From: Gentiana macrophylla
Taxonomy: Eukaryota; Streptophyta; Magnoliopsida; Gentianales; Gentianaceae
DNA length: 64,000 nucleotides
NCBI GenBank assembly: GCA_026214975.1
Contig: CM047817.1
Span: forward strand, 94,406,773-94,470,772
Direction of reading: 5' to 3'
Each line of letters starts with the position of its first letter. The stretch's first letter is position 1. The notes beneath the pieces are model-generated. The model did not search any database, had not been told where the DNA came from, and saw only the letters and a list, made by a program, of their open reading frames with translations. Made by a program: the position numbers and the translations under genes. Below are positions 1-64,000 of this stretch, piece by piece.

Positions 1-1662
1 GATGAATGTGAAGGTGTGAAGGGCACCACAGTCTTCCGATCGTGTGATCCAAGCAATTCCCGGTGGAAGGAATTCTCGACTCGAACCCTTCCGATATGCT
101 ACCGGAAAAATCTCCAAGATCTTCCATCAACTACCCTTGGCGAAATTTCCTTCCTCTCTAAGAGATGGAAGTCAAATTTTATATTGTGTGTCTAAGGCTT
201 GGGAGAACTCTCTTTATATAGGAGAGTAAAACTTAGCCTCCAAGGATTTAATAATTAATACAAAATCAATTATAATAATCCTATTAAATAAAAGATAATC
301 CCATAATATTCTAGAACAAATCTAGAATAATATTTATCTTTATTTCTTTCCATAAATATTTATCCAATAAATATTTTATGCACATGTCTTATTAATACAC
401 AAGAAAATAATTTCTTGTTCCAAAAATAAGGCTATGGCCGAAAATTGTATTGTGACCTAGTCACTTATGATTTTCGGCCAATACACACTAATTGGGCCAA
501 GATTATGAAAAATGTCTTTTCCACATATTTAATTATTTAGCCCAACTAATTTAATAGTCTTCTAAACAATTAATTCACATATCGTTTTAATAAAGTCCAA
601 CAAGAACTAAATTAATATTATTAGGATTCGACGTCCGAGAATAGCTATGCTATATTAGGAGGCACGTCGGGGACCATGGACTAATAATCAGCGGCTCCGA
701 TAAATCAAATAAATAATTATAGAATAATTACATTCGATAAATCAATCACAGGAATATGCCACCATAATCCCGTGACTGCACTCCTCCGATTAAAAGATTA
801 TATTTATCTCTCTCACGAGAATAATAATAAGCGTCCATTGATATAATCATTACATATGGATTAATCCTCCATAGATCGCTCATTCTAAATCGAGAAGTTA
901 CCGTTAACCCTTTTTAGAACATCTTATCCTTATTTACCATTAACCCCTAGTGATCAATTAATTCATACAACTCACCGGTAGCTAATCGGTGTAATATGAA
1001 CTCCATGGATCGATCGGTTTCTAGGATTAACAAATAAGTGGAATCGTTTATCTACTTCCGAAATGGAAGGAATGGATTCCGTGATCGTGACAACACGGAC
1101 TACTCACTCAATCCAAGACAATGCCAAGATGGGGTAATTCGATCACAGACTCGGTGTAATCCTTAACCGTCAAGTCAAACTTCATACTCGATTCAAGCGG
1201 TTGATCGTGATCACCTCGGATTAAGATATATCCATAAATATGATCATCCATTGATTCGATAAGACTTCTCGATTACGGAATTATATCGTGAACTCTAATC
1301 AAATCGGTCCAGCCCTAAATGATATATCTATCATATTCTCTTAACCGAAAGTTCGGATAAGACAATCACACATATTGTGTTATGGGCGCATTAATAGCAT
1401 GTTAAAGGAGAGACCCGATACTCTCGATTAACTTTACTATGGGCTAATTGTATTTTAAGTACATCTTCACTAACTCAATCATCCTGTGTATATCCCATAC
1501 ACTGAGTTAAGTGATTACATAAACAATATACTTAGGGTTTTCTGTAGTGTAAATACTATTGTCACATCGGTGATTATGAGAATAATAAATATGAATAATA
1601 ATATCATTTCATTTATTAAATAAAACAATTACAAAATTGTCTTTCGGGCATCACACCTAACA
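1..1662 (-). mobile_element. Sirevirus-like copia LTR, copy 1 (cut by window start)
   Basis: Aligns along its whole length with 16410-18225 and 40796-42618. Read on the minus strand it begins TGTTAGGTGTGATGCC at 1662, a start I associate with SIRE/Maximus-type copia LTRs. The window edge removes roughly the last 150 bp. Its inner end abuts copia A pol sequence rather than a polypurine tract, so this is the outer edge of an insertion into A or a solo LTR. Short reading frames here are not genes. Confidence 0.8.
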
Positions 1663-2734
1663 GCTTCGTCCCACCACCATGACCAAACGCCAAGCCCACC
1701 TTACCGTCAAACCCTCTCACCAAATTATTTACATCATCGAACCCTCCACCTATCTTCAAGCCGGTCAAGATATAAGAATGGCGCCTTGCCATGGAGGAAG
1801 AGTTTAATGCTCTTATTGCTACGCAAACGTGGACCTTGGTTCCTTGCCCTTGCATAAAAACATTGTTGGGAATAAATGGGTATTTCACATCAAACGTAAG
1901 CCGGATGGTTCCATTGATCGTTATAAGGCTCGATTGGTAGCCAAAGGGTATAATCAACAACCGAGAATCGATTACTTTGAAACATACAGCCCGGTTATTC
2001 GTGCCACTACTATTCGTGACCGTGCTTAGCTTGGCGATCTCCCAAAATGGCCTCTCTCGACAAATTGATGTTTCTAATGCATTTCTTCATGGCACTCTAA
2101 ATGAAGAAGTTTATATGCTTCAACCGCCGGGCTTTGTTCATAAGGATTTTCCGGATCATGTTTGTCGATTGCATCGTTCATTATACGGCCTTAAACAAGC
2201 ACCGCGTGCTTGGTTTACTCGTTTGGCAAACTTTTTACACTCTCGTGGGTTCTCGTCGGCAAAGGCTGATTCTTCTCTATTCATCCGCTTAAATGCTACT
2301 TCTAAAATCTATGTATTGGTTTATGTTGACGATATCATTATTACCGGCTCTAGTACTCCAGATGTGGAATTATTTATTGCGCAAATAAAACAAGAGTTCC
2401 CTGTTAAGGATATTGGTCACCTCACTTATTTTTTGGGTATCGAAGTGCAATATCATAAAGATGGCCTTTCTCTCTCACAACACAAATATGTTCGTGATCT
2501 ATTGGCAAAGACAGACATGGAAAATTCCAAACCTTGTCGTTCACCAATGGCTTCTGCCCCGACTTTATCCAAAACGACTGGGACACCTCTTCACAATGGT
2601 GAACAGTACCGCCGCACAGTTGGGGCTCTACAATACCTAACTCTTACTCGTCCGACATTTCTTTTTCCGTCAACAAATTGTGTCAATACATGCATTGTCC
2701 AACGGATGCTCATTGGACAGCTTGTAAACGTTTG
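1663..2734 (+). pseudogene. copia element A: reverse transcriptase remnant
   Basis: Degenerate Ty1/copia reverse transcriptase, broken by frameshifts and stops. Recognisable pieces in order are [13 protein letters not shown] (about 1796), [19 protein letters not shown] and [11 protein letters not shown] (1860-1960), QIDVSNAFLHG (about 2061), SLYGLKQAPRAWF (about 2180), the catalytic YVDDII (about 2322) and LTYFLGIEVQ. It stops at 2734, where element B has inserted. The RNase H half resumes at 13017 on the other side of B. GTTTG at 2730-2734 is repeated at 13012-13016 as B's target duplication. Not expected to make protein. Confidence 0.9.
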
Positions 2735-2901
2735 TGATAATATTGTAAATGTGCAAAATATGTTTTTCCATTAATTTGTTTTGACTATGATTGATACAAT
2801 ATATAGTGTTTGAAGTACTTGGGCAACAAGTCAATAAAATATAAATGCAAATAATATAAAATAAATGGAATTAATTGGAAGCTTCTAGAGTAGTCTCAAC
2901 A
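2735..2901 (-). repeat. element B 3' LTR (167 bp)
   Basis: Direct repeat of 12846-13011, ending CTCAACA on the plus strand (TGTTGAG read minus). The G-rich polypurine tract, CCCCCGC on the plus strand, lies just inside at 2903-2909. At about 167 bp it is a very short LTR for a plant copia. Confidence 0.92.
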
Positions 2902-3890
2902 CGCCCCCGCAATCCCACAGGAACGGAGCGGACGTGGAGATTGGTCTTCAACGAAGTGAAACGCGGATTAGCAAGCGGCTTCGTAAGGAGATCGGCCAAC
3001 TGGTCTTTGGAAGAAAGAAAAGCAATTTGAATGCGTTTGGCAGCCACCAATTCTCGAACATGGTGGAAATCTATCTCAATGTGCTTAGTACGTGCATGAA
3101 AGACAGGGTTGGCAGCCAGGTAAGTTGCACCGATGTTGTCACACCAAAGAACGGGAACAGAGGACAGAGGAACGGCCATCTCTCGAAGAAGAGCGCATAT
3201 CCATTGCACTTCAGCAGCAGTGTTGGAAAGGGATTTGTATTCGGCTTCAGTACTGCTTTTGGACACAGTCTGTTGTTGTTTGGACCGCCAACTAATCAGA
3301 GAAGAACCAAGAAAAATGCAGTAAGTGCCAACAAACCGACGATCATCAGAATCGGCAGCCCAGTCGGCATCAGTGAAGGCATGGATAGTGAGGCAGGAGG
3401 CCCGCGTGAGATGAAGTCCATCGGAGATAGTGTGCTTAAGGTAGCGCAGAATCGTTTGATGACCATCCAATGATCCTCGGTGGAGGAATGCATATACTTA
3501 CTAACACGGTGAACAGCAAAGGCGATGTCGGGTCGAGTAAAATTGAGGTATTGAAGGCCACCAACAATGGTACGATACAATGTAGGATCCGGTGCGGGGG
3601 CTTCCGAGTTCTTTGAAGACGGCGCTTAGCGACCATCGGCGTGACACGAGGCTTAGCGGTGGTCATACAAAGCTTTCGAAGAAGTTGCGAGGATATGTTT
3701 GCGCCGAGTAAGATAGAGGCCATCAGGGACAGAGAGGACTTCAATCCCAAGAAAGTAAGAGAGGGTGCCAAGATCCTTAACCGGAAAATGAGACGATAAA
3801 TAATCAAGAACCCGCTGAATTGAAGCATCAGAAGACCCGGTGACAACAATATCATCCACATAAATAAGAAGATAAACCTGCTCAAAACAT
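2902..3890 (-). pseudogene. element B RT C-terminus and RNase H
   Basis: Read on the minus strand from 3890 down: YVDDIVVTGSS with the catalytic DD, LSYFLGIEVL, then a shifted frame with [22 protein letters not shown], and another with the RNase H motifs FTDADWA, KSSTEAEYKSL, VLWCDNIGATYLA, ARTKHIEIDFHHVRE and DQLADLLTKPL ending close to the LTR. At least two frameshifts separate the blocks. The N-terminal half of RT is at 9597-10505, beyond element C. Confidence 0.88.
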
Positions 3891-3895
3891 CAGGT

Positions 3896-5381
3896 TGTTG
3901 GGGAGGATTTTGCATCAATAAAAACAAAAGAAAATTTATAACCCTAACCTATATGCAAAACTAACTCCTAACCGACCAAAACATCGGGTTGTTGCTAGTA
4001 GAGCGTAATGAGTAAGGGTCGATCCTCGTGGAAAGGTATGTAGAATCTAATCTAATTAATCCTCTCAATTGCTACTCATGAAAACGAAAGAACGAAAGAA
4101 AAACATAAAAACATAAAGAACAGTCAAGATAAATCTAACCTAAGAAACATAAAAAACAATCTAAACTAAAGACATGGAAACAACCAATATACAACCTATG
4201 TGATCTCAATCCTAGTTCAATTCATGATTCTAATTCAAGTTGTGGTTTCACCTTTTCACGAGACATAAACCCCTAATTCCTTAGTGAATTTATTCTCAAA
4301 CTACGGATTCCTAAGTCCTTAGTAAATCCAATTTATCAATCTCTCATCTTCCGAATGTTGAGACTGATTTTCAATATAAAACTCGGTGTAGATTCAATTA
4401 ACTCTCGTTTTTAAAGAACCTAACAACCTAGATCAATAACTCATTAACTTGTCACTTAATCAACGGTTAAAGACCCTATCTTTCTATGGTGATCTAGTGT
4501 TTACGCAACTTCCGTATTATAAACATCAATCAAAACGAATCTTTCAATTCTATTCTCATGGCATTCAAATCGCATAGAAAAGATACAAAGAGAATTAAAG
4601 ATCATAAAATAAAAGCTGGAATTAAATTAATCAAAAGAGAACTCACATAGTCTTGAACAATGGTTGAATCACCATGAAAACGGAAAAGAAAATCTACATG
4701 ATCTACTCCTAATCTAACCTCGGTTCACCCGAGCACAAGGCTCGGGTGACCGGCCTTCAACTCTCCAAGATGCGGCTGAGCTCTCTTTTTGATGTGAAGA
4801 AAAATATGGATGATATTAGGGTTGGGGCGATGGCTGTTTATATAGAAGTTTAAGTCGGTTGGCTCAAAGTCGGCGGTGGACGCTCGTCCGCTTTTATGAA
4901 CGCCCGTCCAGAATGCTTGGACGGAGGATGGACGCCAGTTCACCTAGCGTCTGAACTCTCTGTATTAGTTTCGACCCCCTGGACGCTCGTCCTCATCTTC
5001 AAACGCTCGTTCAGCCTGTTGCAAAACGGATTTCTTGATTTTTCCATCTTTATCTCGATTGATTTCCTTCCTTATCTCTTTTATTCTTCCATATCTTTAA
5101 TTGATCCTCTTCCATCTCGAATTTAGCCTTTTAGGATCATCTTTTCCATCATTAATTGGGTATCTACAAATATCAAAAACATACCAAAACATAACACAAT
5201 TCCAAAATAATATAAAATCACAAATTAACCCTTAAATCGATATGTTTTCATATTTAATCATTAAAAACCTCATTTACTCAATTAATTAATTATAAGCTCG
5301 ATATCTATGAAAATAATCCATATATGAGGGAAATTGATATATAAAACATATGTGAAAATCACTACAATTTGACCCTAAACA
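3896..5381 (-). repeat. element C 3' LTR
   Basis: Direct repeat of 8104-9596. It ends CCCTAAACA on the plus strand, followed at once by ACACCCCCACACTT, the complement of the polypurine tract. It contains a cluster of GGACGCTCGTCC-type motifs at about 4877-5015. The outer junction at 3880-3900 carries an extra 17-bp copy of an LTR-internal sequence found near 3980. Confidence 0.9.
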
Positions 5382-6825
5382 ACACCCCCACACTTATCTT
5401 TTTGCTCGTCCCCGAGCAAAGCAAAACAAGAACATACTTTCAAAAATCCACATAACCCATACACGACGAGATATAGTCAAAATCATGACACGCTAGTATT
5501 CAAAGAAATCGACCTCACTCGGTGATGTGTGTGCCGAACCTACTAAACTTCCACCGATCCTCTCTTGACTTATTACATCAAGCACTAACAGTTATCCGGT
5601 CAACTAAACGAAAACTTCATTCTATCTACAACACTTACCTAACAAAACTAATTACCAAGAACATAGTAACCAACTCACAACTAAATTACTTTACTTAGTG
5701 CCAAGAAAATACCTCTCGGGTCTCTACTGGGTTTAGATCAACTTGACTTAGAATTCCAAAAAGCGTATATTTTATATTTTAAGTTTCCTATCGTCGCGTC
5801 TCAAAAGTATAACACACTCCCTACATTATTAGGCGATCACCCCGAGATCACTCAAACCCTTCTTGTCAAAGGTAAACCACACTCCCCAATTGGGGCGAGA
5901 TCCAAATGGACTCGAGGTGATAGATATAAACAAAATTCCCATAAAGAAATTCTATTCATTTATTATTTATAGATATATATATTTTTATATTTTTCAAACT
6001 CTTTGGAAACTCTCGGTCAAATATATTTCTAACACATTCAAGACTCTCAAAGTTCTCAAAAACACTAAGGTAATGAGATTCTAAGCTGTGAGTATAGCAC
6101 AAGTTCTTAACTTTCATTAATGCTAAGTAAGTGTTATCTCAGATCAAGAATTAACTTTCCTTTAACTAACCGAAACTATTCTATATTTGGCTCTTCATCT
6201 AATAGGTTCGTGAAATGAAGTTCAAGTGAGTATCGACTTACTAAACCTATTCTTAGAACATGATATGACTAATGATAACAACTAAAGGTGCCAGATTATA
6301 AAACTAGCATGCCAGTGAAATGTTACTCGGGACGAAACAAAAAATTTGAAAATTAAGCACTTTTCATAGAAATACTAAAAATATGAGCAAATGAAAGTAG
6401 ATACATAAATCATCTATCCCTTCCCCCACACTTAGATTGCAACTTGTCCTCAAGTTGTGCAAAATAAAAGAAAAGAGAACTTAGCTGATTGTAGTTCTAA
6501 AGAAGCAAGTCTGGAATGGGTGCACCTCACCTTGAAATGCTTGACGAATCCAGTAGACTGTGGACCATCCACCGGAAAACTGATATCGTCTGAAACGCAC
6601 AATTGCTAACGAAAACATCCTGCACACTTGAACAAACATGAAATACCTCGGGGCTAGGGGAGTAAAACATATAAAGCACAGGAAAAGAAAGGTCGAAGAG
6701 ATTTTTCAACTTAGGCTCACATAAAGATGGAAAGCACATACATGAAATATTACAAAATAGTAAGCTAGGTGCAATAAATGCAATACAATGCAAACTACAT
6801 GAAAAAAAATCCTAAGAAAATAAAA

Positions 6826-7455
6826 GAGTGATGGTATATGGAAAGCCAACAGTAACCATACTCGAAAAAAACGAGGTAGTACGGAAAACCGATGATTAAC
6901 TACACTCAAGAAAAATAAAAGAAAGAAATAAATGATGTGGTGTTACGGGAACCGACAGTGACCACACTTAAGAAAAATAAAAGGAAAAATAGAAAAACAA
7001 TGCAACTAAATGAAATGCACCTAAATGAAATGCAATTATATGATATGCAAAAAGAAAATAAAATAAAAGAAAGAAAACTAGCCCATTAATTGCAACATAG
7101 CATGCATATAAACGTCTACCACATAATGACAAAGTTACGATAAACGACATCTTTGTTCATTACATGCAATGTAGACGCGCCTTAAGACTCATCAAAGGTG
7201 ATAGCATTATGGAAACCAACAGTTAGCTATACTAAACAGATATAACTCATATGGACCGAGTTGTAGCATACGGAAAACCGACAGTAGCTACCCATATGAA
7301 CTATAAAAACAAAGGAAGCACGTAAGTCTTAAAAGCTTAAAAGATTCATCGGAGCGGTATGTAGCATACGGAAACCGACATTAGCTACTAAATAACTATA
7401 AGAACAGTTATAGCTTACGAGAACCGACAGTCACTATAACTTGCCTAGATGAATC
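6826..7455. repeat. array of seven co-varying hairpin repeats
   Basis: Seven units share a core close to TACGGAAACCGACAGT, each bracketed by complementary arms: 6826-6863 (GAGT-g-ATGGT with ACCAT-ACTC), 6873-6907 (GAG-GTAGT with ACTAC-a-CTC), 6936-6966 (TGTGGT with ACCACA), 7198-7232 (GT-g-ATAGC with GCTAT-AC), 7263-7291 (GTAGC with GCTAC, plus outer TCATATGG 7247-7254 with CCATATGA 7292-7299), 7361-7388 (GTAGC with GCTAC) and 7406-7441 (AGTTATAG with CTATAACT). GATTCATC 7343-7350 pairs with GATGAATC 7448-7455 around the last two. Arms differ between units but stay paired. Confidence 0.8.
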
Positions 7456-7635
7456 AAATAATAAAGATTGATCACTTATTTAACATGGATTCAGTAGATG
7501 GAAAGTTGTATCATGCAAGTTCAGGACATCTACGTAAAAAGATTATGCCACAGAAGCTCGTATGAAAGATATCCACATCAAATAAAAGCATTAAAAATCA
7601 AATCAAGAGAAATTCAGAACCTGGACTGCATTCCT

Positions 7636-7772
7636 TCAGACCGGACGGGCGTTCATCCAGTCAAACGGGCGTTCAATGGAAATTGTAGCCCTGGACGAGC
7701 GTTCAACAAACAAACGCTCGTTCCCTGCAAGTTAAGGACTGGACGGGCGTTCACTTACCTGAACGCTCGTCC
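7636..7772. repeat. cluster of GGACGGGCGTTCA-type motifs
   Basis: Six or so copies of a 12-13-bp motif in both orientations (GGACGGGCGTTCA, GGACGAGCGTTCA, GAACGCTCGTCC) within 140 bp. The same motif clusters in the C LTRs (4877-5015, 9090-9235) and in the D LTR (62696-62842), so it is a family feature. Its function is unknown. Confidence 0.7.
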
Positions 7773-8081
7773 AAACATCGAAACACCACGAAAAAGCAGA
7801 AAACACAAAGAACCCTAAATACTCAAAGATGCTTTGTATACACAATAACATCACAAAGAAACCACATCGTAACATAGCACGAGAGGTTAGATTAGTAACA
7901 ACTAAACACAAACTTCGTAAAAAAAGATTGAGTAAAAACTTTTGCACATTCTTAACCCTACGGTCATCGAAACACGGCAAAATAAAAACTCTCAATCTAT
8001 TAAACGCTACTTTTATTGAAAAGGAAAAGCGAACGTAACAAAATCGAGAACTAACTTAACTAGATTCAACATGACACCTAT

Positions 8082-8099
8082 TCCCCGGCAACGGCGCCA
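8082..8099 (-). other. element C primer binding site (tRNA-Asp type)
   Basis: Read on the minus strand this is TGGCGCCGTTGCCGGGGA, identical over 18 nt to the site at 57888-57905 in element J. This PBS is typical of the Athila/Tat gypsy lineage. It lies 4 bp inside the 5' LTR. Confidence 0.85.
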
Positions 8100-8103
8100 C
8101 TTT

Positions 8104-9596
8104 TGTTGCGGAGATTTTGCATCAATAAAAACAAAAGAAAATGTATAACCCTAACCTATATGCAAAACTAACTCCTAACCGACCAAAACATCGGGTTGTT
8201 GCTAGTAGAGCGTAATGAGTAAGGGGTCGATCCTCAGGGAAAAGGTATGTAGAATCTAATCTAATTAATCCTCTCAATTGCTACTCATGAAAACGAAAGA
8301 ACGAAAGAAAAACATAAAACACATAAAGAATAAATCAAGATAAATCTAACCTAAGAAACATAAAAAACAATCTAAACTAAAGACATGGAAACAACCAATA
8401 TACAACCTATGTGATCTCAATCCTAGTTCAATTCATGATTCTAATTCAAGTTGTGGTTTCACCTTTTCACGAGACATAAACCCCTAATTCCTTAGTGAAT
8501 TTATTCTCAAACTATGGATTCCTAAGTCCTTAGTAAATCCAATTTATCAATCTCTCATCTTCCGAATGTTGAGACTGATTTTCAATATAAAACTCGGTGT
8601 AGATTCAATTAACTCTCGTTTTTAAAGAACCTAACAACCTAGATCAATAACTCATTAACTTGTCACTTAATCAACGGTTAAAGACCCTATCTTTCTATGG
8701 TGATCTAGTGTTTACGCAACTTCCGTATTATAAACATCAATCGAAAACGAATCTTTCAATTCTATTCTCATGGCATTCAAATCGCATAAAAAAGATACAA
8801 AGAGAATTAAAGATCATAAAATAAAACTGGAATTAAATTAATCAAAAGAGAACTCACATAGTCTTGAACAATGGTTGAATCACCATGAAAACGGAAAAGA
8901 AAATCTACATGATCTACTCCTAATCTAACCTCGGTTCACCCGAGCACAAGGCTCGGGTGACCGGCCTTCAACTCTCCAAGATGCGGCTGAGCTCTCTTTT
9001 TGATGTGAAGAAAAATATGGATGATATTAGGGTTGGGGCGATGGCTGTTTATATAGAAGTTTAAGTCGGTTGGCTCAAAGTCGGCGGTGGACGCTCGTCC
9101 GCTTTTATGAACGCCCGCCCGTCGAATGCTTGACGGGAGGATGGACGCCTTGATTCACCTAGCGTCTGAACTCTCTCAGTATTAGTTTCGACCCTGACGC
9201 TTCGTCCTCATCTTCAAACGCTCGTTCAGCCTGTTGCAAAACGGATTTCTTGATTTTTCCATCTTTATCTCGATTGATTTCCTTCCTTATCTCTTTTATT
9301 CTTCCATATCTTTAATTGATCCTCTTCCATCTCGAATTTAGCCTTTTAGGATCATCTTTTCCATCATTAATTGGGTATCTACAAATATCAAAAACATACC
9401 AAAACATAACACAATTCCAAAATAATATAAAATCACAAATTAACCCTTAAATCGATATGTTTTCATATTTAATCATTAAAAACCTCATTTACTCAATTAA
9501 TTAATTATAAGCTCGATATCTATGAAAATAATCCATATATGAGGGAAATTGATATATAAAACATATGTGAAAATCACTACAATTTGACCCTAAACA
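8104..9596 (-). repeat. element C 5' LTR
   Basis: Partner of 3896-5381. Most of its length is unchanged between copies; the differences bunch at about 9112-9205, inside the GAACGCCCGTCC motif cluster. It is followed at 9597 by the resumed RT gene of element B. Confidence 0.9.
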
Positions 9597-10505
9597 GAGC
9601 CACGAACATATATATATAAGGATGCATCGGCCTTGGACGCGCGAAACCCATAATTTAAAAGAACGTCAGTTAGACGAGAAAACCATGCGCGTGGTGCTTG
9701 TCGTAACCCATAAAGACTGCGTTTCAAGCGGCAAACATGATGTGGGAAATCCGGATGAACAAAACTCCGCAGTTCTTTGCATAAAGACAGCTCACGTAAA
9801 GCCATGTAAAAAAGCATTTTGAATATCAACCTGTCGAATGGACCACTGACGAGTGAGGGCCAGCGTGAGAAGGAGACGAATGGTGATAGGCTTGACAACA
9901 GGACTGAAGGTCTCCTGAAAGTCAATGCCTTCAGCCTGGTGAAAACCCTTAGCAACCAACCGAGCTTTGTGACGTTCAACTGTACCATCTGCATGAGACT
10001 TAACACGAAAAACCCATTTGTTACCAATGATATTCATAGTAGGGGAGGGGGGAACAAGATCCCAAGTGTCATTACGAATCAGAGCATTAATTTCTTCCTG
10101 CATCGCATCACGCCAGACACGATGTTTAGAGGCTTCGGTGTAAGAGGTGGGTTCAGAGATGGAGGAAGTGGTAAGAAACCCACGAGGTAAGGGATACCGA
10201 ACGAAGTCAGGGTGAGTTTTGGGCTTGAGAGTGTTGGTTTGTGTTCTTGTGACCATACGGGCTAGAGGGGTTGGCGGGGATGGAGATGAGGATGTGTCTG
10301 AAGATGTGGACGGTGTAGGCGATGGTGGAGGAGGGAGGGCTGGGTTGAGGTGACGAGGGCGATGGGGCATCCAGAGCTTGGGCGGTTGGAGTAGGGGAGT
10401 AGGTGATTGGATTGAGTGAGGGAAGTGGTAGGGAATGGTGAGATCGGGATAGGAGAGCCTGCTGAGCGGGCTTTCGATAAGGAATGAGGTCTCATCAAAG
10501 ACCAC
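9597..10505 (-). pseudogene. element B RT N-terminal half
   Basis: Minus-strand copia RT in two overlapping frames. The first (from 10505) has a proline/serine-rich linker, then [49 protein letters not shown] and QVDIQNAFLHG. The second has HVCRLKRSLYGLRQAPRAWF, then SKADASLYIY up to the C insertion at 9596. It continues at 3890 with the catalytic YVDD. Confidence 0.9.
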
Positions 10506-10541
10506 ATGTCGGGCGACATAGATACGACCCGATGGTGAGAT

Positions 10542-11151
10542 CTAGAAATTTGTAGCCATGATGGTCCGGGTCAGAACGAGGAAGATGCAAGATTTAGATC
10601 GAAAATCGGTTTTGTGATTATTGTAAGGCCTAAGATAAGGCCAAAGAGTACATCCAAAAACCCGGAGAAAAGAGTAATCTGGAGGACGATGGTGAACCAT
10701 TTCATAAGGAGATTTATAAGAAAGGACGGGAGTGGGTAGACGATTAATGAGGTAAGTGGCAGTTATGAAAGCGTCTTCCCAGTATGGAAGGGGAAGATTA
10801 GATTGGGCCAAGAGAGAAAGGCCAACTTCTATGATTTGGCGATGTCGACGCTCAATGGCACCCATTTGTTCATGCGTATGAGGGCATGATTGACGGTGTT
10901 GAATACCTAAGGAAGTGAGATGAGAGCTGAGACGGCGATATTCCCCACCCCAATCGGTTTGAAGGGATTTAAGAGTAGTATTAAACTGGCGTTCAATTTA
11001 GTGTTTGAATTGGGGAAAAATTCTCTCAACATCAGATTTCAAGCGCATAGGATAAATCCATAAAAATTTCGTAAAATCATCCAAAAAACTAACATAATAT
11101 CGATTGCCATGAATAGAAGTTTCGGCACAAGGCCCCAGACATCGAAATAAA
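10542..11151 (-). pseudogene. element B integrase core and C-terminus
   Basis: The clearest block (10865-10542, minus) reads RRHRQIIEVGLSLLAQSNLP, WEDAFITATYLINRLPTPVL and FLRVFGCTLWPYLRPYN, which is the end of the copia integrase core. Between 10866 and 11151 the catalytic core is present only as frame-broken fragments, so the element could not integrate with its own enzyme. Confidence 0.8.
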
Positions 11152-11966
11152 TTAAGTCGAGTGGTGCAAAGTAAGTAAAGACAGAGACAAAGGTAAAGAA
11201 GATCTATGACTCTTAGCTAATTGACATGCTTCACAAACAGACTCGGAAGCTTTATTGGAAATAGAAATGTGTTGATGACGCAGAACACGGCAGAGAATGG
11301 GATGGGAGCAGTGACCAAGACGTTGGTTCCATCGAGCAGGAGATGTGCTGGTGGAGACAAGGGCATGAGCAGAGAGATTTGAGAAGGTGTTGGAGAATTG
11401 ATACAGGCCGTCCCGGAGAAACCCTTTATGATGGATGCGACCCGAGTAATCCTTCACAAGGAAATAAGTGGCATGAAACTCAAAATAAACACAATTATCA
11501 GAAGCGAACTGATGCACAGATAAGAGATTAGTTTTAAGGGAAGGGGAGACAAGAATATTAGACATTGTATAGGTACGATAAGGAGAAGTAAAGGAAGAAG
11601 AGCCAGAATGGGTGATAGGCAAACCTAAACCGTCACCAATGTTGATTTTATCGTGACCATCATAAGTGTCGAATGCAAGGAGAGGTTGCGGAAGTCATTT
11701 GTCATATGATGAGTGGCCCCAGTGTCGGGGATCCATCCAGAAGGGACTGAATTTGGTGCCTGCGCATTGTAAGCATTGGGAGGACGAGGTGACCGTGGTT
11801 GAGGCGGAGTAGGTTGAAAATCAGTCTCAAAACGATGCCAGCACTCTTGAGCCGTATGACCCATCTTGAAGCAAAGTTGGCACGTAGGGGCCTGCCCGGG
11901 AGGATACTTATGGCCCCGACCCCGGCCCTGTCCGGAATTCTGCGAGGAACGACCACCACGCCCCAT
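11152..11966 (-). pseudogene. element B zinc knuckle, protease and integrase zinc domain
   Basis: Reading down from 11966: a glycine/arginine-rich stretch; a CCHC knuckle CQLCFKMGHTAQEC; a proline-rich linker; and the aspartic protease motif WIPDTGATHHMT. After a frame change near 11622 comes a GAG-pre-integrase block with LVSPSLKTNLLSVHQFASDN and RWNQRLGHCSHPI, and the CEACQLAKSHR zinc half-site of integrase. Order matches a copia polyprotein (gag, PR, IN, RT, RH). Confidence 0.88.
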
Positions 11967-12726
11967 GTATTGGCGGGGTTGCCGCGCCTCTCTTTGGATT
12001 GGCTGGATGCGGTGGTGTAATTAGAAGAGACCGGAGAGGGGACTGATGGTGGCGGGGCGAGTGGAGTGGTGGCGATTTATGTGAGCCTCGATCCGTGAGC
12101 AAACGCGAATAGACTTCCTCCAAAGTGAGCCGATCACGGCCGAAATGAGAGTTACCATGGAGTCATAGTCGAGCCTAATCCGCCAAGAGATAGGCAATGA
12201 CGCTGCCGGTGCTTTGAGAGGTGATCACCATGGCTAGTTCATCGAAATTTGCTTGATGGAGGCGTAATAATCAACAATGCATTTATTCTCCTTGTGTGTA
12301 GAGGCTAATTGGGTGCAGATGAACAAGTCGAGCCCGACTTTGAGACGCGAAACAGGTTTTGAGGGCCTCCCAAATGTCGGCTGAGGTGGAGGCATGATAA
12401 ACTTGCATGAGAACATCTTCTGAGAGAGATGAAGTGATTGTGCTGAGAATTAAATTGTCCTGCTGCAACCACGTTTCATAGTCAGGATTAGCGCCGACCA
12501 CACCGTCAGTTGTGACTGTTTTTGGAGGTGGAGCAATGGTACCATCAACATAACCAAAGACACCTTGCCCATGAAGATAGGGCACGATGTGGGCTCGCCA
12601 TGTTGTGATAATTCGAGCGGGTTAATTTGAGGATATGGATGGTGGAAGATGGGTTGAAGGTGGGCGGCGTTTGGAAGTGGCGGCTGTTATGGTGGTGCCG
12701 GTGGTGGTGGAGCTTGAGTCGGCCAT
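11967..12726 (-). pseudogene. element B gag
   Basis: Copia gag of the UBN2/retrotran_gag_2 type. The start fits the ATG whose complement is at 12724-12726 (MADSSSTTTG), about 110 bp inside the PBS. Recognisable text includes YETWLQQDNLILSTITSSL and ADIWEALKTCFASQSRARL (12585-12290). Frameshifts near 12300 and 12590 break it. Confidence 0.85.
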
Positions 12727-12834
12727 TGTTGGGGTTTGGAGAGATTAGGGTTTGCAGGAAAGGAAAGAAGGGAGGGAAGGGCAGGGACGTGGGAAGAGAA
12801 GCGTGAAGGACATGAGGATCGGAATTAATTATTT

Positions 12835-12845
12835 CTCTGATACCA
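12835..12845 (-). other. element B primer binding site (initiator Met tRNA)
   Basis: Plus strand CTCTGATACCA, i.e. TGGTATCAGAG on the minus strand, complementary to the 3' end of plant initiator Met tRNA. It directly abuts the 5' LTR. Confidence 0.9.
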
Positions 12846-13011
12846 TAATAATATTGTAAATGTGCAAAATATGTTTTTCCATTAATTTGTTTTGACTATG
12901 ATTGATACAATATATAGTGTTTGAAGTACTTGGGCAACAAGTCAATAAAATGTAAATGCAAATAATATAAAATAAATGGAATTAATTGGAAGCTTCTAGA
13001 GTAGTCTCAAC
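12846..13011 (-). repeat. element B 5' LTR
   Basis: Direct repeat of 2735-2901 with very few differences. Its outer end CAACA is followed by the GTTTG target duplication. Confidence 0.92.
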
Positions 13012-13566
13012 AGTTTGTTGCGTTATCTTAAAATTACACCCATCCATTCTTTATTTCTGCAGTCCTCACCCTCGTCTATTATCCAATGCTTCACGGATAG
13101 TGACTGGGGTGGTTGTCCGGATGATAGAAGATCTACTAGTGGCTTTGCGATTTATTTGGGTCCTAATCTCATTTCATGGTTGGCAAAGAAGCAACCTACC
13201 GTTGCGAGATCTTCTACTGAGAGTGAATACAAGGCAATTGCCAATGCAACAGCCGAACTGATGTGGCTACGGACACTACTCACTGAACTCGGCTTCTCTC
13301 CTATGCGGGCTCCGATCTTGTGGTGTGACAATGTGGGCGCTATTTACTTATCAGCGAATCCAGTTCTTCATGCACGTACAAAGCATATTGAGTTAGATTA
13401 TTATTTTGTCCGTGAACAAGTGGCCTCTAAATGCCTTAATATTCAGTTTATCACCACGCAAGATCAAATAGCGGATATATTTACAAAGCCCTTACAAACA
13501 ACTACTTTTTTGAAGCACCGGGACAAGCTTCGGCTCATCAGCAGACCGCCTTCACCTTGTGGGGGG
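13012..13566 (+). pseudogene. copia element A: RNase H remnant
   Basis: Continuation of element A after the B insertion. A single plus-strand frame runs from about 13015 to the stop near 13570 with RNase H motifs: FTDSDWGGCPDDRRSTSGFA, SSTESEYKAIANATAE, ILWCDNVGAIYLS, ARTKHIELDYYFVRE and DQIADIFTKPL. The frame is open, but the upstream RT is broken and split. A purine-rich tract ending in six Gs follows. Confidence 0.92.
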
Positions 13567-13704
13567 TATTAAGAGATAAACCCAAATCAGTTTAGATATT
13601 ATAGTTGTTGAGATTTTATAGGATATTTGTTATACTTTATCCTCATGTAATTATAAATGAGCTGTAATACAATCAAATATCAATGAGAAAAACATTATTT
13701 TACA
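13567..13704 (+). repeat. copia element A 3' LTR (probable)
   Basis: Begins TATTAAGAG just after the polypurine tract GGGGGG and ends about TTTTACA at 13704, where the unrelated gag of E resumes. The 5' copy lies outside the window, so both ends are inferred from context. Confidence 0.6.
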
Positions 13705-14199
13705 TTGACGAACCGCTTTGAATTGATTTTCCAAATACAAAGCACGTTGATTCTTGTTATCATGAAAAATGTTTTCCAACCGGGTCCAAGCTTGGTGTGC
13801 CGTAGCATCCGGTGCGATGATCGTGTGCAAAAGATCATTCGAGATTGTGCCATAAATCCATTGTAGCACAATTGCGTCCAAACGAGACCATAGTTCATCC
13901 TCAACTGCAGCATCTTTTTCTTTGTCAGCAGGCTTAGTTTTAGGAGGGATTATGTGATCGATTACGCCATAGACGCGCAATGGATCTTGAACAATTCCGC
14001 CACGAGGAGTATTGTACTGCTCCATCTCAAGGTAATGGGAATGAGAGTTTTAATGTTGGTAACAGCTAGTGCGGGGTGGAATTTTGGTTGTCCAGCCATT
14101 GCAATCAAAATAAGAGAAGGGAAGGGTGCAGAGAAGAACGGTGGTGAACAGATGACAGAAAAAAAAAGGAAAAAGGAGGAGGATAGTTTAGGACACTAG
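13705..14199 (-). pseudogene. copia element E: gag N-terminus
   Basis: Minus-strand copia gag. It starts near 14025 (MEQYNTPRGGIVQ) and has the UBN2-like block WSRLDAIVLQWIYGTIS, AHQAWTRLENIF and NQRALYLENQF. It breaks at 13705, where the A LTR begins, so A appears to have inserted into this gag. The 14030-14199 segment is the leader between gag and PBS. Confidence 0.85.
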
Positions 14200-14400
14200 C
14201 TCTGATACCATGAAAGATGGTAATTTTTCTGTGTTTTCCATTGATCTTTACGGTACAATATATACAACATAATTACAACATAATTGCTTGATTCTAGGAA
14301 TTCAAATCCGGCTATTTTAATGCTAGAGATTGACACTACTAAATACAAAATATACACAATAAATATAAAATATACAACATATATTTTACATATTCTAATA
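14200..14400 (-). mobile_element. element E PBS and 5' LTR
   Basis: CTCTGATACCA at 14200-14210 is an initiator-Met PBS complement. A 190-bp A/T-rich LTR follows (14211-14400), beginning TGAAAGATGG and ending ATTCTAATA. Its partner LTR lies outside the window. Confidence 0.75.
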
Positions 14401-15620
14401 TTTACTCTGATGAGGTTATTAGACTGTGGGAAGACAAGAGCTCCTCATTGATTTTCTGCAAAATTTCTGTGGGAAGACAAGAGCTCCTCGTTGTCTACCA
14501 AATGTTTTCTTGCCTACATTTTTTTGCACTAGATTAGTGATGGAATGTGGCTGATGAATTGAAGTTGGTTTGAGCATTTTGGTTGAGAGAATGTTAATTA
14601 AAGGAGAACGTTGTGCCAAGGTATATGCAGTTATCAGTTGTCACTGATTTGGACTGTAGAAACAGCTTTTCACTTTATATGTGTTCGTAGATGTTCCGAT
14701 TCCGATTCTTCACCAAGAAACCTGTATAGGAAGAATTCTTTGGTTCATCAAACTACCATTCTAATGCTCAGATTCAATATTTAGTTGTTTATGCTAAGAG
14801 TTGCTTTAAAAGGCACTTGTTAAATTCACCTCGTGAAATTTACTGTGGCACCAAACACAATCAACCTTTCAAAAGACTGAGTATATGGTCTATATCTATA
14901 AACCGACCTTCAAAAAGTCAATTATATGGTGTAGAATCGACTTTTGATATTGGCCGTATTCATCTCCCGATATCATGTTTCGTGGGACGGTTCAGGATTA
15001 AAGATTACGGGAGATTAATTAGTGTGTCTAATTATATAAACTCCTGTTTAATTAACACTCTGTTCAAGAGCTTAAATTTTGGTGCTGGAAAATTTTGAAG
15101 TATCAGGTTTTAGATTCTTAGTGTTATTAACAGCTTTTGAATGTTTTGGAAATGGCTGTTGTTTTATAGCCATTTTGAAGTCAATGTTATTTTTTTTTTT
15201 AAAACAAATTTGTATATAGTGCTCATTATTTTGACAGTTTTATGTCTTATAGAGCTCAAATATTCTCATAGTTTATGTCCATGACAACCTCTGTTTTGTG
15301 CTATAGAGTCCTCAATCTCATGAGACTTTTATCCGGTTAAATTTACTGTACACCAAACTACCTGTCCACCGTCCCTGAAACACGAACATTTGAAGGTCGA
15401 TTCTTAAACAATAAAAAATCGACATTTTGAAGGTGGCGAGAATCGATTTATCCACTAGACATCCAATAAAAACTCCGCTGCATCAAATGTTAAGTGATGC
15501 ATTGACATTGATGTCACTTCATTTTACAATTAGAGAATTGATGCAGTGACATTGATGTCACTGAATATACAAATTGATACACAAATTTAGTAACTTTGTA
15601 AAATAAGTGGTGTCGTTCAC
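14401..15620. other. spacer without recognised gene
   Basis: A/T-rich sequence with no supported coding frame. GTGGGAAGACAAGAGCTCCT occurs twice about 43 bp apart (around 14427 and 14470). TGACATTGATGTCACT occurs at about 15502 and 15551. Confidence 0.5.
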
Positions 15621-15780
15621 ATTAGGGGTGTAATCGAGCCGAGTCGAGTCGATAACCCCCAAGGGCTCGACTCGACTAAAAAAGTTTGGGCTCGATCGAG
15701 CCAAAAAAAGGCATGATTGAACTCGACTCGATAAGTACTCGATATAGCTCATTTCGGCTCATAAGCTCGATTATTTACTT
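15621..15780. repeat. GAGTCGAGTCGAT-rich repeat fragment
   Basis: Dense, partly inverted GAGCCGAGTCGAG and GGCTCGACTCGA motifs, characteristic of terminal regions of plant DNA transposons/MITEs. Related motifs occur at 21180-21330 and 29698-29755. No clear target duplication, so the family is left open. Confidence 0.45.
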
Positions 15781-16409
15781 AGAATTCAATTATTCCAATG
15801 TACGGAGGCCCACGCTCTTTTTCTAGCACCCGGGTTTTCCCACATCGGGTTTTCTGGACTAAACCGATTCTTATTATTTAAAATAAAAAGTTGCTCTCCG
15901 GCCAGCCCTCTCGCTGCAAGGGACAAAGGAAGGCTAATCCCCGCAAGGACACATGAGGCACCTCTTTACTATAATTGCTTCCTCTGACGAGTGGCTATTG
16001 CACCTCTCACTTACTACGGGGAATATGATACTTTTATTTTATAAAAAAAAGCCTTATCTAAGACTATTCCCCGAATGTCGGTGAAGAACGCAAATCGGAG
16101 TTAGGCCCAAAGCTTGAAATATCTTAATTTCTTACCTAAGAGTAGCTATAGTACGATCGATCTGTAGCTGGTAGTCGGTGGATGCGCTAATGGTAGCGAA
16201 GTTCACGAGCACGTCTAATGGCTTCCGAGATGAAGCCTCTCCGTGAGAGGCGGTGGAGCTCCTTGTTGAGACCAAGGGTCGATGTAATTGAGAGATAAGA
16301 ACTTTCTTTAAGGTTAGCTCTGCTAGAAGTAATAGCTGTTAGTAATACCTGGATTAAGATGGACGTTTTAGTCACGGGATAATTGGAGGTTTTACGCCTC
16401 TGCTACCAC
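15781..16409. other. GC-richer unassigned block, possibly organellar in origin
   Basis: Composition and word usage differ from the surrounding A/T-rich transposon DNA (for example CGGTGAAGAACGCAAATCGG near 16078). It resembles plant mitochondrial intergenic DNA to my eye, but I recognise no organellar gene. It ends where the next LTR begins. Confidence 0.25.
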
Positions 16410-18225
16410 TGTTAGTAATACCATCCGTAACGGAAGCGATTTAAGGATCTAGATCTATAATTTACACGTAATAAAATAACTAGATCTACTCTACAAGGGG
16501 GTTGTAGAACATACCTCTTGGATCTCAAAATCCAAGTAGAAGAACCGCAATAGGAAGAATAAAAGGATGGTGTGAAGAGCACCACGATCTTCCGCACGTG
16601 TGATCCAAGCAACTCCCGGTGGAAGGAAATCCTCGTCTCGAATCCTTCTGATATGCTACCCGGAAAACCTCCAAGATTTTCCTCCTTATACCCCTTGGCC
16701 GAAATTTTCCTTCTCCTCTCTAAGAGGTGAAAGTCGAAATTTATGTTGTGTTTTAGGCTTGGGAGAACTCCCTTTATATATGAGAGTAATCCTTGTCCTC
16801 CAAGGATTTTATTTTGCAAATAAATAAATCCAATAAATAAAAGATAATCCTAGAATATCCTATAACAAATCTAAAATAATCTTTATCTTTATTTCTTACC
16901 ATAAATATTTATCCAATAAATATTTTGTGCACATGTCTTATTAATCCACAAGAAAATTAATTTCTTGTTGACTAAAACACATCCTTGGCCGAAAATTTAC
17001 TTATTGACCTAGTCAATATTATTTTGGGCCATAACACTAATTTTGTCAAGATTATGAAAAATGTCTTTTTCACATATTTAATTATTTAGCCCAACTAATT
17101 TAATAGTCTACTAAACAATTAATTCACATATCGTTTTAATTAAATTCTAACAAGAACTAAATTAATATTATTAGGGTTCGACGTCCGAGAGTAGCTATGC
17201 TATATTGGAGGCACGTCGGGGACCATGGACTAATAATCAGCGGCTCCGATAAATCAAATAAATAATTATCTTACGAACAGAATAATTATATTCGATAAAT
17301 CAATCACATGAATATGCCACCATAATCCCGTGACTAAACTCCTCCGATTATGAGATTATATTTATCTCCTCACGAGAATGATAATAAACGTCCATTGATA
17401 TAATCATTACATATGGATTAATCCTTCATAGACTGTTCATTCTAAATCGGGAAGTTACCGTTAACCCTTTTTAGAACCTCTTATCCTTATTTACCATTAA
17501 CCCCCTAGAGATCAATTAATTCATACAACTCACCGGTAGCTAATCAGTGTAACATGAACTCCATGGATCGATCAGTTTATAGGATTAACAAATATGGGAA
17601 CTGTCTATCTACTTCCAGAAATGGAAGGAATGCCGTATCTGTGATAACACATACTACTCACTCAATCCAGTACAATGCCAAGATGGGGTAATTCAGATCA
17701 CAGACTCAGTGTAATCCTTAACCGCCAAGTCAAACCTCATACTGATTCAAACAGTTGACTGTGATCACCTCAGGATTAAGATATATCCATAAATATGATC
17801 ATCGGTTGATTCGATAAGACTTCTCGATTACGGAAACTCTAATCAAATCGGTCCAGCCCAATATGATATATCTATCATATATAAATGCCCCACTAGGTTC
17901 TCTTAACCGAAAGTCCGGATGAGACAATCACACCTATTGTGTTCTGGGCGCATTAATAGCACGTTAAAGGAGAGACCCGATACTCTCGATTAACTTCACT
18001 ACGGGCTAATTGTATTTTAAGTACATCTTCACTAACTCAATCCTCCCGTGTATATCCCATACATTGAGTTAAGTGATTACATAAACGATATACTTTAGGG
18101 TTTTCTGTAGTGTAAATACTATTGTCACATCGGTGAATATGAGAATAATAAATATGAATAATAATGTCAATTCATTCATTAAATAAAACAATTACAAAAT
18201 TGTCTTTCGGGCATAACACCTAACA
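16410..18225 (-). mobile_element. Sirevirus-like copia LTR, copy 2
   Basis: Full-length LTR of 1.8 kb, TGTTAGTAAT to CACCTAACA. Homologous to copies 1 and 3. It contains the conserved arm pair CGACGTCCG / CACGTCG around 17169-17218. No internal sequence on either side, and the flanks ACCAC and ATAGC do not match, so it is not a clean solo LTR. Confidence 0.85.
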
Positions 18226-19950
18226 ATAGCACCGATCGAGACACTCAATCTTCGCACAGCGGAAGCTTATGCGATTTTTATGATATGAGACATAACTAAT
18301 TAATCCTACGAGAAGGTTAAAGATTTACCTTAACCGGAGAGAGATGAGAAATCGACAAAAGGGAGAAGCCACAATCTTCCTGATTGTATCTCCTCGCGAC
18401 GACTGGTGGACGTCGATCCTCACCGTAGAACCTCCTCGAGTATGCTCAAGAAAAACCCTAGGTTTTTCTTCTCTAAATGACTAAGGCAAGAAACTAATTT
18501 TTCTTCCTTTATTTTACAAAGTGGCGCAATTTATTTATGTTGTTATCGTGCTAGGAGGAACTCTCTTTATATAGGAAAATAAATAGTCAAAAGAGTTATC
18601 ATTTTGACACCACAAAAACCTATTTCCATAAGGAAAAGATATTTGCCAACACCATTACCTATTCCCATAAGGAAAATATAATTTTGCTATAAAATAAGAG
18701 ATAATTCCCAAAAAAAAAAAAGCAATCTCTTATTATTCCATTAATTATCCAACAAATAGATAATTAATTAATTACACATGTGACATAATCTAGAAAATTT
18801 CTTTTCCTAATTTATCATCAACATGTAGCGCCATATTTTTTAGTCATTTTAATAGAAAATGTCTTTTCTATTTTACATATTATTTACCAAATAAATAATA
18901 TTGCATATTCATTAAATAGACTAACTATTTAATTTATTCTCGAGGTTCCACATAAACGAATTCACTCAGCGTGTTAGAGCCAAACCGGGACCATGGACTC
19001 CATAACCAAGAGTTTACAACAAATTAAATAAAATATTCATCGTGATGTAATATTTTTACTTAATTCATTACTTCGAATTACGCCACCATAAATCCGAAAC
19101 TGAACTCTATCGATTATAGATATAACTTATTCTCAAAACGCCGAGTCGAGTCGATAAGTGTCCATTGATATAATCATTACATATAAACTAACCCTCCATA
19201 GACTATCCGTATTGAAGTAGGATTATTTCCGTAAACCTTCTTCAATACATCTTATCCTTATTTACCATTAACCCACTAGTGGTCAATTAGTTCATAACCA
19301 ATACGAACTCCCGGGATCGATCGCTTTAGGATTAAAAAATAAGGGGATTGTCTTTCTGCTTCCCAGAGAAGGAATGGATTCCATATCTCGTGAGACACAC
19401 ACTTCTCACTCATTCCATAATAGTGCCAACGTGAAAGTGATTCGGACCGCGCCTCTTGCGATCCTTAACGAACACATCAAACCCTATCCTCGAAACCAAG
19501 TAGAGTCTCAGAATCACTTCAGGATTAAGGTTAATCCATATATGATCATCTTGTGATTTAATACGATTTCGCAATCACGGAATTATATGAGAAACGCAGA
19601 TTAAATCGGTCCAGTCCTATATGACTCTCATCATATATAAATACCCCACTTAGACAACCAATGTCGACGGACCGGATAAGACGGTCACACCATCAAGTGT
19701 TCTGGGCGCATTAATGGTGGTTTAATCAATAGACCCCATACTTTGATTAACTTCACCACGGACTAACATTTCAAGTGTATCACCATAAACTTAATCCTCA
19801 TGTGTGACACACACTAGGTTATATGGCTACATATGATACGACTTAGGGTTTTCAGTAGTGTATTACTTACAAGCACGAAGCAAGTAATAAGATGAGAATA
19901 AATCTGTCATTTATTAATTCGAAAAACAATTACATAAATTGTCTATTCAA
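18226..19950 (-). mobile_element. second, divergent Sirevirus-like LTR
   Basis: Co-linear with the preceding LTR but strongly diverged. Shared blocks include GTCCATTGATATAATCATTACATAT, read here only as position 19157-19180, TTATCCTTATTTACCATTAACC-like sequence at 19253-19274, GGCGCATTAAT and ACAATTACA-AAATTGTCT. The terminal bases at both ends are missing. It abuts copy 2 head to tail. Confidence 0.75.
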
Positions 19951-20240
19951 TCTCAACCTTTATTAAAACAAACTATTCGAACAAACAGTCGAACCAAACT
20001 TAAACCGGTGAACTTATGTAGACCACAGTAAATATAAGAAAAAATGTTTGTACACATAATTTGTTCTATCAAAGTGTACAAATAAATGATCCAAACCAAA
20101 CAATATTTATAATTAATAAGGAACATAGAAAAATAAATTAATATCAATCATTAGATTAAGTTTATTTGAACTTTTGTGTGGATAAAGTGTATGTGTAAAT
20201 CCCCTACATATAAATCTCAATTCTATTTTTGCACTACTTT
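19951..20240. other. A/T-rich spacer, partly repeated at 21,499
   Basis: 19,960-20,030 resembles 21,499-21,590 (shared AAATTTAAACC-like and ATTCTATTTTTGCA words). No gene. Confidence 0.4.
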
Positions 20241-20484
20241 TGGGCTTGGACATTATTTGTTATATGGGCCGATGAACCCACTACGTTCACTGGAATTAGA
20301 GTTTCTAATATTCTCCATAAAAAGGTCTATATAACACAATACTCTTCAGCTTGGAAAACCTAAGAGCAACCGAAGAAAACAATTCGTTCACTCGAATTAG
20401 GATTTTTGATGTTCTCCATAAAAGGGTCGATTCAGCACAATACTCTTCAAGTTGGAAAACCTAAGAGCAGCCGAAGAAAATACC
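20241..20484 (+). pseudogene. decayed duplicate of RPL17 promoter and 5'UTR, itself tandemly doubled
   Basis: Matches the 150 bp in front of RPL17 (30,631-30,775). A TGGGCT-like box and ATGGGCCGATGAA are kept, then two copies (20284-20384 and 20385-20484) of a segment with a telo-box-like AATTAGRGTTT, CCATAAAA-GG, CTCTTC, GAAAACCTA and GAGCARCCGAAGAAAA. In the functional gene the last element leads straight into ATGG; here the second copy reads AAAATACCC, so the start codon is gone. No RPL17 exon follows. The telo-box is damaged in both copies. Confidence 0.8.
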
Positions 20485-20824
20485 CATACACATTTACAAA
20501 GAGTCGATATTTTGTCCTCGTATAATCGATTCGGATACAATATTGTTTGATTTTTCTTAGGACACCATATAATTACTTCAACACATCGAAATAATGTAGA
20601 AATGTCACTCCCACCGACTCTTATTGTGTGTAAGAAAAGTCATTGTTATTGACACTCATTATTTATAAGAAACATCAGCGTCACTAACGTTAGCTATCAT
20701 TGTCGAATGGCAGTGATATTTCTTTATGCTATAAAATAGTTGTGGTGCATGAAATATTTTGGGTGTGGTGCGCAATCATGGTACACGAAGCAATTTTGTG
20801 ATGTCAATCTAAACTAGGGTGTAA
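20485..20824. other. intergenic, no recognised feature
   Basis: A/T-rich, no coding frame or repeat I can support. Confidence 0.5.
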
Positions 20825-21177
20825 GAGCGTCCTCAATAAGAGGTCCCAATTACATCCTCTAAACACATCGTTTTCCGTTTTAGTTACACTTTTTCAACAC
20901 CCAATAAAAATTTTACTCCAATAAGCAACCTCTATACATCCATTTGAAAACAAGTTTTATATTTTTATCTACCATGAAATAAAAATTTTCACCACATATT
21001 TGGATTGGAGAGAGAAAAAAACTTTTTTTAACCACACAAAATGCCTCCAAAGGTCCCCAATATATGGAGGTAGGGGTAGAGATATTTTCGACTTTGGTGA
21101 AGTCAAGGCTTATTGTGGCTTTTGGGGGGATTCATTAAATGATTTGGGGTGAAGTTGTGTGACCATTGTGGCTGCTC
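20825..21177. mobile_element. Tourist-like (PIF/Harbinger) MITE
   Basis: 353 bp with terminal inverted repeats GAGCGTCCTCAATAAG and, from the other end, GAGCAGCCACAATGGT. Flanked by TAA on both sides (20822-20824 and 21178-21180), the 3-bp duplication typical of PIF/Harbinger. No coding capacity. Confidence 0.7.
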
Positions 21178-21714
21178 TAAACGATACGAGTCGCGTCGAG
21201 TATTGAGATTAATGAGTCGAAATGTCGAACATATTTTAAATTTTACGAATTCGAGTCCGAGCACGAATTTGACAAGACTATCGAACTAAAATTTGATCAC
21301 GAGGATCTTCGAACTCGAGCTGTTTTAGAGATTACTTCGAATTTAGGATAACAAAATTTAATAAACATGAATTCACTCTATACATAAGTTTCACTATATA
21401 ATTTCAATTTGAGGGTGTTCGTGAACTAACAAGTTGAGCCAAGAGTATTTGAGACAGGCTCATTTAATTGTCGATCAGTATTTAAATCGAGCCCATTCAA
21501 TTTCAAGCCTTAATAAACCAAAATATTCAAGAAAAAATCGAACCGAATTTAAACCATTGACTCATTTAGACTCTGAATAAATCTAGTCTACACTTCACTT
21601 CTATTTTTGCATTACTAGTGTGGTTTATAATCATCTTGAGAAACTTATTTACAAACTATCACTTTTCGATCATTTTTTTCCATTGGGAATGGTGGAGGAG
21701 GAGGAGGCGATCGT
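21178..21714. other. spacer with CGAGTCGAG-type repeat fragments
   Basis: Contains ACGAGTCGCGTCGAG-like sequence near 21186 and GAGCC/GGCTC-rich words near 21430-21490, probably decayed DNA transposon ends. No gene. Confidence 0.4.
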
Positions 21715-22574
21715 TGAAGTGAACCGGAAAAGGTTGACTTGATTTTATTTGTGATCGTAGATTTGAAGGTATTTGAGATAGGTCCTTGACACAACCACAA
21801 TATGTGTGGAAGCACATTGGAATCAATAAGCTCCCCGACACAGTCACAACTTGTGTGAAAGCATATTGGAATTACTTCGACACTTAGAAAACCTATCTCT
21901 AAGTACCTTAGTATTTAGGGATATCTACAAGGATTGCTTAAGTCCTTGATAAATCCTAACAATTAGAATTCTCTTTCCAGAGCAACTCAACACAATACTT
22001 TAAAAGCAAAATATAGTTTTATATCAATCAAAAGCTTAATTACAAGTTACAATAGTCTTGGCTATTTATAGGAATAAATAAGGATAGAAAAATAAGATGA
22101 AAAGTCTTTCTAAAATCACCTAAAAAGTGGCGCCCCAAATTTACTAGTTTAATGGCATCTTGAATCAATGTATCTTGAATAAATGTTTGAATTTTTGAAA
22201 TCTTGATTCAATGTATTTTGCTTTTCCAAAACTTGTCTTCTCACCTTCCAAGCTAGCAAAAAGTGGCCCCTATTTTCTCCTCCAAATTCAGCCAAGTTTT
22301 TTGTCATTTATTTAGCTAATATTGCATAATAAAATATATAAATATTAATGATGTGAATCCGTTTTGAAAATTGATCCGGACTCTTCCAAATAAAAAGCTA
22401 GTGGATCCGGATTCACATCAGACCCTCCCGCTTGTGAAGGATCTGCCCTCAGATCATGTGGGTTTTCAAATAAAATATATATGAAATATTAAAAAGGGCA
22501 CTAAAGTAGGTGCCAATATTTATTTGAGGAAGGTGTAGAGACTCTTGAAAAATAGATTTTCTTGAATCACATCA
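21715..22574 (-). repeat. element K 3' LTR
   Basis: 860-bp direct repeat of 23862-24735. Beyond the true end (CACATCA at 22574) it contains a second CACATCA at 22421 followed by a polypurine-like GACCCTCCCGC and a GATCTGCCCTC stretch, i.e. a second internal-end/PPT signature inside the LTR. Confidence 0.9.
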
Positions 22575-23679
22575 TTCCCTCCCGTTTGCGAAGGATTCGT
22601 CCTCGAATCAACAGGATGTCGTATGATTCAGCAATACACATCAATCTCGAACAACCCGAAAAAAATGTCAATGATATACCGGGATCAAATATAATGTGAA
22701 TATGTAACTTCAAATCAATGGTTTGTTGAAATGTTGGTTCATGCTTCACCAATGTAGCATAAGAACAGTCTCTCGGCTTGATATCAATGTTGATGAGGCT
22801 TGGAGGAGCAACATAGTCATAGCAATTTAATTGGGAACAAATAGAAACATGCGCCACAAAATGATCAACAAAAGTGTGCGCCGGTTTTCCACCATTAGCA
22901 ATCGGGGATAGATAATCCATATGGAATATAGGGGCTGGATTGAGTGTATCAATTAGCCCAGTTTTAATTTCAAGTGGATGATCTTCACGTACCTGCAAAG
23001 ATTGATCAAAAGACTCGGCTAGTAGATCAGGAGCTTCGTCATGCGCAACATCACTCTCAACATGAGCAGCCAGTATTGTCTCATGAATGTGAACTACATT
23101 GTCCACAATGAAGGCCTCGTCATGTGGAACTACGTCTCCCACAATCTCCACTTTTTCATCCACAATTTCAGGCCCATTCACCTCCAATTTCTTAGCAATA
23201 AATATAGGTTTAATTTCTTCCTCCTCTTCCTTCTCAACAATATCGCACTGTAATTCACAATTCAACTCCTCGTAATTAAATTTCTCTTCAAGAATTTGAG
23301 CAACAATTGTGTTCTCAACAAAGAGATCACATGACTTATTTTCCAACATTTTAACCACATCAACATGTTGACTAGCATTCAATTTCAAAGTAGGACAATC
23401 ATCCTTTTTACCATACTTCTTGAAGAATTGTTCATCTTCTTTCTTCCTCCGTTCAGCTTGTTTCTTCAATCTAACCTTTAGCTCTCGACGCTCATACTCT
23501 ATGTCCCGTTGACGTTGTAATTCCTCATTGCGAATTCGTCTCTCGCAGACTCTCCTTTTTCTCCTTTCCTCTGCGTTCAAATTTCTCAAAATTTCCTCAT
23601 TATGACGCCTAACTATTTCCGAATAATACTTTCTGGGATCATATTCATATGTATATTGATAGCCATCAAAGTAAAGCAT
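22567..23679 (-). CDS. unknown 370-aa protein of element K
   Basis: An uninterrupted frame from the ATG at 23679 to the TGA at 22567, filling almost the whole internal region. Residues about 25-95 are highly charged and heptad-like (NEEILRNLNAEERRKRR, RERRELKVRLKKQAERRKK), predicting a coiled coil. Residues 100-190 are acidic with runs of E (EKEEEEEIKP), and the C-terminal third is mixed. No CCHC knuckle, protease or polymerase motif. The frame reads through the purine tract (RKREG) and takes its stop from the first bases of the 3' LTR. I do not recognise the family. It could be a gag-like structural protein, a captured host fragment, or a chance frame kept open by youth. The leader from the 5' LTR to ATG is about 180 nt. 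Confidence 0.6.
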   Translation of the reverse strand: MLYFDGYQYTYEYDPRKYYSEIVRRHNEEILRNLNAEERRKRRVCERRIRNEELQRQRDIEYERRELKVRLKKQAERRKKEDEQFFKKYGKKDDCPTLKLNASQHVDVVKMLENKSCDLFVENTIVAQILEEKFNYEELNCELQCDIVEKEEEEEIKPIFIAKKLEVNGPEIVDEKVEIVGDVVPHDEAFIVDNVVHIHETILAAHVESDVAHDEAPDLLAESFDQSLQVREDHPLEIKTGLIDTLNPAPIFHMDYLSPIANGGKPAHTFVDHFVAHVSICSQLNCYDYVAPPSLINIDIKPRDCSYATLVKHEPTFQQTIDLKLHIHIIFDPGISLTFFSGCSRLMCIAESYDILLIRGRILRKREGMM

Positions 23680-23732
23680 TGTTGATCGTGTGGCTATATC
23701 TCTCTATCTCTCTTTTTTCACGAATTTCTTTT

Positions 23733-23780
23733 TTTTTTGTTTTTGTTTTTGTTTTTGTTTTTGTTTTTGTTTTTGTTTTT
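23733..23780. repeat. (GTTTTT)n microsatellite
   Basis: About eight tandem GTTTTT hexamers, in the K leader between PBS and ORF (AAAAAC on the sense strand). Confidence 0.95.
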
Positions 23781-23846
23781 TGAATTTCCTTCTTTTTTTT
23801 ACTAAGAAGAAAAAGAAAAGTAGGATATAATACCGTCAATCCGCTG

Positions 23847-23859
23847 TGCTCTGATACCA
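23847..23859 (-). other. element K primer binding site
   Basis: TGCTCTGATACCA on the plus strand, complementary to initiator Met tRNA when read minus. It lies 2 bp from the 5' LTR. Confidence 0.88.
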
Positions 23860-23861
23860 AC

Positions 23862-24735
23862 TGAAGTGAACCGGAAAAGGTTGACTTGATTTAATTTGGG
23901 ATCGTGGATTTGAAGGTATTTGAGATAAGTCATTGACACAACCACAACCTGTGTGGAAGCACATTGGAATCAATAAGCTCATCGGCACAGTCACAACTTG
24001 TGTCAAAACACCTTGGAATTACTTCGACACTTAGAAAACCGATCTCTAAGCACCCTAGTATTTTGGGATATCCACAAGAATTCCTTAAGTCCTTGATAAA
24101 TCCTAACAATTAGGATTCTCTTTCCAGAGCAACTCAAACAACACTTTAAAAGTGAAATATAGTTTTATATCAATCAAAAGCTTAATTACATGTTACAATA
24201 GTCTTGGCTATTTATAGGACTAAATAAGGATAGAAAAATAAGATGAAAAGTCTTTCTAAAATCACTCAAAAAGTGGCGCCCCAAATTTACTAGTTTCATG
24301 GCATCTTGAATCAATGTATATTGAATAAATGTTTGAACTTTTGAAATCTTGATTCATGCATCTTGATTCAATGTATTTTGTTTTTCCAAAAATTGTCTTC
24401 TCACATTCCAAGCTAGCAAAAAGTGGCCCCTATTTTTTCCTCCAAATTCAGCCAAGTTTTTGTCATTTATTTAGCTAATATTGCATAATAAAATATATAA
24501 ATATTAATGATGTGAATCCGTTTTGAAAATCGACCCGGACTCTTCCAAATGAAAAGCTAGTGGATCCGGATTCACATCAGACCCTCCCGGTTGTGAAGGA
24601 TCTGTCCTCAGATCATGTGGGTTTTCAAAATAAAATATATATGAAATATTAAAAAGGGCACTAAAGTAGGTGCCAATTTTTATTTGAGGAAGGTGTAGAG
24701 ATTCTTGAAAAAATAGATTTTCTTGAATCACATCA
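23862..24735 (-). repeat. element K 5' LTR
   Basis: Partner of 21715-22574 with scattered substitutions and small indels, so the insertion is not very recent. It also contains the internal CACATCA + GACCCTCCCGG signature near 24573-24590. Confidence 0.9.
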
Positions 24736-25310
24736 ATTGTCCTAGTTAATTTAATTAATTTAGCGGAGGAGGTCTTTCACTTAATCCACTGACAACCTCA
24801 TTTTATATTAGGACAATCCTCTAACTAATGGCTGTGATTAATTTAATATAATGGTCATGAATCATCATGTAGATTTACCCTATAAGTCCCGGGCACGCGT
24901 CTTTGCTAGTGTGTCGCGATCATGTAGTCTATTTCTTGAGACACATCCCGTTTGATGTAATCTCTGCTTCGTTGGTAGATCTACCTCAATAAAATCTGGA
25001 TCGTTTTCAATAAAGATTTAGCCTATAAAGTATCTATTCCTCTAATAAAACATTTTACGAAATTTCTCCACCCTATATTATGGATGTTTTACATATATAA
25101 CATAATTTGATGACTTCTTATTTAGATCATAAGTATACTTTAGGCCCAATATTATTGCGATCGAATCAAATTTGTGCACATAAATTCAATACAAAGATCG
25201 TTGAGTCTTCCACACAAGACTTGATATCATGTTTCTCAATATATGATGTTTAAAAAAAACCTCCCTAATAAAAGTTTTAAGTAACACAAGAGACTTTTAC
25301 ATATCAATCT
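24736..25310. other. intergenic, no recognised gene
   Basis: A/T-rich. It was contiguous with 29567 onward before element H inserted (CAATC at 25306-25310 and 29567-29571). Confidence 0.55.
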
Positions 25311-25435
25311 ATTAGGTTTGATGAATAACAAAATAATTGTCATTGAGAAATAATGTTGTGTACACTGAGTTTATATAGAGAGACCACAAGGGTATAAATG
25401 TAAATGACAAAATAATAAAGTAATATATTCTAATA
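25311..25435 (-). repeat. element H 3' LTR
   Basis: 125-bp direct repeat of 29441-29566. The main difference is a small rearranged patch near 25365-25380. Confidence 0.9.
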
Positions 25436-26700
25436 CGCTCCCTCAAGCGGACGGAGCGGAGCGAAGCCCAAGCTTGGAAACAAGTGTAGAAAAGGATAAC
25501 CGTGGCAAAGGCTTGGTGAGAACATCGGCCAGCTGGTCTTCAGCAGCAACACGAGCAACACGAACAAGACCACGCCCACATGCTCACGAATAAAATGATA
25601 ATCAATGGCCACGTGCTTTACGCGCGGAGTGAAAAAGCTGGTTGGCACCGAGACGGCGCTCCCAAGTTATCACGTAAAATGACGGGCGTGGAAGTAATCA
25701 GTAAAGCCAAGATCGCCAAGAAGAAGATAAGTCGACCAGGCAACTTCGGCAACCGATCCATAACACACACTACTCGAACCGGTGGAAGAACGAGAGACCG
25801 AGTGTTGCCTCTTGAGCTCCATGAAATGGCATTTTTGCCCAAGAAGACAACATACGCAGAGGTAGAGGTGTAACCGGCACATACGCAGAAGAGGCGGGGT
25901 CGTGTAAACCGCTTTAGAATCCTCCATATGAACTCTGAAAGCGACTCACGTGTGTACAGTCTCATGTAAGTAATAAACCAAGGGTCGAATGAGTGACCTC
26001 AACTCCCAAAAAAATACGAAAGGGCCCAAGGTCCTTGATAGAGAACCGAGAGCCTAACTGCTCAATAACACTCTCGAACTCGCTCACTTTGAGCTACTCA
26101 GAACAATGATGTCATCGACGTATACCAAGAGGAAAGTAATCTTTGGTAGATGCGCGATAAACAAATAAAGAAGGATCACCGCAGAGTTGAAAAACCCATG
26201 GTAAGAACAAAAGACTTAAGCTCATGGTACCAAGCCCGAGGTGCCTCGCTTAAGACCATAAATAAATCGCCTTACGAAGTTTGCACACAAAAGTGGGTTT
26301 CGTTGCATCCTCAAACCAGTGGTTGAGACATATACACATCTTCATTTAGTGTCCCCTAGTAAGAAGGCGTTATTGACATCGAGTTGGCGAAGAGACCAAC
26401 CAAAGGAAACTGCAATACTAAGGACGAGACGGATCGTAACGAGTTTAACAACAGACTAAAAGTTTCAAGTAATCCAAACCAGGACGTTGTGTAAACCGCT
26501 TTGGCAACCAAACGAGCCTTGTATTTATCAATCGAGCCATCCGATTCCGTTTAATTCGGAAGACCCACTTACAACCAACTATATTTAAACCATCGCAGGG
26601 GAACTAACGACCACGTGTCATTGCGAAGAAGTGCACTATACTCATCGACATGGCAACACACCACCGCGGACACCGCAATGCCTGGCTAAGGGTTGAGGCC
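25436..26700 (-). pseudogene. element H RT and RNase H remnants
   Basis: RNase H is visible in broken frames: KHVAIDYHFIREHV (25648-25440) and CHFMELKRQHSVSRSSTGSS (25927-25670). The RT segment 25,970-26,690 survives only as scattered words on the minus strand, with many stops. Not functional. Confidence 0.75.
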
Positions 26701-26738
26701 TCCGTATCTAGTAGCGGTTGTGCGCTTGAGCTTGAAGG

Positions 26739-28028
26739 TTAAAGAGTTTTCGAGGTTTGTAGATTTGATTTTGAGAGCGAGTGGTCATGGGATGTTGTGG
26801 CGGGGGAGGGGAGGTGGAGGCGGCGGGAAGGTGACGAAGGGGAAGGAGAGGGAACGGCAGTGGGGGAGGAAGAAGAGGAGGAGGAGGGGCTTGCAGATGG
26901 CTCATAAATGCCTACAGGTGGTGCAGGGGCCGTGAAGGGTGGTGGAGAGAGAGGGACAGCCACGGTTTCATGAGACAAAGAGGGAAGGAGTGCGGTTAGC
27001 GGGGGTAAGGAGGAGTCAGAGGAGATACTAGCAAAGGGAAAAATGTCCTCCACAAATCGAACATCACGAGAAATATGCATACGGGACTCAGAGACATCAT
27101 AGCAAAGATAAGCGCTTTGTGTGAGGGCATAACCAAGAAATATGCATGGCTTGGATGTAGGTGCAAGCTTGTGGGGATTGTATGGTTTAAGCCATGGATA
27201 GCAAAGGCAACCGAAGACGCGGAGCTTAGAGTAATTGGGAGGCTTGGAAAAGAGCTTGAGATGTGGTGAAAGCATATTAAGATTTTTAGTGGGCATGCGA
27301 TTGATGAGGTAAATCTGCGTACTAACGGCATAGGACCAATAGGTGACGGGATTTTGGCATGGGCAAGAAGAGTGAGGGCGCTTTAATATATGCAAGTGCC
27401 GGCGTTCGAGAGATGCCGTTGTCTTTGGGGTGTAGGTGGGGAAGTGAAATGAGAGATGCCATGCTCGGAGAGAAAGGGGACGTAACTTAATGTACTCAGT
27501 GCCATTATCAGAATAGAGCGTTTTGATAGGAACATCTAACAATTTTTCGACATAGTTTTTGAATTTAATGAAAGTATTATATACGTCAGATTTACATGCA
27601 AGTGGGTATATCCACATGTAACGAGTGAAATGATCAACAAAGAGAACATAATATTTAAAATTATCAACAGAGTAAACAGGTGATGACCAAACATCAGAAT
27701 AAATAACTTCCAAAGGATGAGTAGTAGACAAAGTGGAATCCGAAAAGGGGAGCCTATGGCTCTTATTACATAAGCAAGAATCACAAGAAGAATGTGAAAC
27801 AGTAGATAATTCTAAAAAATTATTGCTTGCAAGATTCTCGAATAATAGGAAAAGCGGGATGGCGCAGCGGAGATGCCAGGTGGCGCAGGCTTTAGAAGCG
27901 AGAAAGGCAAAGAGCTTTGGAGGACCACACACATAGGCTCCATCACCGACTTGTCCTTGGTGGAGGCATTTGCCGATCTTCAAATCCTTCACCAAAAACG
28001 AATCGAGATAAGAATTCAATAGAAACAA
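26739..28028 (-). pseudogene. element H GAG-pre-integrase and integrase
   Basis: One open minus-strand frame of 429 codons. Order: a leucine-rich pre-integrase block; the zinc site with CDSCLCNKSHRLPF; the integrase core with PLEVIYSDVWSSPV, YYVLFVDHFTRYMWIYPL, TLYSDNGTEY (catalytic D) and the NRMPTK/RVFGCLCYPWL end; then a proline/serine-rich linker toward RT. The first catalytic region is intact here, but the flanking gag and RT are broken. The wording around LERRHLHILKRPHSS replaces the usual RKHRHIVE region with changes, so activity is doubtful. Confidence 0.88.
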
Positions 28029-28199
28029 TTATCATGGCAAAATTTCTCGGATGAGATAATAAATTGCGAGAAGAGAAGGTACACAAAGCACATGATTTAA
28101 CTTGAAGGATGAAAGATAGGTAGAACCAATGTGAGTGATAGCCAAAGAGCTACCATCACCAATGATAATACGATCCATACCTTGGTAGGAGAGTGAAGA

Positions 28200-29400
28200 G
28201 ATAGTAGATTGAGTTCTGCGTCATATGATGAGAGAGGCACCACTATCAAGCATCCAAGTAGCGAAAGGATCAGTCACCGCAGAGGAGGCTTGGGGAGGAG
28301 CGCGGTGTGCATACGACATGAGCATGGGGTCGCCGAAGAGGCCGAGAGGACCTTGGTTTCGGGTGGACGTGGGAGATTATTGTAGAGAGGTAAAGCGGTG
28401 CAACGAGTGGCAACATGACCCTGGACACCACAGAGTTGGCGTAAGCCTTGATAGGGTTTAGAGGCGGCGAGGCAGCTGAGCTTTGGGGAAAGGACATGCG
28501 TTTGGGGTCTCGGTAGGACCGGGAGCCGTCGGCGAGAGAGGAGGGGGCCGAGGAGTTGCCGGTAAGGGAATAAGAGGTATTGTCCGGAACATGCATGGGA
28601 CGGGGGAAGGATAAGCGAGGAAGCAAGATATCGCAGGGGTGCAATGGAGACGGACTATGTAAAAGTGACGCTTCATGCATAAGTAATTTTTCATGTAACA
28701 ACGGCATAGAAATAGTATCATCACGAGCCTGAATGGCACTGACAAGGCCCTGATAATCACTACCAAGATTTTTTAAAATTAATTCAACCAAGTCATCATC
28801 AGGTACCTTTGCATCAAGAGCCGCAAGATCATCAGCAACATTTTTAACGGCAAAGTGAAGTCTTGAGAAATGGACATTGTACCTTTGGTAATAGAATTTA
28901 AGCGCAGTTTGAGATGTCGAACACGCCCCTTGCTTTGTTTCCCAAACGTGTCGAGAAGAGTGTCCCACGCCTGTTTAGAATTTTCGGTGTGTTGAATCGT
29001 AGCCATATAATCCTTGTCGACAGAACCCAGAAGCAGATTATGTATCAAAGCATCCTGTTGTATCCACCGCAGATAAGCCGGATTTTGGGTAACTTCACCG
29101 CGGCGAGGAGAGGTGTGAGAGAGGCGGTGGGTGAAGCACCGATGACGTAGCCGAGAAGACCATGGCCTGTGAGCAAGGTAGTTAATTGGAGCTTCCAGCG
29201 GTAAAGTTTTGCCATCAAGCTTGATCGGAGCATGGATGACCGGGTGGAGGAAAGGATGAGCGCGCGGCCGCAGCAGAGAGAGAGCGACGCCGCAGCGCCG
29301 GTGAGAGCAGCAATGACGTAGCGATGGAGGCGGAATCGCCATTGCAACAGAGAGGCCCGCCGGCGGCGCAAGGCCTGGCTAGCGGTGGAAGAAGACGGGA
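28200..29400 (-). pseudogene. element H gag
   Basis: Copia gag in at least two frames. LRWIQQDALIHNLLLGS, SKQAWDTLLDTFGKQSKGRV and HLKLRLNSITKGTMSI are in the first; DDLVELILKNLGSDYQGLVSAI and a proline-rich tail are in the second. A frameshift near 28,850 separates them. The short A-run at 29400-29413 lies between gag and PBS. Confidence 0.85.
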
Positions 29401-29440
29401 AAAAAAAAAAAAATTTTGGGATCAAAAAGCTCTGATACCA

Positions 29441-29566
29441 TATTAGGTTTGATGAATAACAAAATAATTGTCATTGAGAAATAATGTTGTGTCTGTTTTG
29501 AGTTTATATAGAGACCACAAGGGTATAAATGTAAATGACAAAATAATAAAGTAATATATTCTAATA
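29441..29566 (-). repeat. element H 5' LTR
   Basis: Partner of 25311-25435, with the PBS complement GCTCTGATACCA directly adjacent at 29429-29440. Confidence 0.92.
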
Positions 29567-30600
29567 CAATCATATTGTACATACGTGTAAAGGAATTGAG
29601 CTGAATCAAATATTAAATGTTAAAGTTCTTGTTTGATTATTACACTAATGAGCCCGTGCAGTTTGTTAGTTTAATATAAAAACTTAATTTTTTGAACTCT
29701 GTCCGGCAATCCATAGCTCGAGCTCTAGCGAAGCTCAAACGAGCTCACCCCCTTCTATCCGGTAATTATCTGTTTGTTGATGTTCTTCAACTCTCTCACC
29801 CTGGTGTGAAATAACATAGTTAATATAAAGAATAATATGAATATGGACATAAAAATATATTTGAGTTTTGTTCGATTAAACTAACAAACAAGACAACACA
29901 AGCTTATATGAGTCAAATCCTAAAATTTGATTGCGAACGGTTCTGTACATTAACTACTCTAACAGTGTAGAACCCTTTAATTGATATGAATCTTTTTTTA
30001 ATTGATATGAATCTGTCCGGTAATCCATAGCTCGAGCTCTAGCGAAGCTCCAACGAGCTCACCCCCTTCAATTGCGAAAAGGGGAGCAAAATTATTATGC
30101 ATAGGCTACAACACAACGAAGACAAATAAGTCATACTTATTTATCCAAAACAATTAAACACTAAAATAAGGGGCACGACATGCGGGAGCAATTTCTGCCC
30201 GTCTGAATTGCCTTTTTGATCGTATTTATACCATGTATGCGACATGCTGGAGCAATTTGTCTCCATATGAGTTGTCATTGTAATCGTATTTCCACTCTTT
30301 AATTACTTTGAAGCTGCCGGGTGTCTATGGAGTTCGCATTTCTTTATTTTTTGCATAGATGATGTCGATTTTTTTAGAGCATTTAAGAGCACCACATAGA
30401 ATCTACTGGCGCGACCACATCAAGCGCTTAAAAATAAACACGGGTTCTTTGGGACAGGTGATAGATTTAGCATGATGCTACAAATTTTTTTTTCTTCCAG
30501 AAAGTGGGCCTTTTAGCTGGATCCAAGCAATTGCAGGCCTAGTGGATTTGGCTCAAACAACTTAAAAATTCCTCCGCTTGACGTCTTAGACTTCCCACCC
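29567..30600. other. RPL17 upstream spacer with local repeats
   Basis: A 58-bp block (TCCATAGCTCGAGCTCTAGC in both) occurs at 29698-29755 and 30012-30069. A 64-bp tandem pair starting CGACATGC occurs at 30176-30239 and 30240-30298. No coding frame. Confidence 0.7.
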
Positions 30601-30626
30601 AAAAAAATAAAATAAATATAGATAGA

Positions 30627-30712
30627 CTTCTGGGCTCGGACATAATTTCGTTAAATGGGCCGATGAAAGGGTTAATTTGTCTCCAATTAGGGTTTTTCAT
30701 GTCTCCATAAAA
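30627..30712 (+). promoter_or_regulatory. RPL17 promoter: site II boxes, telo-box, TATA-like box
   Basis: TGGGCT at 30631-30636 and TGGGCC at 30656-30661 are site II-type boxes. TTAGGGTTT at 30687-30695 is a telo-box. CATAAAAGG at about 30706 is TATA-like. The site II plus telo-box pairing is the known signature of plant ribosomal protein promoters, where TCP factors and telo-box binders act. The same arrangement is duplicated and decayed at 20,241-20,484. Confidence 0.75.
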
Positions 30713-30772
30713 GGGTCAATTCAGTTCATTGCTCTTCTGCTTCGAAAACCTAGAGCAGCCGAAGAAGAAGAA

Positions 30773-33604
<2,832 letters not shown>

Positions 33605-34398
33605 GCTTGGTGTGTGCGTGCTCTCTGGGTTTGTGGCATTGTCCTCGGCAATTCAACAAGCATTTTGTGTTCCATTTTGGCAGTTCTTATTTTTCTTTTA
33701 AACCTTTTATGAACTATATTTGAACAGAGCGAACCTCCTATATTTTGAAGTAGTACTTGTTTTGTGATGTTTGAAAGAGTAATAGACTTGGTTTTGTTAT
33801 CGTTGGTTAAATCAAAGCTTCTGTCTTAAGGAATTTGCTAATTTCTTAGTTGTATGTTTTAAGTGCTTCAAGTTTTAGCCTATTTGCATACTACTAGGTA
33901 AATATGTACCCGTGCTCTGCATGAATGCCCATGTTAAAAGTAAATCACTATAAGTATGGCTAGGAACTAGCATATACGAAAGGGTATTTTACGTATGATT
34001 TCCATTTCCATTTTGGAAGCTGTTAACTTGCAGTTCTGAGCATCATAAAGCCAAAATGCAAAAGAAACGCATCCTCAAAATCCCAAACTCCAAAAGTATA
34101 CAGGGGAAAAGCATCTGGTGTAAAGAGTCTTTTATGAAGTATTTGCCTTTTGCTAGACTTGGTAAATATCTACAAAAGACACAATAGTAGTTTATAGTAC
34201 AGTATCAAGATATACATTACTTCTTTTTCTTAACCTACCGACCCAAGATCTACCAATCTGCTGTTGCAAGTTTCAGCGCCACAGATACATACTATACTTG
34301 CAATTTTTTCTTTATTTTTTTCTTATAACTTTTACTGTTTGCCTTTTTTCGCGTAAGTTTTCTCTGGTAAGCTTTATTCCGCAAAAGGAAGAAAAAGA

Positions 34399-34433
<35 letters not shown>

Positions 34434-34890
34434 GGCTGACCGACCGGAGAAGTTTTTAGGTGCACTCGCCATATGCAGAGTGTACCCAATTGACAAACTG
34501 TATATCTTTTACTTTTTAACTGAATTCAAACTGTTTCAGATTTATTTAGCGATCGATTTGATCGTGTGGAATCTGCACAAAAACTTCCCGACCGTCAGGG
34601 ATGGAGCTACTAAGGACCTAGGGGGTCATGGGCTCCTTTTTAAATATTTGTAATTACCAAACTACCCTTCAAATTGAATACTATTTTAAACATTTGGTTT
34701 TATAACTATTGTTTGATCTTCTATGCTAGAATTGGTTCAAGTCACAGCATTCTCACCCATTTTTTCTGCTTACTTTTCTTTTTCCAGCTTGAATAAGTTT
34801 TTTTTATTTATTTATCCAACAATACACAGCTTATAGAGACATATAGAGACAATAGTTCAAGCACCAAGTCCCCAAACATTGCCTTCCGTT
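33605..34890. other. RPL17 3' region and downstream spacer
   Basis: The 3'UTR presumably lies in the first 200-300 bp (T-rich, ACTTGTTTTGTGATG near 33755), but I cannot place a poly(A) site. 34399-34429 is a run of As. CAGGGATGGAGCTAC at about 34593 looks like a decayed hAT MITE terminus. No other gene. Confidence 0.45.
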
Positions 34891-34893
34891 GAA

Positions 34894-35005
34894 TAGACGA
34901 ACATTGCCTCTAACCTCGGCAATGTTTGCGGGAAGGTATTAGAGCATATTAGACAAACATTGCCTTCAACCTCGTCAATATTTATGGGAGGGTATTAGAG
35001 CAGAT
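34894..35005. repeat. 56-bp tandem repeat, two units
   Basis: 34894-34949 and 34950-35005 both read TAGAC-AACATTGCCT then AACCTCG and GGTATTAGAGCA, with several substitutions. A partial third unit precedes. Confidence 0.8.
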
Positions 35006-35573
35006 AATTATCATGAGATAAAGATGATATCAAATGAGAGATAGTTTATAATTTATAGTCTTTAGTTTAATTTATTTTGAATTCATTTTTTTTTTATCTC
35101 ATTTAAAATAGTTAGGTTCAAGGTTGTGAAGAACAGTTTTAATCTAAAATGGTTGAGAAAAGCGATTCTTATATGTGTTCTTTGCGTTTTTGTACATGTG
35201 TTCTTAAATGTATTCTTATATTTTGTCATCTCAACCAATTTTATCTATCTTATCTTGTCATTCAGCTCTGGCCTTTTTATAGTTTTATCATTAATTCTAT
35301 TTAATTTGAATTTATATTTTATCTCATTTATCTCATATACAAAGGAGAAGCGTTATATCTCTCTGAGTAATCAATAAAGCAATTGATTCAGTGTCTTCAG
35401 GTTCCCACGGTCCTATTCTGATTTTCTTTATTATAAGTTCATAATAAACATCTATAATATTTTTACGCTAGGTAAATGAGATGTCTTTGCTTCTGAGCAG
35501 GGCGGCCCAACCCTGTAGCCAGGCAGCAGGCGCACTGGCTGGCTGCCACGGCGCATGCGTATATATATATACG

Positions 35574-35608
<35 letters not shown>

Positions 35609-36052
35609 ATAAAAGGCCCAATGTTTGAAAAAAAAAACCCAATAAAAAGCCCAATAAAATGTTGACAAAAGGTGCAGAGAGGATATTGATTGGGAAGAGT
35701 TGTATTATGAGTTCTGACTTATACACACGTTTTTTTACCAAAGATGTGGATGAACCTCTCCGAAATTTTGAATTTTTGAAGACATGTCCTCTAAGTTATG
35801 AAAACACACAAGTTGTTTACGGATATTGTTGACTATTCCGGTAACGATTCATCTGTGAACGGAGTTTTTGAAGTTGAAGCTAATAAAGACCCATCTTGAA
35901 GCGATGACTCAAGAAACGCTTGAATGGGTTGGCCATAATATCGATTGAGCGGAAATCGGTTGATGAAATTGACGATTATCTTTGATTAGTGATTTAAATG
36001 CCAAATGTCTTGAAGCGTTGTTGAATTGTTGAATACTTGAATTAATATTTAG

Positions 36053-36131
<79 letters not shown>

Positions 36132-36881
36132 TTGTATGAAAATGATGAAATGAATTTGAATACTAGAAAAAATCATTTTTCTAAATTTTTTTTTTTTCAA
36201 GCAATAGGCTCTATTTTTTTTCTCCGCTAAGCGCCTACAAAACGTAGGACCAGCCTTCTTCGAGACATGTTCCCTTTTTATTTTTTTTGATCCAAAAGAC
36301 ATGTTCCCTTGAACGTGAGAAACGAACATCACGACTCGTTCCGTAAACGGACGACTTTTTTCAGTCTGTTGGTATAATAGCAAATCCATAACTCTGAGCC
36401 ACTAGGCTACGTGATTAACATCTTCACTGATTCTGTATGACATGGAAATGAAAACTATTGTGGTTAGGGTTTAACTATTTTGTTGAGAAATAAATTATCT
36501 ACTGCACCACATCCTTATATAAGTGACATGTATTCAACAACTTGTTCTGCCCAAATATCACTTAAAAATCATCACTTACAAGAATAATGACATACTATGA
36601 GTCACAATATTATTATTCTTCAATTCATACTTACAAGATCTGGAAAAATCTCCAATACTAAAACGAAAAAAAATCCTAATTTTAACTAGAATAACGTATG
36701 AAAGATTATAATAATAAAAATATATGATATACGTTTTTTGATACAGTCTTTCTACAATGGAAATAAATCGGCATTACGCCACTAGCCAATCCCACCTCAC
36801 AAAGAACACAACACATACTGAAGATGCAGATGCCCAGAGATATAGTAATAGCACAATTCATTCCACGGCAAGAAGCACCAA

Positions 36882-36920
<39 letters not shown>

Positions 36921-37057
36921 ATAGGAAAAGAGCCTAATTAACCACACAGCAATTATTATAGGTTCAATAGATCAACGTACATAATGATTAAATAGAGTAT
37001 TGCGAAAAAAAGAAAAAGAAAATCAACCTTTCTTGTTGTTCTTCTTGTATTTATTTT
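35006..37057. other. intergenic with simple repeats
   Basis: A-run at 35577-35606, (AT)n of about 72 bp at 36056-36127, and a second (TA)n at about 36887-36915. A GC-rich island at 35495-35560 (GCAGGCGCACTGGCTGGCTG) leads into the A-run and may be the end of a retroposon. No coding frame I can support. Confidence 0.5.
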
Positions 37058-37102
37058 ATGCAGAAGAAATCAAAATTTTCGACGTGGCGGCTTTTGAGCT
37101 TT

Positions 37103-38443
37103 TTAGTTTCTTCTTCTTTTACGGGCTTCCTCCAGCCTCTGGCTTCTTCTAATAAACGAGTGTTTCTTTGCTTGTGTATTCATAATTGTGCCCATGTTGG
37201 AAGGCGGATAAGGCTGAACAAGACTGCCGACAAACTCCAACTCAAACTGTTTCACGTAATCATAGCCACGCCCGCCAGGTGCTGGAAACCGCTGAATTTG
37301 ACGACTAACACAATCATACAATAACATCAACCCTCCGTACAAATCATAAAAAATTAGTTTTACCTTGTGATTATTATCCCTAAAAAGCGCCACGGGGGTT
37401 AATGAGTGCAAGCCACATGACCGCAAATTGTATATGGGTATCCTAATCACGGAATCCTTCAAGCCATAAACCCACAAGTCATAACTATACGTTGCGACTG
37501 CCCGAAAATAATACTTCCAATCATAGCTTAAAACTAGACAACCATTCAACACACTCAATCTCAAAGAATTACTTTCCTCGAGAACTTTGGGTACCGGTAA
37601 AATCTTGTGTTTATCCGTTATAAGATCAAATGCTAAAATGGAATTCTTGTGTTTATTACCACCGGAAAGTGGATGATTGTTCCTTAATATCCAATGCAAA
37701 GTACAATTAACTAAGACCCCATCCGAGCATAAATAATATTGACAAATGGAGTAATAACGAGAATCTAGATTTGATCGTACCCTACTCCATGAATCGGATC
37801 TCAGACTATAGACTTCAAATTCATACTCATATTCATACTCGTGTATATTCATCAAACCCGTATCAGAATATGGTCGAGAGCTTGCTATTATAACCTTGTA
37901 ATCGTCGTGGACATCATCATATCCAAAACCGTAACAAGATATTCTTCTTTTGCTCATCTTTTTCTGATTTTGATCATTAACGAGCCCCGGCCTTTTAGGC
38001 AATTTCCAATATAACTTTGTGAGCGGATTGCACAATGTTATACCGCATTCCGAATATCCATTACGACCCAAAATTTGACAGAGTAAACCATTACAAGTGC
38101 CTACAATCCTTGCCTTCTTGTCAATGTTTAATCTTTCAAAAGGGTGTTGGAGCCGTTGAATTTCACAGCCTACTTCCAAGCTCTTTCCGACAATTGAAAA
38201 TTTTAACACGTGTATTTGCTCGGATCTAGTTCTTGTTCCCTTGTCGCGATCAGTTTTTTTAACGATTATGTTTGGTTTTATGATGATGCGATGCTGATTT
38301 ATAAGATGCATTTTGATGAATTGCGGGCCTGAAATCAGAGCGTTCCATGATTTCAATACGCTTTTAAATTGACCAAGGGTTTTTGGTGGCAATCTCACCA
38401 AGACAAGAGCCAATAGATCATCAGGCAAATAAGAAATCCTCAT
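37103..38443 (-). CDS. F-box protein with F-box-associated interaction domain
   Basis: A single-exon, 446-aa frame, complete from ATG (38443) to stop (37103). N-terminal F-box at residues 3-48 (YLPDDLLALVLVRLPPKTLG, then FKSVLKSWNALI), expected to bind SKP1 in an SCF ubiquitin ligase. The remainder is a kelch-like F-box-associated domain: RIVGTCNGLLC, TLCNPLTKLYWKLPK, CYGFGYDDVHDDYKVI, VYSLRSDSWSRV, LHWILRNN, ILAFDLITDKHK, SVLNGCLVL and VIRIPIYN. It ends in a basic tail (RRSQRLEEARKRRRN) that is also kept in two of the pseudogenes. It is the only intact member of a local cluster and faces the opposite way. Substrate unknown; pollen SLF-type or general FBA proteins are both possible. Confidence 0.92.
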   Translation of the reverse strand: MRISYLPDDLLALVLVRLPPKTLGQFKSVLKSWNALISGPQFIKMHLINQHRIIIKPNIIVKKTDRDKGTRTRSEQIHVLKFSIVGKSLEVGCEIQRLQHPFERLNIDKKARIVGTCNGLLCQILGRNGYSECGITLCNPLTKLYWKLPKRPGLVNDQNQKKMSKRRISCYGFGYDDVHDDYKVIIASSRPYSDTGLMNIHEYEYEYEFEVYSLRSDSWSRVRSNLDSRYYSICQYYLCSDGVLVNCTLHWILRNNHPLSGGNKHKNSILAFDLITDKHKILPVPKVLEESNSLRLSVLNGCLVLSYDWKYYFRAVATYSYDLWVYGLKDSVIRIPIYNLRSCGLHSLTPVALFRDNNHKVKLIFYDLYGGLMLLYDCVSRQIQRFPAPGGRGYDYVKQFELEFVGSLVQPYPPSNMGTIMNTQAKKHSFIRRSQRLEEARKRRRN

Positions 38444-38894
38444 TGATAGAATACTTTGAATTCCTAACTCTTCAACTAGACAGCCTTAAAATAAAGGGGT
38501 ATTAGGGTTTTACTCCATAAAAAAATATAGTGTGTATATATATTTAGTGCATGATTTGGGGGGTGGAGGGTGGAGGGTGAGGGTGGAGGGTGAGGAACTT
38601 AAATTACGTAACAGGGAACTTAAATTGACTGCTTCGAAAGTTTCGGTTAAGAGGTTGATTTGGCCAAACGAAAGAAAAAAAAAAAAAGCCCATGGAAAAT
38701 GGAGAGTAAAAAATGGTTAAGGTGATTATTAGGTTGAAGCTTGATATATTTTTCTAGACCTTGTGTAGATTTTCATTAAAGATATATAATGTAAAGAATT
38801 GGGGCCCTAAACTTTATGATATTTTGGGGGGCATCCCGAGGCGATGCCTCCTAAGTCTATGTCTAGGGCCGGCTTTAATCCCAGGGTTATTTAA
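38444..38894. other. spacer between divergent F-box copies
   Basis: Contains a GGGTGGAGGGTGAGGGT-type purine-rich tract at 38,559-38,592 just upstream of the F-box gene, and a CTAGGGCCGGCTTTAATCC end (38,864-38,882) resembling a hAT MITE terminus. Confidence 0.5.
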
Positions 38895-39104
38895 TGATCA
38901 AAATCACATGAAGATGAGTAGAAGAAGAACATATCTTGTTACGGTTTGGACGTGATGATGTTTCGACTACAAAGCTATGATAGCAATCTCTCGACCATAT
39001 ATAATTGTTGGGGTGTACCAAAGATATCTGCTCGCTCAAGGTAAGATGATTCGGTGAGCGAGAAAAAAACTGTCTTGTGTTAAAGAAATAAGGTAAAGAC
39101 ATTT

Positions 39105-39411
39105 ACTAATACCAATTGGTTTTATCACAACGGTAAGCGCTTGATCCTAAATAAAATTTCTTGATATTCGGTTACTTTTTTCTAAAAATTTTAAAAATGT
39201 CATAATCTTTTAAGCGTCTTCATTGATTAATGGAAAATTTCTGGATGTTCAAAAAAAAAAAAAAGCGCTTGATCCTAACAACCTGGTATCGAGCGAGGTC
39301 ACCATTCGAAGGCATGCTGCGGAATGATTCCACGGTTGCAATATCACCTATACTAATCTTAATTGATTTTAAGATCAAATGATAGTGACGATTCTCCTAA
39401 CAATTTGAGAT
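39105..39411 (+). mobile_element. tRNA-like SINE fragment carrying a poly(A) insertion
   Basis: ATCACAACGGTAAGCGCTTG and, after the inner insertion, GGTCACCATTCGAAG read like A- and B-box parts of a tRNA-derived SINE. The inner insertion (39151-39262) ends in a run of As and is flanked by the 16-bp duplication AAGCGCTTGATCCTAA (39135-39150 and 39263-39278), the hallmark of LINE-type target-primed retroposition. Confidence 0.65.
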
Positions 39412-39486
39412 GGATTCAATGAATATTAACAAGTACGAATATGAATACGAAGTTTATATTCTGAGATGCGATTCATGGAGTAGGGT

Positions 39487-39648
39487 CAGTGGCGGAGCCA
39501 AAATTTTATCCAGTGAAGTCAGTAAATATTTAACACAGTAAATATTTTTTTCACAGTCAGAAATATTTTTCGATAAGTAAAATGTAGAGTATGTTTATTT
39601 TTAACGGGGTCCGCGGACTCCCTTTACTAAAGGGTAGATCCGCCACTG
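39487..39648. mobile_element. hAT-type MITE in F-box pseudogene 2
   Basis: 162 bp. Termini CAGTGGCGGAGCC and (reverse) CAGTGGCGGATC. Perfect 8-bp target duplication AGTAGGGT at 39479-39486 and 39649-39656, as hAT transposases make. Confidence 0.92.
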
Positions 39649-40035
39649 AGTAGGGTAAGAAGATCATACTGTATCTAGATTTTCGTTATTACTCTATTTG
39701 TTGTCCATATTATTTATCCTTGGATGAGGTCTTAATTAATTGTGTTTTACATTAGACATTGATGAACAATCATCCACTTTCCGGTGATAATTAAAGGAGC
39801 AAATGAAAAAAAATTCCATTTTAGCATTTAATCTTAGAACGGATAAAAACAAGTTTTACCGATACATGAGGTTCTAAAAGAAAATAATCATATGAGATTG
39901 AGCGTGTTGAATGGTCGTCTACTAATCAGGGCCGGCCCACCCATTAGGCGGACCAGGCGACCGTCTTACACCCAACATCAGGGCAGCCCCAACGACATGT
40001 TTTACTTAATAAATTCGTGTAAGCCTAATCCCAAC

Positions 40036-40182
40036 CAGTGCGGATTTAAGAGGAGGGTGAAGTCAAGCACTCTCTTGAGTCCCGAAAACACACATGTATG
40101 TATGTTGTGTATTTTTTTGCCCTCCTAAAATTTACACTCACCCATAAGTATCCCCTTCACCCGGATCACTGCGTCCGCCCCG
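40036..40182. mobile_element. hAT-type MITE
   Basis: 147 bp, CAGTGCGGATTTAAG to TGCGTCCGCCCCG, with 8-bp target duplication ATCCCAAC at 40028-40035 and 40183-40190. Same family as the next. Confidence 0.85.
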
Positions 40183-40436
40183 ATCCCAACCAGACCAATA
40201 TAATGTGTTTACAAAAAATAGTTATTGAATTGATTTGTATAATGTGTGATACTGAAAAAAATCAAAGACCAATGTCAAAATAGAACACTCGTAATGCAAT
40301 TGGAAAATGAAATCATTTATAAAATGTAAAAGATGCGGCACGTTACAAATGAAAAAAAATAGATTTATGATTGTTTTTAATTTTTTATTTTTTTATTGTT
40401 TATCTATATTTAGAAATCGTTATCGCTTTGACCGAC

Positions 40437-40585
40437 CAGTAGGATTTAAGAAGAGGGTAGGGGTCAAGCGCCTGCTAGATCCGGAAAACACACTATTATG
40501 TATGTTGTGTATTTTTGCCCAACCCCTAAAAATTTACACTCGCCCATAGTATCGCCCCTTACCCGGGATCCTGCGTCCGCCCATG
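40437..40585. mobile_element. hAT-type MITE, second copy
   Basis: 149 bp, about 80% like 40036-40182 (shared AACACACTATTATGTATGTT-like core; GTTGTGTATTTTT). It ends CCTGCGTCCGCCCATG. Flanks TGACCGAC and CGACCAAC are an 8-bp duplication with two changes. Confidence 0.75.
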
Positions 40586-40795
40586 CGACCAACCGGTATC
40601 ACTGATCAACCAATAGATTGCGCTTTGATCGACCAACCGACAAAGGGGTAATCACTTAAAAGGCCACTTTAGCATAGGGTCGCCTACTATACATTTTACA
40701 AACATTGTATGCTTAGCAATGCCTTACGATACTTTATGAAGTTTTATGATGCCATGTTACGCTTACATGTAGAATATATATCTTTTATTAGTAAT

Positions 40796-42618
40796 ATCAT
40801 CCATGTGAAACGATTTATGGATCTAGATCTATAATATATACGTAATAAAACAACTAGATCTATATCTACAAGGGGTTGTAGAACATACCTCTTGGATCTC
40901 AAAATCCAAGTTGAAGAACCGCAATAGGATGAACGAAGGAAAGCGTGAAGAGCACCACGATCTTCCGTACGTGTGATCCAAGCAACTCCCGGTGGAAGGA
41001 AATTCTCGACTCGAATCCTTCCGATATGCTACCCGGAAAAATCTCCAAGATTTTCCCCAAAAACCCCCTTGGCCGAAAATTTCTTTCTCTCTCTAAGAGG
41101 TAGAAGTCGAAAATTACATGTGTTATTTGGGCAGGAGAACTCTCTTTATATAGGAAGTAAAACTTAGCCCCAAAGGATTTTATAATTAATACAAAATCAA
41201 TTATGATAATCCTATTAAATAAAAGATAATCCCAAAATATTCTAGAACAAATCTAGAATAATCTTTATCTTTATTTCTTACCATAAATATTTATCCAATA
41301 AATATTTTATCTTGCATGTCTTATTAATCACAAGAAAACTAATTTCTTGTTCCAAAAATAAGAGAGGGCGCCACTTTTAAATCATGACCTAGTCATAATT
41401 AATTTTGGGCTATAACACACAATTGTAAGATTATGGAAAATGTCTTTTCCACATATTTAATTATTTAAATTTCAACTAATTTAATAGTCATTAAACAATT
41501 AATTCACATATCGTTTTAATAAAGTCCAACAAGAACTAAATTAATATTATTAGGATTCGACGTCCGAGAATAGCTATGCTATATTAGGAGGCACGTCGGA
41601 GACCATGGACTAATAATCGTGACTCCGATAAATCAAATAAATAATTATCTTACGAAACGAATAATTATATTTGATAAATCAATCACAGAATATGCCACCA
41701 TAATCCCGTGATTGCACTCCTCCGATTATGAGATTATATTTATCTCCTCACGAGAATAATAATAAGCGTCCATTGATATAATCATTACATATGGATTAAT
41801 CCTCCATAGATTGCTCATTCTAAATCGGGAAGTTACCGTTAACCCTTTTTAGAACCTCTTATCCTTATTTACCATTAACCCCTAGTGATCAATTAATTCA
41901 TACAACTCACTTTGGTGATCAATCGGTGTGATATGAACTCGCGCGATCGATCGGTTTCTAGGATTAACAAATAAAGGAACTGTCTCATCTACTTTCATAA
42001 ATGGAAGGAATGGATTCCGTATCTGTGATAACACGGACTACTCACTCAATCCAAAGACAATGCCAAGATGGGGTAATTCGGACCACGGACTCGGTGTAAT
42101 CCTTAACCGTCAAGTCAAACCTCATACCGATTCAAGCGATTGACGCGATCACCTCGAGATTAAGATATATCCATAAATATGATCATCCATTGATTCGATA
42201 AGACTTCTCGATTACGGAATTATATCGTGAACTCTAATCAAATCGGTCCATATTTATATGATATATCTATCATATATAAATGCCCCATTAGGTTCTCTTA
42301 ACCGAAAGTCCGGATAAGACAATCACATCAAGCGTGTTCAGGCGCATTAATAGCACGTTAAAGGAGAGACCCGATACTCTCGATTAACTTCACTACGGGC
42401 TAATTGTATTTTAAGTACATCTTCACTAACTCAATCCTCCCGTGTATATACCATACACTGAGTTAAGTGATTACATAAACGATATACTTAAGGTTTTCTG
42501 TAGTGTAAATACTATTGTCACATCGGTGATTATGAGAATAATAAATATGAATAACAATATCATTTCATTTATTAAATAAAACAATTACAAAATTGTCTTT
42601 CGGGCATCACACCTAACA
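40796..42618 (-). mobile_element. Sirevirus-like copia 3' LTR, copy 3
   Basis: Full-length 1.82-kb LTR, homologous to 1-1662 and 16410-18225. Its right end CACCTAACA is followed directly by ATCTCCCACTTGC, which on the minus strand is the polypurine tract GCAAGTGGGAGAT. This shows it is the 3' LTR of a minus-strand element whose body lies to the right. Confidence 0.88.
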
Positions 42619-45600
42619 ATCTCCCACTTGCACGAAAGCATGTGATTAATTGTTTTAGAGCACACCCTATTATTTAAAATACAACAAACTACATCTCCCA
42701 CTTGCTCTAAAAGCAATGGAGACTCATCCCGTATTCTAGTACCCACTAAGCATGTCATAACCATTTGATTCCAAAATACACTCCGAGTATGCCGTCGTAG
42801 GATAGGTCGTTGACTCGGGGAGTACCTACATCTAAATGTCATGGGTCTTAATGATTAGTCGGGTTGTCGGCTCGAGACGATCCGTAGAATCGAACGTTAC
42901 CGGTCCATCAAATCATGTGGTATTGAGTAAACATCGAGCCCGAGATCGACTTAACGATCATCTTCAATCGACTTAAAGTCAAAATCGATATCACACATAT
43001 CCAGGTTCACACATGAATATGTCCGCATATTGTTCCTCGTTCTCTTCAAGATACTAAAGGACATACTAAACTTGCTTTGTTAACGGCCGAATCTAAGATT
43101 CGATCAAAGTTGACGTTCAATAACCTGACCATCTCTTACTAGAAGAGAATCTATCCCATTTCTCTTGATCCGGAGATTTGAGAGTCATTCCCGAGGCATA
43201 GGGTAGAACTTCCTCGTTGAATGTTGCATACACAGATGCATCATCTTAACCAATAAGATGGATGAGAAACCGGTGGACGATTCTAATGAATTCGACCGAG
43301 TCAAACTCTTAAGAATGTTGTCCAAATCTACATTGCGAGAGAATTGTGGCATTGTCGGTCGACTTGAGATAACACACCCATGTTGATTCCAACGGTGCGG
43401 TGTTATCCTTCACAAACACTAATATATATATTCACTATTGTACTAAAATTGATATCCAGTCTACAAAAGACTTATCAATATTCTCGTCAAATCCACATAT
43501 TGTAGAAATATATGACTTCCAATGACCGAGAGGTTTGCTTTTTATCCACAAAGGACATAAGCCTTGGCGAGTCATCCTGTCATGAGTTCATAAGTCAATA
43601 CCATTCATTTGAATGAATCCAGGACTCCGTTTGTTTGGCAAGAAAGTCTCGAGGAATCACCCTATTTTCTCGCTTTTGAACGAAATCATGCAACACCGAA
43701 CTCATTCTACTCTTTTCCATGTAGATCCAATTACTCCCACTTTGAGCCTGAGGCGCTCGGGTGGTTCTACAAGAGCATGAACAATTGGAGTACCGAACTC
43801 CATTCACGTGGTTATGGCCATTAAACCAACCTCTATTATCGAATCCTATCTTTCGCTCACAAAGAGCCATAGGTCATCAATCGATCCTCGGACTACAAAG
43901 TCCGCCCGAACCCGTAATGGGTAATGGATAAACCATACTCCCACTACATTACGGGTGGATCGAAATCGATCTAGTTTAGTAGTATTTTAGTGTTATCACC
44001 AACAACCGATGTTGGATGTGGTCGATTTTAATCGGTTAGTAACTACCTTGACTAAACGTATTTCAAGGTTCAAGGTTTTTTCGAACATGGATTCTATCGG
44101 AAAGGATGCAACAATATAACCGTCCCTTCCGATTTCAAGAATCCTATATCTAACCTTTATACTCAATAGGTTAAAAGATATATCACGAATGGTCATTGAC
44201 CGAACGTATGCATGAAATTCCCGTCTTACCTTCAAGCACCGTGTGCTAAATGCTTATATTTATGGAAGTGGGGTGAACCGAATCCACACCTTATCCGTAA
44301 ATTCCAAAGCATATTCTAGGTAGATCGCTTAGTCTTACATTTCAATGTAAACCGGTATTTAAACTTCTAATATCTTTATTGAGTTAAGCGATTGTATTGT
44401 AGCACATCTAAAAAATATATATAAGGCAATTTAACGGTTTCTCACTTGGTGAAAGCATTTCACTATGAGGCGGGCCGAGCATCATCCCTAGGACTATGTG
44501 ATGGTCCATTTACGAGTATTGAATACTCTATCTCTCATGTGAAAGCAGAGAAACCTCATAATATTTTGGATAAACTTACCGGAGTGTTTGAATAGTTATC
44601 GGACAAGAAGTCACTACTGGAAGCTCCTACTAGCTCAGTATCTTTCATCGACTCGAAGGTCGTCATGAACAAGCTATGTTACTTCTTTATAACCATTATC
44701 CTTTTCGATTGAAAGGAAACTTAGTCATTGAACCTTTGAGACAATATAACCAGATGGAGAAAGGAATCACCCTGAGCCGCCTTGAGTCTTGTTTTTGAGG
44801 ACTATGCACTAACTATGGAATATGAAGAAGCGTTTATCTAAATATAGAAACCAATTGCTTTTAATAGTTCTTAAGATGTGTTTTATATACATATTTCAAG
44901 CAGCTTCTAAGTGGTTTTGACTTTATCAAACAAAAGTCCGAGTCTTGGATTAAATACTACAAATGGTATATTCACTTTCTATCGACAAGCAAATTATCGA
45001 ATAGAAGGTAAATCCATTCGTTCAACGAATCTTAAACGGAAAATAATTTTCCCGCGATATCCAAGGATTGAATCCGAGATTCATTACCTTATATCACTCC
45101 CACTATTCTAGCTAAAATTAACTCGCCCGTTGTTTACTCTTTTAATCGTTAAATGCAATCGCTACCTTGTTCGCCAAAGAACTTAGCACGAAAAAATCAT
45201 CAAGGATTCATAGGTTGGTGATCCAAAATCACCGCCCTTATCCTATGTTTTTCGCTTAATTAATTTTCGGTTCACCTTAAAGTTTTCTCGATTTAGGTGA
45301 CTAACACTTTTAGACATATTCTCCCATTCTTGACTTTCCGTGAATGGAAACAGTCTTGAACCAGCGGTTCGTTTGAGTAGACACTACTCTTGAACCGTGG
45401 GATGTCTATTTCGAGTGTTACTCGTCGGGACTTCTCGGATTTTCTAATATACCAGAAAAAACAACAAATCATAACATTAAAGCTCCCACTAGTTTATCGG
45501 TTCCAAATACCGTCTAACGAGCAACGCTTTATTTTTTTATGATTTCCGATTTTTTCGATTAGAAAAATCTTATAGTTCCAATGTTTCCAGAAAAACAACA

Positions 45601-46690
45601 AATCATAGAACTCCCACTAGTTCATCGATTCCAAATATCGTCCAACTAGCGACATTTCATGACTTCCCGGTTTTTCAATTAGAACGGTTACGTGTGTAGT
45701 CAGTTACACGTTTCTGATGTTCTAGAAAAAACAACAAATCATAAAGCTCCCACTAGTTCATCGATTCCAAATATCGTCCAACTAGTAACACTTCATGATT
45801 TTCCGATTTTTCAATTAGAAAATTTCTTGTGTAATTACTACACACTCAAAATTCACTAGAAGAATTTCAAAGTCCGAAATCACCTAAGATTGTCTCCCGT
45901 TTGACACGAGTGACACTAGTGACATACCTATATGTCACTTGTTTTTAAAAGGCTTAAGAGAAAAAAAAATGTCTCTTCCAAAAATTAATTGCATTATCGA
46001 TTAACTAGTTCAACGTCCTAGTTACTTTCCACTTTTTAAAGAAGTCAATACTAGTCAATTATTAATTTTTAAGCAATTTAGTAAGGGATAATGCTGTAAA
46101 TAAAATGACATATATTAATTCAAGTTTAACACTACTATATTTATTTTAGGAATTGTAAACTAAAATTAAGTCTACTCTACCATTCCAAGGTTTTAACCTC
46201 GCATCTCAGTGCCGCCTTAGGGTAGGTCAAAGAGATGACGGTTAAATCGAGACAATCTCATCAATGAATAACTTGTGAGAATCGAACATCCCACGAGAAT
46301 CGAACATCCCTTTATTCATTGACTACCTTCCTTTTTTAGCCTAGATATTATCAAGAAAATACCCATGATGAGTGTGACCTACTATATCGGATCTCTTAGG
46401 TGCGCCCGAGTGTGCCGTCTTAGGATAGGTCGGTGACCCGACGAGTACCCGTAAATCCTATCCTTTCGGAGACCAAGCCATGAATGTTGATAGGAGTGAA
46501 CACCATCCGTAGGGGACGAAATCAAAGCGCCCGCGGCGCGCCCCTTCTCTCACTTACTTGTATCTATAGTAGAGGCCGTGGGGTTGGTCGTCGCCTCCCC
46601 GCCCCACTCAATATATTGGAAGTGGTGGTGGGTTAACTAACCACGTCTTTTTGATGTTAACATAAAAGTACTTCAAATCAAGGATTCCGA
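42619..46690 (-). mobile_element. Sirevirus-like 3' non-coding region with multiple polypurine tracts
   Basis: No pol or env-like domain on either strand. The minus strand carries eight copies of AGTGGGAG (plus-strand CTCCCACT at 42621, 42695, 43734, 43938, 45097, 45483, 45611 and 45747). The last three are in a 130-bp tandem repeat at 45465-45860 that shares AACAACAAATCAT and CCACTAGTTCATCGATTCC. Multiple polypurine tracts upstream of the 3' LTR are a described Sirevirus trait. The words TGCCGTCGTAGGATAGGTCG near 42788 recur, with changes, at about 46412. The element is cut off before its pol. Confidence 0.7.
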
Positions 46691-46719
46691 ATGGTGTCGG
46701 TAACGTAGGCAAGCCTACC

Positions 46720-47587
46720 CGTCCTATAATGGCATATTATCTTGGCATTGAAGTAAAACAAGAGGATCATGGAATCTTCATCTCACAAGAAGGATACACA
46801 AGAGAGATTCTCAAAAGGTTCACAATGGAAAATTGCAAGCCAGTAAGTACACCGATAGAGTGTGGAATCAAGTTGTCAAAATACGACAAATCAGAGAGAA
46901 TAGACCCAACACTCTTTAAGAGCATGGTTGGAAGTTTACGGTACTGACTTGTACAAGACCCGACATTCTCTATGCGGTTGGAGTAATCGGTCGTTACATG
47001 GAGAATCCAACAATAACTCACCGAAAAGTGCAAAGAGAATTCTCCGGTATCTCAAAGGAACGATAGATTATGGATTATACTATTCGGTTTCGCACAAGTA
47101 CAAGCTTGTGGGTTACAAATGATAGTGATTGGGCCGGAGATGTGGATGACCGTAAGAGTACAACCGCTTCCGCATTCTATATGGGAGACACCACTTTCAC
47201 ATGGATGTCAAAGAAACAACCGATAGTCACCCTTTCTTCATGTGAAGCGAGAATATGTAGCCGCTACCTCATGTGTTTGTCATGCGATCGCAGCTCGAAA
47301 ATCTGTTAAAGGAGTTGGGTTTGGCACAAGAAGATCCAACTACTATTCGCGTGGATAACAAGTCACTATAGCTTTGGCCAAAAACCCGATCCATCATGAT
47401 CGAAGTAAGCATATTGATACGCGCTATCACTACATAAGGGAGTGCATTGCAAGAAAGAATGTGCAAGTGGAGTATGTGAAGACACATGATCAGGTGGCAG
47501 ACATCTTTACAAAACCACTTAAGCAATAAGTCTTTGTGAAGATGAGAAACTTGATTGGAGTAAAGAAAAATCAAGTTTAAGAGGGGG
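46720..47587 (+). pseudogene. copia element F: RT end and RNase H
   Basis: Plus-strand remnant beginning MAYYLGIEVKQEDHGIFIS, then REILKRFTMENCKPVSTPIE, KSMVGSLRYL(T), DWAGDVDDRKSTTASAFYMG, TWMSKKQPIVTLSSCEA, and frame-shifted HDRSKHIDTRYHYIRE and TKPLKQ. It ends with the purine tract AAGAGGGGG. Everything upstream is lost at the junction with the Sirevirus-like region. Confidence 0.88.
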
Positions 47588-47965
47588 TGTTGAAATGTAA
47601 ACTTGATTTTGAGCCTTAATTTCTCAAAGAGTCCAAAATTAAATAGGCCTTAAGGTCCAACTTCTAGAAACTCAGTGAGTCAATCTAGAATTATGTTGTA
47701 GGATGTACATGTGTGGAGAATTCTAGAGAGTTAATAAATTATCTTGTATGGAAGACACTAGAATAAGGTAGTAAAGGAATAAGGTGGAAGACTCTAGAAA
47801 CAATCCTAGTTGAAGACTAGTACTATAAATAGGACCCAAGCCATAGTGTTTGTATCAAGCAAAAATCAAGAAGTTTTGAAGTAATAAAAGAAGTCTCTTC
47901 CATCAAATCTTCCTACCATCTTCCACTCTCAAATACTTCTCCATTAATAATATCTCATTCCAACA
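47588..47965 (+). repeat. copia element F 3' LTR
   Basis: TGTTGAAATG to CATTCCAACA, 378 bp, directly after the polypurine tract. F-box coding homology begins immediately after it, so F inserted into F-box copy 3. Confidence 0.85.
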
Positions 47966-49093
47966 TGGCGATCAAGAACTAAATCCGAGCAAATACACAT
48001 GGTAGAATTTTCAATCATCGGGAAGAACTTGAATTAGGCTGCGAAATTCAATTCAACGGCTCCACCACCCTTTTGAAAGTTTACATATTGATCAGAGGCC
48101 GGCAAGGATTGTAGGCTTTTGTAATGGCTTACTTTGTCAAATTTTCGGTCATGATGAATATTGGGAATACGGATACGGCATAGCTTTGTGCAATCCGCTC
48201 TCAAAGTCATCTTGGAATTTGCGTAAAAGGCCGAGGCTCGTTAATGATCAAAATCGGAAGAAGATGGCCAAAAGGAGAATATCTTTTTACGGCTTTGGAT
48301 ATGATGATGTTCACGACGATTACAAGGTTATGATAGCAAGCTATCGACCATATTATGGTACGGGTAGTTCAATGAAGGTTCACGAGTATGAATATGAATA
48401 TGAATTTGAAGTCTATAGTCTGAGATCTGATTCATGTAGTAGGGTACGATCATATCTAGATTCTCGTTATTACTCCATTTGTTGTCAATATTCATTCTCG
48501 GAAGGGGCCCTAGTGAATTGTGCATTGCATTGGATATTGAGGAACAACCAGAAGAATTGCATTTTAGCATTTGATCTTAGAACGGATAAACACAAAAAAT
48601 TTCGAGTACCCGAAGTTCTAGAGAAAAATAATGATTTGAGTATGAGTGTGTTGAATGGTTGTCTAGTTTTAACCGATCATTGCGAATATAATCTTGTGGC
48701 AGCAGCAGCAAATAATTTTGATTTGTGGATGATGAAGGATTACGGCTTGAAGAATTCCGTGATTAGGATACCCATAGTCAATAAATTGCCGTCAAATAGC
48801 TTGCGCATCCCCGTGGATTTTTTTAGGGATAATAATCGCAAGAGAAAACTCGTTTTTTATGATTTCCACAAAGGGTTGATGTTGTTGTATGATTGTGTTA
48901 GTCATCAAGTTCAGCGGTTTCCAGCTCTCGGTGGCTATGGTTACGCGAAACAGTTTGAGTTTGTCGGCAGTCTTGTTCAGCCTAATCCGCCTTCCAACGG
49001 GGACACAACTAAAAATAGAGAAGCATGGAAACACTCGTTTTTTTAGAAGAAGTCAGAGGCTGGAGGAAGCGCGAAAAAGAAGAAGAAACTAAA
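47966..49093 (+). pseudogene. F-box pseudogene 3 (5'-truncated by copia F)
   Basis: Homologous to the intact gene from its residue about 70 to the C-terminus; the F-box itself is absent. Near the 5' end a one-base deletion (about 48,030) and a 5-bp duplication (ATTCA, about 48,050) break the frame. A long open frame follows to 49,046: CNPLSKSSWNLRKRP, GFGYDDVHDDYKVMIAS, EVYSLRSDS, ILAFDLRTDKHK, VLNGCLVLTD and VIRIPIV. It stops just before the basic tail, which persists in another frame (RRSQRLEEARKRRRN). A truncated 286-codon product from an internal start is conceivable but unsupported. Confidence 0.88.
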
Positions 49094-49941
49094 AAGCTTA
49101 AAAGCTGCCATGTCGAAAATTTAAATTTCTTATAATAAATACAAGAAGAAAGGTTGATTTATTTTGGAAGACATTTCTTGCTGCATCCAACTTTTAAAGT
49201 ATGATTAATTGTTTTGATTTGAAGGTAATGATAGCAAGCTCTCCACCATATTATGATACGGGTCGTTCAATGAATATTCACGAGTATGAATATGAATATG
49301 AAGTTTATAGTCAGAGATCCGATTTATGGAGTAGAGTAAGATCATATCTAGATTCTCGTTATTACTCCATTTGTTGTCCATATTCATTCTTGGATGGGGT
49401 CTTATTTGATTGTGCTTTGCATTGGATATTGAGGAACAATCATCCAATTTTCGGTGATGATTATAGGAGCAAATGAAAGAATTCCATTTTAGCATTTGAT
49501 CTTGGAACGGATCAACATAAGATTTTATCATTACCCAAGATTCTAGAAGAAAATAATCATTTGAGATTGAGCGTGTTGAATGGTTGTCTCCTAATTTTAA
49601 GTTATCATCATGATTTCAATGATTATCTTGGGGGAGTTGCAAGATATAGTTTTGAGTTTTGGGTGATGAAGGATTACGGCACGAAGAATTCCGTGATTAG
49701 GATACCTCCATACAATTTGAGGTCATTTCGCCTGGACTCAGTAACCCCGGGACTCTTTTAAAGGATAATAATATCCACGTGAGAAAGCTCATTTTTTACG
49801 ATTCATATGTAGGGATAATATTATTGTATGATATTGCTAGTCATCAAATTCAGGAGTTTCCAGCACCCGGCAGTTATGATTACGCGAAATAGTTTCTGTT
49901 TGTCGGGCAGTCTTGTTCAGCTTTATCCGCCTTCTAGTGGG

Positions 49942-50634
49942 CAGGGGCGGACTTATAGAGGGGCAAGGGGGGGCTCGTGCCCCCCCTTAAATTTTCCGAG
50001 AAATTACTAAAATAGCCTTCCTACTCGGTAATATGTTGCAATTGATGTAATATATATTATATGTTCCTTACAAAGCACAATCTGTGTATCTGGTGTAGTG
50101 GTCCAATGTTTATAATGAAGACGGAAGGTTGTGAGTTCGAATCCTCCTTCCTCCCTATTTATTTTTGGGAAGCATTTTATTTTTATTTTACTCAAAGTTT
50201 ACTATATTAAATTTCAAATTCTTCATTTTTTTACTCAAATCAACACATCTTTTCCCAAGTTTACTATATTAAACTTCAGATTTTTAATTTTTTTTACTCA
50301 AAGTTTCAACACTTATTTTCTCAAGATTTACGACATTTTAAAAGATAATTGATATGATGATCAGAAATTTGTAAACCTATTTACTTTGTTAATCTTTAGA
50401 TTGTTTTTTTATCGTCAATTATTAATATGAAAAACAATATAGTCAATGTATTTTTATAATATAAACCCACAACAACTTTCACATTTGTATATTACTAAAA
50501 AAACTTTCACATCTGTATAAACCAAAACAAATTTCTTATATGTATCTACGGAAAAAATAATTAAACACTTTTTCCACGACAATTAATTTTTAGAATTCCG
50601 CCCCCCCTAAACTATAATCCTGGCTCCGCCCATG
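49942..50634. mobile_element. non-autonomous hAT element in F-box pseudogene 4
   Basis: 693 bp, CAGGGGCGGACTTATAG to GGCTCCGCCCATG, with a perfect 8-bp target duplication CTAGTGGG (49934-49941 and 50635-50642). No transposase. It carries a tRNA-like segment (50,081-50,155). Confidence 0.92.
50081..50155 (+). repeat. tRNA-like (SINE-head) segment inside the hAT element
   Basis: TGGTGTAGTGG (50091-50101) resembles a Pol III A box, and GAGTTCGAATCCT (50133-50145) is a near-consensus B box, about 32 bp apart. The short stem GGAAGG / CCTTCC brackets the B box. Probably a captured SINE head; not a functional tRNA. Confidence 0.55.
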
Positions 50635-50745
50635 CTAGTGGGGACACGGGTTTGTATAGAGAAGCAAAGAAACACTCGTTTTTCAGAAGAAGTCAGAGGC
50701 TGGAGAAAGTAAAGAAGAAGAGACTAAAAAGCTTAAAAGCCACGG

Positions 50746-51200
50746 TCGAAAATTTAGATTTCTTCTGCATAAAATCAATATAGGAAGAACTAGAAGAAAT
50801 GTTGATTTCTTGTACAAGACATTAAATATGATTGGTACTAGACCACCAAGTCATGCTTGTGGCCGGTTACCATAAAATTTGCTGTCAATTATATATGTAT
50901 TTTGAGCTACGTGTTGTTAATTAGGCTCTTTTCTCGCTAACGTGTTTGTAATTAGAAATTTTGTATGGTCTTCAATAAGCTGAGAACAAATCCAAACCAC
51001 TTTTGTATTTTATGTTTAGAGTTATTGTATCGATCAGCGTACGTAGGTTATTATTGAATACGGATAAAACAATCACTTGTCAAACGTATGTTTTCGTTTA
51101 AGGGCTCGGATTTCGGGATGAAACATCACAACATGAAGAAGAAAAAGCTAACCAATTAGTGTTATTTTCCTCTTTCTCATGACATTTTCTTTTAGGAAGA
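50746..51200. other. spacer between F-box pseudogenes
   Basis: A/T-rich, no coding frame; probably duplicated F-box downstream sequence. Confidence 0.45.
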
Positions 51201-51288
51201 ACTTTTTTTTATTCTTTTATGGGGCTCGAACCCAGGTCGCTTTGTCCGGATATAACCTAGCTAACCGCTAGGCCGATGTACCAAGTAC
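51201..51288 (-). mobile_element. tRNA-derived SINE
   Basis: 88 bp with a 13-bp target duplication TCTTTTAGGAAGA (51188-51200 and 51289-51301). On the minus strand: CGGCCTAGCGGTTAGCTAGG (A box), CCTGGGTTCGAGCCCC (B box), then an A-rich tail. One of the shortest complete SINE insertions one could expect. Confidence 0.88.
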
Positions 51289-51465
51289 TCTTTTAGGAAG
51301 ATTTATAGTTAATTAATAGCATCAACATCAGAATCCTTTGGGTACAATGATGATTGGTTTCTCTTGATTTGAGCTTTCTTGGTTTCATTGAGATTGAACC
51401 TTGTTCCTTGTTTCTTAAATGCTAAAATCTTGGGGGACAAGTAATGTAACCCTAGTAAATCATTT

Positions 51466-51965
51466 AAGAATTCCATTTTAGCATTTGATCTTAGAACGGA
51501 TAAACACAAGATTTTTCGATTACCTAAGGTTCTACAAGAAGATGAAGATTTGAGATTGAGCGTGTTGAATGGTTGTCTACTAATTTTAAGTTGTCGTTAC
51601 AATATTTACAATGTTTATCGTGGGGCGGCTTTATCGTATAGTTTTTATTTTTGGGTGATGACGGATTATGGCATGAAGAATTCCGTGATTAGGATACCTA
51701 TCTACGGTTTGCAGTCATTTCGCCCGCGCTCATTAACCCCCGTGACTCTTTTAAATGATAATAATGATAATATTCACACGAGAAAACTCATTTGTTATGA
51801 TTCCTAGGAAGGGATAATAATATTGTGCGATCTTTCTAGTCATCAAATTCAAAAATTCCCAGCACCCGCTGGTTATGATTACGCGAAACTTATGATTACG
51901 CGAAACAGTTTTAGTTTGGCGGCAGTCTTGTTCAGCCTTATCCGTCTTCTAGTGGGGACACGTGT
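51466..51965 (+). pseudogene. F-box pseudogene 5 (C-terminal half)
   Basis: Begins abruptly at NSILAFDLRTDKHKIFRLPK, then SVLNGCLLILSC, FWVMTDYGMKNSVIRIPIYG and a stop at 51,805. Further homologous text runs to about 51,960 (HQIQKFPAPAGYDYAK). A 16-bp stretch, TTATGATTACGCGAAA, is duplicated at 51,873-51,905. No F-box. Confidence 0.85.
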
Positions 51966-52145
51966 GCCTGCTCCCTTTAGACCAGCAGTCCTTATCCTAA
52001 AAGAACGTTTCGCGCGTATAAAATAAATTAAATTCATTTTACACGTAGCGCCTACTACGTCGTATCAAATTAAAGCAACGGAGCAAAAAAGACTCGGGTA
52101 ATTTTTTCAACTATCCAAGAATAGAAATAACTAAAGATAGAAAAA

Positions 52146-54336
52146 TGTAATACTTATTACATCAGAAAACCATACGAATCCAAAAGTACGAATCTCAAAA
52201 CTAAAAGTAAACTACAAGGTTCCAATGATAAATCAAGTCTAGGAAATAAATGTAAATAAATAATGAAGGTCTTCAAGTCCGGCGTCCTCAAACGTCGTCA
52301 TCAAAGTCCTCCTCGTACTCCGAGTTTACCTGTTCGTCTTCTCTCCCCCAAACACATAAATAAACATGCATTTGAGGTTAGTACATTTGTACAAAGTAAG
52401 AAGTAGAAGCTAAATTCAATTAAGGTTATTATTAAAGATATTATCTTAGTGAGACCGACTCGATTTAGGGTTCACTTCATGCCCATCGACACGTCGTGAC
52501 TAAATGTTTCTAACTTAGCTTATCTCCGTTACATCATTACTCAAGGACACTGTGCATGGCGTTCATCAGCCTGAAGATATACTTGCTAACTAACGGTGAT
52601 TAGCACCGATTAGCTCCGGGGTCTCTCCGGTATGCGTATACGTCCGATGAATTTCCTCCACTACCCTTCAGCCGTTTAAGGCCAGTAGCGTTGTTCACCT
52701 TTTGTGAGCGTATCACATCGCCGATATGAAATAGTGTCTAACCGAGAATAAATGACGTTTTAGCTTTTATCTACACATATGTATTTATTAGTGTGAATTA
52801 ACTAACCACCTAAGTGTTTTCAGAATAAAACTCACCTTAACGACTCTACTCCCTCACTTAGACAGCTAGACATCACATCTTAACAATTACATTTACATTG
52901 ATGAACTCTAGTTCATCAAAGCACAAGCCCTTTCATGCCTTTCCGGCGGATCCGAACTTCAACTCCTTTTAAGAGTACATTCGATGTTTTAACTGAGCGA
53001 ATCGGAAGTTCAATCAAAGCTTGTTTATGGTTAATTAATGTTATTATATCAAGAAACAACATTTAAAAATCCCAAACATATCTTAAAATAGCTTATTTAT
53101 CAAAACAGGGGCAATGTGTGCACATTCGAGGGAATGTGTGCATATTGGGCAATTTACATTCACCAGGCCAGTGTGTGCACATTCCAGGGAATGTGCGCAC
53201 ACTCTCAAAGCTGCCCATCTACAAGAACATTACCTTTCAAAGAATGCGCGCACATCTTGCTAAATCAATGTCGCGCGCATTGAGCGCACTAAACACCCTA
53301 AAACACGCTTTTATGCACTTTTTCGATCTCTACACCAATCCAAACATGTTCAACATCAAAATACTCGGAAAAATAGCGAGAAAAAAAGATGAATTTTATC
53401 TACCATTACAACCCTAAATCCTCAGGTAACACGAAGGTATGATTTCTAACATAAAATCATATCAAACCTTAACATAAAACCTAATAACCCATAAATTAAC
53501 TTGTAGGAAGATCCTCTTACCTTTAGCAAGCTATTCCAAACCACAAAACTCAGAAAATAGCAGAAAAACAACATGAAAATCAAAACTTTCTTATGTCCTA
53601 ACACCCCTTAATCCATAACCAACATCTAGGTAAATTCTTGCTATGAAAACGCTTCAAAAACGTGATCTAACTACTCTCAACCATAATTAGATTGTAGGAA
53701 GAGCTTCTTACCTTAAGAAAGCTATTCCAAAATCCAAAGCTCAGAAAAGACATCAGCAAAACGATCTCTTTTCTGCAACAAACCTATATGATCAATCCGA
53801 ATTTGCATCACAAATCGATCACACGATTCCAAATGATTAAACTACGAAAGGTATGAGTTTTGATCCATCAAAACTCATCAAAACAGCAGGTAATTCGAGT
53901 TTCATACCTTGAGAAAAGCTCCAACTTTCTGCTATAGGAGAACGACGCTCTCCTTATGATTTATTCGATGTTTCTCTCGAAATCGAAAGCGATTTAGAAT
54001 TGACTTAGATATCGATGAAAGTATCTCACCCTCTTCCTATTTCTCTTACACACAAAATTCTCGAATTTTGGAGATGAAAAATCAGATTAAAATCTTAAGG
54101 GTGTGATTAGGTTGATTTTCCTTAAATAGGAAAAATCTCATAATTACCTAATTCAACGATTTTCCTTAATCACCCTTCTACTAACAATCGATTTCCTTCC
54201 TTAATATACATATAATTTTCGAGATTATATATATATAAATAATAAATACTTAAACTCCGAGTAAAAGGAACCGAACCCAATATTTCGTTTTTGCTAAATA
54301 ACACGTCTGCCCTTTCCCGAAAATCGGAATATTACA
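52146..54336 (-). repeat. chromovirus I 3' LTR (probable, 2.2 kb)
   Basis: Read minus it begins TGTAATATTCCG directly after the purine tract AAGGGGGGAAGAA (54337-54350), and I place its end at TATTACA (52146-52152). The right end is firm; the left end is inferred from the TG/CA pattern. Contains a cluster of GTGTGCACATTC-like palindromic motifs at 53,110-53,290. Confidence 0.65.
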
Positions 54337-54370
54337 TTCTTCCCCCCTTAAAGGAGTTTCGTCCTCGAAA

Positions 54371-55064
54371 CTAGAACATACCTGGTAAGTCCATAAAATC
54401 TGGGAATTCACTGATCATCTCTTCCTCAATTTCCCAAGTAGCTTCATCCGGCGAATGATTGCTCCATTGCACCAAAACTAAAGGGATCATCCATCTCTTA
54501 ATCATCTTTTCCTTCCGGTCCAAAATTCTGATCGGTGTCTCATCATACGAAAGATTGTCTTGAAGAATATCTGGATCAACCGTAGTCTCAACATCCGTCT
54601 TGGTCAAGCACTTCTTCTACATCGAAACATGAAACACGTTGTAGACTCTCGACTTGGATTCCGGTAGTCTAAGCTTATAAGCCAACGGCCCAATTCTTTC
54701 CAAAATCTCAAAAGGTCCAACGTACCTCGGGCTTAGCTTTCCCTTTTGTCCAAAATGTTTCACTCCCTTCTTTGGTGAAGCTCGAAGATACACTCTTTCA
54801 CAAACTTCAAACTCAAGAGGTCTTCTTCTAACATCTGCCCCAACTCTTCGCTCATCTTGTGTCGCCTTGATTCTTCTTAACCAACTGAACTCTTTCTTTG
54901 GCTTGCTCAACCAATTCCGACTCAATGATTTGTCTTTCCCCGACTTCATCCCAAAATAGCGGCGTTCTACATCTTCTTCCATACAAAGCTTCAAACGGTG
55001 CCATGCCTATACTAGCATGATAACTGTTGTTGTAGGCAAACTCCGCTACCGGTAAGTAATCATC
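54371..55064 (-). pseudogene. chromovirus I integrase C-terminus and chromodomain
   Basis: Two minus-strand frames: 54994-54617 with ERVYLRASPKKGVKHFGQKG and LSPRYVGPFEILERIGPLAY (integrase C-terminal GPY/F module), then 54607-54371 with ILDRKEKMIKRWMIPLVLVQ and WSNHSPDEATWEIEEEM (chromodomain). A stop and frameshift lie between them. Chromodomains target these elements to histone-marked chromatin. Confidence 0.88.
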
Positions 55065-55838
55065 TCATGATCCGCCTACTTCCAAAATACAAGTTCTCAA
55101 CATATCTTTGAGTGTTTGGATGATTCTCTCAGATTGTCCATCTGTCTGAGGATGAAATGCCGTACTCAAATCCAACTTGGTTCCAAAAGCTACTTGTAAA
55201 CTTCTCCAAAACCGACTGACGAACCTCGAATCACGATCCGAAACTATAGAGATAGGTACTCCGTGTAACTTCACTATATTATCGAAGTATAGTGTCATCA
55301 TCTTCTTCAAGGATATATCAACCTTATACGGTAAGAAATGAGAGGATTTTGTCAATCTATCCACAATCACCCAAATCGCATCCTGACCGCCTCTCGTTTT
55401 AGGTAAACCAATGACGAAATCCATCGTGATCTTATCCCACTTCCATTCCGGGGTATCCAATGGCTTAAGAATTCCTCCTGGTCTTCTATGTTCTGCTTTA
55501 ACCTTCTGGCAAGCATCACACTCTGCTACGAACTTAGCTATTTCCAGCTTCATCGAGGGCCACCAAAACTTTTCCTTCAAGTCTCTGTACATTTTAGTAG
55601 CTCCCGGATGAACCGCAAAAGCAATCCTATGTGCCTCTTCCATGACTCTCCGTCTTAAATCACCCACATTAGGCACACACAAACGATCCTGGTACCAAAG
55701 ATTTCCATTTTTATCTAGCACATAAACAACTGTAGGCTTTTCGCTTGCAACTCGCTTCAAATCAACTAAGACTGGGTCTTCGTCTTGCTTTTCCCGAATA
55801 CCTTCCATCAACTCAGACCTTGCTAACAATGGTGCCAC
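55065..55838 (-). pseudogene. chromovirus I integrase zinc finger and core
   Basis: 257 open codons on the minus strand. The HHCC zinc finger HPGATKMYRDLKEKFWW / CDACQKVKAEH is followed by the core with KITMDFVIGLPKTRGGQDAI (first D), ISIVSDRDSRFVSRFW (second D) and AFHPQTDGQSERIIQTLKDM (E). All three DDE positions are present, but neighbouring frames are broken. Confidence 0.9.
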
Positions 55839-55868
55839 AAACTGCCGTTCTTCAATCTGATCAAAATT

Positions 55869-56253
55869 CTAGATTTGCAGCCCATCTAACCTCCCTACCA
55901 CATCTTCAACACTTGAAATTGCAAAAACTGGTTTCCAACTCAAAGCATCTGCTACTACGTTTACTTTACCCGGATGATACTGGATGTCTAAGTCATAATC
56001 CTTAACAAACTCTAACCATCTCCTTTGTCTCATATTCAGATTTTCTTGGGTATAGAAATACTTCAAGCTCTTGTGATCGGTGAAGATCCTAGCCTTAACT
56101 CCATACAAGTAGTGCCTCCAAATCTTTAAGGCAAACACAACCGCTGCTAACTCCAAGTCGTGGGTTGGGTAATTATTCTCATGCACCTTCAACTGTCTAG
56201 ATACATAAGCAATTACTTTCCCTCCTTGCATCAACACACAACCTAAACCCTGT
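55869..56253 (-). pseudogene. chromovirus I RNase H
   Basis: Minus-strand frame with [59 protein letters not shown] and [16 protein letters not shown] (VADALS motif with S-W-K in place of the usual S-R-K). Cut at 56,253 by element J. Confidence 0.88.
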
Positions 56254-57881
56254 TGTTAAGGGTGAAATTCATGGTTTATTCTACGTTATTTCCGTAACAA
56301 TATCCTTCGTATCTTTATGGTTTTTATAGAAAATCATTGGTTTTATCTAGATATTGAGCAAACGTGTTTTCTAAATGTCTAAGTGCAGAACCGAGCTAAT
56401 TATGTGATTTTATAGGTAAATATCGTTATATCCGTGATATTACATTTTGCACATCTTTATCGTGATGGTAGGTACCTAAATATGTCATGAGAAGTGATGG
56501 GATGAGCTTAAACAATGGTCAAGTGAAGATACGAATGGAAGGAAGATGGAGATAAAGCTTGGAATGAAGCTTTCAAGCAGCCGAACTTCCGACGCAGTTC
56601 TTGATATGATATACACTGATTTGACTCTCGACCTCAAGAGAAGAGTTGTAGGGCTTGAAGAGAGGATTCTACAGGATCTTGAATCACTTCATTCCGACTT
56701 ACGAGGCCCGAGATATGAGCGTTACAAGTTTGGATAATGATGTTGTGGTATTGGAAAATCCCGAAAACGACTCGGGATACGACGGGCTAGTCAAAAAGGC
56801 GTTTTCTGAAGAAGAGTCCTGAATGAAAGTTGTAGAGCTTTCCGAGAGCTTAATTATGACATTCGGATCATAATTTTTGGAGGTCTACAACTCAAGATAT
56901 GAATTTTAGAAATTTGAGTTCAAGAAAGAAGCAAACTTGCGTCCAGGGCAATCACTGTGCAGCAACCGACTTCAGCGTATCTATAAATACCACAACTTTA
57001 TACCCTAAAGACAGAATTTTCTGAGCAGCCGCAAATTACACAAGAGAGCAGCCGACTTTTTCCAATTTTCTTTTCCTGTACACTTTCATTCCAAAACACA
57101 ATTAGGGTGTAAATTTGTTTACCATGAGGAGCTAATTTCCTTCTCAAGCAAACTTGGGGAAGCGTTTTGAACGGATTTCGGTTTTCAATTCTATTTATCT
57201 ATTGATAAATATCTAAAGGTTAGAACTTTTGTATCAATTTCATATCGTATTCGCATTTCGATCAATAGATTATGTGTATGATTTGATAATCCGTTGATGA
57301 TAATTAATGGAACCCTAGGTCACTATACAAAAGTTTGAATCTTTTAAACCAAATTATAACGAAAGTTGTGGTTTAAACGGTTTAGATTTTGGATATTGAT
57401 AAATCTCCCCACCTAAGAACGCTAAAGGGATCAATCTTTGATAAAAGATTGTGAATAAAATCATCTAAGCCATTAGTGATTTGTGCACTCGGTTAGGCGT
57501 AATAATCGTAACCTTGGGATAGAATCATTTGATTAATGATTTGAAACCGGTATTCGTTTGATTCGTGAAACCTTGTTTGCTTGTCTTTTTATCACTGCAT
57601 TTGGTTAATTGTTAAAGCCTTCATCCTAATTGTTAATTGTTAATTTTCTGCAATTTACTGTTCATCGCACTGTTCATCGTCGTTTTTACTGTTCATTACG
57701 GCATAATTAGTATAAACTCGTGACATTTGCAACTAAAACTTGAACCAATACAACCCCAATTCCCCGTGATCGACTCCGGTTACACCATTTTGCTACGACC
57801 TTGCACTTGAGGCCACGACCGGATTATAAATTCTATAACTTGTTTTGATCGTTTTATTTATATAATCCGTTTTCTACGACA
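56254..57881 (+). repeat. element J 5' LTR
   Basis: TGTTAAGGGTGAAATTCATG to TTTTCTACGACA, 1.63 kb. The first 13 bases match the start of the D LTR read minus (TGTTAAGGGTGAA), supporting kinship. Confidence 0.8.
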
Positions 57882-57887
57882 AGTTTT

Positions 57888-57905
57888 TGGCGCCGTTGCC
57901 GGGGA
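57888..57905 (+). other. element J primer binding site (tRNA-Asp type)
   Basis: TGGCGCCGTTGCCGGGGA, 6 bp after the LTR. The same 18 nt as element C. Confidence 0.88.
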
Positions 57906-58320
57906 CTTGGCAACGGTTGTTTGTTTCTATTTTTGTTTTAGTTGTTAGGATAGCATTAGATTGAGTAATCCTTAGTTTAATTGCGTTTAAAGCCTGTTAT
58001 CATTCGTTTTTTTTTTTGTGCTGCCTGCAATTTTTTTTTTGAGCTGGACCTTGAAGCTGTTATCACTTTTTTTTTTTTTCTGGACCTTAGTAATCATTAT
58101 TTTTTTTTATTCCTGATTCTTCTTTTCTCCTAATTTGATTTCCACATTGCCCGAAAAACATCCCTGTTTTTTTTAGTCCCTTAATTTAGTTTTTTTTTAT
58201 TTTTTTTTTCTTTCTGTTTGTGAGTGTATCGAAAAAAAAAAAAAAAAAAATTTTTTTAAAAGGGGCTTTTGCCTTAATCCGCCCCTCGATTTTCACTTCA
58301 GTGTATGCTTACAAGTAAAT
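57906..58320 (+). other. element J leader, homopolymer-rich
   Basis: Several T runs and one A run (58,225-58,243) between PBS and gag. No coding. Confidence 0.6.
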
Positions 58321-59560
58321 CGGGACCTTTAATTTTCAATCCGAGATCGAGCGTACTATTGTTCGTCCAAACCGAAAAAGCGACAACGTTCTTTAGGTGA
58401 TCAATCGATAGAAAGCCTTGAAGAGACTCGCAAGGAAGAACTTGAAGAGACCGCTTTTACAATGGTGATAATAGAGCGGTCATTAGCAGATTATGCTATG
58501 CCGGGAGCCATCACGGTAAACCTGCTTTGTAGCCTTGCACGAAATCGAAGCGAGATCACTTGGTGAGACTGGCCTTATTCGAGATCTTTGCAACATCGTC
58601 TATCTTTTATGGCCTACCTTCGAAAACCAGCATAATCATGTCCACGCCTTCACGGAAATCGTGGGACAACTCGCATTCGAGGAGTTTACGAGGATGCTAT
58701 AAAATTAAAGCTTTTCCTTTCTCTCTGCGAGGAGAAGCAAAAGAGTGGTATAACTCTTTAACCCCTCGATCTATTACCACTTGGGCGGGACTCGAGAAGG
58801 AGTTCCTAAGTCGATATTTTCCACCCTCAAAGATCGCCCCAATGCCTGATGACATTTTAACCTTCCAAATGAAAATGGATGAGTCATTCTTCGATGCTTA
58901 GGCGTTTCAAATCTCTTTTGCGTCGTTGCCCCCATCATGGCCTAGATCTACAACGTCAAGTCAACACTTTCTTTAGTGGTTTGGTGAACTAACCAAAGGG
59001 ATGGTGAATAGTTCATCTGGAGGAGCTTTTAGAAGAAGACACCCGACGAAGGTTGGGCTTTATTTGAAGATATAGCTAGATATAACTATGCTCCTTCATA
59101 TCGAGCAAATACTGACCCGTCTGTTCCAAAGATTGAGGAAGTCCACTCTCGAGAATCAGTGCTCGCCATCTCTGCGGCAGACGGGTGGCGCTCTTACTCT
59201 GTCCCAAAACAAATCACACTTACTCCTCCTTATCAGCGAGCGCTCAAGTTACATGATGCGACAATGTTGCCCGGATTGGTCACGTGATTGACCAATGTCA
59301 ATTCAATCCCCATGCGAATTACCAAGTCAATCTTGTCCAAAGTATGAGGCAAGTACACTCCGATTATTTGCCGGACTTGTGGTCTAAGGGCCACACTTCT
59401 CTAGCTTGTCCCCTAAACAAGGAAAATGATGAAGTCAATGCAATTTACGTCAACAAAACCAACGATTCCCAAATCAATTTTACGGCGAGAATAACTTTCG
59501 AATCGTGGGTTATAACCAAAACCGAAATTTTAATCAAAACTCGGTTATAATCGAATCAAA
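58321..59560 (+). pseudogene. element J gag
   Basis: Gypsy gag. The clearest block is LRGEAKEWYNSLTPRSITTW then EKEFLSRYFPPSKI (58,722-58,830); EDAWERFKSLLRRCPHHG-like text follows in another frame (58,900-58,940). A CCHC knuckle near 59,370-59,415 is split by a frameshift (the CRTC part and the GHTSLACP part lie in different frames). Confidence 0.8.
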
Positions 59561-60860
59561 ATTCCAACTCGAACTATCAAAATTCCAATCGAAATTACTC
59601 CCAAACCCGAATCGAGTTCGAATTTTCAACGAGGTTCAATCGGGCATGGCCCGCCAACACCAATTCTCCGTATCAAAACCGGTCTAATCAACATCCTCCC
59701 GGATTTCAAAATCATCAAGGGCCATCTCGGTCCAATGATGCTCCTACCAGATCGATTTTGAGGAGCAACAAAAACTATTAAAAATGGAGAGGCGGTTGGG
59801 ATGATTAGGTGAGCGGCTAGCTTCCACGACCTCGGGTCATCTGCCTTGATTTCCACGAAAAGAAATCCAAAGGGCGACCAAGTGGCCCAAGTGATTTGAA
59901 CCCAAACCGGTGTCTTGATCGACACCAACCACCCCTTATGGTAGGGAGGAAACTAGTGCCATGAATTTAAGATCCGGCACTCAACTTCAAGGAAACCACA
60001 TTCAACCGAGAACCGTGAAAGCGAGTAGACCCTCCTACCACTGATTCGGTGGGAGGGGAAGTTGAGAAGACCCAATCCCCCAATCTGGGTGAAGAAAAAG
60101 AGAAAGATGAGATAGAAATCGAAGAAAGAATTCGGGTGGCTGACCAGACGACTGAGAAATCTGAAGAAGTGAGTCAGGAGGAGGATCCCTTGACAAGTAA
60201 GAAGACGGTGAGATGGAAGGATTTAGAAGATAAAGCTGTTAGTGCCTCTTCTAAGAAAGTTTTTTCAAGAAGAATTGAAGAAACTTCCATTTCCACCAAG
60301 GAAGAAAAACATCCCTTTATCGCGAGGACAAGAAGTGCGAAGGTACTCAACCTTCGAAAAACACTCAAGTTAATCTACCTTTATCTCGATGTGTTGGTTG
60401 AGATGCCCAAATACACCAAATTCATAAAGGATGTAGTCTCATCTAAAAGAAGTTGGAGAGTATGGAAAAGGTAACCAAAGAAGATTGTTCAATGATGAGT
60501 TATGAAGAGTTACCGATTAAGAAAGATGATCCTGGGCGATTCGTCCTTACTTTGCAAATTGGAGGTCTCATTTTCCCTAATTCCTTATGTGATTTAGGAG
60601 CTTCAATTAGTCTTATGCCTTTATATGTGTGTCAACAGCTCCAATTAGACCATCTTTTGGAACCTACCACTATGAGTATTCAGTTCGCAGACAGATCATC
60701 CAAGAAAGCGACAGGGATTTTAAAGGATTTGTTGGTTCAGGTCGATCGATTTACCTTTCCTGTGGATTGGTATGTCTTAGACATCCAACAACCCAATACA
60801 CCCTGATTCTTGGGCGACCTTTTACATCCTTCATGCTAGAGCCCTCATTGATTGTGATGA
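59561..60860 (+). pseudogene. element J acidic linker and aspartic protease
   Basis: 60,049-60,474 encodes a very charged E/K-rich linker. The retropepsin follows in a new frame (60,453-60,806): GRFVLTLQIGGLIFPNSLCD, LGASISLMPLYVCQQL (DLGAS in place of DTG/DSG, usual for Athila), DWYVLDIQQP, and after a stop the LGRPF motif (60,808). Confidence 0.82.
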
Positions 60861-61749
60861 CGGTGCTAAAGTAACTTTGCGTGTTGGAAATGAAGAAGTG
60901 AGCTATAGTGTATCTAAAGCTATTAAAAGACCTTCTGAATGTCCAACCGGCTACTCTATCGAGGAATCATTTGATGATTTCAGTGATTTTCTAGAAGAGC
61001 AAGTCCTTGCAGTAGAATCTGAATACGAACGCTTGATCGATAATCTGAACCAATATGGTAGGATAGATTTGAATGAGCTTGGAGCTGAGACTGAAGATGA
61101 AGTTGTAGTGAGTAAGAACCTTTCGCCTTGAGAGAAGTAGATTTATTAGAAGCTATGTTGCTCTCCTCTAATAATTTGCAAAGTAAAGTTTTAAAGTCTA
61201 GTTTGGAAGACCCTCCGATTGACCTCGAGTTAAAACCGTTACCGAAACATTTAAAGTATGTTTTCCTGAGAGAGGGTGATCGGCTTCCGTTAATTGTTTC
61301 CGCTAAGTCGACGAGAGGAAGAAGAAGCGAAGTTGTTGGCCGTCTTGAAAAGAAATGAGAAAGCTTTTGGCTGGCAGGTAGGAGATATCGAGGTATATCT
61401 CCCGGCGTCTGTATGCACAAGATAAAAATCGAAGAAGGAGCCAAGCATATTAGACAACCTCAAAGACGGTTAAATCCCCACATCGCGGGGAGGTGGTGAA
61501 GAAAGAAATCATCAAGTTGCTTGATATGGGGATCATATATGCAATAGGTAGCGGTGATTGGGTGTCCCCACGCAGTGGTCCCAAGAAAGGTGGTATCACT
61601 TTGTTGAAAAAATGACAAGGGAGAAGAAGTCGCGTTGAGATTAGTCACGGTTACCGTGAGTGTATCGACTATAGAAAACCGAACGAAGTAACCATGAAGG
61701 ACCACTTCCCTCTCCCCTTCATTGACCAAATGCTCGAGCGTTTGGCAGG
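60861..61749 (+). pseudogene. element J RT N-terminus
   Basis: Frame-broken. PPIDLELKPLPKHLKYVFL (61,211-61,268); then pieces of EKAFGWQVGDIEVYLP-type text; EVVKKEIIKLLDMGIIYAI (61,490-61,545); GDWVSP; and DHFPLPFIDQMLERLAG up to 61,749. The catalytic palm lies beyond D. Confidence 0.82.
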
Positions 61750-63317
61750 TGTCACGGATTTTATCTATGCAAAACAAACAAGTAATATAATTTATAAATC
61801 CGGTATTCCCCAAGTGCAGGGATCGTAGTATAGCGATTGATACCGGAGTCGATCACAGGGAATCGAGGTTGTTTAATCTAGTTTTACTAATTCTTCCTAA
61901 GAACGTCACAACACAAAACAAAACTAAAAACGAAAACAAACAAATAAAGCTGGACAGAGGATCAACAATCCAAAGCCGGGAAAGATCGTTAAGTAACCAA
62001 ACTAACTAAACTAATTGTAATCTATAAACTAAGGAAACAACAAAATTAATTTAACGAAGAACAAGCAATGATCCACCTATCTCACAACTCTCAACTTCTA
62101 CCCTAGATCGTTTGGTGAAGATTAAATAAAGGTTGTGGTTCACCTATCAAAGGTATGAACTTCTACTCTCTAGATAATCCGCCTATCAATCTCTCATCTC
62201 TCGATCTATAAGATTGATGCTATCAAAACAAGGTGTAAGGTCTCTCAATCTAGCAACCTAGAAATTCAACCTATCAACTCTCGTTATTTTTAGGTTAAAG
62301 ATCCAAACTTTATCATGGTGATCTAGGTCTAACAACGATTCTCATCAACGTTAAACACCAAATAAGCAACCATCTCTCGATATAAATTGCATAATCAATA
62401 AGAACGCATAATAAAGAAACGAACTTTAAATAAAACTCACGAAACATCCAAAGAAGAAATTGAAACGCTGCAGAGATTTGCTTCACACGCTTGTTCTAGG
62501 CTTAGCCTTAGCTCATCGTTGGAATAGAAATAACATAATTGAAAAGAAATTAAAAAGATGTTTGTTGCAGAGGAAAAACGCAGCAAAAGCTGCCCCAAAG
62601 GGGCTTGTGGCCGCCTAGGGTCGAAAATATGATGATTAGGGTTGGAGAAATCGCGCCTATTTATAGATTTTTAGGTCGGTTTCGCTGAGTCGGTGCCGTG
62701 GACGCCCGTCCACTATCTTGGACGCTCGTCCAGCCTCTATGAACGGAGAATGAACGCTCGTTCAGTACGCGTCTGAACTCTCTGAATGTAAAATACGATG
62801 TTGGACGCCAGTTCACTTTTATGGACGCCCGTCCACTACTCAGCTCCAGTATTTTGCTCATAACTTCACTTCTAGGGCTCCAAATGAGGTGATTCAACAT
62901 GCGTTGGAAAGCTATTTCAATCCTCTACAACTTTCATCAAGACAACTTTCCCTGAAAGTGCCTACAAGTGTGGACAAAATCCCCATGAAGTGCCTGGTTC
63001 CGGTTTCTTGATCATTATCTCTTCCTTCTTCCATCTTTATCTTGATTTAGCTCGAATTATATCAACATTTGATCATCAATTTAGCCTCCAACATGTACCT
63101 ACATGACATCAAAAACACCGCAAAACGTAACACAATCCAAATACTCGTAAAACCATAATTAAAACACATACACAACCTCATTTTGCGAATAAACTAATTA
63201 AAAACTCACTTGCTCAATAAATCATTTAAACACTCGTTTTCTATGCAAATTATATGAATTATGGGGGAGAACATCATAAAATACAACGTTATAAAACGTA
63301 TAAATTCACCCTTAACA
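61750..63317 (-). repeat. element D 3' LTR
   Basis: 1.57 kb. Resembles the C LTR in order of blocks (GATTTT..GCAAAAC terminus, AGTCGGT near the motif cluster, GGACGCTCGTCC motifs at 62696-62842) but is clearly diverged. It follows GCAGG, expected to be half of the target duplication. Confidence 0.8.
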
Positions 63318-63745
63318 ACTCCCCCACACTTAAACTTTGCTCGTCCCGAGCAAAACAAAACAAGATAAAGGCTCGGAAAGAATATAGACACCTCAACAAA
63401 TATACCACATAGTCAATAAATTAGAAGTTCACCACCGTGTGTGTGCATAGCCATAATAAACTTCCACTAAATCCAAACTTGAGGAACTCAAAGTAAAACT
63501 AGCTAATACCCCCTCGTAGAATAGTAATAAATGACACTCATAAGGTGCACCCTACAAACGTGACATATCCCGAAAAGAATGATCGAATATATCTAGGGCC
63601 TTTCTGAAATACTCAGAGGATACTCCCTACAGCATATCTATCAGTTTCTACTGGGGATAAGATTAACGAAAACTAAGCCTTATATTCAATTTCGTACCGA
63701 TTCTTTAGTTGATTTAACTATTTCACTTTAAACACACATTAGAAG

Positions 63746-63903
63746 AAGCTATTGCCCTCATAGCAGAATAGGACATTTCGAGATAATACCCTACCTTACT
63801 CCAATCATAAGGCAGCTTTTCCTAACTGTCGTGAGCTTTTAGTCATCATAGTGGTATAGGACATACGTGGTATACCCTACCTCACTCAAATCATCGACTA
63901 GCT
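63746..63903. repeat. two paired, co-varying repeats in element D
   Basis: Unit 1 (63746-63818): AAGCT-att-GCC pairs with GGC-AGCTT. Unit 2 (63834-63903): AGCT-tt-TAGTC pairs with GACTA-GCT. Both enclose TAGGACAT ... TACCCTACC, which itself pairs TAGG with CCTA. The arms differ between the units but stay complementary. Confidence 0.65.
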
Positions 63904-64000
63904 TTCGACACACCCAATAATTCTTCATATTTTACTTTTCAACTTTTTCATTTGACAATAAGTTACGTGTTACTTATCACATTCAAACCTTAGATATTCA

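Follow-up and report, generated by a model that had tools for sequence, protein, structure and literature searches.

The window, by which we mean the whole 64,000-nucleotide stretch of Gentiana macrophylla DNA that was analysed, contains an array of small hairpins inside an LTR retrotransposon. The element that bears them lies on the minus strand, so its transcribed RNA is the complement of the strand read in the earlier note. Its terminal and priming features are, in the order of the transcript:

8104-9596, minus strand: 5' LTR, first in the transcript, beginning TGTTTAGGG and ending CAACA
8081-8099, minus strand: primer binding site (PBS) TGGCGCCGTTGCCGGGGAA, 4 nt after the LTR, which we take to be of the tRNA-Asp type
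5382-5395 (edges approximate), minus strand: polypurine tract (PPT) AAGTGTGGGGGTGT, preceding the 3' LTR
3896-5381, minus strand: 3' LTR, paired with the 5' LTR by BLAST

The BLAST alignment of the two LTRs spans 1,500 columns and shows 98% identity, 11 positions being mismatched and 19 gapped; in a MAFFT alignment the pair shows 24 substitutions over 1,481 aligned positions (K2P 0.016), from which, at the plant rates that we assume, the element would be about 0.6-1.3 million years old. A perfect target duplication is lacking, the 5 bases next to one end of the element being different from those next to the other, and to judge from the flanking ORFs the element interrupts a Copia-like (Ty1/copia) pol. 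The internal domain measures 2.7 kb, its longest stop-free stretch is 107 codons, and none of the 10 internal ORFs contains a Pfam family at cut-off. The combination of LTRs, PBS and PPT with no gag, pol or env coding supports the classification of the element as LARD-like and non-coding, and the earlier note was right in calling it a non-coding LTR retrotransposon.

Like the LARDs, of which Sukkula of the Triticeae is an example, the element joins LTRs, PBS and PPT to a non-coding internal domain of kilobase scale, and it belongs to a multi-copy family with a uniform coding-free structure, the 3' third excepted. The LTRs of Sukkula are about 4.4 kb long, as against about 1.5 kb in the element; great LTR length probably marks the earliest LARDs described and not the class as a whole, hence the term "LARD-like". 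With an internal domain of 2.7 kb and LTRs of about 1.5 kb it is not a TRIM, a class with short LTRs and almost no internal domain. Rfam searches of the window at gathering scores gave neither a Cassandra-type 5S rRNA-like LTR nor a retrozyme hammerhead, and no family for the array; three snoRNAs elsewhere were the only hits. Diaspora of the Athila/Calypso group (Ty3/gypsy) resembles the element in having its PBS a few bp past the LTR and a long non-coding leader, and the PBS of the element may be of the same tRNA-Asp type; the element differs in having no gag-pol. The excerpted description of Diaspora places its tRNA-Asp PBS 5 bp past the LTR, and gives an unusually long non-coding leader of 873 bp (PMC1142308). 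Excerpts on Retand, a plant Gypsy element with some non-autonomous members, likewise describe non-coding repeats inside the element; these stand in tandem in the region that separates pol from the 3' LTR (PMC11963269), whereas the hairpins of the array are dispersed, have arms that covary and lie in the 5' half of the internal domain. A lineage survey is given in PMC6317226.

Eight hairpin units of a single design are present in the window copy:

7406-7441, minus strand: U7, first in the transcript, arms AGTTATAG/CTATAACT
7361-7388, minus strand: U6, arms GTAGC/GCTAC
7263-7291, minus strand: U5, arms GTAGC/GCTAC
7201-7230, minus strand: U4, arms ATAGC/GCTAT
7129-7156, minus strand: eighth unit, new here, arms ACAAAG/CTTTGT
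6935-6967, minus strand: U3, arms GTGTGGT/ACCACAT, with one G.U
6876-6903, minus strand: U2, arms GTAGT/ACTAC
6831-6859, minus strand: U1, arms ATGGT/ACCAT

On the minus-strand RNA each unit runs as 5' arm, a loop of roughly N-ACUGU, CGG (or UGG), a U-rich loop, a CCG-type triplet, UA-N and 3' arm, the 3' apical triplet being CCG, CCA or, in U7, UCG. The unit stem is mostly 5-8 bp, the internal loop is asymmetric and the apical stem is short. The seven hairpins of the earlier note, with the arms it gave, all lie where it had placed them; its count was incomplete, as it had missed the unit at 7129-7156, and its apical stems are amended in unit 7 to CGG/UCG with a G.U pair. U1 is missing from some copies of the family. 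In U3 and U2, and in part in U5, the common sequence extends past the core, which indicates that duplication has occurred.

The arms differ in sequence from unit to unit and yet pair. In the seven units as they stand, Watson-Crick pairs form at 35 of 35 arm positions; of the 5,040 orders in which the 3' arms can be dealt among the units, 2 reach this number, namely the identity and the swap of two identical arms. Arms of at least 5 bp are present in 6 of the 7 units, whereas dinucleotide shuffling of the flanks around unchanged cores gives 2 such units in the best of 2,000 trials; the arm of the seventh is 4 bp under the core definition used for the flanks. Dinucleotide-shuffled sequence is the yardstick proposed in the earlier note. 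Across copies, the inner five bases of the arms fall into 14 types among 95 distinct units (109 less 14 filtered out, all from a unit finder that itself requires pairing), with variation at every one of the five inner pairs.

The units are further gathered into three domains:

7343-7455, minus strand: domain I, in which helix 7448-7455/7343-7350 encloses U7 and U6
7182-7332, minus strand: domain II, in which helix 7325-7332/7182-7189 encloses U5 (with its base) and U4
7113-7177, minus strand: domain III, a long hairpin between U4 and U3 with the eighth unit at its tip

Domain III is built from stems 7171-7177/7113-7119 and 7157-7163/7123-7129. The base helix of U5, 7292-7305/7241-7254, contains the palindrome CATATG and counts 14 bp when read off the window copy and 13 pairs in the RNAalifold consensus. 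Two longer outer pairs had been proposed earlier as signs of a larger fold, and both lie at the positions claimed: 7343-7350/7448-7455 is the enclosing helix of domain I, and 7247-7254/7292-7299 is part of the larger base helix of U5. The larger fold itself gains the further helix around U5 and U4. The enclosing helix of domain I is absent from the RNAalifold consensus, and 96.8% of its cells are paired in 50 distinct copies. When the array is folded as a whole to minimum energy, some of the units do not appear.

The element is one of many. In the 1.79-Gb genome to which the window belongs, a string of LTR end plus PBS has 1,482 exact matches, the U5 pattern ACTGTNGGTTTNCCGTATGCTA has 962 and a 3' motif of the element has 530, the reversed control giving 0 in each case; in a direct genome search, 40 of 3,645 candidates were scored and 40 of the 40 matched. 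Two lists of elements were drawn up without use of the array, and array sequence is present in all 26 of their distinct elements (18 of 18 from the PBS list and 13 of 13 from the 3' motif list, 5 being common to both), indicating that the array is a regular part of the family. From the first 18 PBS places on one contig (C1), 12 were fetched and 12 contained array sequence; of the other 6, 3 coincide with elements already fetched as L208, L209 and L211 and 3 adjoin an exact U5 match. Among the first 13 motif places, the 10 that were fetched all contained it, and 3 adjoin an exact U5 match. Two of the fetched copies, L207 and L210, contain part of the array, and the unit finder recognises a single unit in either. 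The array starts about 0.6-0.7 kb past the PBS and lies in the 5' half of the internal domain; the parts that vary between copies are the leader before it, with pairwise identity down to 0.46 in the 12 PBS-chosen copies, and the 3' third. In many copies the latter (5396-6320 in the window) is replaced by another sequence, and the replacement 3' thirds of L228 and L229 are 97% identical to each other, so that 3' modules differ between subfamilies. At L173 (G000:C4:36018000-36027500) copies of the element stand head-to-tail with shared LTRs at a period of about 5.0 kb.

No autonomous partner was found among 12 other contexts of 9-10 kb; as far as lengths go, none has an ORF of more than 150 codons inside the element, and 3 of them show one matched LTR. 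The 12 PBS-chosen and 10 motif-chosen copies, at 1.1-1.3 kb read from each, all belong to the same coding-free family. A separate PPT class, considered as the possible autonomous partner, proved to be a 3'-module variant that is non-coding in the two 1-kb places read.

The conservation of pairing between copies was assessed with shuffles, slid controls and permutations. The main set of 55 copies comprises the 30 best ranked by similarity to this array and 25 from exact U5 matches, a choice that biases the figures for alleles, domain I and II pairing, G.U against A.C and loops, above all in U5. L178, L179 and L182, which are the same places as L186, L187 and L188, were dropped before this set was formed, and L185 was dropped from alignment A3 as short. 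Identical rows were counted once in the analyses of domains I and II, G.U against A.C, shared variants, domain III and the eighth unit. Within this set, 96.3% of the cells of domain II pair in 52 distinct copies, compared with 31-48% when the partners are slid; 12 cells carry two-sided changes, a number reached by none of 500 shuffles, and 3 pairs show two-sided change, reached by 44 of 500. The inner C-G of U4, for example, becomes A-U in 10 of the 52 distinct copies. In domain I 98.2% of cells pair in 50 copies, against 29-57% when slid; two-sided change there does not clearly exceed chance (199 of 500 shuffles attain the 1 pair so changed, and 38 of 500 the 2 cells), and its covariation score is reached by 1 of 500. 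Of 28 copies, 21 have U-A as the inner pair of U1, 4 have U.G and 3 have C-G.

The core of the eighth unit is found in 52 of 55 copies, the other 3 being left out of its analysis. At this site other copies have ACAG/CTGT or ATAGT/ACTAT instead of ACAAAG/CTTTGT. Among 41 distinct flank pairs, matched arms of the three states occur in 11, 5 and 6, and a lone arm of the same states in 10, 2 and 9. The mean best arm is 4.41 bp, a value reached by 1 of 5,000 reshufflings of the 3' flanks, whose mean is 3.89 bp; arms of at least 4 bp are present in 29 of 41, a small excess over a shuffle mean of 25 and maximum of 32.

The helices also change less than their surroundings. In the 30 best copies the minor-allele frequency is 0.016 in arms versus 0.060 in linkers, and in the 25 other copies 0.056 versus 0.103. 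Twelve PBS-chosen copies, picked to lack the exact U5 string, give for domains I and II an identity of 0.962 in the enclosing helices, 0.907 in the arms, 0.911 in the apical segments counted with their loops, 0.887 in the base helix of U5 and 0.747 in the linkers; the internal loops stand at 0.705 on the 5' side, no better conserved than the linkers, and at 0.789 on the 3' side, and the leader upstream of the array at 0.722. Taken together, the covariation among units and among copies, the greater conservation of stems than of linkers and the excess of G.U over A.C (see below) make it very probable, even though some of the tests are not significant, that the RNA structure of the array is under selection, as the earlier note had proposed.

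The same data bear on an explanation free of function, in which hairpin-templated copying errors (quasi-palindrome correction) perfect the arms of a duplicated array. Such correction yields paired changes without selection, the likeness of U3, U2 and partly U5 past the core shows that duplication did occur, and a comparison of shared with rare variants lends selection no significant support: pairing is kept by 6 of 9 variants common to at least 4 copies and by 19 of 46 rare variants (p = 0.15), and the slid controls give values from 3 of 16 to 7 of 12 for shared variants, to be compared with the 6 of 9 of the real helices. Correction of this kind should, however, erase G.U and A.C alike. In the helices of the window copy the departures from the commonest Watson-Crick pair comprise 76 G.U versus 22 A.C cells, besides 14 cells with another Watson-Crick pair and 62 with other mismatches, and 11 versus 3 pairs have at least 2 such rows. 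As G.U persists, and as the best-conserved class is that of the long-range enclosing helices, we regard copying errors as a markedly improbable source of the array.

The helices of the RNAalifold structure, which was chosen on the same alignment, show a similar asymmetry (118 versus 17 cells and 12 versus 2 pairs), the cells in both counts not being independent of one another; in U7 a U.G pair is present in 53 of 54 copies. The excess of G.U over A.C favours the minus-strand RNA, which is the expected transcript. Folding energy alone is a weak argument and if anything favours the other strand: over the array as a whole the transcribed strand has a z-score of -3.2 and its complement one of -4.7. 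The strand bias also bears on the proposal that the units are palindromic elements of the DNA, such as transcription factor sites. Palindromic CGG-CCG motifs are indeed described from the 3' LTR of Sireviruses upstream of the TATA box, and in some beside env (PMC2829016). The motifs of the array are split by an asymmetric loop and lie internal to the element, and a strand-specific G.U bias is unexpected for a DNA site, so that this reading is barely plausible.

In the leader before the array, window positions 7636-7795 form strong G+C-rich hairpins GGACGAGCGTTCA/TGAACGCCCGTCC with a z-score of -7.3 in the transcribed strand. A related sequence lies within the LTR at 4877-4911, and the stretch is very variable between copies.

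Conserved RNA secondary structure has been reported in coding-free LARDs and TRIMs, according to the excerpted text of PMC7215508; the general idea is therefore not new, and the array is a reiterated hairpin form of this known LARD-type conservation. What sets the element apart from LARDs is that its structure consists of one small hairpin, reiterated with interchangeable stems. The earlier note had considered such an array undescribed, and this stands for the array itself, in that no description was found in the literature searched (not every search being aimed at the array) and the exact spellings of the core are absent from it; it does not extend to conserved RNA structure in LARDs and TRIMs as a whole. 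Viral contigs were considered as a source of relatives and rejected: the matches look like chance, and of 135 loci from the matches listed none contains the core twice, and the most significant BLAST alignment with the element has an E-value of 0.026.

The family has no coding capacity, yet it has many copies and the LTRs of the window copy have a K2P of only 0.016, so cis-acting signals for help in trans are needed. The array, with its several hairpins, is best explained as such a cis-acting signal, carried by the RNA of a coding-free, LARD-like element that would move solely with the proteins of an autonomous relative. Since the structure lies after the PBS, is repeated and tolerates changes in its stems provided that they stay paired, it resembles a protein recognition signal. 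Retroviral packaging signals are sets of stem-loops read by Gag, located after the PBS in the genomic RNA, and the array is like them in having several stem-loops downstream of the PBS; it differs in that its units are copies of one design and its role is putative. By this analogy, the chances appear evenly balanced that the array serves in packaging or recognition by the Gag of a helper, whose nucleocapsid would select array-bearing RNA for packaging, the reiterated hairpins providing a multivalent recognition platform. This use, which the earlier note had suggested beside dimerisation, is the likeliest of those considered, given where the array lies and what the element needs. A more specific version, in which the array is a modular docking platform, the coding-free element competing for the Gag of another element by means of eight copies of one hairpin whose stems drift as long as they pair, is offered tentatively. 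The internal loop of U7 is highly variable between copies (identity 0.62-0.73) and does not suit a site of protein contact, while that of U6 is nearly invariant. On the 5' side of the U7 loop (7427-7433) multi-base changes and small insertions are seen, its stems hardly changing. A general ACTG-to-ATCG conversion was considered as the origin of variable internal loops and rejected: 10 such swaps occur in 29 copies, no more commonly than other adjacent swaps, and 7 of the 10 fall at one site beside U7.

Selected structure could also be used in another step, namely the nuclear export, stability or translational silencing of the unspliced non-coding RNA through a host protein. The structural evidence fits this equally, and export elements too are built of repeated hairpins that contain an internal loop, the retroviral CTE-type elements being an analogy for export via a host protein; nothing specific points to it, however, and we consider it unlikely. 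Alternatively, the hairpins might assist dimer linkage, or strand transfer by the reverse transcriptase, with the variable number of units and the swapped 3' modules as by-products. The unit finder does count 3 to 8 units per copy (some of them doubtful), the 3' third differs between subfamilies, and the palindrome in the U5 base could be added to these. Dimerisation or strand transfer would not in itself demand paired changes in small stems, though, and the apical loops are U-rich and without self-complementarity, which makes this proposal distinctly unlikely.

If the array does serve as such a docking platform for a helper's Gag, then to our knowledge no packaging element had been defined before it in any non-autonomous LTR retrotransposon of plants. 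The array is a concrete candidate for the signal by which the proteins of helpers select coding-free LTR retrotransposons in plants. It is conserved while the leader preceding it drifts, it offers many natural variants for comparison, and it gives a clear prediction for particle-associated RNA.

Elsewhere in the window, on the plus strand at 31252-32173, the three H/ACA snoRNAs found by Rfam stand in a row, one snoR74 and two snoR135, followed shortly by an ORF at 32580-32969 that is presumably ribosomal protein L17-like. Two further ORFs, 37103-38443 on the minus strand and 48186-49046 on the plus strand, are alike by eye and opposite in orientation, and we take both to be F-box-like.
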